The position numbers and the translations under genes are program-made. The notes beneath the pieces are model-generated. The model was not told the DNA's origin, ran no database searches, and was given only the letters and a program-made list of their open reading frames with translations. DNA of 40,916 nt, taken from the IMG/VR virus record IMGVR_UViG_3300035698_004044, positions 1 through 40,916 of that record; one strand, 5' to 3'. The DNA comes from a virus. Numbering within the stretch: the stretch's first letter is position 1; each line of letters starts with the position of its first letter. Shown here piece by piece: positions 1 to 40,916 of the stretch.

Positions 1-2
1 AA

Positions 3-761
3 GAAGAGAAATTAAAAAATTTTACAGATGACAGAAAAGCTAAACAAAAGAAGATGGGTAAGAAAATGGGTTTCAGTCAGAGGTTTTTAAATAAAAGATC
101 AGCAATGGAAAATAGAATAAAAACATTCAAGGCCCAAATAAAGAAGTTCATACCACAAAAGGACCAGTTAGAACAAAAATATGATTTCGGTAAAGAGGAT
201 GATGAAGATGAAGATGAAGATGAAGATGAAGATGATACTCCGGTTGATTACGAAGCCGGTCTGGAAGCACTTGAGGGTGCAAAGAAACTGAAAGAAATCA
301 AAGAAATCGCTGAAGAAGCAGGGTTTGACGAAGAACTCGGTAAGCACGTTGGCAAAGCAAAGAAGATGGTGAAAGTCTTTTTGCAGGAAAAAATTGATTC
401 TGCCGATACACCGGATGCAGATGACGCAGATGACGCAGATGACGATGATGATGATGCGTCGGTTGAAACTCCTGCTCAGAAAAAGAAACGTGAAAAGGCG
501 GAAAAGAAAGTTGCTCCGCCAAAGAAAGATTCCGGTCCCGGAGTAATCGCCAGTATCCTGGAATTCATCACCAAGGCGAAAAAAGGTCTCACGAAAGATG
601 AAATCGCTGATAAACTGGAAGAGCGGTTTTCGGAAAGAGAAAGAGACACCATGCTGAAAACCGTTAAAGCACAGCTCGGCGGAAAGAAATCCCCCTGCCG
701 GATGGAACGGGAAAAAGACGTCGAGTTCAAGATCAAAGACGAAAAATATTCCATTAAATAG
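3..761 (+). CDS. Acidic low-complexity protein with C-terminal winged-helix-like segment (5' end probably cut)
   Basis: The reading frame is open to the left edge. The first ATG is at position 54 but has no clear ribosome site, so the gene probably starts outside the window. The product has a basic N-terminus, two Asp/Glu-rich stretches (around residues 48-61 and 120-137, counted from the ATG at 54), a Lys/Ala/Pro linker and a compact C-terminal region of about 70 residues. That C-terminal region (from the residues GVIASILEF onward) looks like a small helical or winged-helix fold. The acidic stretches resemble those of the ssDNA-binding protein at 12860-14137, which suggests a DNA-transaction role. 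This is inference; I do not recognise the family. It abuts queC without a gap. Confidence 0.6.
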   Translation, partial: EEKLKNFTDDRKAKQKKMGKKMGFSQRFLNKRSAMENRIKTFKAQIKKFIPQKDQLEQKYDFGKEDDEDEDEDEDEDDTPVDYEAGLEALEGAKKLKEIKEIAEEAGFDEELGKHVGKAKKMVKVFLQEKIDSADTPDADDADDADDDDDDASVETPAQKKKREKAEKKVAPPKKDSGPGVIASILEFITKAKKGLTKDEIADKLEERFSERERDTMLKTVKAQLGGKKSPCRMEREKDVEFKIKDEKYSIK

Positions 762-1439
762 TTGAAAACAGTACTTTCCTTATCAGGAGGTATGGACTCC
801 ACGACCCTGCTCGGGCTTCTACTTGAGCAGGGTCATGTTGTTTATCCTGTATCATTTACGTACGGATCCAAGCATAATAAGTATGAAAATCAAGCCTCCG
901 TTAACGTAAGACAATATTTCTGGAATCGTTTCCCTGACACACTTATGCCTTTAATCGGAATTGATTTATCCTCAGCGTTCAGCGTCTTCAAATCAGATTT
1001 ATTATTATCAGGGGGAGAGATCCCAGAAGGACATTACGAATCGGAAAATATGAAAGCAACGGTCGTTCCCGGAAGAAATACTATTTTCATTTCCTTTATG
1101 CTTGGTATCGCTGAATCAATTAATTCTGATTTTATATGCCTTGGTGTACATTCCGGTGATCACCATATTTACCCGGATTGTCGTTTACAGTACATCAATC
1201 ACATGCGAGCAGTTGTAAAAGAAGCAACAGAGGGAAAAGTTGATTTGATTGCTCCACTTCTCCAAGATGACAAGGCATCTATTATTCAACAAGGAATAAA
1301 AATTGAAGTTCCGTACTACCTCACCCGTACCTGTTATAAAGATCAACCGCTATCATGCGGAAAATGCGGTAGTTGTGTTGAAAGATTGGAAGCGTTTGAA
1401 AAGAATGGAATAACGGACCCCATTAAATATGCAGACTAA
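762..1439 (+). CDS. queC: 7-cyano-7-deazaguanine (preQ0) synthase QueC
   Basis: QueC converts 7-carboxy-7-deazaguanine to preQ0 with ATP and ammonia. The PP-loop motif SGGMDS lies at residues 8-13. Four cysteines in the family's zinc-binding spacing lie near the C-terminus (about 191, 199, 202 and 205). The 225-residue length is normal for QueC. The start is a TTG directly after the preceding stop; it is chosen because the PP-loop strand begins right there and no upstream alternative exists. In phages, QueC supplies preQ0 for insertion into DNA, which fits the folE and dpdA genes that follow. The downstream ORF overlaps by 11 bp. Confidence 0.93.
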   Translation: MKTVLSLSGGMDSTTLLGLLLEQGHVVYPVSFTYGSKHNKYENQASVNVRQYFWNRFPDTLMPLIGIDLSSAFSVFKSDLLLSGGEIPEGHYESENMKATVVPGRNTIFISFMLGIAESINSDFICLGVHSGDHHIYPDCRLQYINHMRAVVKEATEGKVDLIAPLLQDDKASIIQQGIKIEVPYYLTRTCYKDQPLSCGKCGSCVERLEAFEKNGITDPIKYAD

Positions 1440-1644
1440 AAAACAATCTTTTATAGAAAGCAGTTTAAATACGGCCTCTGGTTTTGCAATCGCATGGGGA
1501 TTGGCTCTATTCGTGATCCCCATGTACGATTCCGCTAATTTACAATCTAAAGATGCGCTTGAAATAACTTTAATTTATACAGCAGTATCTATTATCCGAT
1601 CATATTTATGGAGGAGATTCTTTACTTCGAAAGGACAATCATGA
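1429..1644 (+). CDS. Small membrane protein (DUF7220-like)
   Basis: A 71-residue protein with two predicted membrane segments: [15 protein letters not shown], and a second around the residues [16 protein letters not shown]. The pattern of Ser-Glu/Ser followed by a glycine-containing helix resembles small phage membrane proteins grouped as DUF7220, judged from memory. Its start overlaps the end of queC and its end overlaps the next start by 4 bp, so it is translationally coupled inside the modification operon. Function unknown. Confidence 0.7.
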
Positions 1645-2495
1645 AAACATATATTACTTGGGAAGAAATATTTGAAGCATTATCATTCGTTGACATACCA
1701 GAAAACGTTGTTTACGGGGTTCCCAAAGGGGGAATGCTATGTACCGCCTTTTTAAAACACGCCTCGGTAACTCACAATCCTGAGGAAGCAACGGTAATTC
1801 TGGATGATCTTATTGATTCAGGGGCAACAGAAGAATGGTACGATCAGAAATACCCGCTTATCCCATTTACCTGCCTGATTGATAAAAAGAGAGAAAAGAG
1901 GACAGATTGGATCGTATTCCCTTGGGAAGCAGATCATCCCGGAGAGTCAGGGGATTCTATTGAACAAAATCTGGTACGAGTTATGCAGTACATCGGTGAA
2001 GATGTAAATCGGGAAGGATTACTGGAAACCCCCAAACGAATTGTAAAATCCTATAGTCATTTATTTTCAGGATATGAAAAGAATCCTGCTGATGTGATGA
2101 AAGTGTTTGATTCTGAAACATATGATCAAATCGTCTTATTGAAGGATATTGAGCTTTATTCGATGTGCGAACATCATATGTTACCATTTATCGGGAAAGC
2201 TCATATTGCTTACATCCCTGATGGGAAAGTACTGGGAATATCAAAGTTAGCACGTCTGCTTGAGATATTTACCAGACGCCTGCAGATACAAGAACGAATC
2301 GGGGAGCAGGTAACTACCGCGTTAATGGAGCATTTGAGCCCTAAAGGTGCTGCCTGTATCATTGAAGCACAGCACCTCTGTATGCAAATGCGGGGAATTG
2401 AAAAACAACACTCAGTAATGACCACCAGTTCTTTAAAAGGGGTATTCCTTACCAAACTGGATGCCCGTAACGAGTTAATGGGTTTAATCAAATGA
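1641..2495 (+). CDS. folE: Phosphoribosyltransferase-like domain fused to GTP cyclohydrolase I (FolE)
   Basis: The start at 1641 follows a good ribosome site (GAAAGGACAATC). Residues 1-95 look like a truncated type I phosphoribosyltransferase, with the PRPP-loop-like motif [12 protein letters not shown] at residues 52-63. Residues 105-284 are GTP cyclohydrolase I, with zinc ligands in CEHH (166-169) and Cys237 in HLCMQMRG. FolE makes dihydroneopterin triphosphate from GTP, the first step of 7-deazaguanine (and folate) synthesis. With queC and dpdA on either side, the deazaguanine route is the likely purpose. The role of the fused N-terminal domain is unknown; nucleotide capture or channelling is a guess. 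The stop overlaps the next ATG (ATGA). Confidence 0.92.
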
Positions 2496-2650
2496 AAATC
2501 TATTTTGCTGGTACTCCCGGAACAAAAGAGAGAGAGAGAAAGTGGCAAACTATATTCCAACACCGCCTTGTGTCTTTCTGGGATATTTCACAAAAAGCAT
2601 TTAATGTTCATTTTGCTTTTAAATTAATTGTAAGAAAGAAGAAAAAATGA
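2492..2650 (+). CDS. MKIYFAG-family small protein, copy 1
   Basis: A 52-residue ORF that starts on the folE stop (ATGA) and stops on the next family start (ATGA). It begins [16 protein letters not shown], then a Trp/Gln-rich helix, RLVSFWDIS, and a Lys-rich end. The KERER segment is encoded by a run of six GA dinucleotides. Five further ORFs nearby share the start MK/R-I/V-Y-L/F-A and the middle motif RL-L/V/I-S-F/Y-Y/W. The short beta-strand start resembles the first strand of nucleoside deoxyribosyltransferase-like folds, but the protein is far too short for an enzyme. Function unknown. Confidence 0.6.
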
Positions 2651-2755
2651 AAATCTATTTTGCTGGTGTTCTCGGCGGTAATTCTAAAGAGAGAGAGATT
2701 TCAAATTTGGAAGAATAGATTGTTTTCATACCATTACAGAAAGGAACAGTGGACC
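2647..2755 (+). pseudogene. Frameshifted MKIYFAG-family leader (copy 2), out of frame with dpdA
   Basis: Frame 1 encodes [18 protein letters not shown] and soon stops (TAG at 2716-2718). The rest of the family pattern (F-Q-I-W-K-N-R-L-F-S-Y-H-Y) continues in another frame, from the GA run onward, and that frame reads straight into dpdA. Adding one GA to the five-unit tract at about 2689-2698 would restore a continuous KERERFQIWKNRLFSYHY segment fused to DpdA. Copy 1 has six units at the same place. It is therefore either a decayed leader or a slippage or frameshift switch. Confidence 0.55.
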
Positions 2756-3649
2756 ATGAGTACTAAACAAATTGATTTATTTCTTGATTCTGGGGCTTTC
2801 TCCGCGTTTACTCAAAAGATTGAAATAGATATTCAAGAATACATTGAATTCATCAAAAAGTACAAAAAGTATATTGATGTCTACGCCAATCTGGATGCCA
2901 TCGGGGATCCTGAGCAAACATGGAAGAACCAACGGATCATGGAAAAGGCTGGTCTTTCACCGCTCCCTTGTTTTCACTACGGGGAACCAATTGAGTATTT
3001 AGAAAGATACATCAAAAAATATGACTATATTGCGCTCGGGGGAATGGTCCCCATTTCTACGGCAAGTCTGTTCCCGTGGCTGGATACTATTTTTTCTAAG
3101 TATCTTTGTGATGAGGAGGGGCTTCCTAAAATGAAAATTCATGGATTTGGATTAACCAGTTTAAAGCTGATGCTACGTTATCCTTGGTATTCTGTTGATA
3201 GTACTTCATGGGTAGTCACCGGGAGACTCGGAAGTATTATTGTCCCGAAAAAGAAAAAGGGTGAATACAATTATTTGATTGATCCGTGGAAAGTAGCGAT
3301 ATCATCTCAATCCCCGAACAAGAAAGAAGCAGGGAAACATCTTAGCACATACACCACACTTCAACAACGAATCATTCTGGACTATCTTGATGATAAGGGT
3401 TTCGTTCTCGGGAAATCAGAATTCAAAGTTGAATCTGAAAAATACAAACTAAAAGATAACGAAAAATGGAATGGCAAAGCATTCGGGGATCAGAGAAAAG
3501 TAGAGATCATCGTTGAAGCCGGCATATCGAATGATTACAAGCTCCGGGATGAAGTTAATATCCTTTATTACGTAGACCTCGAAAAGGCTATTCCTGCTTA
3601 TCCTACGGCGTTTAAACGGGAAAAGAAATCAAAGGGGTTCGATCTATGA
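2756..3649 (+). CDS. dpdA: DpdA-like 7-deazaguanine DNA transglycosylase
   Basis: The start at 2756 follows AAAGGAAC; the same frame is open upstream to 2660. The 297-residue protein has the TGT/DpdA-type barrel pattern: FLDSGAFSAF with a candidate catalytic Asp near the N-terminus, NLDAIGDPEQTW, CFHYGEP, ALGGMVP, HGFGLTS and SVDSTSW. These enzymes exchange guanine in DNA for preQ0 or a derivative, which protects phage DNA from host restriction. QueC and FolE upstream would provide the base; QueD and QueE are not in the window and may lie to the left or come from the host. The stop overlaps the next MKIY-family start. Confidence 0.88.
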   Translation: MSTKQIDLFLDSGAFSAFTQKIEIDIQEYIEFIKKYKKYIDVYANLDAIGDPEQTWKNQRIMEKAGLSPLPCFHYGEPIEYLERYIKKYDYIALGGMVPISTASLFPWLDTIFSKYLCDEEGLPKMKIHGFGLTSLKLMLRYPWYSVDSTSWVVTGRLGSIIVPKKKKGEYNYLIDPWKVAISSQSPNKKEAGKHLSTYTTLQQRIILDYLDDKGFVLGKSEFKVESEKYKLKDNEKWNGKAFGDQRKVEIIVEAGISNDYKLRDEVNILYYVDLEKAIPAYPTAFKREKKSKGFDL

Positions 3650-3864
3650 AGATTTATATCGCCGGCGGTTACTCAGTCATGAATGTGGAGGGCAGGGAAA
3701 AAGAAATGAGCGTCCGTTTCGATCCATGGCACCGGTTAATCTCATTCTATGACAAAATGATTGGTAATAATATTTTTGCAGTGATTGGAGTTAAAAATGA
3801 AAGTATATCTGGCGACTTGGCTATTCGAACCCACGCAAGGGAATGCGCTGTCAAAGAAGGGTAA
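3646..3864 (+). CDS. MKIYLAG-family small protein, copy 3
   Basis: A 72-residue ORF starting on the dpdA stop (ATGA). It begins MKIYIAGGYSVMNVEGREKE and has the family motif RLISFYDK. The family-like part ends near VKNE at about residue 52. The last 20 residues are run-on sequence overlapping the next ORF (68 bp), so the natural stop has probably been lost. Function unknown. Confidence 0.55.
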   Translation: MKIYIAGGYSVMNVEGREKEMSVRFDPWHRLISFYDKMIGNNIFAVIGVKNESISGDLAIRTHARECAVKEG

Positions 3865-3955
3865 AAAGCAACGTCTGCTTTCTTTCTATCATTTGAGAGG
3901 ATCCCCACACAAAGAACGAAAACGTTATTTCAAAACAGGTAGGAATCCAAAATGA
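3797..3955 (+). CDS. MKVYLAT-family small protein, copy 4
   Basis: A 52-residue ORF, beginning MKVYLATWLFEPTQG, with the family motif RLLSFYHL and a basic tail (HKERKRYFK). It has the same length as copy 1 and the same ATGA hand-over to the next copy at 3952. It overlaps the run-on end of copy 3. Its conserved start, middle motif and length support it as a real family member. Confidence 0.55.
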   Translation: MKVYLATWLFEPTQGNALSKKGKKQRLLSFYHLRGSPHKERKRYFKTGRNPK

Positions 3956-4134
3956 GAATCTATTTAGCAGGAAATGGGAGTATGGCGAAAGATCAGAGAG
4001 AGAGATTATATAATTATTTTTTTAAATATAGACTTTTAAGTTATTATGAAATTCAACCAAACAGATTTGCCCATAATCAATGGAAATGGTTAAAAAATGA
4101 AAATTTATCTTGCCGCCTCTGCCCCCGGAAATGA
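3952..4134 (+). CDS. MRIYLAG-family small protein, copy 5
   Basis: A 60-residue ORF that begins MRIYLAGNGSMAKDQRERL and contains RLLSYYEI, the family signature. The QRER segment again comes from a GA-rich run (about 3993-4003). The C-terminal dozen residues overlap the next copy by 38 bp and look like run-on. Function unknown. Confidence 0.5.
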   Translation: MRIYLAGNGSMAKDQRERLYNYFFKYRLLSYYEIQPNRFAHNQWKWLKNENLSCRLCPRK

Positions 4135-4282
4135 GAAACCTCGTGCATTCCCCCGACTCCTTAGTTATCACATGATCAAAGCAAAAGTAATGGAGTGTGA
4201 TGCTGTTTTTAAATCCGTAATCAGAATGAAAAAGAAGGAGGCTAATCATGCCACCAAAACACAAAAGACAAACCGACTTTGA
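4097..4282 (+). CDS. MKIYLAA-family small protein, copy 6
   Basis: A 61-residue ORF starting MKIYLAASAPGNEK and carrying PRLLSYHM. It is the most diverged copy and lacks the RER segment. The end overlaps the following gene by 35 bp. That gene has a strong AAGGAGG ribosome site inside this ORF, so the tail of copy 6 is likely dispensable. Function unknown. Confidence 0.45.
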   Translation: MKIYLAASAPGNEKPRAFPRLLSYHMIKAKVMECDAVFKSVIRMKKKEANHATKTQKTNRL

Positions 4283-4829
4283 AAAAGGTCGACAAACCAG
4301 AGAAGTATTATCACATTTAATTAATCAGAACTTATCCCCAGAATATAAAATGGAAAGGATGCACCAGTACCTCCGGACAATGCGGATTGATGAAATTGTT
4401 AAAAACAATATTACCGAAATACGAATCACGCCGGCGTCCCTCGACCGTGCTTGTGGTCTTGACTACTATTTAACAAAAGGGGGTTCAGGACAAAAGATTC
4501 CTTTTCGATTTATTATCTATGAGGAAAAGACAGGGAATATCTACATAAAATTACCAAAAGAATATGTGGATTACCCATTTGAATTTTTGGAACTATTAAA
4601 ACATCTAAATTATCATATTATTATATGTTCCCCGCTAAAAGAACGGTTTAGTACCCCTGCTCCAATTAAAACATTTATTGATTACTGGGCACCGCACAAA
4701 CTCGAAAGCAAAGGAAATAGAAACCGTTTAAACTTTCGGGGACCGATGAGGCACTTGTATATGGTTCCCCTAACAAAGAAAGACATATTTAATGAATCCG
4801 TTATTCAAAAAATTGAAAATTTGCTTTAA
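4248..4829 (+). CDS. Hypothetical protein
   Basis: A 193-residue protein with AAGGAGG seven bases before the ATG. The N-terminal 60 residues are basic and helical; the rest is mixed alpha/beta with aromatic-rich segments (FRFIIYEEKTGNIYIKLPKE and YHIIICSPLKERF). No motif I can name, no membrane segment and no signal peptide. Position between the modification block and the sliding clamp suggests DNA metabolism (inference only). Confidence 0.7.
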   Translation: MPPKHKRQTDFEKGRQTREVLSHLINQNLSPEYKMERMHQYLRTMRIDEIVKNNITEIRITPASLDRACGLDYYLTKGGSGQKIPFRFIIYEEKTGNIYIKLPKEYVDYPFEFLELLKHLNYHIIICSPLKERFSTPAPIKTFIDYWAPHKLESKGNRNRLNFRGPMRHLYMVPLTKKDIFNESVIQKIENLL

Positions 4830-4838
4830 GGAGAAATA

Positions 4839-5840
4839 ATGAAAATAAATAAAACAAAATTGCTTGAATCATTAGAAGAAATCAAACCGGGATTAACAAC
4901 GAAAGACATCATTGAACAATCGAATTGCTACGTGTTTCTGGGGGATCGAATCGCTACGTATAACGATGACATTGCTGTTTCAATCCCTACTGATATCACA
5001 GTTAAAGGGGCGATTATTGCAAAAGAATTTCATGCCTCCCTCGGTAAATTGAGAGGAGAAGAAATCGAACTGGGACTTCATAACAATGAATTGCAGATGC
5101 AGTCCAAACGAACGAAAGTAGGAATCAAGTTTGATGAAGATATTACTCTGCCCCTGAAAGAACTCGGCAAGATCAAAAAGTGGAAAAAGATTCCTAAAGG
5201 GTTACTGGAGGGAATGAAGTTCTGCATGTTCTCAGCATCCCGTGATATGTCCGTTCCCAAATTTACATGCTTGTACATTACTGATGGACTGATCGTATCA
5301 ACAGACAGGACTCGTGTGACTCAGTACACATTTGATTCAGAATTCGAAGACGCAATTCTTATCCCTGCCGTTAATGCCGGTATGCTTGCAAAATATCCGG
5401 TGACTAAATACGCAGAAACAAATGGGTGGATTCATTTCAAAACAAAAGCTGATCTGATCTTTTCGAGCAGGATATATGGTGAGACGTTTAAAGACTCCAG
5501 CAAGATGTTTAAAATGAAAGGAACAAAGATCACGATTCCGAAGCAACTGGCTGATGCACTTGATCGGGTAGAAGTATTCGGGAAATCTGATATTGATGTC
5601 GATAGCACGGTTCAGGTTCACGTAGAACCCAAAAAGATCACAGTACGTGGGGAAAGCAAGATCGGGTGGGCTGAAGAAACAATGAAGACCAAGTTCGAAG
5701 GACCGGAATTCAAGTTTCAGATTCATCCTCAATTCCTTCGTGATGTTCTGGGGAAAACAGTTGACTGTATGACTGATGGGGACAGATTGTTATTTGAAGG
5801 AGAGAATTTCAAACATGTCATTTCACTCATGGAGGAATAA
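4839..5840 (+). CDS. DNA polymerase sliding clamp (beta-clamp-like)
   Basis: A 333-residue protein with AAGGAG before the ATG. It shows the alternating strand-helix pattern of clamp proteins and ends in a DnaN-like segment (residues FQIHPQFLRDVLG, then GDRLLFEGENFKHVISLMEE). It would encircle DNA and tether the phage polymerase encoded at 7668-10121, loaded by the ATPase at 10961-11896. It is shorter than bacterial DnaN (about 366 residues). The gene order clamp, exonuclease, polymerase, clamp loader supports the call. The stop overlaps the next start. Confidence 0.75.
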   Translation: MKINKTKLLESLEEIKPGLTTKDIIEQSNCYVFLGDRIATYNDDIAVSIPTDITVKGAIIAKEFHASLGKLRGEEIELGLHNNELQMQSKRTKVGIKFDEDITLPLKELGKIKKWKKIPKGLLEGMKFCMFSASRDMSVPKFTCLYITDGLIVSTDRTRVTQYTFDSEFEDAILIPAVNAGMLAKYPVTKYAETNGWIHFKTKADLIFSSRIYGETFKDSSKMFKMKGTKITIPKQLADALDRVEVFGKSDIDVDSTVQVHVEPKKITVRGESKIGWAEETMKTKFEGPEFKFQIHPQFLRDVLGKTVDCMTDGDRLLFEGENFKHVISLMEE

Positions 5841-7078
5841 TGAGCTTCTTTTCAAAGGAAGAAGGAAAGTCTCTTGAAATAGGGAGTAAGGGAACTTTGT
5901 CCTGTCCATCTTGCGGATTAGCAAAGCACGCAGTAAACCCAAAGATGAAACCCTACGGAAAGGGCGAAAAAAAGATTTTAATTATCGGGGCATGTCCAAG
6001 TATAACAGATGATGAAAAAGGAAAGCCTTGGCAGGATAAACAGGGTAGATTCCTGAAACGAACACTTAAAACGAAAGGTATTGACTTATTCAATGATTGT
6101 ATTTCTATCAATGCCATTAACTGCCCTGCTCTTTTGGGGCCATATCCAAGTACACATCAAGTTGGTTGCTGTAGAAAACGGGTGTGGAGAGCGATAAAGC
6201 AATATGAACCAAAGATGATTCTTGCTTTAGGGCAGGATGCAATGACCAGTATCCTTGCTCACAGATGGAAAAGTGAAAATATTGGAAGTATCGAAAGGTG
6301 GAGAGGTCAACAGATTCCAGATCGAGAGACAATGTGCTGGGTTTGTCCCACATACGGGGTTTCACGGGTATTGAATTCGGATAACAAAAATGCCGCAGAA
6401 GCAGTCTGGATGGATGATCTTGACAAAGCACTTGAACGAGCAGAACCAGAATCATTCTTTTTATACGATGATCTTGCCGGTGGGATTCCTGATGATGTAG
6501 CAAGAGTGCAACGATTACCTCAGACAGATGAAGCAGATCGTATTTTGATGGACTTCTTTCAAAGGAAACCTGAACTGGTTGGATTTGATTATGAAACAAC
6601 AGGATTAAAACCACACAGGGAAGGACATGCAATCCATGTTGCTTCAGTTGCTACGGGGTTAGATTGCTTTTCATTTGTATATCCATACGGGTTCAAAGCA
6701 TTGAAGCGAATACTCAGGTCAAAAAGTATAGGTAAGATCGCCCAGAACATGAAATTTGAGACTTTATGGACTCGGGTGATACTTGGTTATCAAGTTCAGA
6801 ATTGGGAGTGGGATACGATGCTCAGTTCTCGTATCATGAATAATGGGAAAGGGGTGTCTGGATTAAAATTTCAAACGTATGTTAGAATGGGGGTAGCTGA
6901 TTATGATTCAGAGATAGGTACATATTTAAAGGGGGCTGATAATAAAGATGCTAATTCATTCAATCGGGTGAAAGAAGCGCCTTTAAAGAAGCTGATGACA
7001 TATTGCGGGTTGGATTCTATTTACACGTATCAGTTAGCCGTTAAGCACAGACATTTCTTGAAATGGAAGGATAGATAA
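5840..7078 (+). CDS. Uracil-DNA glycosylase-like domain fused to PolA-type 3'-5' exonuclease
   Basis: Residues 20-200 match the family 4/5 uracil-DNA glycosylase fold: CPSC at 22-25, and GACPSITDDEKGKPW (50-64) followed by QGRFL, equivalent to the GEAPG...DxxGxPFxGxxG motif. More cysteines (Cys95, Cys110, Cys111, Cys166, Cys169) could hold an iron-sulphur cluster. Residues 245-400 are a DnaQ/PolA-type proofreading exonuclease: exo I D250 and E252 in FDYETTGL, exo II around QNMKFE and WEWDTM, and exo III Y388 and D392 in YCGLDS. The polymerase domain is in a separate gene at 7668, so this is the proofreading half of a split PolA with an added glycosylase-like domain. Whether the glycosylase is active is not certain. 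Confidence 0.85.
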   Translation: MSFFSKEEGKSLEIGSKGTLSCPSCGLAKHAVNPKMKPYGKGEKKILIIGACPSITDDEKGKPWQDKQGRFLKRTLKTKGIDLFNDCISINAINCPALLGPYPSTHQVGCCRKRVWRAIKQYEPKMILALGQDAMTSILAHRWKSENIGSIERWRGQQIPDRETMCWVCPTYGVSRVLNSDNKNAAEAVWMDDLDKALERAEPESFFLYDDLAGGIPDDVARVQRLPQTDEADRILMDFFQRKPELVGFDYETTGLKPHREGHAIHVASVATGLDCFSFVYPYGFKALKRILRSKSIGKIAQNMKFETLWTRVILGYQVQNWEWDTMLSSRIMNNGKGVSGLKFQTYVRMGVADYDSEIGTYLKGADNKDANSFNRVKEAPLKKLMTYCGLDSIYTYQLAVKHRHFLKWKDR

Positions 7079-7079
7079 A

Positions 7080-7310
7080 ATGTTTGAGCTATTAAACGTC
7101 ATTTTAACAAATGTGGCAAAATGGTACAAGTCAAGTAAATACTGTAAACACCGTAAACTGGGATTTATTTTATCATTTGGAGTTAGCTTTTTATGGATAA
7201 TCTATTTTTTCAGTTCTCAACAATACTGGTTGTCCTTAAACTCATTATTCACTATGGGAATTGCTGTACGAGGAGTAGGGAACAATGGTAAACAAAATGA
7301 GGATAGGTAA
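7080..7310 (+). CDS. Small membrane protein
   Basis: A 76-residue protein with AAGGA before the ATG and two predicted membrane helices (LGFILSFGVSFLWIIYFF, then a segment around SLNSLFTMGIAVRGVG). The last residues are polar. The stop overlaps the next start. It sits between the two halves of the split polymerase. Function unknown. Confidence 0.65.
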   Translation: MFELLNVILTNVAKWYKSSKYCKHRKLGFILSFGVSFLWIIYFFSSQQYWLSLNSLFTMGIAVRGVGNNGKQNEDR

Positions 7311-7666
7311 TGTTTTGGAAATTTCATTCAGATTTAATTAAAGAATTTGCGATCACAGGAAAACCTTCTCCTATGTCGATTATCATCAAGCAGTACATAA
7401 TATCACAACATTTACGAACAGCATTGGTAGGGTGGGGTGCTTCTATATCAGAAATGGCAGATGCTATGAGAAACGTTGCTCGGTTTGGGTGTGCGATGAC
7501 TGGTTTATTAGATACAATAGTTGTTAGTGATTCTTTAATAGAAGATTTTGAACGACTCGGCAAAATGGAAGAACTTGCGTATTTACCACTTTCAGAACCA
7601 ATAGCGATGAGTACATCAAGAAAAAGGAAACCTTGGAAAAACAAAGCATATTTTGGGAGGTATTAA
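7310..7666 (+). CDS. Hypothetical protein
   Basis: A 118-residue protein, mostly helical, with a GAGGATAGG ribosome site. The middle (residues RTALVGWGASISEMADAMRN) could be an amphipathic helix; the C-terminus is basic (SRKRKPWKNK). I recognise no family. It lies directly upstream of the polymerase gene, whose ribosome site is within its last codons. Confidence 0.65.
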   Translation: MFWKFHSDLIKEFAITGKPSPMSIIIKQYIISQHLRTALVGWGASISEMADAMRNVARFGCAMTGLLDTIVVSDSLIEDFERLGKMEELAYLPLSEPIAMSTSRKRKPWKNKAYFGRY

Positions 7667-7667
7667 A

Positions 7668-10121
7668 ATGATCGGTCAAATGAATCCAGTAATGCGTGAT
7701 GCTTACGAACTATTCCATGAGGGTACGCTTGCTCTGGCTGATGCTGAGTTCAATGGTATGCGTATTGACGTTGATTACTGTAAGGTTACAACCAAAAGAC
7801 TGACAAAGAAAATCAAGAAAGCTGAAAAGGAGCTTGAAGGAACAACTCTGGGTACATTATGGAAAAAGATATATGGAACAAAAACAAATTACAATTCAGA
7901 TACACAACTTCGAATAATTCTTTTCAAAAAGATGAAACTGAAGTCCCTAAAACAAACAGACAAAGGAGAGGACGCAACAGACGAGGAGGCGTTAACCTTA
8001 TTAAAAGTTGAGGGAACAAAACCTCTTATCAGAAAAAGAAAATATTCAAAAACTCGTGATACCTACATTGGTGGGATGTTACGGGAACAAGTAGACGGAA
8101 TCCTGCACCCGTTCTTTGATCTGGTAATGCCTATTAGTTATCGCGGTTGTGTGGCAAAAGGAACACCAATATTATTAGCACAAGAATTTTTAAAATACCC
8201 AAATGGGAAACCAATTGAGGATGTGAAAGAGGGTGACTTTGTTTACTGTTTTGATGATCAATTAAATCCGGCAATTCGTAAAGTTTTATGGGCTGGTAAA
8301 ACTGGGTGTAAAAAAGTGATAAGGATTCATTATTTTGTGAAAGGATCAAACAAAAGAAGTTACATAGATGTTACACCAGAACATAAAATAAGATTAATTG
8401 ATGGTCAGTATGTGGAGGCACAAAAACTAACAGGTGATTTTAGAGCAGAGTACGACAATAAAAAAACTGCCAAAATAAGAACGTTATCCTGCGCCAGAAA
8501 AGGTGATTCGTTAAGTTTCACTGGACATCTGAAACATGGTAATGGAATATACGAACATCGCTTTATATATGAAAATTTTATTGGGGAGTTAAGCAAGGAT
8601 GATGTGGTGCATCATAAAAATAAAATACATTTGGACCACACTCCTTCTAATTTAAAAAAAATGGCACGACAAGACCACTCAAGATGGCACGCTGAAAATG
8701 CACCAGAAGAACTTAAACAAATAAGAATACAGACACTTCATAATAATAGACATAAAATAATACCAAAGAAAGGGGAAGAACATCCAAATTATTTAGGGCT
8801 GTCAAGGATGAAATGTATTCGATTATTAGCAGAAGCAAAAGGACAACCCACAAAAGTTAATTATACGTTTAACATATTTAAACAATATTTAAAAAAACAC
8901 GGGATTGACCCAAAAATAGTTAAATTGAGATATGATAGAAATGGTAATTTTATTTCAAAACAAAGACTCCAAAAACTCAGTAAATTAGGGAGAGCGAAAG
9001 TACAAACTATTCTCGGAATAGGACACTCAAATCTTTTAAAATTATATAAATATTATGGTATCAGTACAAGTAGAAGATGGGGAAATCAATTCGGTGATTT
9101 TAAACCCGGAAATCACATTATAACAGGAATAGAGGAAATAAACACAACTGTTGATGTTTACGATTTAGAAATTGAAGATTTTAATAACTTTTTTGCAAAT
9201 GAAATTTGTGTTCATAATTCATCAAGCCATATCAACTTCCAGAACATTCCGAAACGTGACTTTGAAATGATGAACATGATCAGGAAGGCAATCTTACCGC
9301 TTCCGGGTTATCAGATCACCGCCATTGATTATTCAGGGGTTGAAGTTATCACAGGTTGTTTTTACCATAAAGATCCTGCAATGATCAAATACGTGACTGA
9401 TCCAAGTACAGATATGCACAAGGATATGGGAGTACAACTATTTAAATTAGATGGTCTTGACAAGAAACACAAAAACGCAGATGGTACTCCCGGTGAAGCT
9501 ACACTAAGGCAAGCAGGTAAAAATGGTTTTGTATTCCCTGAATTTTATGGTGATTATTACGGGAATTGTGCAAGGAATCTTTGGGAGCAGAAAAAAGGAG
9601 TTGTGCTTAAAGATGGAACGCCAATTGATATTCACCTAAAGAACAAGGGGATCGGTTCCTACAAAAGATTTGAAAAGCACGTTGAAAAAGTTGAAAAGGA
9701 CTTCTGGGAAAACAGATTTAAAATTTATACGAAATGGAAAGAGTACACTTGGCAGAATTATATTGAAAATGGGTATATTGATATGCTCACCGGATTCAGG
9801 TGTCAGGGGTCTTTTAATCGTAGACAGTGTTGCAACTGGCCGATACAGGGAACAGCGTTTCACTTGCTTCTCTGGGCGTTTAAAGAGGTGAATAAGTGGA
9901 TCAAAGAGAACAATATGAAAACGTGCATGATGGGTCAGATTCATGATGAAATGCTTTTACATTTATGGCCGTCTGAACGGGAAGTGGTACTGGCAAAAGT
10001 TACGCAGATAATGACAGTTGATATCAGGGAAAAGTTTGATTGGATTAACGTACCATTGGAAGTAGAGGCAGACGTATTTCCTATTAATGGTGCATGGAAT
10101 AAGAAGGAGGTTGCGTTATGA
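7668..10121 (+). CDS. polA: DNA polymerase I-family polymerase domain, interrupted by an intein
   Basis: The start at 7668 follows GGGAGGT. Of 817 residues, 161-517 are an intein and about 460 are polymerase. Motif A has D554 (AIDYSGVE). Motif B is RQAGKNGF with R614 and K618. Motif C is HDE at 759-761. The N-extein (1-160) corresponds to the thumb region and ends YRG; the C-extein resumes SSSHINFQNIP, the conserved SSxPNLQNIP-like segment. There is no exonuclease domain; proofreading is supplied by the gene at 5840. This is the replicative polymerase of the phage. The intein must splice out for activity, since it splits a conserved motif. Confidence 0.95.
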   Translation: MIGQMNPVMRDAYELFHEGTLALADAEFNGMRIDVDYCKVTTKRLTKKIKKAEKELEGTTLGTLWKKIYGTKTNYNSDTQLRIILFKKMKLKSLKQTDKGEDATDEEALTLLKVEGTKPLIRKRKYSKTRDTYIGGMLREQVDGILHPFFDLVMPISYRGCVAKGTPILLAQEFLKYPNGKPIEDVKEGDFVYCFDDQLNPAIRKVLWAGKTGCKKVIRIHYFVKGSNKRSYIDVTPEHKIRLIDGQYVEAQKLTGDFRAEYDNKKTAKIRTLSCARKGDSLSFTGHLKHGNGIYEHRFIYENFIGELSKDDVVHHKNKIHLDHTPSNLKKMARQDHSRWHAENAPEELKQIRIQTLHNNRHKIIPKKGEEHPNYLGLSRMKCIRLLAEAKGQPTKVNYTFNIFKQYLKKHGIDPKIVKLRYDRNGNFISKQRLQKLSKLGRAKVQTILGIGHSNLLKLYKYYGISTSRRWGNQFGDFKPGNHIITGIEEINTTVDVYDLEIEDFNNFFANEICVHNSSSHINFQNIPKRDFEMMNMIRKAILPLPGYQITAIDYSGVEVITGCFYHKDPAMIKYVTDPSTDMHKDMGVQLFKLDGLDKKHKNADGTPGEATLRQAGKNGFVFPEFYGDYYGNCARNLWEQKKGVVLKDGTPIDIHLKNKGIGSYKRFEKHVEKVEKDFWENRFKIYTKWKEYTWQNYIENGYIDMLTGFRCQGSFNRRQCCNWPIQGTAFHLLLWAFKEVNKWIKENNMKTCMMGQIHDEMLLHLWPSEREVVLAKVTQIMTVDIREKFDWINVPLEVEADVFPINGAWNKKEVAL
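8148..9218 (+). mobile_element. Intein with HNH homing-endonuclease domain inside polA
   Basis: 357 residues. The N-terminal splice junction is Gly|Cys-Val-Ala-Lys-Gly-Thr (block A), with a TPEH block B (VTPEHKIRL). The C-terminal end is YDLEIEDFNNFFANEICVHN followed by Ser, with the usual His-Asn|Ser. Within it, residues around 298-345 of the gene form an HNH-type endonuclease (YEHRFIYENF, then DDVVHHKNK, HLDHTPSNLKKM). The region after it is rich in Lys/Asn. The intein is noticeably more AT-rich than the exteins, which fits independent transfer. All splice residues look intact. Confidence 0.92.
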
Positions 10122-10312
10122 CACAAAGAATCAGAAAGAAATACATAATTCATCCGGGTACTTTCAATGGAATGTACGTTTCCTGCCATCAAGTAGCAAA
10201 ACAGAATAACGTAAATATCAAAGAGTGCTTTCTGGATATGGGGGAACACAGCATGAAAGGCGTTGATCAGGAAGCGTTTAAACATTTATACCCGAAGGAG
10301 GCACCGATATGA
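10118..10312 (+). CDS. Hypothetical small protein
   Basis: A 64-residue protein with an AAGGAGG ribosome site, overlapping the polymerase stop by 4 bp. Mixed charge, one Cys in SCHQVA and one in KECF; no known motif. Part of a run of four short genes between polymerase and clamp loader. Confidence 0.6.
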   Translation: MTQRIRKKYIIHPGTFNGMYVSCHQVAKQNNVNIKECFLDMGEHSMKGVDQEAFKHLYPKEAPI

Positions 10313-10536
10313 AGAAAGAAACACCCGGACAGATTCTTGTGAGATTATTAGATCACACAATGAATGGTGGTGACCCCGCTGAATTACAAAAAGAATTACA
10401 GAAAGCAACTTGTGAAAAATTAGGAAGTGTCGGAACAAGGGTGACATGCGGGAATTATGAATCGGCAGATGGTGAAGCTGTCACAGAAAGGAGAGTCCGA
10501 TATGAAGATGCCGTGGGGGATGCACAAGAATACTGA
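10309..10536 (+). CDS. Hypothetical small protein
   Basis: A 75-residue acidic protein with AAGGAGG before the ATG. The N-terminal half is a predicted helix pair (GQILVRLLDHT, then AELQKELQKA). No family recognised. Overlaps its neighbours at both ends, by 4 bp upstream and about 35 bp downstream. Confidence 0.55.
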   Translation: MKKETPGQILVRLLDHTMNGGDPAELQKELQKATCEKLGSVGTRVTCGNYESADGEAVTERRVRYEDAVGDAQEY

Positions 10537-10687
10537 AATTTATAAGTTGCCCAGTTCTTATTTGCTATGGGTTGCTGAAAACGTACAGGAAGATGATCCG
10601 TGTAACGCAAAGATTGTCAAAGAAGCAGATGAGGAATGGAGTCACAGAGAATTGCACAATAATCATTTCGAAGAATGGGAGGGGTAA
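10502..10687 (+). CDS. DUF3820-like small protein
   Basis: A 61-residue protein. The start at 10502 follows AAAGGAGAG. The opening M-K-M-P-W-G-M-H-K followed by IYKLPSSYLLWVAEN matches the pattern of DUF3820 proteins (MPFGKYKG... LPxxYLxWL), which are common in phages and have no settled function. The remaining half is acidic. Confidence 0.6.
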   Translation: MKMPWGMHKNTEIYKLPSSYLLWVAENVQEDDPCNAKIVKEADEEWSHRELHNNHFEEWEG

Positions 10688-10688
10688 A

Positions 10689-10961
10689 ATGAAAACAATT
10701 TATAAGTACAAATTAAGTATGCAGGACAGCACCCGTCTACAATTACCATCAGGGGCAGAGATACTAACTGTTCAAACGCAGAACGAAGAACCGTGCCTAT
10801 GGGCTTTGGTTGATATTGAAAATGAGTATGAAACACGGGTATTCAGGATCGCTGGAACAGGACACAACATTGAAACGAATGATGTGAATGGACTTAAATA
10901 TATTTCTACATTTCAATTGATGAAAGGTGCGTTAATCTTTCACGTATTTGAGGTAATATAA
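10689..10961 (+). CDS. DUF7352-like small protein
   Basis: A 90-residue protein starting at 10689 after GGGAGGGG. The sequence (YKLSMQDSTRLQLPSGAEIL followed by beta-strand segments LWALVDIEN, VFRIAGTGH) is the all-beta pattern of a small phage family (DUF7352 from memory). Function unknown. The stop overlaps the clamp-loader start. Confidence 0.6.
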   Translation: MKTIYKYKLSMQDSTRLQLPSGAEILTVQTQNEEPCLWALVDIENEYETRVFRIAGTGHNIETNDVNGLKYISTFQLMKGALIFHVFEVI

Positions 10962-11896
10962 TGTCGTATGCCCGTAAATATCGACCGAAAAGCCTTAAAA
11001 CATTTATCGGGAATACAAAAACAGTTCAAGAAGTTCAAACAATGTTAGAAGGGGAAACGCCATCCAGATCAATAATGATCACAGGACCGACCGGATGCGG
11101 GAAAACCACACTCGGCAGAATCATTGCAACAATGGTACAGGCATTTGATCAAGATTTTATTGAAATGAACTCAGCAGACTTCAATGGCATTGATCATATC
11201 AGAAGTTTAAGAAAGATCGTTTCATATAAACCAACTGATCCTGAATCAAAAGCAAGAGTATTCTTATTGGACGAGGCACACCGCCTCACATCGCAGGCTC
11301 AGGATGCCCTTTTAAAGACGTTAGAAGAGCCACCACGGCATGTTTTCTTTATTCTCTGTACAACTGATCCCCAAAAGATGTTACGCACGATTAAGGGGCG
11401 ATGCGTTCAGTTAAAAGTAAATCCCTTAACTGATCTTGAAATGAAAAAGTTATTGAAACGGGTTTCTAAAAAGGAAAAGTTAAAAGTTCCAGATGAAGTA
11501 TTTGAACAGATCATTGAAGATTCCCAAGGATTGCCCAGAAACGCTTTGAAGATCATGGACAAGATATCTGGATTAGATCCTGAAGATATGATTGAAAGTG
11601 CGAAACATGAAGGAGAAGTTCAGAGCAGTATCTTTGAATTGACAATGGCGTTGATGAACAAGAAAGGCTGGAAAATCATATCGAATATATTAGACAGTCT
11701 AAAAGATGAAGAAGCAGAAACAATACGTAGATCAGTCCTCGGTATATGCAACAGCATGGTTTTGAAAAATAACAAAGCAATCAAAAAGCTGATTATCATT
11801 ATGGAACAGTTCGAAGATCATTTTTATGATATTGGGAAACCGGGAGTTACGCTTGCCTGTTACCGTGCATTAAATGCTTTAAATGAAAAAGATTAA
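10961..11896 (+). CDS. Clamp loader AAA+ ATPase (RFC small subunit/DnaX-like)
   Basis: A 311-residue AAA+ protein. Walker A is GPTGCGKTT (42-50), Walker B is FLLDEAH with D104 and E105, followed by LLKTLEEPP and the sensor-type IKGRC motif. The opening MSYARKYRPKSLKTFIGN is the RPxxxxxxxG start typical of RFC/DnaX. It opens and loads the sliding clamp encoded at 4839. The C-terminal 110 residues are a helical collar domain. A single loader gene suggests a homomeric loader, or a small partner among the unknown genes. Confidence 0.9.
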   Translation: MSYARKYRPKSLKTFIGNTKTVQEVQTMLEGETPSRSIMITGPTGCGKTTLGRIIATMVQAFDQDFIEMNSADFNGIDHIRSLRKIVSYKPTDPESKARVFLLDEAHRLTSQAQDALLKTLEEPPRHVFFILCTTDPQKMLRTIKGRCVQLKVNPLTDLEMKKLLKRVSKKEKLKVPDEVFEQIIEDSQGLPRNALKIMDKISGLDPEDMIESAKHEGEVQSSIFELTMALMNKKGWKIISNILDSLKDEEAETIRRSVLGICNSMVLKNNKAIKKLIIIMEQFEDHFYDIGKPGVTLACYRALNALNEKD

Positions 11897-11928
11897 AAGA
11901 AATATAATAGATTATTTTAAAAATAATG

Positions 11929-11934
11929 TATAAT
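11929..11934 (+). promoter_or_regulatory. Possible -10 box upstream of the tRNA-like elements
   Basis: A perfect TATAAT in an AT-rich stretch just after the clamp-loader gene, about 50 bp before the first tRNA-like element. A second TATAAT lies at 11903-11908. No convincing -35 box is visible at the right spacing, so this could be chance in AT-rich DNA or a phage-type promoter. Confidence 0.25.
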
Positions 11935-11983
11935 CATTATAAGAATCAAGAAAGTTTTAAAATGCAGAAAGGGGACATTTTAT

Positions 11984-12028
11984 GGAGCATCAGATTGGTA
12001 GTCTGTGGGTTCGATTCCCAAATGCTCC
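11984..12028 (+). tRNA. Minimal tRNA-like element, one arm missing
   Basis: A perfect 7-bp acceptor stem (GGAGCAT with ATGCTCC) encloses only two hairpins. The second is a T-arm with a TTCGATT loop and a 4-bp stem. The first is a 4-bp stem CAGA/TCTG with loop TTGGTAG. Read as a D-arm it carries the usual GG and the element has no anticodon arm. Read as an anticodon arm it would show GGT (Thr) and the element has no D-arm. The RNA is about 45 nt. Extra cytosines and CCA follow at 12029-12033. It may be a decayed tRNA, or a tRNA mimic for RNase P/Z processing. Confidence 0.5.
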
Positions 12029-12038
12029 CCCCAACTAT

Positions 12039-12121
12039 GAAGAGGTATCTGCAAGTCGCTCTTGCGCATGGGTTCACGGGATGTGTTTGCAAGCCTAACG
12101 GTTCGACTCCGTTCCTCTTCC
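12039..12121 (+). tRNA. tRNA-like element with perfect acceptor and T-arm but irregular middle
   Basis: Acceptor GAAGAGG pairs perfectly with CCTCTTC (12114-12120). U8-A9 (TA) follows, and the T-arm is perfect (AACGG, loop TTCGACT, CCGTT at 12097-12113). The middle does not fold as a normal D plus anticodon pair. Instead it gives GCAAG/CTTGC (12051-12065) and CGCAT/ATGTG with an 11-nt loop (12065-12085). The loop contains TTCAC, so TCA or CAC are possible but unproven anticodons. About 83 nt, the size of a type II tRNA. It lies 10 bp after the first element, so they are probably co-transcribed. Confidence 0.5.
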
Positions 12122-12145
12122 ACTTTAATAATAAAAGGAGGTAGC

Positions 12146-12640
12146 ATGGAAGATTACCAAGCAATGTTGAATATTGATGAAGAAGCATTGGATCTGGAGT
12201 GGCTGGATCAGGCAAGACGGTTTATGGAAATATCAGGTAAGTACGCAGATTCCATTTTCAATTACGATGAAGCAAAACAGGCATTGGAATTGACCACAGC
12301 AGAGGTTGATATTGACATCAGGAAAAACCCTGACAAATATGACCTCCCAAAGCTGACTGAAACAATTGTGATGGGTACAGTTAAAATGCAGGAAGAGTAC
12401 AAAGAGGCGTTATCTGATTTAAACGATGCGAAACTGGAAATGAATGTACTTCAGTCCGCCGTGAAGTCATTTGAACAAAGAAAAGTCGCCCTTGAAAATC
12501 TGGGCAAATTATGTATTGCGGGTTTCTTTGCAGGTCCGAGTATTCCTCGGGATCTTTCATACGAACGTAAACAACAAAAGGAAAGGGGAAGTCGGGTTAA
12601 CGAAAAGGTAAAGAAAGGAATGACAGGGAAAAAGAAATGA
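12146..12640 (+). CDS. Helical protein, candidate UvsY-like recombination mediator
   Basis: A 164-residue protein with AAAGGAGG before the ATG at 12146. It is nearly all helix, with a long coiled coil around residues 30-120 (segments ADSIFNYDEAKQALEL and MQEEYKEALSDLNDAKLEM) and a C-terminal FAGPSIPRDL followed by a basic tail. This layout is common in phage genes lying near a RecA/UvsX and an ssDNA-binding protein; T4 UvsY is similar in size and helical content. The mediator role rests on that context and is inferred. Confidence 0.55.
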   Translation: MEDYQAMLNIDEEALDLEWLDQARRFMEISGKYADSIFNYDEAKQALELTTAEVDIDIRKNPDKYDLPKLTETIVMGTVKMQEEYKEALSDLNDAKLEMNVLQSAVKSFEQRKVALENLGKLCIAGFFAGPSIPRDLSYERKQQKERGSRVNEKVKKGMTGKKK

Positions 12641-12885
12641 AAGGAGTCACAAGGCGTATTTTGGTTGCTTTCCCGTTCATTATGTTACTCATTTGTGAAA
12701 TAACAATGAAACCTTGGCGGGAGGTACTTTACAGTTACTTGACAATTATCGCTATTGTTTGGGGGTGCAGTCTTTTATATGTATCCGCTGTTCAATTCAC
12801 ATTAACCACGTATTTCAGCAAGAAAACATTTAATCAATTATTTAAAGGAGTCAAATCACATGGCAAAGAAAGACAAGAAAAATAA
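12637..12885 (+). CDS. Small membrane protein
   Basis: An 82-residue protein with two membrane helices (ILVAFPFIMLLICEITM and YLTIIAIVWGCSLLYVSA) and a basic C-terminus. It overlaps the previous stop by 4 bp and the next gene by 26 bp. Function unknown. Confidence 0.6.
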   Translation: MKGVTRRILVAFPFIMLLICEITMKPWREVLYSYLTIIAIVWGCSLLYVSAVQFTLTTYFSKKTFNQLFKGVKSHGKERQEK

Positions 12886-14137
12886 GAAAAAAATCTCAAT
12901 GGGTGCAAACGTTAAGAATAATGCCAAAAAAGGAAGTCTGACTTCTCAGTCTTTCGGGAACTATCTCAAATTGCCAAAAGGGATTGTTCAGTTTCAGCCC
13001 CCGACAAAGAAACCGATCAAACTGGATTTTATGCCTTATCTGGTATCAACTCCGAAACATCCTGACAAGATTGATGCAGGTAATTATTGGTACAAACTTC
13101 CTTTTCAGACTCACAGGGAAATCGGCACAGATCAGAAAACGTATGTATGCCCCAGAACATTCGGAATGAAATGCCCCATTTGTGATTACGCCGCAAAACT
13201 CAGACGGCAGGGTGATGTGAAAGAAGCAAAAGCAATGTTTGCGAAAGATCGTGTCCTATATGTGGTCAAAGCAGTCGGTCATAAAGATTTTGAAGCTGAT
13301 GAACTGATGATCTTTGATATGTCATGGCATCTTTTTCAGAAACAGCTTGATCAGGACATTGATACTGGTGAAGAAGGATGGGAAAACTTTGCAGATCCAG
13401 AAGGCGGGAAAACTCTGAAGTGTAAATTTGCCGAAGCAACAGTTGGTAAGAGCAAACCTTTCCCTGAAATCAATCGAATTGATTTTCTTGATCGTGATGA
13501 TGTTGATCTGGATGATTTTAAAGTTCCCTGTCTGGATGATTGTCTGGCTATTCTTTCATATAAAGAACTGGAAAAGATCCTCTTTGAAGATGCCGTGGAT
13601 GAAGATGATGCAGACCCGGATTCAGATGATGATGATGATGACGAAGATGATCCTGAGCCCGATAACGGGAAAGAAGAAGATGAAGATGAAGATGAAGATG
13701 AAGATGAAGATGAAGATGAAGATGAAGATGATGATGATGATGATGATGAAGATGATGAAGATGATGATGATGATGATAAGGAAAAAGACCTTGATGATAT
13801 GGACAAAGATGAATTGATCGCAATGGCAGTTGATCTGGGCGAAAAGAAAAAGGTTGCGAAAAAGCTGACTGAAAAGAAATTGATCAATTTGATCAAGAAA
13901 CTTCAGGAAGACATGAAAACCGATGATGATGATGATGATGATGATGATGACGATGATGACGAACCGAAAGATGAAGGTCGGTCTGGTAAAGCTGACAAAA
14001 AGGAAGACAAGAAAGCGGACAAGACCGACAAAAAAGGCAAATGCCCAAAAGGGCACAAGTGGGGGAAAGATTGTGATGAATACCCCAAAGATTGTGATGA
14101 CTGTCCCAAATGGGAAAAATGTGACGAGGCACAATAG
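12860..14137 (+). CDS. gp32-like single-stranded DNA-binding protein with extended acidic repeat region
   Basis: 425 residues after AAAGGAG. Residues 40-235 look like a gp32-type DNA-binding core, with a zinc site around Cys97, Cys105 and Cys108 (CPRTFGMKCPICDY). Residues 245-310 and 355-370 are almost pure Asp/Glu. Between them lies a SAP/HeH-like segment (DKDELIAMAVDLGEKKKVAK). The last 31 residues are Cys-rich (CPKGHKWGKDC... DDCPKWEKC). In T4 gp32 a short acidic tail recruits partners; here it is much longer. It would coat ssDNA and organise UvsX, polymerase and nucleases. The Cys-rich tail recurs in the gene at 17208. Confidence 0.78.
   Translation: MAKKDKKNKKKISMGANVKNNAKKGSLTSQSFGNYLKLPKGIVQFQPPTKKPIKLDFMPYLVSTPKHPDKIDAGNYWYKLPFQTHREIGTDQKTYVCPRTFGMKCPICDYAAKLRRQGDVKEAKAMFAKDRVLYVVKAVGHKDFEADELMIFDMSWHLFQKQLDQDIDTGEEGWENFADPEGGKTLKCKFAEATVGKSKPFPEINRIDFLDRDDVDLDDFKVPCLDDCLAILSYKELEKILFEDAVDEDDADPDSDDDDDDEDDPEPDNGKEEDEDEDEDEDEDEDEDEDDDDDDDEDDEDDDDDDKEKDLDDMDKDELIAMAVDLGEKKKVAKKLTEKKLINLIKKLQEDMKTDDDDDDDDDDDDDEPKDEGRSGKADKKEDKKADKTDKKGKCPKGHKWGKDCDEYPKDCDDCPKWEKCDEAQ
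13672..13777 (+). repeat. GAAGAT/GAT tandem repeat within the ssDNA-binding protein gene
   Basis: About 106 bp of nearly uninterrupted GAT and GAAGAT units encoding Asp/Glu. A second pure GAT run is at 13922-13959. Such tracts are prone to slippage in whole codons, so the acidic tail length may vary between related phages. Confidence 0.85.
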
Positions 14138-14145
14138 GGGGAAAC

Positions 14146-14526
14146 ATGAGTGCATTTGAATCTCAAAAAGGTAAACGCAGAAAAACTCTAAAATATGTTG
14201 GTACTCATATTGACCCAAGAACCATTGCTGAAATAGATGTTAATGCTCTTTTTGCAGAACAAAGCAGGGCACAATGGTTAGAGACTGCAATTGATGAATG
14301 GATGAAACAAGCACCACCTATTGACTCAACAATCAGGATCTTGGCGAATAGAGCGTGGTTGGAGTTTAAAAACAATAAGTGTAATACCACTTCATTGGAA
14401 AAGAAACGTCAGCAGTTTGCGGTTTATTTAAGTGAGATTCAGTCTGAACTCAAGGATAAAAAGATTGCTCCTCGTTTCATTCTGGCGATTGCACAAGAAC
14501 TGAGAAAAATAGCAAAGATAGGATAA
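14146..14526 (+). CDS. Hypothetical protein with ribbon-helix-helix-like N-terminal half
   Basis: 126 residues after a GGGGAAAC site. Residues 20-50 (HIDPRTIAEIDVNALFAEQS followed by RAQWLETAIDEWM) have the strand-helix-helix spacing of ribbon-helix-helix DNA-binding proteins. The C-terminal half is helical and basic. It could be a small regulator, but this is a pattern judgement only. Confidence 0.55.
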   Translation: MSAFESQKGKRRKTLKYVGTHIDPRTIAEIDVNALFAEQSRAQWLETAIDEWMKQAPPIDSTIRILANRAWLEFKNNKCNTTSLEKKRQQFAVYLSEIQSELKDKKIAPRFILAIAQELRKIAKIG

Positions 14527-14531
14527 CCAAT

Positions 14532-14655
14532 TTGCGGTGGTGGGTAATCTCCAACCATTGGGTATGGTGCAGTGAAGGCCTCACGTTCATGCAACTTTTA
14601 ATTATATATGGCGTATCATTAAAACATGAACCGGAAAAACAACTGTCCACCGCAA
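14532..14655 (+). ncRNA. Candidate structured RNA closed by a 9-bp long-range stem
   Basis: The 158-bp gap between two genes contains TTGCGGTGG (14532-14540) and its exact complement CCACCGCAA (14647-14655). Nested inside are GTTCATG (14585-14591) with CATGAAC (14625-14631), and a small hairpin GTGA/TCAC (about 14572-14584). A perfect nested arrangement in a compact, gene-dense operon suggests a folded RNA. It lies just upstream of the anti-CBASS gene and could be a non-coding RNA or a 5' leader regulator. No family recognised. Confidence 0.45.
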
Positions 14656-14683
14656 TTAATCAACAACCAAAAGGAGAGAATAA

Positions 14684-14887
14684 ATGCCGTTAGATTTAGA
14701 CAATATTTATCAGTACCATTCACCGAAACCGGGACAGAATGATAAGTATGAAGCAATCAGGGCGAAAGCGAAGGAGTTAGCAGAAATGGTGGAAGCACTT
14801 TGTCCCCCATCAAGGGAGCAATCGGTTGCCTTTACCCATATTGAAACAGCAGTTATGTGGGCAAACGCATCAATTGCCAGAAACTAA
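14684..14887 (+). CDS. acb2: Acb2-family cyclic-nucleotide sponge (anti-CBASS)
   Basis: 67 residues after AAAAGGAGAG. The sequence matches the Acb2 pattern: an N-terminal YxYHxPKxxQxxxY segment (IYQYHSPKPGQNDKYEAIR), a helix with LCPPSREQSVA, and the C-terminal signature IETAVMWANASIARN. Acb2 proteins (T4 Vs.4 is a member) bind cyclic di- and trinucleotide signals and so block CBASS immunity; some relatives also bind Thoeris signals. The short length is normal for the family. Assignment is by recalled sequence pattern. Confidence 0.85.
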   Translation: MPLDLDNIYQYHSPKPGQNDKYEAIRAKAKELAEMVEALCPPSREQSVAFTHIETAVMWANASIARN

Positions 14888-14911
14888 ACAACCAAAAGGA
14901 GAACAAGAACA

Positions 14912-15112
14912 ATGGCAAAGAAAAAAGAAGTAAAACCGAATCTGGATGAATTAATGATGGAAATCAAAGACAACATGGATCTTTTGCATGATGAATTTGA
15001 AAAGGCTGGTAAAGTTGCTTCATCTGCCGCAAGAGCAAGAAAGCTGACCAGTACGTTAACACACCAGTTCAAACAGTTCAGGGCTGATTCAGTAGAATAT
15101 TTCAAGAAATAA
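14912..15112 (+). CDS. Histone H1-like (Hc1-type) small protein
   Basis: 66 residues after AAAAGGAGAAC. It is two helices: an acidic one (LDELMMEIKDNMDLLHDEFE) and a basic one containing the Hc1-like motif SAARARKLTSTLTHQFKQFR. It resembles histone H1-like Hc1 proteins, which bind DNA or RNA without specificity. A role in phage DNA compaction or in controlling the structured RNAs on either side is possible but not shown. Confidence 0.6.
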   Translation: MAKKKEVKPNLDELMMEIKDNMDLLHDEFEKAGKVASSAARARKLTSTLTHQFKQFRADSVEYFKK

Positions 15113-15131
15113 GATAACCTAAAGGACAAAT

Positions 15132-15213
15132 AATACCCGCTACGATGATCAATCGCCCATAATATACCTTGGGGCTGTTTTCAGTTTTCAGTTGTTGCTT
15201 CGTGGTGGGTATT
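15132..15213 (+). ncRNA. Candidate structured RNA closed by a 13-bp long-range stem
   Basis: The 124-bp gap holds AATACCCGCTACG (15132-15144) and CGTGGTGGGTATT (15201-15213). They pair over 13 positions, 11 Watson-Crick and 2 G-U; the G-U pairs look like compensated drift. Inside, GCCC can pair with GGGC. The element ends about 15 bp before the AAGGAG of the next gene. The string GTGGTGGGTA is shared with the start of the element at 14532, so the two may be related. No family recognised. Confidence 0.45.
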
Positions 15214-15236
15214 TACTTCTAACCAAGGAGTAAATA

Positions 15237-16001
15237 ATGAATCATAGTTATGTAATAAAAGATTTGAAGCATACAAGATGTGAATTACGCAAAAGGGAAA
15301 AATATGTAAAGAAACAAATTGATCAAATAAATGATGCAATTATCACCCTGAGAAGAGCAGAGACGCAAGAGAAGTACAAGTGGGCCGCTGTTAAGGAAGC
15401 TAATCGCAAAAAACGTGAAGATAAAAAAGAACAAGTGAAAAGATATGTATCAATTGGACAAATTAAAAGGGAAAAGTTAGTCAAAGCAGGGAAAGAATTA
15501 AATACGTTACTGGGGGTAGATCCACCAATACCTTTGAACGTCAAGAAAATTAATATCGTAGAAAAAATATATGAGGCAATCCAACTTATTGACCCTGATG
15601 ATACATTTACAAAAACAACAAAAGGTATTATTCAGTTTATCAAAACAATGAATGAAAACGCTTTTAATAAAACAGACGTAAAACTGAACGCATTCAAAAA
15701 AACAACAGTAATACAACAAAGACCAAACAGTGCCCATAGAATAAATTGGGGGTATTCACTACTACTGGCGGTTCAAGAGCAAAGTAAACCAATATCAGCA
15801 GAGCAGATGTTTCACTATTTATATAAACATGAATTTTTTACAAATGAACAGAAAGTAACATTACGAAAAAAAGAATTACAAAAACGGATAGGATGTGCTT
15901 TGCACAATTTGTTTTCGGGTAGAAAAATAAGAAGGACTACGCAGGAGAAACTCAGAATATCCCCCGGACAACATAAAATAATTTATATGTATTACATATG
16001 A
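15237..16001 (+). CDS. Hypothetical coiled-coil protein with winged-helix-like C-terminus
   Basis: 254 residues after AAGGAG. Residues 10-75 are a basic coiled coil rich in Lys/Arg (e.g. ANRKKREDKKEQVKRY). Residues 165-254 (from SAHRINWGYSLLLAVQ) look like a winged-helix domain (SAEQMFHYLYK, then RIGCALHNLFSGRKIRRTT). It could bind DNA as a recombination or replication accessory. Coupled to uvsX by overlapping stop and start. Confidence 0.6.
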   Translation: MNHSYVIKDLKHTRCELRKREKYVKKQIDQINDAIITLRRAETQEKYKWAAVKEANRKKREDKKEQVKRYVSIGQIKREKLVKAGKELNTLLGVDPPIPLNVKKINIVEKIYEAIQLIDPDDTFTKTTKGIIQFIKTMNENAFNKTDVKLNAFKKTTVIQQRPNSAHRINWGYSLLLAVQEQSKPISAEQMFHYLYKHEFFTNEQKVTLRKKELQKRIGCALHNLFSGRKIRRTTQEKLRISPGQHKIIYMYYI

Positions 16002-17203
16002 AAAATTTAATAAGCCAAATAAAAGGATCTAAGGTGAAACGTACTAAAAAGAGTGGAGTAGATGGTAACACGGAAACAATGATCAGTACGGGAAGTACTC
16101 AAATGGATCTTGCTATTTCAGGTGGTCGGGTTCGTGGGGGTGGTCTTCCCGGAGGTATTCTTGTAGAAATATCAGGACCGAAAGGAGCAGGTAAAACAGT
16201 TCTGTTATGCGAAATAGCAGGAGGTGTGCAAAGACAAAAGGGTGACGTTCTGTTTGGTGATCCTGAAGGGCGTTTAAATAAAGCGTTTGCTAAAATTTTT
16301 GATCTTGATACCGATGAAATGGAGTATCAAATGCCTGATAAAGTTCCTCAGTTATTTGGTGCTGTCAGAGAATGGGAACCCGGAGTTGAAGGTGCATTAA
16401 AGAAATCAGATATCAAAAAGATGCGGAAAGAAGCACTTATTGAGTACATTGAAGACAACGACCTCCCCATCAATCTTGATCTGAAAAAGTACAATGAAGT
16501 AAAAGAACTTAGAAAAGATGTGAACAAAGCGATTGAAAATTTCAATGGTAAATTAAGTAAGGATACAGGAATTATTCATGGTATCTTTGCTGATTCTCTT
16601 GCTTCACTGAGTACTGATATCGAAATGGATACAGAAGACGGTGATAAAATGGGGATGCGCAGAGCAAAAGAGTTCAGTGAGCAAACCAGAATTACTTGCC
16701 GTGTTATCACAAAAAAGAATTATCTGATGGTCTGTTCAAATCAGCAACGAAGTTCCGGTGACACTTCTGGTTACGGTAAAAAGACAACTACTCCCGGTGG
16801 GTTTGCAATGGGTTATTACGCTTCTGTTCGTATTGAACTGTTTGAACCTGAAAAGAAAGCTGATGAAAAAAAGATTCATGGGAAAACGATCAAAAAAGTA
16901 AACAGAATAAAAGTCAAAGCGTACATTGAAAAGAATTCCTGTTGGAAACCTTACCGCACAGCAGAATTCACATTGCTTTTAGATTATGGCATTGATGATA
17001 TCAGAGACAACCTGCAATACCTCAAAGATTACAGTTCTGACAAATCATACATTGTGAAAGGAAAGTCCTTTAAATCAATTGATGATGCCATTGAATTTGT
17101 AGAAGAGCATGAACTTGAAGATCAGATCAAAAACAAGGTAATTGATTTGTGGGAAGAAATTGAGGATAAATTCAAAATTGATCGTAAACCGAAACGGAGG
17201 TAA
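15998..17203 (+). CDS. uvsX: UvsX/RecA-like recombinase
   Basis: 401 residues. Walker A is GPKGAGKT (60-67). A Walker B-like segment is IIHGIFADSLASLST, followed by the loop region ITKKNYLMVCSNQQRSS and a glycine-rich GGFAMGYYASVRIEL, as in RecA/UvsX and related phage recombinases. It forms filaments on ssDNA and pairs homologous strands. The ATG at 15998 overlaps the previous stop; a GTG at 16034 with AAGGATCT upstream is an alternative start. A lysine-rich helical insertion lies around residues 130-190. Partners in the operon are the ssDNA-binding protein and perhaps the protein at 12146. Confidence 0.88.
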   Translation: MKNLISQIKGSKVKRTKKSGVDGNTETMISTGSTQMDLAISGGRVRGGGLPGGILVEISGPKGAGKTVLLCEIAGGVQRQKGDVLFGDPEGRLNKAFAKIFDLDTDEMEYQMPDKVPQLFGAVREWEPGVEGALKKSDIKKMRKEALIEYIEDNDLPINLDLKKYNEVKELRKDVNKAIENFNGKLSKDTGIIHGIFADSLASLSTDIEMDTEDGDKMGMRRAKEFSEQTRITCRVITKKNYLMVCSNQQRSSGDTSGYGKKTTTPGGFAMGYYASVRIELFEPEKKADEKKIHGKTIKKVNRIKVKAYIEKNSCWKPYRTAEFTLLLDYGIDDIRDNLQYLKDYSSDKSYIVKGKSFKSIDDAIEFVEEHELEDQIKNKVIDLWEEIEDKFKIDRKPKRR

Positions 17204-17207
17204 AGTA

Positions 17208-17381
17208 ATGGAATGTCCGGAAGGATGGCAGTTCGGTAGGGATTGGGAAGAAAAGGATGAATGCGCAGAATGTAATGTGTTCACATGGACTGACTGTGCA
17301 GGTGAATGGTCATTGGGTATGTATGGCAGAGCATTTAGACTCAGATTGATCAACCGCAACTTTGATAAAGTGCTGGCATGA
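17208..17381 (+). CDS. Cys-rich zinc-knuckle-like small protein
   Basis: 57 residues, starting at 17208 after CGGAGGT. It opens MECPEGWQFGRDW and continues with KDECAEC and WTDC. The same arrangement (CPxGxx[FW]GxD, then CxxC, then a Trp and Cys) forms the C-terminal tail of the ssDNA-binding protein at 12860. It may bind zinc. The paralogy suggests that the two bind the same partner, or that the module moved within the genome. Confidence 0.6.
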   Translation: MECPEGWQFGRDWEEKDECAECNVFTWTDCAGEWSLGMYGRAFRLRLINRNFDKVLA

Positions 17382-17890
17382 AACGCAAACTCATTCCAGT
17401 ACCCCAAAAAGACCTACGTGCTTTCAGACGCAAGCAATGGCTCAGGCAGAATAAACGATGTGCTGTTACAGGTTTAAAAGTCCGCTTTACTGAATCCGTA
17501 GTTGATCATAAGCACAAGGCAAAAGTGGAACCTGTAGGAGTCGATGGGAAGGGCTTAATCAGGGGCGTTCTTCATTTCGGGGTGAATGCATTAGAGGGTA
17601 AGATAAGTAACGCATATAAGCGGTACGGGCTGAAGAAAGTAGCACCATTGCCTGAGATATTAAGAGGGATTGCTAAATTCTTAGAAAATCCCCCTGTTAA
17701 AGGTTATATTCATCCATCAGCTATACCGAAAATCAAAAAGAAGAAGCTGAACAAAACAGATATCAAACGAGTAAATAAATACTGGAATCAGATGTACCCG
17801 AAAAGAAAGTTACCCAAACCATCTAAAACCGTAACAAAAGAATGGGCAGAGTACATTAAACAGTCAAGAGAACTTGCGGGATTAAAATAA
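17378..17890 (+). CDS. Recombination endonuclease VII (His-Me/HNH resolvase)
   Basis: 170 residues. The endonuclease VII pattern is clear: CAVTGL (from Cys28), VVDHKHK with D43 and H44, then GLIRGVLHFGVN with Asn70 and GK. This corresponds to the DH...RG.L...N active-site series of T4 gp49. It resolves branched DNA such as Holliday junctions before packaging. T4 gp49 has four zinc-binding Cys; only one matching Cys is evident here, so the structural zinc may be absent. Confidence 0.82.
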   Translation: MKRKLIPVPQKDLRAFRRKQWLRQNKRCAVTGLKVRFTESVVDHKHKAKVEPVGVDGKGLIRGVLHFGVNALEGKISNAYKRYGLKKVAPLPEILRGIAKFLENPPVKGYIHPSAIPKIKKKKLNKTDIKRVNKYWNQMYPKRKLPKPSKTVTKEWAEYIKQSRELAGLK

Positions 17891-18225
17891 TGAAAAAAGT
17901 ATGCGAAACCTGTGATGAACTGGTAATCACCCAAGGAAATCCGAACGTACATCCATATATGTGTAAAATAGTTGAACGAAAGATTTTAGCACCGTGGAAA
18001 GCGCAGGAATGGTGTCCAAAAACAAACCCAAGGAAAGCAATACGTAAAAGGCACGCCTGTTACACGCAAACATCTGAAAAAGAAGAAATATTTATGAATG
18101 GCTTGTCTTTTACAAAACTGCCCAAATATCTGGAGGGATTGAGGGGTAGGGATCAAAAATTAACTGATTTTAATATCGCAAACTTAATCACAGCAACCAA
18201 AGAACGAATAAAACAAGGAGATTAA
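17890..18225 (+). CDS. Hypothetical protein with N-terminal Cys cluster
   Basis: 111 residues. The N-terminal half has CETC, then MCKI, EWCP and ACYT, enough Cys for a zinc site. The C-terminal half (from FMNGLSFTKLPKYLEGLRGR) is helical. No family recognised. Start and stop are closely spaced with both neighbours. Confidence 0.55.
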   Translation: MKKVCETCDELVITQGNPNVHPYMCKIVERKILAPWKAQEWCPKTNPRKAIRKRHACYTQTSEKEEIFMNGLSFTKLPKYLEGLRGRDQKLTDFNIANLITATKERIKQGD

Positions 18226-18227
18226 TC

Positions 18228-18509
18228 ATGAAGAACGAAATCGTAGTTACACCCGGAATGAAAATCAAAGACTTGAACATTAAAGAAGCTGTTGACGCTG
18301 AACTGGTCAACGAACGGAAAGACGCAATCATCCGCACCACAAAAAATCTTCAGTTAGCTATTGCGAAAAGCAAAGCGGTATCCGTCAAACTGGAGAAGAA
18401 GCTGGAAGAATTGATGGAAGTTGACGTGAACGAATTGATCAATGATCCATACTGGAAAAACAAACTGATGGAATTTGATACCGGGAAAAATGGAAGATAT
18501 ATTGATTGA
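18228..18509 (+). CDS. Hypothetical helical protein
   Basis: 93 residues after AAGGAG. Mostly a charged helix (TTKNLQLAIAKSKAVSVKLE followed by KKLEELMEV), probably a coiled coil, preceded by a short beta segment. Function unknown. Confidence 0.6.
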   Translation: MKNEIVVTPGMKIKDLNIKEAVDAELVNERKDAIIRTTKNLQLAIAKSKAVSVKLEKKLEELMEVDVNELINDPYWKNKLMEFDTGKNGRYID

Positions 18510-18530
18510 AGCAATGATCCTCCTCTGCAC

Positions 18531-18788
18531 GTGAATTGCAGATCGTTTGCAGAGCAGTTACTTAACCGTCCTGATGGAAGACCCCCACCACCAGTATGTA
18601 TCGGGTATGCTACTGGTATACGGTATGAAGTAGCAGGTGGGCAACAGATTGGCGTGATTTTAGAAGTTGGTAAAGGTTCTGGGAAAAGGGATGTTTCTGT
18701 TGACCTTAATAATAACGTTGAGCTTGGTGATATGATGTACGTTATGCCGGATGGGAAGGTGACTAATGACCCAAATCACTCCCGATAA
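18531..18788 (+). CDS. Hypothetical small protein (GTG start)
   Basis: 85 residues with a GTG start and no good ribosome site, so the start is uncertain. The body has glycine-rich beta segments (GGQQIGVILEVGKGSG, then YVMPDGKV) suggesting a small beta barrel. The end overlaps the next gene by 23 bp. No family recognised. Confidence 0.45.
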   Translation: MNCRSFAEQLLNRPDGRPPPPVCIGYATGIRYEVAGGQQIGVILEVGKGSGKRDVSVDLNNNVELGDMMYVMPDGKVTNDPNHSR

Positions 18789-19119
18789 AAAAGATACATT
18801 CTTATTTGCTAACGGGGATCAACTGGTAATTGGATTTGGTGGTTGGGCAATTTCTACTCAATTTCTTTTGACACAACTGAACATACCCACCCCAAGATAT
18901 GAAACCATAGACACAACTTCAATTACTGATCCTGCTCGTCAATACACGATAGGGGCACGGGTTATGTCACAAATTGATCTTACCTTAGAATGTGTTGGGC
19001 AGATTACAATGATAGAGGACTTCGACCCTGCTGAAATGCAGTTTGAAAAAGGAATGTTCAACAAATTGAGTATTAATGAAATGTTTGAAATCATAAATCA
19101 ACGATTAACGAGGAAATAA
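18766..19119 (+). CDS. Hypothetical protein
   Basis: 117 residues after GGGAAGGTGAC. Mixed alpha/beta with a glycine-rich FLFANGDQLVIGFGGWAIS near the start and a C-terminal helix. No motif recognised. The stop overlaps the next start by one base, so it is probably coupled to the split Rad50-like genes. Confidence 0.55.
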   Translation: MTQITPDKKDTFLFANGDQLVIGFGGWAISTQFLLTQLNIPTPRYETIDTTSITDPARQYTIGARVMSQIDLTLECVGQITMIEDFDPAEMQFEKGMFNKLSINEMFEIINQRLTRK

Positions 19120-20189
19120 TGATTAAATCAGCGCAAATTAGGAACTTTGAAAGCTGGTTAAAAGTGAAACTGATATTCCACGAAGGCGTAAATGTCTTCG
19201 TTGGTTTATCAGACACCGGAAAGTCGGGATTGTTTAGGGCACTTAGATGGCCGTTAAGAAATGCTCCGTCTGGTGATAAGTTCATTTCCGATCTTTCAGA
19301 AGCAAAGGGGAAAGCAACCTCAAGTATAATCAGCTTTGACAAAAACGATTTTATTGCACGCACAAAGAAAGGAAGTACAAATGCGTATGAAGTAAACGAT
19401 ATGGAGTTGGCGGCTTTTGGTGTTTCAGTGCCGGAAGAAGTCGAAAAAGTATCCAGAATGAATGATATTAACATTCAGCGTCAGATCGAGCCTTTCTTTC
19501 TATTGTCTAAAACAGCCGGTGAACGGGGAAAGTTCTTTAACAAGATTGCTGGAATTGACAAAATAGATAAAGCCACAACTTACGCAACTGCTAAAATCAA
19601 GATTGAAAAAGGTAAACGAGTAAATGCTGAAAGTGAAATTAGTCGCATTGAAAAGGAGTTAAAACAATACAAGCATCTTGGAAAGCTGGAAAAGAAAATA
19701 ACGAAACTCAGGAAACTGGAAGACCAAGTTCAGGAAATGGAACTCAGAGCAAACAAGATACAAAGATTAATTCTCAAACGGGATACAGTTCTTGCAGAAC
19801 TTTCCGAAGTGAATAAGGTAGATTTTAAGGATTTAAAAACAAAACAAGAAAAAGCATTCAGCCTTATCAAGAAAGTAGAGGGAGTTGCACTTGAACTAAA
19901 ACAGATCGAAAGATTAGTTACCAAACGAAATCATGTTCTCGATCAATTATCTGAAGTACGTGATCTGGATTTTAAAGATTTAAAAACAAAACAAGAAAAA
20001 GCGTTTGAACTTATCAAGAAATCCGATCAGAAACAACGTGAGCTAAACAGGATCAAACAATTGTATGAAAAGAGATGTGGTATAAGGGAGCAACTAAGAA
20101 GTGCTGAAAAACAGCTTGTCCTTCGATCTAACGAATTTAAGCGTATACGTCCTAATATCTGTCCGCTTTGTGAAGGAGTTTGGAAATGA
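19119..20189 (+). CDS. Rad50/SbcC-like ATPase, N-terminal half ending at a zinc hook
   Basis: 356 residues. Walker A is GLSDTGKS (29-36). A coiled coil runs from about residue 160 and ends in CPLC (348-351), the zinc-hook motif, right before the stop. This is the ascending half of a Rad50/SbcC/gp46 protein; the descending half with signature and Walker B is the separate gene at 21548. The coiled coil contains a 49-residue tandem duplication. With the nuclease at 20186 it would form a gp46/gp47-type complex that processes DNA ends for recombination. Confidence 0.85.
   Translation: MIKSAQIRNFESWLKVKLIFHEGVNVFVGLSDTGKSGLFRALRWPLRNAPSGDKFISDLSEAKGKATSSIISFDKNDFIARTKKGSTNAYEVNDMELAAFGVSVPEEVEKVSRMNDINIQRQIEPFFLLSKTAGERGKFFNKIAGIDKIDKATTYATAKIKIEKGKRVNAESEISRIEKELKQYKHLGKLEKKITKLRKLEDQVQEMELRANKIQRLILKRDTVLAELSEVNKVDFKDLKTKQEKAFSLIKKVEGVALELKQIERLVTKRNHVLDQLSEVRDLDFKDLKTKQEKAFELIKKSDQKQRELNRIKQLYEKRCGIREQLRSAEKQLVLRSNEFKRIRPNICPLCEGVWK
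19758..20105 (+). repeat. 147-bp tandem duplication in the Rad50-like coiled coil
   Basis: Unit 1 spans 19758-19904 and unit 2 spans 19905-20051. Both encode I-x-R-L-x-x-K-R then LSEV and the identical segment DFKDLKTKQEKAF followed by LIKK. A partial third unit (IKQLYEKRCGI) starts at 20052. The period is exactly 49 codons, i.e. seven heptads, so the duplication lengthens the coiled coil without breaking its register. Confidence 0.8.
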
Positions 20190-21121
20190 AAAGAACAAAA
20201 GCACCAGAACAAGAACCGAAACAAGTTGATGCTATAATTTTTTCTGATATTCATTTAACGGAAACCACTCCAATATGTAGAACTGATAATTATATTCAAG
20301 CTCAAAAAAATAAATTAAATTTCATTTCTGATCTCCAACTGGAACACCAATGTCCAGTATTGTGTGCTGGAGATATATTTAATGGGTGGAAGCCGTCCCC
20401 GTGGTTGATCTCATTTGCTTTAAAATACCTACCGGATGAACTAATTGCTATTCCCGGACAACATGATCTTCAGCAACATAGTTTGGAATTGATTGAGAAT
20501 AGTGGATTCAATGCTTTGATGGAAGCAGGAAAGATTCAATATGAAAATGGGTGGACTCATAAATCACCATACGATTTTGATGCATTGCTTATTCCATTTG
20601 GGGTATCCATCCCAGAAATGCGATCAGATCCTATCAAAGCAAAACGGGAAGTACTCATACTCCACCAACTCACATGGCAGAAACTTCCTTTTCCGGGGGC
20701 AGATCCAGAAGGGAACGCAAGGAAACTATTAAAAACTAATCCTGACTTTGATCTGATCATTACTGGTGATAACCATCAGGCGTTTACTGAAGAGTACAAA
20801 GGTAGATTATTAGTAAACCCCGGATCTATGCTTAGAAAGACCGCTGATCAGATTGATTTTAAGCCCCGTGTTTACCTTTGGAACGCTGAATCGAACTCAG
20901 TATCAATAAAATATTTACCTATCGAAAATGGGGCTGTTACCCGCATTCATTTGGATATTGAAGAAGAACGTGAGCACCGATTAGACAGTTTCATTGAATT
21001 GATTGAATCCGAAGACTTTGAAGTGGGTGTTGATTTTGAAAAGAATATGAAACGAACATTGAAAAGAAGCAAGGTTGATAAATCAATAACAAGCAAAGTT
21101 CTGGAGGCATTAGATGCGTAA
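20186..21121 (+). CDS. SbcD/Mre11/gp47-like nuclease
   Basis: 311 residues. The ATG at 20186 follows AAGGAG and overlaps the upstream stop. Metallophosphoesterase motifs occur in order: SDIH (D21, H23), AGDIFNG, PGQHD, ILHQ and TGDNHQ. These bind the two metal ions of Mre11-family nucleases. The gene lies between the two halves of its ATPase partner. The last 70 residues are helical and charged and may bind the ATPase coiled coil. Confidence 0.9.
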   Translation: MKRTKAPEQEPKQVDAIIFSDIHLTETTPICRTDNYIQAQKNKLNFISDLQLEHQCPVLCAGDIFNGWKPSPWLISFALKYLPDELIAIPGQHDLQQHSLELIENSGFNALMEAGKIQYENGWTHKSPYDFDALLIPFGVSIPEMRSDPIKAKREVLILHQLTWQKLPFPGADPEGNARKLLKTNPDFDLIITGDNHQAFTEEYKGRLLVNPGSMLRKTADQIDFKPRVYLWNAESNSVSIKYLPIENGAVTRIHLDIEEEREHRLDSFIELIESEDFEVGVDFEKNMKRTLKRSKVDKSITSKVLEALDA

Positions 21122-21308
21122 AGATAAAATTAAAGTGTATCTATTTAACGTTTTAACTTTTTTTATATATGGAATGTTTGTTTCCTTCTGTGCAGGTATG
21201 ATAGAAAATATTTACCCAGATAAATATAAAATGATTTGGTCAGTTCAGGGGATCACGATTGCATTTATAATTGATTTTATTTTCAACAGGGAGAAAAAAG
21301 ATGAGTAA
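21114..21308 (+). CDS. Small membrane protein
   Basis: 64 residues after CTGGAGG. Two membrane helices (VLTFFIYGMFVSFCAGMI and SVQGITIAFIIDFIF) with basic ends. It overlaps both neighbours by 8 bp. Function unknown. Confidence 0.6.
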   Translation: MRKDKIKVYLFNVLTFFIYGMFVSFCAGMIENIYPDKYKMIWSVQGITIAFIIDFIFNREKKDE

Positions 21309-21561
21309 CGCAAAATTAACGCAACAACTCACGGATCTGGGGCAAGAAATAGATAATCTGAAAACAAAAAGTACTGAACTCAATACCGAATTGAATATCA
21401 TTGATACTGATCTGGAAGCAAACGGAATCAAGAACCCAGAAAAAGCAGGTGATACGGTAAAGAAATTAATGAAAGAAGTGGATGAAATTAACTCCCAGAT
21501 CACCGATTTGATTGATTCAATCGAAAATTTACTTGAGGAAGAAGACGATGAAAGCGAGTAA
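21301..21561 (+). CDS. Small acidic coiled-coil protein
   Basis: 86 residues, start at 21301 after GGGAGAAAA. It is almost entirely a coiled coil (e.g. LTDLGQEIDNLKTKSTELNT) with an acidic end. It lies between the nuclease and the C-terminal ATPase half and may be a third part of that complex (inferred from position only). Confidence 0.6.
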   Translation: MSNAKLTQQLTDLGQEIDNLKTKSTELNTELNIIDTDLEANGIKNPEKAGDTVKKLMKEVDEINSQITDLIDSIENLLEEEDDESE

Positions 21562-22165
21562 CTACCAAAGCACGCTGGATCAACTGAAGGGCAAACGGGA
21601 CACATTAGACGAGGAGCTTTCCCGGTACACCCGGATTCAAGAAACTTCTGAACGTAATGAGCAAGAATGGGAACTGGCAAAAGCATTAATTGTGGATGTA
21701 GGACTGAAAACGCAACAGCAACTTCAATACCAGATTAGCAATCTAACCACGTTAGCAATGGAGGCCGTATTTGATGATCCGTATGAAGTAGAAATCACTT
21801 TTGTTCCCAGACGAGGAAAAACTGAATGTGACATCTTCTTTAAAAGAAATGGGAAATATAGAGACCCTCTTGAAAGCAGTGGACTTGGTGCGGCGGACAT
21901 TGCTTCTTTCGCTTTACGGGTCGCCGCATTATCAATGTCAAAAAATAAATTACGAAAGGTACTTTTGTTTGACGAACCATTCCAGCACCTTAAAGGAGCG
22001 ATACCGAACAAGCGGGCAATACAGATGATTAAGGAAATATCAGACAGATTGAAAATTCAGATCATTACCGTGTCAGATGAACGAACCCCATTATCAGAGA
22101 TTGAAAAAGGGGCGGATAAAATATTTCATGTGGAACGGTTAAAAGGAATATCAAAGGTGAATTAA
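21548..22165 (+). CDS. Rad50/SbcC-like ATPase, C-terminal half
   Basis: 205 residues, start at 21548 after GAGGAAG. A short coiled coil is followed by the ABC signature-like ESSGLGAADIASFALR, Walker B KVLLFDEPFQHLKG and the switch segment IITVSDE. It complements the Walker A half at 19119; together they would form a functional nucleotide-binding head. Unlike the N-half it has no CxxC hook, so the zinc hook can only form from the N-half protein. Confidence 0.85.
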   Translation: MKASNYQSTLDQLKGKRDTLDEELSRYTRIQETSERNEQEWELAKALIVDVGLKTQQQLQYQISNLTTLAMEAVFDDPYEVEITFVPRRGKTECDIFFKRNGKYRDPLESSGLGAADIASFALRVAALSMSKNKLRKVLLFDEPFQHLKGAIPNKRAIQMIKEISDRLKIQIITVSDERTPLSEIEKGADKIFHVERLKGISKVN

Positions 22166-22179
22166 AAAGGAGAAAGAAG

Positions 22180-22341
22180 ATGCTTTTTAAAATATTAGTT
22201 TTCTTTATTATCACATTAGGAACGGCCACTACACCGAATAGCGGGATTGTTCATAAAGAGGCGTTTGTGGTTAAAAGTATTGAACGGGCGACTATGGAAA
22301 AATACTTGGATAGAATAGAAAATCCGGACAAGAGAAATTAA
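22180..22341 (+). CDS. Small protein with N-terminal signal or membrane helix
   Basis: 53 residues after AAAAGGAG. It opens MLFKILVFFIITLGTATTP, a hydrophobic helix that could be a signal peptide or anchor, followed by a charged tail (MEKYLDRIENPDK). Last gene of the plus-strand operon, just before the terminator. Function unknown. Confidence 0.55.
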   Translation: MLFKILVFFIITLGTATTPNSGIVHKEAFVVKSIERATMEKYLDRIENPDKRN

Positions 22342-22383
22342 ACGGATTGATCTACTTGGGGTTGACTTTGAGTGACGAACCAA

Positions 22384-22417
22384 AAAAGCCCCGAATCTTT
22401 AATAGACCGGGGCTTTT
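22384..22417. terminator. Bidirectional rho-independent terminator
   Basis: AAAAGCCCCG and CGGGGCTTTT form a perfect 10-bp stem with a 14-nt loop, with A-run and T-run at the two sides. It lies between the convergent plus- and minus-strand operons and can stop transcription from both directions. Confidence 0.9.
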
Positions 22418-22434
22418 AGTTTTACTTGTTTTTG

Positions 22435-22884
22435 TTATTTATTAATCAAATCACCGAGCGCACCAAGGATCAACTCATTCTGGGCAATCACCTTTTGCAC
22501 ATCAATAGTCAACTGCTCCAGTGCTGAAAGTGGTTTTGACATTGATGATTCTCCGAAAGCATCCCCTACTGGCTTAATAACAACAGGTGGAGCAACATCA
22601 AGCCACTTTGCGGTAAATGGGAAATCTTCTGCGCCAGCTTTAAACTTAACTGTAGCATCCGCAATAAATTTTCCCACGGGTGGTATCAGTGTTAACGTGA
22701 TAGGCATTTTAAAGCCAGACGACCACAGGTATTTCGGTGAATCAATCATTACAGGGTCGTCTTCTTGGCTTCCCCAACGGGCATCAATCTGGATTTTTCC
22801 TCCATTCGGGTCTAAAAAAGTTTTCTTTGATCCGCTTGCACATTTAAATTCTGCAATAGTGTCTGTTAATTTAAAAAGTGTCAT
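22435..22884 (-). CDS. Hypothetical protein, last gene of the minus-strand operon
   Basis: 149 residues after AGGAGGACTAATT. The N-terminal 90 residues are beta-rich (ITLTLIPPVGKF, ATVKFKAG), and the C-terminal part ends in a helix (ALEQLTIDVQKVIAQNELIL). It could be a late structural or capsid-surface protein, but I recognise no family. Confidence 0.6.
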   Translation of the reverse strand: MTLFKLTDTIAEFKCASGSKKTFLDPNGGKIQIDARWGSQEDDPVMIDSPKYLWSSGFKMPITLTLIPPVGKFIADATVKFKAGAEDFPFTAKWLDVAPPVVIKPVGDAFGESSMSKPLSALEQLTIDVQKVIAQNELILGALGDLINK

Positions 22885-22899
22885 AATTAGTCCTCCTCT

Positions 22900-23349
22900 T
22901 TATTGTGTGATTGAGTAACTTCTCACAGCTACCCAAACCAGTTCGGGCCAGATGTTGGCCCATATTTTTTTCCAGAAATGCCCGTTTGCTCTCGCTTTCA
23001 TTTCATTTTTTACAATCTCAAACAATAATGTATCTGCTTTTACCCTGCCATCTTTTAAGATAATCCCTCTGTGATACAGTTGGCAACAAGCGTCATGCAC
23101 ACATGATCCGAACATGATCGAGTCATGATCAGTGCAACCACTCGCGCCGTCCCATGAATAGCCAGATTTAAAATGAATAGTCTTGTCCATGAGGATACTG
23201 AAAAATTGTTCTTGATACTCCTGAATCGGTTTTATATCTGTCCGAACAGTCATTTCGCCAAGCAGGGTGTACTTCCAACCGTTTTTCATTTTTGGCATAG
23301 ATGAATACAGGAATTTACCACTGACTAATCTTTTTGAATAAACTCTCAT
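22900..23349 (-). CDS. DUF1353-like protein
   Basis: 149 residues if started at the ATG at 23349 (after TGAGGG); an ATG at 23364 is possible. The segment HFKSGYSWDGASG followed by HDACCQLYH matches the DUF1353 phage family (pattern: ...SWDGAS... HD.. Y). These genes sit near lysis genes in many phages; function not established. Confidence 0.7.
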   Translation of the reverse strand: MRVYSKRLVSGKFLYSSMPKMKNGWKYTLLGEMTVRTDIKPIQEYQEQFFSILMDKTIHFKSGYSWDGASGCTDHDSIMFGSCVHDACCQLYHRGIILKDGRVKADTLLFEIVKNEMKARANGHFWKKIWANIWPELVWVAVRSYSITQ

Positions 23350-23363
23350 TTTGTGTACCCTCA

Positions 23364-23549
23364 TCAGTAATTCTCCCCAACACCAAAGATTTCAAACCAC
23401 CAGTCTTTAGCCCATCGCTTCCTATCCTTAGCCCAATCCATTGCAGTCTCCGCAATAGCGTAGGCAATCCCGGCTGTGATGAATAAACCCACGGTTGACA
23501 CTCTCCAAATCTGCTCACACTTGGAAGTTCTTTTTGTTGTGGGTTTCAT
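23364..23549 (-). CDS. Small membrane protein of the lysis region
   Basis: 61 residues from the ATG at 23549 (GAAGGG upstream), overlapping the previous stop (ATGA). One predicted membrane helix (VSTVGLFITAGIAYAIAETA) followed by a Trp/Lys-rich end. A holin-like or anchor role is possible from its position next to the M15 peptidase, but unproven. Confidence 0.5.
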   Translation of the reverse strand: MKPTTKRTSKCEQIWRVSTVGLFITAGIAYAIAETAMDWAKDRKRWAKDWWFEIFGVGENY

Positions 23550-23947
23550 TCCACCACCCTTCGCCACTGACAGTGCAGGTGCTTATACTTTCCGTGATAA
23601 ATGATCTGGTAGCCCTTGCGGAGTGCATCTGCTTTGCTTTGTATTTCGTTTTGAATGACAATAGCAGTTTCAACTGAAATACCTCTGCAAGAAATATCAA
23701 CAGCGTTCCCCTCTGGCATAGCGGGGTGAAGACTTCCAATAGAATGAATCAAGTAATTATATATACTATCCCCGTCCATCTCGTAAAAAGGCTCTGTGCC
23801 TGCGGACATAACAGCCTCAAGCCCTTGATGAATAAAGGCAGCATCAATGATAGGGAGAAGTTCTGCCATTTCTCTGGACAGGCCTGTTATTGAAACCGCA
23901 GGGTATATCCTTCCACTTTCATATTTTACTGCCTTTTTGAATTTCAT
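23546..23947 (-). CDS. M15-type peptidase, probable endolysin
   Basis: 133 residues. Metal-binding residues of the D-Ala-D-Ala carboxypeptidase family are in place: SLHPAMPEGNAVD (H74 and D84, the SxHxxGxAxD-type motif) and HLH (H123, H125) near the end. It would cut peptidoglycan cross-bridges to release phage. No signal peptide, so it needs a holin. The spacing between His and Asp is slightly longer than usual. Confidence 0.72.
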   Translation of the reverse strand: MKFKKAVKYESGRIYPAVSITGLSREMAELLPIIDAAFIHQGLEAVMSAGTEPFYEMDGDSIYNYLIHSIGSLHPAMPEGNAVDISCRGISVETAIVIQNEIQSKADALRKGYQIIYHGKYKHLHCQWRRVVE

Positions 23948-24376
23948 TTACCCGTCCGTCTTCCCTTTGGTATCCATGAATTGCGTCACTCGGCCCATGA
24001 AAAACTTAATATCGTTAAGATCCCCACCGAAACCATTAACTACGTTTTTGACGTCCTTGATGTCTCCCTGTATTCCAATAAACTCACCCTTTGTTACGGT
24101 GTTTTGTTGCAAGATATATAGATCATCTTTTTTAGCAAACTGCTCAACCATACACTGTTGCAAGTTCTTTATCTCTAAATCATGCCTGTCCCCTCGAACT
24201 ACTTCACGATTCCATGTCCAGCCGCAAGTCGTAATTATAATAACAATCAATGCTCTCCAAATTATAGTTGCGGGAACTCCGACAAGAACATCAAGTTTAT
24301 CTTTAGTATTTGTAGACATCATTCCACCCCCCACATCTTGCGATTTCAATTTTCGATTTAGTGTGCTAAATTCCAT
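23948..24376 (-). CDS. Membrane-anchored coiled-coil protein, possible holin or spanin-like
   Basis: 142 residues. AAAGGAAAAG precedes the ATG at 24376; an ATG at 24322 with GGGGGGTGG is an alternative start. One membrane helix (TIIWRALIVIIITTCGW) is followed by a long helical part (DLEIKNLQQCMVEQF and on). This is the plan of i-spanin or phage holin-associated proteins. Placed immediately before the endolysin gene in transcription order. Confidence 0.5.
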   Translation of the reverse strand: MEFSTLNRKLKSQDVGGGMMSTNTKDKLDVLVGVPATIIWRALIVIIITTCGWTWNREVVRGDRHDLEIKNLQQCMVEQFAKKDDLYILQQNTVTKGEFIGIQGDIKDVKNVVNGFGGDLNDIKFFMGRVTQFMDTKGKTDG

Positions 24377-24451
24377 TTTAACTTTTCCTTTTCCGATTTA
24401 AAAGGGTGAGATAGGCAATGCCGGTTCTGCCGGATGCGGGTGCCGGTCGCT

Positions 24452-25156
24452 TTACTCAATCAACTTCCATCCAGCCGGGTACACCGCCGGACTCCATACA
24501 TTAGCGTTAATTTTCGATTCGTAAACCTGGCCGTTAAATTGTACCTGATCCCCAATCTGATACGCATCATGCGCCCCCGTTGGCTGCACCCAATCTGCGA
24601 TGACGGATGGCGGCATCGATAACGCAAACAACGCCGGAACGATGTCAGGTGTCCAATCAGATTGTGTGGTATGGGCCTGGATCGACCGATACAGTTGATT
24701 GTCGTATCTATAAACAATGTCTGGCTCTACGCTCAAGCCAGTCGCCCATACAGGGTACTGGCCAACAATCTCAGTCCACTCCGCTACACTTAAATTAGAC
24801 TTCAACACCCCGCCCTGAATCAGCGGGGCCACTGCGTCTTTAATCTCTGATTCCGGCAGCCTTGCCAGCCATTCGGGGTGTTTCAAACTGTCACGCTGCA
24901 CATCCACATCTGCCGCTTTGTATTGATCTATCTGGCCCTGAGTGGGGTTTGTGTCTTGGGTTTTGATAAGATGGAAACGATACTGCTGAACCATCCCTCC
25001 GTCTGTTTCCACATCGACCAACCCTATGTCTGTTGGCGTTAATTTGCCGCCTTGCAGCTGAACGTTTACTGGTTCGCTGGCGGAATACACCCATTCCAAT
25101 GCGGATGCCTGAGCAGCCATCATCAAACAAATAATCAATGACAATATAAATCTCAT
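24452..25156 (-). CDS. Secreted-type tail protein with carbohydrate-binding-like C-terminus
   Basis: 234 residues from the ATG at 25156 (AAGGAG upstream). An N-terminal signal peptide is evident (MRFILSLIICLMMAAQASA). Two tandem modules near the end (PVWATGLSVEPDIVYRYDNQ, then AYQIGDQVQFNGQVYES and AVYPAGWKLIE) resemble the CBM5/12 chitin-binding-type fold used by phage receptor proteins. It follows the DGR fibre cassette and could be a second receptor-binding or fibre-chaperone component. Confidence 0.6.
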   Translation of the reverse strand: MRFILSLIICLMMAAQASALEWVYSASEPVNVQLQGGKLTPTDIGLVDVETDGGMVQQYRFHLIKTQDTNPTQGQIDQYKAADVDVQRDSLKHPEWLARLPESEIKDAVAPLIQGGVLKSNLSVAEWTEIVGQYPVWATGLSVEPDIVYRYDNQLYRSIQAHTTQSDWTPDIVPALFALSMPPSVIADWVQPTGAHDAYQIGDQVQFNGQVYESKINANVWSPAVYPAGWKLIE

Positions 25157-25169
25157 TTGGTCGCTCCTT

Positions 25170-25430
25170 TTATGTAAGAACATAATATCTATTCACTTTT
25201 TTAATGGTGGTGATAAACGGAATTTGGTTCTGGTATTTCTGGACCTGGCTGATCAAAACATCAGATCCCGTAAACACAACCCGACGATCACAGCATCCAG
25301 GGTTTATAAACTGTAAAGTCAAATATAAACCGGTTTGGTTTTTTGAGTATTTGCTTTTAGTAATCCGGCAGCCGATGATTTCAATCTCCTGATTTAAAAT
25401 ATCATCAATGCGCACCTTGGCCCCGTCCAA
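25170..25430 (-). CDS. Hypothetical beta-rich small protein next to the DGR template
   Basis: 86 residues with a TTG start at 25430; the frame stays open upstream to 25514, inside the template repeat. The sequence (IEIIGCRITKSKY, LYLTLQFINPG, RRVVFTGSDVLISQVQKY) looks like a small beta-barrel (OB-like) fold and resembles a phage family I cannot name. It lacks the four-helix pattern of Avd. It could be a nucleic-acid-binding helper for the DGR or simply a neighbour. Confidence 0.5.
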   Translation of the reverse strand: MDGAKVRIDDILNQEIEIIGCRITKSKYSKNQTGLYLTLQFINPGCCDRRVVFTGSDVLISQVQKYQNQIPFITTIKKVNRYYVLT

Positions 25431-25470
25431 AATTTCCGGCTCTGATGCAAAATCGCAGAGAAAAAAAATA

Positions 25471-25586
25471 AGCTGAGCTGCCTGCCGATATTCGCATTCG
25501 CATTCGTCGAGCCGTTATTCGAGTTCACGTAGAACGGACCTGCATTCGCGCCATTATTCGCATTCCCGCCGACCAGAACGACACGC
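25471..25586 (-). repeat. DGR template repeat (TR)
   Basis: 116 bp aligning without gaps to 25627-25742 (offset 156). I count 17 differences. At 15 of them the TR coding strand has A and the VR has G, C or T. The other two are T to G (25490) and G to A (25549). The TR has 27 A's, so 15 of 27 A's differ but only 2 of 89 other bases. TR variable codons are mostly AAT/AAC, as in known TRs. It starts 36 bp after the fibre gene stop. Confidence 0.92.
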
Positions 25587-25621
25587 ATATGCCACCAGCC
25601 AAAAAATTCGGTCGCGGTCGC

Positions 25622-26941
25622 TTAATAGCAGAGCCGCCCGCCGAACCTCGCAGCCGCATTCGTCGAGCCGCTATTCGAGCTCACGCAGAACGGACCCGCA
25701 ACCGTGCCACTATACGCATTCCCGCCGACCAGAACGACACGCCAGCCCCCGTCAGGAACCGTGTCATAAGACGTATAATAATAATCGCATAAAAATGTAT
25801 CGGAAGACCCTCCAACACTCGCGGGATACACGCCAATAGCGTCCAAAAAATCCGTTGCATAACCGTCAGATTCACCCAGACTCCCGGACAATGTGTATCC
25901 GGTGACAGTGTCACTGGCGTAATCCGTGTAATCAGTGCAAGCATATAGCTGTGATCCGGCGTCTGTCGAGTTGTTAATGTTTACACCGTCTACAAATTTC
26001 CAGACGTGCCCATACCAGTTTTCAATCCCTCGATATGACATATAATCTGTACTGTATGAGACTCCTCCGATACTGACGTTGCCGGTGGCATTTCCGACGC
26101 TGTCTGATAGTCCGCAGGTTGTAACATAACTACCCGCCTCCCACACCCCACCGGACAATGCCGTTCGGCCCGCGCCGATTTTTGTCTGAGCGTTAAAATC
26201 ACCATATTCGGTGATGTATAAAATTTGTATCGCTGCATTACTCGCATGATCGTATTGATGCCAGCCAGTGCCACGAGCCGTTGCCATTGCCCTGTTTTCT
26301 GCAATTGTTTCAAGAGTTTTTGGGTAATACCCTGAGACCGATAGCATTTTATCCCCCGCCACATATACATCAGTATCCGCTGTCACGGCTGTGACAATCG
26401 CAGATGCAGAGGCATCGTACATAGATGCCTCATAAGCGCCGATATAGCTATAGTCTGATGCGGTAGCCGACCCGCCTTTATAGAAAGCTGGGTGAATTGT
26501 GGCCGTTTTTGTGCTGGCATCCGACAGGGTTAAGGTGAATGTACCGTCGCTAATGAAAAAATACCGATAAACCCCTGATTGCGCCTGAACGAAATAAAAT
26601 TTAGGGATTTCAACCATGACCTGTCCGTCTGTGCCGTCAAGTACCGATGCGGTTGTTCCGTCTGATTTTTTAGTTGAATCAGACGCATCAAGATAGTAAT
26701 TTACTGTTCCAGCATCCTGCAATATACAGCGTTTCATGGCCTCCTGAATTGGGAACAACGACACAGCTTCCTCGGTGAACGCCCCATCTGTAACTGTTCC
26801 GATCTGATAGGTGTCCGCGGTTGCGTTCCAGATCACTCCATAGGCACTATTACCTATCCCTACCTCACCCATAAACCCCGCATCTGCAAAGCAAGGAACA
26901 GGAATCAACGTCAGGCATAAAAATAAGATCAATTTTTTCAT
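25622..26941 (-). CDS. DGR-diversified tail fibre / receptor-binding protein
   Basis: 439 residues from the ATG at 26941, which overlaps the upstream stop (TAATG). It has a signal peptide (MKKLILFLCLTLIPVPCFA). The body is Tyr/Ser/Gly-rich (e.g. IENWYGHVWKFVDGVNI), as in C-type-lectin-fold targets. The C-terminus DGGWRVVLVGGNAYSG... is the diversified face: relative to the template, residues at about 13 positions differ (mostly Asn to Tyr, Ser, Val, Ala or Arg). It would bind the host receptor at the tail tip, with variants generated by mutagenic retrohoming. Confidence 0.85.
   Translation of the reverse strand: MKKLILFLCLTLIPVPCFADAGFMGEVGIGNSAYGVIWNATADTYQIGTVTDGAFTEEAVSLFPIQEAMKRCILQDAGTVNYYLDASDSTKKSDGTTASVLDGTDGQVMVEIPKFYFVQAQSGVYRYFFISDGTFTLTLSDASTKTATIHPAFYKGGSATASDYSYIGAYEASMYDASASAIVTAVTADTDVYVAGDKMLSVSGYYPKTLETIAENRAMATARGTGWHQYDHASNAAIQILYITEYGDFNAQTKIGAGRTALSGGVWEAGSYVTTCGLSDSVGNATGNVSIGGVSYSTDYMSYRGIENWYGHVWKFVDGVNINNSTDAGSQLYACTDYTDYASDTVTGYTLSGSLGESDGYATDFLDAIGVYPASVGGSSDTFLCDYYYTSYDTVPDGGWRVVLVGGNAYSGTVAGPFCVSSNSGSTNAAARFGGRLCY
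25627..25742 (-). repeat. DGR variable repeat (VR) at the fibre gene C-terminus
   Basis: The last 116 bp before the end of the fibre gene, matched to the TR at 25471-25586. The 5' third (about 28 bp encoding RVVLVGGNA) is identical, including its adenines. Changes run to within 3 bp of the 3' end of the homology, so no long GC-rich identical 3' block (IMH-type) is seen inside the repeat. The stop codon is TAA at 25622-25624. Confidence 0.92.
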
Positions 26942-28878
26942 TACGGAGTAGCCTCCACCCATGCGGCATCACTCGAATAAAACATCCAACGGAGCGTGCC
27001 ATTGATATTCACACAATACCCCACAATACGTTTGCCCAAAGTATCGGCTGTGTTTTGAATATGTTCGTCTGCCGCCATAGCGGTTCCATTGAGATAAAAC
27101 AAATCACTGGATACCGGTTCAATGTCGACCTGAAATTCATCACCAATTGAAAATATTACATTCCCCGCTACGTGTGCTGCCGGCATTGTAAACACATGAT
27201 CTGCGCCGGTTGCCTTGTAATTTGATATACAATGATTTGTTGATTCAGCCGTTGTTAATACCGATGGAGTCGCTGTGTCTGAAAGCCCGGCAACTGCGAT
27301 TGATTTAAAAGGAGCATCACCGGTATTCACCCCCGATACAGATGAAGCACCGGCACCTAATGTCAGAGCCGATGTGTTAGCTACGTTACCCGTAAGTGTT
27401 ACTGTCCCGGTATTTACGGTTAAGGCGGTTGTTAATGTGGCGTTTGTGACTGTTGCCGCATTGCCTGTCGTACTCCCTGATGATCCGGTTATATTTCCTG
27501 TCACATTCCCGACTAATGGCCCTGCGAATCCAGTTGCACTTAAAATAGCAGTTGCGGAATTAAACGTAAACCCCGCTACTGTTTTCGGGGCAAGCGTTCC
27601 TGTAGCATCCACATTAAACATAGGCCAGCAGGTTGTGTCAGTCACTTCATTTGCTACTGTATAAGTCGTATTTGTATCCGTATAGTTCCCTGCGTGAATA
27701 TCCGTTGCACCTTGATCGGTTGTCCAGTCGATATGCTCATTGGCTACAAAGTCGGAAAAGCCATCGTGGAAAGCACCCCCGGAAGTTGCCACAGCAGTAG
27801 CAGTAGCAACACCAGAAGCATTGCCGACCCAAGCAAGCCCATCAGCTATATTTGGAACGTCATTTGTTCTGCCCGCCCCTACTACCTGAATAACTCCAGC
27901 AGACAAATGTACTCTTGCGACTGTTCCCATTTTCTGAATTAAAGCGGTCCCGGTGGGTTTGGTAGTAGTCAGCACACCAACCCCAACATAAAGCGGATCA
28001 TTCTGTGCGTAGGCATTTGTGACAAGTCCTGTTACCCTGCCGTTGACTGCCACTTTTTCAGTTGCATTAGTAAGCAGTGCTGTTGTTGTAAGACCTACGG
28101 CGGGCATCTTTGCTGCATTACTGTTATCAGCGGGTTCAACAACATAGAAACCGGAAACATTGTAGCTTGTAATATAAACCGGCACCCCTATTGCGATTGT
28201 GGATGTTCCCGCCCTTGCTTCAATGTGCAATTGTTCAACGGTTCCGGTTACTGTTCCAGAAATATTGGCTGCGTTAAATGTCGGGGAAGATCCGCTGGTT
28301 ACATCCTGATTGATATAACCGTCTTTTGTGGCGGTGAGTAGTTTATAAGTCGTTCCATCGGGGATGTTGTCGAGTGTGCCGATTATGGCTACTATTTCAG
28401 CAGATGAGTCTACGGTGGGGTCTGTCTCTGCTCCCGCCAATTCAGACGTTTTGAGATAATCCTGAGTAGTTTCAGTATATGTTGAAACGTCGGATGCTAT
28501 TTGATACCCTAACATCGTTTTCACTTCAGTAGAATCCAATGCATCAATCGCACCACCGCTTGATCTTCCCAATAGTGTGCCCTCAGCAATAAGCATTGCT
28601 TCTGGATTCTCATCAGTATCAGCCTTTAATATTGTATTAGCCCCGTAAAGACTGTTAGCAACAACTCCTGCCGCTACAATCATATCTACATCAATATCAA
28701 AATCAAACTTATCAGAGTCGATCTTACCATCTTTATCAGCATCCCAGTCAACCAACTTCATCCAGAGCCCTGAGAGGAATGGCATAGATACATCTGAGTA
28801 AGCCACTGTTACTACTGCTGGTGAGACCACCAAACAAATCAGTATGAAGAATAAAATCCATGATTTTCTTATATTCAT
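26941..28878 (-). CDS. Large tail fibre protein with signal peptide
   Basis: 645 residues after AAGGGGG. An N-terminal hydrophobic signal (SWILFFILICLVVSPAVVTV) is followed by a D-rich EF-hand-like segment (DWDADKDGKIDSDKFDFDID). The rest is Thr/Ala/Gly/Val-rich with fibre-like repeats (GNVTGNITGSSGSTTGNAAT). The C-terminal 110 residues may be a trimerised tip (QVDIEPVSSDLFYLNGTAM). Role: shaft or side fibre. It is coupled to the DGR target by overlapping stop and start, so the two probably interact. Confidence 0.75.
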   Translation of the reverse strand: MNIRKSWILFFILICLVVSPAVVTVAYSDVSMPFLSGLWMKLVDWDADKDGKIDSDKFDFDIDVDMIVAAGVVANSLYGANTILKADTDENPEAMLIAEGTLLGRSSGGAIDALDSTEVKTMLGYQIASDVSTYTETTQDYLKTSELAGAETDPTVDSSAEIVAIIGTLDNIPDGTTYKLLTATKDGYINQDVTSGSSPTFNAANISGTVTGTVEQLHIEARAGTSTIAIGVPVYITSYNVSGFYVVEPADNSNAAKMPAVGLTTTALLTNATEKVAVNGRVTGLVTNAYAQNDPLYVGVGVLTTTKPTGTALIQKMGTVARVHLSAGVIQVVGAGRTNDVPNIADGLAWVGNASGVATATAVATSGGAFHDGFSDFVANEHIDWTTDQGATDIHAGNYTDTNTTYTVANEVTDTTCWPMFNVDATGTLAPKTVAGFTFNSATAILSATGFAGPLVGNVTGNITGSSGSTTGNAATVTNATLTTALTVNTGTVTLTGNVANTSALTLGAGASSVSGVNTGDAPFKSIAVAGLSDTATPSVLTTAESTNHCISNYKATGADHVFTMPAAHVAGNVIFSIGDEFQVDIEPVSSDLFYLNGTAMAADEHIQNTADTLGKRIVGYCVNINGTLRWMFYSSDAAWVEATP

Positions 28879-28881
28879 ATC

Positions 28882-29244
28882 TTATTCCCCCTTTGTCAGT
28901 CTGAGGAGCATTGTCCCTGACGTAAACTCACCTGTCTTTGATCCTATACGGTACTGAACTCCGGGAGTAGCGTCCCATAACCATTCTTCAGTGTTAGAAG
29001 TCCATGTATCACAGGTTCTCCAGATATCAGTCGATCCAAAGCGTTTCTGTAACGTCACAGTCCCTACCCAAGTCCCTTGAATGCTAACGTTCAAGACCTT
29101 TGTATTCGTGCCATAGGAAGCACTTATCGTTTCTGTAAATGTGTTCTGGATAATAATCGAACCAGATACATAATCAGAACCGAGTGCGGGATTTGTGAAT
29201 GCAAGAACCATGAATATTGCGAGCATTAATGGGTATTTCTTCAT
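28882..29244 (-). CDS. Small secreted-type beta protein of the tail fibre cluster
   Basis: 120 residues after AGGAGGAGG. A signal peptide (MKKYPLMLAIFMVLAFTNPALG) is followed by a compact beta domain (GTWVGTVTLQKRFGSTDIWR, then YRIGSKTGEFTSGTMLLRL) resembling the short beta-sandwich repeats of phage tail fibres. Function unknown; cluster context suggests virion surface. Confidence 0.6.
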   Translation of the reverse strand: MKKYPLMLAIFMVLAFTNPALGSDYVSGSIIIQNTFTETISASYGTNTKVLNVSIQGTWVGTVTLQKRFGSTDIWRTCDTWTSNTEEWLWDATPGVQYRIGSKTGEFTSGTMLLRLTKGE

Positions 29245-29525
29245 GCCTTTACCTCCTCCTTTTGTTTAATCGTGTCAATATCTGCAAAGAAAGAGAGTTC
29301 GCTCTGGGATTGAACCCCTCCCTTGTTACTTTCATTTATTTTGAGGACTTTCCCATTTTCAAATGCCTGAATAAGAGCATCCCTTTCAGCAAGCGTGTGA
29401 GTTAGCATACTTATTTCTTTGGTCATAGCCAATATCCTCAATTGGCTATCACCTACAGCAAGTCTAATCTCGTCCATTGATAATGATGTGCCCTTTCTTT
29501 CAGCTTGGTTTGCTTTTTCAGTCAT
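29241..29525 (-). CDS. Hypothetical helical protein of the tail cluster
   Basis: 94 residues after AAGGGATG. Polar and helical (MDEIRLAVGDSQLRILAMTK, then LTHTLAERDALIQAFENG), probably a short coiled coil. No family recognised. It overlaps both neighbours by a few bases. Confidence 0.55.
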   Translation of the reverse strand: MTEKANQAERKGTSLSMDEIRLAVGDSQLRILAMTKEISMLTHTLAERDALIQAFENGKVLKINESNKGGVQSQSELSFFADIDTIKQKEEVKA

Positions 29526-29833
29526 TATAACATCCCTTCATCTTCTAATCCTGCATTATACAAATAAGCCTTGATATTGGTTAATACCGAAAGCATATTT
29601 GCAGGTAAGTCCGCTATGGGTATTTCTCTTCTGGTTATCTTTACTTCGTTACCTATGACATCACCGTTAGCATCTTCATACTGGCGCTTTTGTGTAAACA
29701 CCATCGTAGGTATAATAGTGATTATAGGGGTGCCGTCAGGCTCTTCTGACCGTTCCTTGGTACTACCCTTTGCAATAGTGATTTGCCCATTTTTTGTAAT
29801 ATCATAAAACGTAATTATTTTCGATGTTGCCAT
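29525..29833 (-). CDS. Hypothetical tail-cluster protein
   Basis: 102 residues. A beta-rich N-terminal half (KIITFYDITKNGQITIAKGS, VFTQKRQYED) and a helical C-terminus (ANMLSVLTNIKAYLYNAGLE). No motif recognised. Lies between the tail-tip protein and the fibre genes. Confidence 0.55.
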   Translation of the reverse strand: MATSKIITFYDITKNGQITIAKGSTKERSEEPDGTPIITIIPTMVFTQKRQYEDANGDVIGNEVKITRREIPIADLPANMLSVLTNIKAYLYNAGLEDEGML

Positions 29834-29843
29834 TTATTCCTCC

Positions 29844-32702
29844 TTATTTATAAATCGCTATCTTATACCCAGTAGTACCATTAACAGAAAACCAGATAAA
29901 TCCTTGTAATGTCCCGTATAATCCACCTGAGATCGTGCAATCATATAACTGGATATCATTCGCCCATCCGGTAATTCCGAGATATAGGTCATTATCAATG
30001 AATACATTTTCTGGATCCAATGTGCCATTCCCTATACTATTTGTGCCCGTGAACAAGAGAGGAGATTCACAAATAATGTATCTACCCGCATCTAAAGCAA
30101 TATCGTAAACAGCATTTATATCCACTGCTCCCACATTAGTTGAAAAATAATTATATAATCCCTTATCTGTCGTTTCGAATGTTATGTCATCCTTTGCTTC
30201 CATAACAATATCGGTGACTGTGGCGTCTATTGTTACTGAATCCCCTGAGATAGAGAGTGTGTTTTGAGAGATAAGCTGTATGCTATCATTTGCGTAAAGT
30301 CCAAGAGTGCTCTCCGCCTGAATGAAAACAAAATCAAACGGAACACTCCCGGTAGGTGAGTACCCAATAGCAAACTGTGCCTCCCCTGAAACATCTGGAA
30401 AAATATATAGGCCATCATCAAAAAAGTCAGCTTGAATAGTTATATCATTATTTTCAGTTAAAAAGTGTAGTTCTGATGGATTATTCAACTCGGACTGAAA
30501 AGTGATATCTCCACCAGCACTGACAATAAGGCCATCACTTGCAGGATCTATGACTATCTGCGCACCAGCTTGAAAGTATAGCTTCTCTGTTACGTATAAT
30601 GCTTGCGTGAATAAAACATCTGTGGCAACGGATGAATAGGAGCCACCAAACGCTTCCCATTGGCTCGCGTTCCACGATGATATCGTTGCACCATCAGTTC
30701 CGTCAAATGTGTAATACGAACCTGCGTACTTTATAACATCACGTCTGGTTGAATTATTATAGAATACCTTCGGCCAAGCAAACTGTCCTGATGTAGGAGT
30801 AGCATTGTATTCACCAACGAATACCTGCATTGCCCCATCATCACCTGCTACGCCTGCTACGCCTGCGGCTCCGTCATACATCTTTGTTACAGTGATCTCA
30901 CCCTCGTAGTCCCCTGATTTACATCGGACACGCAGAGTGCTACCTCCCACCACTGCCCATGCCACATTATCGTAGGCTAAGGAATACGTACTGTTATCCT
31001 GTGTTCCCGAAAGGTTCGCCCATGCAACTCCTGTCCAATACTCCCAGTCATACGTTGTCAGTCCCCCGTATAATGATGCTGTGAGAACCACAGGAGAGGA
31101 ATCAGGCACAACTGCGCCTGTCGCATAATGGAAAATGTTATCACCGGATACAGATACCAATTTAGTCAAGGACTCAAAATTAAATGAAGCACCAAGATCC
31201 GTATCAGGAGTCAATACTGAAGCAGTCATATCTGAATATTGCTCAAGATTATTATATACTGTTCCGCTTACTGAGAGGCTCAAATCACGATGAAAAGTTA
31301 ATGAGGTGATGACTATGCTCTGTTTTGCTCCATATATCGCTAAGGCGTCAATGGGATCGTCATCAATCTCAATAACCTGTCCGGGGACTATCGTCTCATA
31401 ATTTGTAATTGCACTTAATGTGGTTTTAAAACTTACTTTGTGCTTCTCATCGTACTTCTTTTGAAAATATAAAGTCCCGAAGTCCTGTGCTTCTTGATTA
31501 TCATATCCGTACCGATAATTAAAAACATCTGAACTCGGATTATCAATAGTTGCTTGTGCATCATATAAAGGAACAGTCGCTTCACCAGAAAGTATATCTT
31601 GTGGCTCGCCATCCCATGCAAATTTAACAGTTCCACCGTCTACTGATGACTTAGTACTGTTTACCGGTTTAAAGCTCAAATTGACGATCTGAGAGCGTGT
31701 TAGGGTTTCTATCGGTGTTTTACTGAATTGGTGTAACTTTACTTGCTCTTCAATGGAATAAAAACAATCACAATTTGAAAGCATCTCTGAAAGTAAATGC
31801 TCCCGATCTTCTGCTGACCACCATCCCCCACCCCAAGTCACCGCAGATAGTGCAGTATCAACCGCACCAAATGACGTTGCATCAATATATATTGTGTCTA
31901 TATCAAATAATAATAATATATTTCTTAACCAAGATCCGGGAGTAGTTATAGAACCCCATCCGGTAGCACTCACAAACTCGATCAAAGGGATAAGATTACG
32001 CCCACCTTTAGTCCACACTCCGTAAGAATCTGGAGTACCATCACCATCGTCATCAACTATTTCTGCCTGAACACCTCTTGCATTTATCTGCTCACCAGTA
32101 AGCGTAGCCTGATCATACGTGTACGTGTTGTCCCATTCTGACTGAAGATCCCAATCCCTCGGTGATCTAACCTTATTAATGGTCGGAATTGCATATTTAC
32201 CAAGGCAATGATACTTCGCTCCTCCAGAAAGAAAAGGGGCACAAGGAATAAACGCAGTACCAAATGTAATCGGAACACGATATGATTCATCTGACAGTAT
32301 CGCCTCTGATGGAAAGTTTGCAGACAATGCCGGTGTATTGGGGAACTCGCCTGATATATTTCTTGTAACCCGATCAACTAAATTTACTGAAATTTTACCG
32401 TATGCCTCAACCGCTGTCTCAACAACCATGCACCATTGACGTGCAAGAACATTATCCAACAACAAGATTACACAGGCATTTTTATCCTCTATATCAGCAA
32501 TAGCGATAGACTCATCACCGTTTGATATGTCAAAAGAACACGTATTTGGCGCACAGAGTTTACTAACAAGATCGACACGCATATTCATGCCAGTGAAGGA
32601 CTCTGGAGTTAAACGGGAAACAAAGGTGTACGTGAGATAATCGAAATCACTCATCCCGTAAAACTTATTTGTTCCTATTTGTACTCCCCATTTTATATCC
32701 AT
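29844..32702 (-). CDS. Tail-tip / central fibre protein
   Basis: 952 residues after GAGGAG. Residues 1-520 look like a tail-tip hub region: an N-terminal phrase typical of tail proteins (WGVQIGTNKFYGMSDFDYL) and later VPGQVIEIDDDP. Around 540-630 is an Ig-like domain (TYDWEYWTGVAWANLSGTQD). A short collagen-like GxxGxxG stretch follows (GAAGVAGVAGDDGA), then a beta-rich repeat region (about 700-952) typical of fibre shafts. The combination suggests a fused hub plus short central fibre that contacts the cell. Confidence 0.7.
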   Translation of the reverse strand: MDIKWGVQIGTNKFYGMSDFDYLTYTFVSRLTPESFTGMNMRVDLVSKLCAPNTCSFDISNGDESIAIADIEDKNACVILLLDNVLARQWCMVVETAVEAYGKISVNLVDRVTRNISGEFPNTPALSANFPSEAILSDESYRVPITFGTAFIPCAPFLSGGAKYHCLGKYAIPTINKVRSPRDWDLQSEWDNTYTYDQATLTGEQINARGVQAEIVDDDGDGTPDSYGVWTKGGRNLIPLIEFVSATGWGSITTPGSWLRNILLLFDIDTIYIDATSFGAVDTALSAVTWGGGWWSAEDREHLLSEMLSNCDCFYSIEEQVKLHQFSKTPIETLTRSQIVNLSFKPVNSTKSSVDGGTVKFAWDGEPQDILSGEATVPLYDAQATIDNPSSDVFNYRYGYDNQEAQDFGTLYFQKKYDEKHKVSFKTTLSAITNYETIVPGQVIEIDDDPIDALAIYGAKQSIVITSLTFHRDLSLSVSGTVYNNLEQYSDMTASVLTPDTDLGASFNFESLTKLVSVSGDNIFHYATGAVVPDSSPVVLTASLYGGLTTYDWEYWTGVAWANLSGTQDNSTYSLAYDNVAWAVVGGSTLRVRCKSGDYEGEITVTKMYDGAAGVAGVAGDDGAMQVFVGEYNATPTSGQFAWPKVFYNNSTRRDVIKYAGSYYTFDGTDGATISSWNASQWEAFGGSYSSVATDVLFTQALYVTEKLYFQAGAQIVIDPASDGLIVSAGGDITFQSELNNPSELHFLTENNDITIQADFFDDGLYIFPDVSGEAQFAIGYSPTGSVPFDFVFIQAESTLGLYANDSIQLISQNTLSISGDSVTIDATVTDIVMEAKDDITFETTDKGLYNYFSTNVGAVDINAVYDIALDAGRYIICESPLLFTGTNSIGNGTLDPENVFIDNDLYLGITGWANDIQLYDCTISGGLYGTLQGFIWFSVNGTTGYKIAIYK

Positions 32703-33118
32703 AGAGCAGACTCCTCGTAATTCCCTTCAACCCTTAACTTGATACTCTTTATACTGGAGTAAATGTATAGGGCACCACTACGCTCACGTTCAAGAACATC
32801 TGTAAACCGTACTGTATATAAATCCAATTCTACCGGATGTTGCCATACAAATGTTCTTTCACTTCCCTGCGCCTTTGCATTGTCGTGCCAGAAGTCCAGT
32901 ATCTCAAGGGCATCAGCGTCAGACAGTACATTAAAAGTCAGTATCACGTCATAATAGGATTGGTTACTCAATGTAGCGACCCTGATATTTCCACCATCAA
33001 ATTCGTGAAGTATCTGTTTCTTCTTGCCCCGTTCAACAGATGCTATCGAAACGGCTGGAAATATCCAATCAATGTCTGCTTCTAACGTGGATAAGTAATC
33101 ACTCATTTTACCTGCCAT
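32693..33118 (-). CDS. Minor tail protein (distal tail component)
   Basis: 141 residues after GGCGGG. The segment around residues ILTFNVLSDADALEILDFWH followed by FVWQHPVELDLYTVRFTD resembles lambda-type minor tail protein M/DUF2460-like sequences, which connect the tape measure end to the tip. It sits directly after the tape measure gene, as in many siphoviruses. Confidence 0.6.
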   Translation of the reverse strand: MAGKMSDYLSTLEADIDWIFPAVSIASVERGKKKQILHEFDGGNIRVATLSNQSYYDVILTFNVLSDADALEILDFWHDNAKAQGSERTFVWQHPVELDLYTVRFTDVLERERSGALYIYSSIKSIKLRVEGNYEESALWI

Positions 33119-33121
33119 ATT

Positions 33122-36100
33122 TTATCCCGCCTTTGCTACTCTTTGAATTTGCTTATGTGCTTCGGTATCATTTCTGATTACTTCAATCGTATGATCTTTT
33201 AATTCCTGATCACCAATGTACACTTTTACAGTCACATTCCCACCCCCTGAACTCAAGGCGTTAATCAGATCCTCGTTACTCGTGATTGAAGAAGCGCCTG
33301 TATTTTCAAGTTCCGGTCCCATTTCACCAACTAATCTCAACCCCCCTGAATGATACCCACCTGCGGCATATCCATTTGTGCCAGCAATTACAGCCATTGC
33401 AGTTGCTATGTCTGCCGTATTTTGAACGATTGTCGCAAGTGACATATTGGCATCAACTAATTCCAATGCTTCGGCTGATAATCCCATTGTATTGGTATCA
33501 CCCACCATTTTAAGATCATCAATAATCTTGGCACTGACCTCGGCCCAGTTACCGTACCCTTTCATAAAGTTCATAAAATCACCCGTTATGAACGATTGCA
33601 GACGACCGATATCTCCGCTCTGCATAGCCTCTGCAAGCAATTCGTTATACCGACCCATCATGCCTTCTTCACTCTGTACGGCAGACAGACTTCCCCCCTG
33701 AAGATCCCAGATTAAATCACCAATTTGCTGTTGCAGATTCTTGTAGAAATCCACCATTGTCTTAAGGGCGTCCTGTTGGGCATTGTTTATTTCAATTCCC
33801 CATGCTTGATTAAACGTATTCCATTCTTCGACAGATGCGCCTACTTCCGTAAGTACCTTTGCTTGCTCTTCATATTTCTTATTGATCCTGTAAATAGTTT
33901 TTTCAAGATCAGTCATACCACTTGTGGCTACTATGTCCTTAGCTGAATCAAGGATACCATCTTTAAAGGACGCATTTAATTCTTTTAATTTAATACCATA
34001 TTTTTCAATAGCATCCTCACCCAATTCCAACCAAAGTCCTTGTTCTCGTAACGCATGGAAATAATCGGTGGCTGTTTCCTTCAGCGTTCTTAATTGGATG
34101 GCGTAATCAGACATCCCTTCCGTGTCAAAGGCATCTTTCCAAAAGTTTGATAAAGTTTCTTTTACCGCATCCGCTTTTTGCTGAGTCAAACCACGTACAC
34201 CGGCACTATCTAATTCCCCACCCTTATCAACGAAGTCATCAATAAAAGCGTCCCATTTGTCTTTAACTGATTTAATAGAAGCGTCAAACTGATTAAATGT
34301 CCCCGTCAATTCACCAAACGCTTGATCAGCATTTTCAACAACGAGATCCCGTGCGTCTTGATAAAACTGCTTCATACCTGCTTTTATAGTGTCGGCAGCT
34401 TCTAAGAAATAGATATAGAACGCCTGCGTCTCAGCGTCAAGTACCACATTCCCACTCTTCCAAAGATCAATTATATTGGAGTACTCATCAATCGTAGAAC
34501 CAAAAGAATTATCAAAATCTCTTAGTGATTTCTCCCAATCAGTAGTCACTGTCTTAAATGGATTGTATGCAGTCGTCTTTGTATCAGTTTGCAAATCATT
34601 TAAATCAACATTAAAAGACTCTGCAAAAGATTCCATTGCTGGTTGCATATCAGTAGCCAATTTAGTCAGGTCATTCGCAATCTGCGCAAATATGGCATCA
34701 AATGCGGCCATGATGAGGGGGCCAACGTCCTTCATATTCCTTGCGGCTGTTGACCCATGTGTGAATGCTTTTGCTAAAAGATCAATTTCATCAGTGGATA
34801 ACTCCATAGTCAACCCAAGTTCATTCATCTTGGTGATTAACGGCTTGATATCCCCAAACGCAATGGATTTTACGATCTGCGAAAACCCTGCTAAGTCATC
34901 CCCCATCCCCTCAACCAGTTGTGTAAATATTTGATTTAAGTGCTCTGGGTTTGCTTTTGTATTACCCCATCTGGGATCTTCCCCTTTTTCTAATTTATCT
35001 ATTTGGTATTTTAACGTTTTCGGGTCCAATAATCCGGGAAGTGCCAGATTCTCCAGCATAGATCGGTCACCGAACACATCTGCGGTCAATTGAGGAAGTA
35101 CTTTAGTAATGATTTGCGCTGATCCACTGTAATCAGTTCCATGAACCAGACTCAATGTATTTAATTTTATGGCATCAGTATTCCTCATTAACTCTTCAGC
35201 CATCGGAGCTAATGCCTTTCCTAACTCCTGACCGTAAGACATGACACCGTCATCTCCAAATAGACCACCAAGAGCACCACCAATCTGAGCGCCAGCGGCG
35301 ACAGACTGTGGGTTTTTTCCTACGATCCCACCGACAACACCACCTGCAACCACACCTCCCATTGCATACGGATTACCCGATTGCCCTGCGGCGATCCCTG
35401 CGGATACTGTTCCAGCGATCCCTGCGATCAGTTCCTCTGAATCGAATACAACCCCAAATAGATCCCCAAAATCTTTTGTGAATGACTTCGCAAAATCTGA
35501 ATTGAATAAATTGGTAGACAATGACTCAGAAAACTTAGCAGAAAAAAGCTCTCCCATTGACTGCCCAAGCCCTGCGAGCACATCTTTAACAGATTGAAAT
35601 TCACCGGCACCCAATGCGTCAAACCACCCTTTAATAGAGTTTTGGATAATTATTCTGGTGTTTTCCCATTCTTTACTAAGCTCTTCGGTTACATTCTTGT
35701 TTTTCTTTACAGAATCAGCCCCAGCCTTTCCAATTCCTTTTACCCATTCATCTTGAGATAAATATCCATCCTTGTATAATTTAGTTATCCTCGCCAATTC
35801 TTTTTCAAGTTTCTGATAAGATGTAAGACTATCGTTGATTACCTTCTCCGCATCTTTCTTCGCTTTGAGGTGATCCTTCTGGGTTTTCTCCGCCACTTTT
35901 AATTCAATAACAAGATCATGTAATGCCTTTGTCTCCTTCTCTGTTAACGGAGTGCCGTCCTTGATAGCCGCAAATTCTTGCTTGCGTACCTCAATTAACG
36001 CCGCCTTTTCACTTGCTAATTCGCTAATGAGAGAACGTTCAAATTTTAATTGTTTCATACGGAGATTAATCGGTCTACTTGCTTCTTCGACAAGTGCTTC

Positions 36101-37843
36101 AAATTCTTCTTGAATTTCGTTACGAAATACATCAAATTCTTTTTCGAGCGCACCCATATCAACAGAAAAAGTTGAGATAAAACCGTCTTTGGACAACTCC
36201 TGCGCAAATCCGTCAAATCTATTACTGCGAAAAACCTCATCTAATTTTTTATCAAGTTTGGCTAACTCCTCTAAATAATTAACAGTAACAAGAATACCCT
36301 TTTCATTGATAGTAGTAATGTCATCCCCATCCTGCTTTCCTCTTTGCTCAATCAAAACCGCCCTTAAATCAAATAATTTCTTGTATTCTGAAGTAGCTTC
36401 TTTAACCCTCTTTAACATGTCTGCCGCAAAGTCGAATGGGACAACCTCCTCATAACCAGCCGCAACTCTAACTAATTCATCAAGTATTTTTAACGCTGAA
36501 CCAGCCGCAACTAACGCCGCCTTGACTTTCGGACCACCAAAAATAGCAACAATAATACCATATTCCTGAATAATCTTAGGTAAAGTTGCCCACCCAGACG
36601 CAACCGACAAAAAGAACTTACCAACACCAAGAGCCAGTACACCTACATTTTTACCAGCACGAACGAAAGCATCAGCAAATTCTAAAATTTCATCAGAATT
36701 ATCACGAACGTATGAAGCAAGATCCTTTAACGTCGTATTCAATTCACCCACATTATTTTCAAACAAAGAAATCTCAACATCAGCTACAGCAGATTTTAAT
36801 ATTCTCCATTGACCAATAGTGGTTGCCCTCATCTGCGCCGCTATTCTTTCGTTCTCACCTTCCATATCCCCTAATGTTGCTATGTATTCCTTGATCTTAT
36901 CAATACCAATACCCATCAAAGCCGCAACACCACGACCAGCACGTTGACCAAAGATTGACATAATTTCTTCGGCACCAGCACCCTGATCTTTTAATAACTG
37001 TAAAGACCCCAAAAGATCCTGATTATAATTTAATACATCAACCCCTTGTTCCTTATAATGTCTAAAGGATTTGGCGACCTGAACAAAAGAAAATGCTAAC
37101 TGAGTACCAGCCATTGACCCTTGAACACCTGCATTACCTAACTGCCCAATCAATCCAGCAATTTGTTCAATAGAGTAACCAAAAGCAGAACCAATCGCAC
37201 CTACGTACTTGAATGATTCCGCCATCTGTTCCATGTTAACGTTGGATGAAGTCATTGTACCAACGAAAACATCATTTACCCTTGATAGTTCAGAAACCTC
37301 CATACGCATTGCAGTTAGAACATTTGTGGCGATATCTGCCGCACGACCAAGATTAATACTTCCAGCAGTAGCTAAATCAAGCATTTTGGGAAGTGCCGCC
37401 ATTGATGTAACGGCATCGAAACCAGCCATAGAAAGAAACTGCATACCTTCCGCAGTTTGAACAGCAGTCCATTCAGTTGTTTTCCCTAACTCACGAACGA
37501 TATCATTCATTTGTTTAAATTCGTTCTCAGTAACTCCTCTGGTTACTGCTTTTACCTTTGCCATTGTTTGTTCGAATTGAGCACCTGTCTGAATAATATC
37601 CTTTACAAGGAAGAAACCACCCATTGTCATAAAAGCAGAACGCATAGAAAATATCTGGCTCTTAATACCAACCAATGTTTTCTTTACGACAACACCGTGT
37701 TTCTTCCAACGAGCTTCGGCTTGCATTAACTCCTTTGAGGTTTTATTGTCGTATTCCTCAATAAGTTTTTTAGCACGGGTCATTGCCCGTTGCATATCAG
37801 TTAAATCGGCGCCGAGTCTCGCGGTTAAGTGCCCAATTTCCAT
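33122..37843 (-). CDS. Tail tape measure protein
   Basis: 1573 residues after AAAAGGAAAAG. The N-terminus carries the TP901-type tape-measure domain (GAQFEQTMAKVKAVTRGVT, then ELGKTTEWTAVQTAEGM and SMAGFDAVTSM). A long mostly helical middle follows. A glycine-rich membrane-like segment (GGVVAGGVVGGIVGKN and GAQIGGALGGLFG) lies near residues 845-900. The C-terminus has GGYHSGGLRLVGEMGPEL, typical of these proteins. At about 0.15 nm per residue, the tail would be roughly 235 nm long (estimate). Confidence 0.95.
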   Translation of the reverse strand: MEIGHLTARLGADLTDMQRAMTRAKKLIEEYDNKTSKELMQAEARWKKHGVVVKKTLVGIKSQIFSMRSAFMTMGGFFLVKDIIQTGAQFEQTMAKVKAVTRGVTENEFKQMNDIVRELGKTTEWTAVQTAEGMQFLSMAGFDAVTSMAALPKMLDLATAGSINLGRAADIATNVLTAMRMEVSELSRVNDVFVGTMTSSNVNMEQMAESFKYVGAIGSAFGYSIEQIAGLIGQLGNAGVQGSMAGTQLAFSFVQVAKSFRHYKEQGVDVLNYNQDLLGSLQLLKDQGAGAEEIMSIFGQRAGRGVAALMGIGIDKIKEYIATLGDMEGENERIAAQMRATTIGQWRILKSAVADVEISLFENNVGELNTTLKDLASYVRDNSDEILEFADAFVRAGKNVGVLALGVGKFFLSVASGWATLPKIIQEYGIIVAIFGGPKVKAALVAAGSALKILDELVRVAAGYEEVVPFDFAADMLKRVKEATSEYKKLFDLRAVLIEQRGKQDGDDITTINEKGILVTVNYLEELAKLDKKLDEVFRSNRFDGFAQELSKDGFISTFSVDMGALEKEFDVFRNEIQEEFEALVEEASRPINLRMKQLKFERSLISELASEKAALIEVRKQEFAAIKDGTPLTEKETKALHDLVIELKVAEKTQKDHLKAKKDAEKVINDSLTSYQKLEKELARITKLYKDGYLSQDEWVKGIGKAGADSVKKNKNVTEELSKEWENTRIIIQNSIKGWFDALGAGEFQSVKDVLAGLGQSMGELFSAKFSESLSTNLFNSDFAKSFTKDFGDLFGVVFDSEELIAGIAGTVSAGIAAGQSGNPYAMGGVVAGGVVGGIVGKNPQSVAAGAQIGGALGGLFGDDGVMSYGQELGKALAPMAEELMRNTDAIKLNTLSLVHGTDYSGSAQIITKVLPQLTADVFGDRSMLENLALPGLLDPKTLKYQIDKLEKGEDPRWGNTKANPEHLNQIFTQLVEGMGDDLAGFSQIVKSIAFGDIKPLITKMNELGLTMELSTDEIDLLAKAFTHGSTAARNMKDVGPLIMAAFDAIFAQIANDLTKLATDMQPAMESFAESFNVDLNDLQTDTKTTAYNPFKTVTTDWEKSLRDFDNSFGSTIDEYSNIIDLWKSGNVVLDAETQAFYIYFLEAADTIKAGMKQFYQDARDLVVENADQAFGELTGTFNQFDASIKSVKDKWDAFIDDFVDKGGELDSAGVRGLTQQKADAVKETLSNFWKDAFDTEGMSDYAIQLRTLKETATDYFHALREQGLWLELGEDAIEKYGIKLKELNASFKDGILDSAKDIVATSGMTDLEKTIYRINKKYEEQAKVLTEVGASVEEWNTFNQAWGIEINNAQQDALKTMVDFYKNLQQQIGDLIWDLQGGSLSAVQSEEGMMGRYNELLAEAMQSGDIGRLQSFITGDFMNFMKGYGNWAEVSAKIIDDLKMVGDTNTMGLSAEALELVDANMSLATIVQNTADIATAMAVIAGTNGYAAGGYHSGGLRLVGEMGPELENTGASSITSNEDLINALSSGGGNVTVKVYIGDQELKDHTIEVIRNDTEAHKQIQRVAKAG

Positions 37844-38170
37844 TTACTTTTCCTTTTTTGCGGTTGGCAATAGAAACAATAAAGTTTGTTTCATTTCCTC
37901 TGCGTCCTGCTTTCCACCTTTTTTGCGTTTCTTTTTCTGTTCTTCTCTGAAGTGCTCCAACGAATAATCACTCTGTAATAAATCCGCTCCACTTTTCTTT
38001 TTTACACCTTGTGAAGCGGCGGTTGAATAACGAGTAAAACTTTCTTGTAAATCTTTTTCGTTATATCCCCACGGTTCCAACTCCGCGAACATTTGCCATT
38101 CTTTGAACTGTTCTCCCGTCAAACATTCCAACAAATAATCTGGATGAATGAACGGGGAACCCAACTTCAA
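37844..38170 (-). CDS. Tail assembly chaperone, downstream part (made by -1 frameshift)
   Basis: From its own ATG the ORF has 108 residues, but in the -1 frame it joins the upstream chaperone gene through NSARRLAFRLCLKLGSP, a typical lead-in to HPDYLLECLTGEQF... LEPWG. This is the pattern of the GT-type extension (lambda T analogue). It ends in a Lys-rich tail. The expected product is the fusion of 38619 to 37844. The T part binds tail tube and tape measure during assembly. Internal initiation at 38170 is unlikely to be the main route. Confidence 0.85.
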   Translation of the reverse strand: MKLGSPFIHPDYLLECLTGEQFKEWQMFAELEPWGYNEKDLQESFTRYSTAASQGVKKKSGADLLQSDYSLEHFREEQKKKRKKGGKQDAEEMKQTLLFLLPTAKKEK

Positions 38171-38184
38171 ACAGAGTCGAAAGG

Positions 38185-38619
38185 CTAATCTTCTTGCGGA
38201 GTTGTGACGGAGTTTTTTTCCAGTTCCTTTTCGACCTCCTTGGTATCTCCAAGTACGTCTGCAACCCCTTTATGAATGCCATTAATCGTTTGAGTTTCTT
38301 TTTGACCGATGACATCCGCTTCATCATCTTTGAATAAACGGATACCTTTCGAATTACAAAGAACACGAACCAGATATTTGCATTTGAGATTCTTTAAATC
38401 AGCTTTTGGTGCTTCGACTGTTTCACCACCGACTGTGAATTCCATCATTGAGAATTCGTAGGAACTCTGATCTTTCGCATTCATCTTTTTGCAGTACACG
38501 GAAGCGTTAATCACTTCGATAAATACTTTCTTCACTTCCGGTTCCGGTAATTTAAAAAATTCTGTTCTGCCAAATACTTCTGGGTTTTTTGGATCTTTTT
38601 TATCTGTTTTAGTTGTCAT
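38185..38619 (-). CDS. Tail assembly chaperone, upstream part (lambda G-like)
   Basis: 144 residues from the ATG at 38619 (GGAG nine bases upstream). The middle (KLPEPEVKKVFIEVINASVY, then YLVRVLCNSKGIRLFKDDEA) is the common pattern of phage tail chaperones. It coats the tape measure in the assembling tail. Its end runs through the slippery heptamer A_AAA_AAC, 9 codons before its stop, giving two products as in lambda G/GT. Confidence 0.82.
   Translation of the reverse strand: MTTKTDKKDPKNPEVFGRTEFFKLPEPEVKKVFIEVINASVYCKKMNAKDQSSYEFSMMEFTVGGETVEAPKADLKNLKCKYLVRVLCNSKGIRLFKDDEADVIGQKETQTINGIHKGVADVLGDTKEVEKELEKNSVTTPQED
38212..38218 (-). promoter_or_regulatory. Programmed -1 ribosomal frameshift site (A_AAA_AAC)
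   Basis: On the coding strand the 0-frame reads GAA AAA AAC TCC, giving the heptamer A_AAA_AAC. A -1 slip continues CTC CGT CAC and enters the frame of the downstream chaperone ORF with no stop in between. The position near the end of the upstream ORF and the family pattern make this a confident call. Confidence 0.88.
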
Positions 38620-38692
38620 TTGATTAGACTCCATTAAGTCATTAATTGTTTGAAAAATGCTCTTGGTTAGAGCGATTAAAATCATTGGTTAC

Positions 38693-39133
38693 CTATGCAC
38701 CAGCACTCGGTCCTGAACCGGAGTTCACGGAGACCTGACCAGTTACTTTGATTGTGACATCTGCGGAAACTTTATCAGCAGCCGAAATTGAAATAGGAAG
38801 TTCAGTTACAAAACCTTCAAATTCAATCGTGGATGTTTCTGCATCAGGCAGGACAACTTCATAATTCTGCGCCGTATCATCCTCGAAGTCAGCTTTCATC
38901 TGGTCGTAAGTGTCACGGGTGAAGTTCATATTCATCGTGACCGTCCCCGGATCACGGAAACTGGCAATGAAAGTACGATAACCACCAGTTGTGTCAAGGG
39001 ATGTGGTATCAATAGTTTCACGGGACATCCCCGGACCATTAATACTGTTTACTTCTGCAATGGATTCCCATTCTCCGGTAGATGCATTCCACCGGCGGAA
39101 CTCGGTCCCCACGCCACTTATGGCATTTGACAT
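38693..39133 (-). CDS. Major tail tube protein
   Basis: 146 residues. The pattern INGPGMSRETIDTTSLDTTG followed by GYRTFIASFRDPGTVTMNM is typical of siphovirus tail tube proteins (gpV-like). The C-terminal part ends with a Ser/Gly-rich tail. Expected to be one of the most abundant virion proteins. Directly upstream of the chaperone pair, as usual. Confidence 0.85.
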   Translation of the reverse strand: MSNAISGVGTEFRRWNASTGEWESIAEVNSINGPGMSRETIDTTSLDTTGGYRTFIASFRDPGTVTMNMNFTRDTYDQMKADFEDDTAQNYEVVLPDAETSTIEFEGFVTELPISISAADKVSADVTIKVTGQVSVNSGSGPSAGA

Positions 39134-39145
39134 TATTTACCTCCT

Positions 39146-39538
39146 TTAACGTCTCATTATATTAAAAGTCATGACAAATCGTGCTCTCACGTTCTCGTCC
39201 CAGTCAAGCAGGGCTGGGCCTTGTGTACAATGAATAGCACTATATAAGGAGCCGTTAACAGTTTCCTGTGCCCGGTTATGTAACAACTCCTGTATATTCT
39301 TAGCAACGGCGTATCCTTCCATATAGCCGTTATTTCTTACCCGAATCTGAATTGCGGGTTCTTCCATATCTGCTCCGACATCAAGCGTTCTCCCTACTGC
39401 TCCTCCGGGAGTATCAAATATAGTTACTGTATCATCAGGATTTGCTGGTTCTTTCCCGATAAACAGATCCGTAGCAAAAGTTAATCCTAAATCTGAATCA
39501 ATTAACATATCTTTTACATCTTCTGATGCTGGATTCAT
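39146..39538 (-). CDS. Tail terminator / minor capsid protein
   Basis: 130 residues. The pattern VTIFDTPGGAVGRTLDVGAD, then QIRVRNNGYMEGYAVAKNIQ, fits the minor capsid/tail terminator group (Phage_min_cap3-like) that caps the tail tube. Position between connector and tube genes supports it. It overlaps its upstream neighbour by 4 bp. Confidence 0.72.
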   Translation of the reverse strand: MNPASEDVKDMLIDSDLGLTFATDLFIGKEPANPDDTVTIFDTPGGAVGRTLDVGADMEEPAIQIRVRNNGYMEGYAVAKNIQELLHNRAQETVNGSLYSAIHCTQGPALLDWDENVRARFVMTFNIMRR

Positions 39539-40026
39539 GTTGGTATTCTCGCTTCTTTAGCAATTAATTTTAAAGCACGCCTTTTATTTCGATTGATAGA
39601 CGCCTCAAAGAACTTCGGTCCAGACAACATGCGGTTCCAGTTGATGTCCCCCACCATTTCATGAACATACCAAGCGTAATAAGCAGAGAATCCCATACTG
39701 ACTACGGGCATTGGTACTGCTCTTATCTGTCCCATTTCCTTTGCCATGACAGTACCATGATCTGTTCCTATTTTTGAAGCATTCGGCCCTTCAAATGAAG
39801 CACCTGCACCTCTATATGTCCCACCAGCATTTGTGATGATGAAACGACTTTGCCGCAGATTCCCCCAGTCAACAGGAGTTTTTGGCATATGTCTTTCCGT
39901 GTCACTCATGAACATGATTGCGGCACGAACCAATCCCCTCATTGTTCTGCCTTCTATCTTTTTAATTTCGATATTCAGCTTCGCAATGAGATGATCAACG
40001 CCTGTTACCCTGTTTCGGTTTGCCAT
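39535..40026 (-). CDS. HK97 gp10-like neck / head-tail joining protein
   Basis: 163 residues. A helical N-terminus is followed by TPVDWGNLRQS, matching the TPxDTGxLRxS hallmark of HK97 gp10-type proteins, and by FSAYYAWYVHEM (the AxYVxxGT-like segment). These act at the head-tail interface. An internal insertion (residues 75-100) is longer than usual. Confidence 0.78.
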   Translation of the reverse strand: MANRNRVTGVDHLIAKLNIEIKKIEGRTMRGLVRAAIMFMSDTERHMPKTPVDWGNLRQSRFIITNAGGTYRGAGASFEGPNASKIGTDHGTVMAKEMGQIRAVPMPVVSMGFSAYYAWYVHEMVGDINWNRMLSGPKFFEASINRNKRRALKLIAKEARIPT

Positions 40027-40388
40027 AAGTAAGCCTCATAAACAAATTCATCTGTACTCATGAAGAGCGGAGTCCTCGTAACTCGTAATATTTGGTAAGC
40101 CCCATCTACTGACATGGGGTCAGCCTTTTGAGCCACGGAAAGAGCCGCTAAGGTCGTTAGGGCTATCATTCCTTGTTCATCCACATCTTGAACTATCATT
40201 ATTCTTGCAGATGAAAATATCTCATCCCCATTTTTGTCATGGAGTACCTTTGTTTCATCATCCCACCGAACCTTGACTTCCACGGGAGCATCATATGTCT
40301 TTTTCCCGTATCCATTATCAACTGGGTTTCCCCAATATACAGTGGTCTGGACGCAAACTTTATTAACGAATTTAATTAGTGAATGCAT
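40005..40388 (-). CDS. Head closure / head-tail adaptor protein
   Basis: 127 residues, beta-rich, with VKVRWDDETKVLHDKNGDEI and a C-terminal LRVTRTPLFMSTDEFVYEAYL. This pattern is common in small neck proteins between the connector and gp10-like genes. It overlaps the next gene by 22 bp. The assignment relies mainly on gene order. Confidence 0.6.
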   Translation of the reverse strand: MHSLIKFVNKVCVQTTVYWGNPVDNGYGKKTYDAPVEVKVRWDDETKVLHDKNGDEIFSSARIMIVQDVDEQGMIALTTLAALSVAQKADPMSVDGAYQILRVTRTPLFMSTDEFVYEAYLWQTETG

Positions 40389-40762
40389 TAGTCATCAAAA
40401 CTCTCTATTGCGGTTGTCCTGACAACCTTGCCCCCAAGTGAGGCGAAACTGCCAGTAGTATCTAAATCCAATACCATTTGACCATACGGAGTACCTTCTA
40501 ACCCCATACCTGCTTTACCAAGATATTTTATATTGGCACTTCCCGCTTCTTCCCGTTCTGCCATTCGTTCACGAGTCATTGCGATCATGTGCGCGGTTAA
40601 CCAGCGTTCAATTTCCTCTTTGAGTTCATCGGTGATCGTTGTATTAGATCCAATAATTTCGGTGACCAATTCTGTTGCACCCAATATGTATGCATCAACT
40701 ATTGTATCATCAAGATCAGTATCAATGATTTGTTTTACTTCGGTGGCTGAAGTTCTGCTCAT
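40388..40762 (-). CDS. Head-tail connector (gp6-like adaptor)
   Basis: 124 residues from the ATG at 40762 (GCGAGGA upstream). All-helical: residues TSATEVKQIIDTDLDDTIVD, then AYILGATELVTEIIG and ERWLTAHMIAMTRERMAERE. This is typical of gp6-like adaptors that sit under the portal. Its N-terminus resembles the VKxILDTDLSDxxI start of such proteins. Confidence 0.72.
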   Translation of the reverse strand: MSRTSATEVKQIIDTDLDDTIVDAYILGATELVTEIIGSNTTITDELKEEIERWLTAHMIAMTRERMAEREEAGSANIKYLGKAGMGLEGTPYGQMVLDLDTTGSFASLGGKVVRTTAIESFDD

Positions 40763-40916
40763 TATTTTTTCCTCGCATGCCAAAGTTTCGGGTCAATAAA
40801 ATTTAATACGTCTGACTTCCAATTAAGTCCTAACCAATCAAGAGTTTCGTACAATTGGCTATAATCACCAGACACCATACGCTCAGGCCATACCTGTTTA
40901 ACATTTAATCCTGCTT
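40762..40916 (-). CDS. C-terminal fragment of a protein at the right edge (possibly sulfotransferase-like)
   Basis: Only the last 50 residues are visible; the gene begins beyond the window. It contains VWPERMVSGDYSQLYETLDW, then LGLNWKSDVLNFIDPKLW. The WPE/GDY/LGL/FIDPxLW pattern reminds me of the C-termini of phage sulfotransferase-type proteins, but the evidence is thin. The stop overlaps the next ATG (TAATG). Confidence 0.5.
   Translation of the reverse strand, partial: AGLNVKQVWPERMVSGDYSQLYETLDWLGLNWKSDVLNFIDPKLWHARKK

Follow-up and report, generated by a model that had tools for sequence, protein, structure and literature searches.

Remnant of a DGR at a viral tail fibre locus, with probable recent deletion of the reverse transcriptase and spacer RNA

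Diversity-generating retroelements (DGRs) are usually described as intact machines. In phage BPP-1, mtd, avd, the template repeat (TR) and brt follow each other in that order, and the spacer recruits the reverse transcriptase (RT) complex and primes cDNA synthesis (PMC12875486). In the DGR of the archaeal virus ANMV-1 (KP703175), the fibre target is followed by the TR, the RT and then, at 36106-36402, a gene annotated as hypothetical. Avd, HRDC and MSL have been named as DGR accessory proteins (PMC10053308). RT-less DGR loci are also already known (PMC10907252): the degenerate loci of Thiohalocapsa PB-PSB1, which hold a target and its variable repeat (VR) but lack the RT or other parts of the machinery, or carry them in broken form, are chromosomal, transposon-shaped and partly served in trans.

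The locus described here lies in a viral DNA stretch of 40,916 bases (IMG/VR record IMGVR_UViG_3300035698_004044), the whole of which we refer to as the window. It resembles BPP-1 in the adenine-specific divergence between TR and VR, in the position of the VR at the 3' end of the gene for a lectin-fold tail protein and in a TR that lies downstream; unlike BPP-1, it lacks the RT, the spacer and Avd. Its relatives share with BPP-1 an RT just after the TR and an RNA spacer between the two, but carry an OB-fold gene beside the RT, and no Avd was found in them. With ANMV-1, the window has in common the fibre target, the TR and an 86-aa gene, whose homologue is the hypothetical gene of that virus (43% identity); ANMV-1, unlike the window, retains its RT. 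Missing machinery beside a target and VR also recalls the Thiohalocapsa loci, but here we are dealing with a phage fibre cassette and a short internal deletion. What is new is this phage fibre cassette with a clean deletion, the recurrence of such deletions in its relatives, where deletions have struck the RT at several points and spared the fibre together with its written variant, and a family of RT-linked OB-fold proteins. RT-deleted cassettes offer a natural test of the role of the RT and of how long hypermutation lasts, and the OB-fold gene points to a biochemically testable accessory factor, linked to RTs across bacterial, archaeal and viral sequences.

The fibre gene and its repeats

The features of the locus, all on the minus strand, are as follows, in the order in which they are read:

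25622-26962, minus: gene for a tail fibre or receptor-binding protein of 446 aa, the DGR target gene, with a C-terminal lectin-like domain that contains the VR
25627-25742, minus: VR, in the fibre gene's 3' end, with 14 codons changed relative to the TR, mostly AAY codons of the TR
25587-25626, minus: spacer of 40 nt between VR and TR, with no significant hairpin (z 0.35)
25471-25586, minus: TR; 15 of its 27 adenines and 2 of its 89 other bases differ from the VR
25466-25473, minus: GCTTATTT, the 5' arm of the stem that closes the structured RNA spacer (Sp) known from relatives; neither its partner AAATAAGC nor the remainder of Sp is present
25455-25468, minus: approximate position of the putative deletion junction, in and just after a run of eight T, placed by comparison with L016, L069, L006, L005 and others
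25170-25430, minus: 86-aa OB-fold gene of a DGR-linked family; the native start codon is lost, only a TTG remains, and homology extends to about 25454
24452-25183, minus: next gene, with a match to the carbohydrate-binding module domain CBM_5_12, outside the DGR

TR and VR are gapless repeats of 116 bp, the TR lying 40 bp downstream of the VR of the fibre gene. They are identical at 99 of 116 positions, while the maximum reached in 100 shuffles of the region was 56 of 116. Read on the coding strand, which is the minus strand, the changed adenines comprise 10 A>G, 4 A>T and 1 A>C, and the contrast between adenines and other bases is highly significant (Fisher p = 7e-10). An earlier note on this DNA, made from the letters alone, had given these coordinates, the length, the absence of gaps and the mismatch counts, all of which proved exact on recheck; the adenine-specific pattern that it described likewise stands. 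No third copy of the repeat, either as a second TR or as a remote VR, was found in the 40,916-base record, and no hairpin stands out just downstream of the VR in the window or in most relatives.

The fibre protein matches a PHROG tail protein (E 8e-84). Its AlphaFold model, built from 25 sequences (pLDDT 77), finds its best match among solved structures in the DGR variable protein TaqVP (E 2.8e-10), followed by Mtd variants of phage BPP-1, so that the gene carrying the VR at its 3' end encodes a target protein predicted to have the DGR lectin-type fold. Given the adenine statistics and these structural matches, the cassette is a DGR target without reasonable doubt, as the earlier note had read it. 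The fibre gene is intact and its product should still be made.

The missing RT and the deletion scar

No RT was found in the six frames of the record with RVT_1, and an HMM built on 41 RTs of relatives, applied unfiltered to the same frames, detected neither an RT nor an RT fragment; phrog_1423 likewise detected no RT. Avd is absent from the window and from all 46 relatives searched with phrog_3206, a profile that detected the BPP-1 control; PF05635 had been considered for this search and was set aside in favour of phrog_3206 after it missed the Avd of BPP-1. The claim that the window holds neither RT nor Avd was therefore confirmed. The record starts and stops inside genes and is thus a fragment; among the genes scanned, those for replication and for the tail predominate, and none could be recognised as coding for a portal, terminase or major capsid protein. 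Absence of the RT from the record is thus not equal to its absence from the virus.

Relatives of the fibre protein provide the reference for what is missing. We gathered 80 viral loci with a homologue of this protein, 40 of which have an A-biased TR just downstream. In 37 of the 40, a single-frame RT that begins at the start of the profile directly follows the TR, some of these being cut by contig ends; two (L007 and L031) are the sole members with no more than a C-terminal RT remnant, and in one (L078) the RT is split over two frames (5729-6991) after a good TR, which may reflect a frameshifted RT or a sequencing error. A second survey of relatives yielded further intact cassettes. The usual gene order is fibre with VR, TR, Sp, RT and a small OB-fold gene. 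Sp measures about 115 nt between TR and RT and contains, in this order, GCTTATTT, TTGGCAAAACACAAAGC, GGTAGG and GAAATAAGC; the RNA is conserved, 9 of its 21 predicted pairs show compensatory changes, and of 55 relatives searched with its covariance model, 25 gave a match at E < 1e-4.

In the window, by comparison, the order is fibre with VR, TR and OB-fold gene, with Sp and RT missing between the last two. After the TR come GCTTATTT, the run of eight T and then homology from about codon 5 of the small gene; the structured spacer expected directly 3' of the TR is reduced to GCTTATTT, and the Sp covariance model gives no credible hit there (best E 3.4). Relative to L016 and L069, about 1.2 kb is missing, which takes in Sp beyond GCTTATTT, the entire RT and the opening codons of the OB-fold gene. 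No ATG, GTG or TTG lies in frame between the upstream stop and the inner TTG of that gene. The breakpoints are approximate because no near-identical intact genome was found (a search for near-identical viral contigs with a 21-mer in the TR, in a collection that may leave out near records, returned none) and the proteins of the reference relatives are 50-62% identical.

With neither RT nor Sp present within the incomplete record, the cassette is the remnant of a DGR and not a functional one. It is very probably a recently inactivated DGR that lost RT and Sp by deletion and whose fibre VR became fixed. The ancestor would have had the usual order of the group, with a fibre gene with VR, TR, Sp, RT and OB-fold accessory gene, and its RT and partners would have copied the TR RNA with errors at adenines, the copies being written into the VR. 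A deletion spanning about 1.2 kb, with short T-rich matches as its probable end points, would then have fused the beginning of Sp to the accessory gene near codon 5, removing the cDNA-priming RNA element, the RT and the start of the accessory gene, and leaving the variable region fixed at the last variant written. Under long decay, changes are expected to be scattered over all bases. Mismatches at non-adenine positions (2 of 89) do not differ significantly from those pooled over 31 relatives (27 of 2568, p=0.25), and the TR/VR pair being as clean as in intact relatives argues for a recent loss, with little drift since the last homing.

Recurrent RT loss and alternative explanations

Independent RT deletions are found in at least three relatives (L007, L031 and the L216 clade). 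Compared with L060, L007 lacks about 0.92 kb, that is RT codons 1 to about 306, and keeps the TR, Sp and the last ~50 RT residues; compared with L040, L031 lacks about 0.8 kb, its TR being joined to RT position ~240. The L216 clade, whose members L216, L217, L218 and L215 are the same contigs as L053, L054, L055 and L057, has lost most of the TR, Sp and nearly all of the RT; about 1.14 kb is gone from L216 relative to L213, in which CAGTAGT occurs at both ends of that stretch.

This clade allows VR change to be compared with and without an RT. The RT-deleted pair L053/L057 differs at 25 of 1030 positions outside the VR (fibre gene and edge) and at 0 of 110 within it, whereas the RT-intact pair L024/L028 of a sister clade differs at 14 of 1030 and 20 of 110 (p=6e-7 for the contrast between the pairs); L028 and L032 show 6 differences outside the VR and 21 within. 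The 0 of 110 is not fewer than drift alone predicts (p=0.16), the excess seen with an RT being what has gone. We take this as a strong hint that the VR stops changing after RT loss, from one deleted-lineage pair in a clade other than that of the window, and the VR of the virus studied here is probably frozen too.

The earlier note had offered three fates for the RT: encoded far away, borrowed from another element or the host, or lost. The scar speaks for the last of these. That the cassette still works in trans, with an RT from elsewhere in the virus, from a co-infecting phage or from the host using the TR of the window, we regard as very unlikely, even though an RT accompanied by a TR and spacer of its own could lie in the virus beyond the incomplete record, TR and VR show a clean pattern, RT-less loci are reported to be diversified in trans in Thiohalocapsa (PMC10907252) and the relative L007 retains TR and Sp with no RT in its 35-kb record. 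The TR of the window has no Sp, the element that brings in the RT complex and primes cDNA in BPP-1 (PMC12875486) and that presumably, by analogy, plays the same role in this DGR subgroup; since Sp is gone, a distant or borrowed RT should not be able to revive this TR. In addition, the OB-fold partner is truncated in the window, and in the L053/L057 lineage RT deletion accompanies an unchanged VR.

Loss by deletion also has to be weighed against an assembly error or a minority variant, with most virions of the population carrying the full cassette. The record is a single metagenomic contig and the junction falls in a run of eight T, both of which favour such an artefact; an 8-nt match should, however, be too short to mislead the usual short-read assembler, and RT losses occur with four breakpoint types across different datasets, one of them common to several contigs from different metagenomes. 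We consider this explanation unlikely, and retain a recent deletion of RT and Sp as the preferred reading.

Several other loci deserve mention. L007 (11040-11620) has no RT but combines a TR, an intact Sp (33 bits), an A-specific VR (26/36) and the C-terminal RT remnant; its TR, unlike that of the window, could in principle be used by an RT in trans. About 20 other fibre homologues have neither RT nor small gene downstream, which could reflect either loss of a cassette or its absence from the start. VR-like C termini with no RT or OB-fold gene in the downstream stretch were observed in L008, L010-L014, L021, L022, L034, L037, L043, L052, L064 and L075. Between L008 and L014, the VR region shows 23 changes in 120 positions and the sequence before it 58 in 980, on the basis of which some of these RT-less homologues may have been diversified from elsewhere.

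An OB-fold gene family linked to DGR RTs

The genes downstream of the TR had been described as fibre, lysis and unknown genes without RT motifs. The absence of RT motifs holds, but one of the unknowns, the 86-aa gene at 25170-25430, belongs to a family that adjoins DGR RTs. Its product is 50-62% identical to that of the gene following the RT in eight relatives and 36% identical in a ninth, and 37-63% identical to aligned homologues over the OB core (two alignments). The gene in the window is not itself beside an RT, which is missing there, but homologues lie beside a DGR RT at 90 of 90 informative loci (viral, cellular, ANMV-1 and BK063673). Among 80 viral loci from the family search, 78 have an adjoining DGR RT and the remaining two run into contig ends; in cellular genomes, the figure is 10 of 10, from taxa that include Chlorobiaceae, Deltaproteobacteria, Bacteroidales, Nitrospirae, Omnitrophota and Methanogenium, and the members in ANMV-1 and BK063673 are likewise beside a DGR RT. 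Avd (phrog_3206) was found in none of 38 records from these loci.

The predicted structure is a five-strand barrel with a helix (pLDDT 91.7). By VIA-align, it reaches Z scores of about 5 and at most 5.7, below the level that would indicate kinship, mostly with OB folds (RuvBL domain II, SSB, Teb1 and LEF-3); neither sequence comparison nor Foldseek returned a significant match to a solved structure. Its best BFVD matches are two viral proteins that carry a reverse transcriptase annotation (E 5.5e-6 and 1.9e-5), and these model comparisons suggest that the OB domain is fused to the RT in some viruses; no such fusion occurs among the loci fetched. The family is not named in Pfam or NCBIfam, and in PHROGs there was no match for two homologues and one weak, unnamed match for the protein of the window. 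Homology to bbp3, bbp4 or Avd of BPP-1 was considered and rejected for want of a credible match.

In the DGR accessory literature searched, we found no OB-fold accessory protein, although earlier notice is possible. The family is probably an undescribed DGR accessory family, the accessory role being suggested by its linkage to the RT, and its members may possibly bind single strands. More broadly, the family could be an undescribed, obligate and nucleic-acid-binding partner of a large DGR RT clade that replaces Avd, and the phages of the group could fix a successful fibre time and again through RT deletions between short direct repeats, first diversifying and then freezing; for this combined proposal we hold the prospects to be evenly balanced.

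Another small, conserved-looking gene with an 'LRIHWD...IIEAII'-like motif was observed after the RT remnant in L007 (11571-11915), L031 and L216; it follows the RT or its remnant in relatives that have no OB-fold gene.

Elsewhere in the window, genes resembling QueC, GTP cyclohydrolase I and queuine tRNA-ribosyltransferase stand in a row at 762-3649, which suggests 7-deazaguanine modification of the phage DNA. At 5840-10121, a family A DNA polymerase is spread over two reading frames separated by about 0.6 kb; a uracil-DNA-glycosylase domain is present in the first, and an intein-like splicing domain with an HNH endonuclease in the second.
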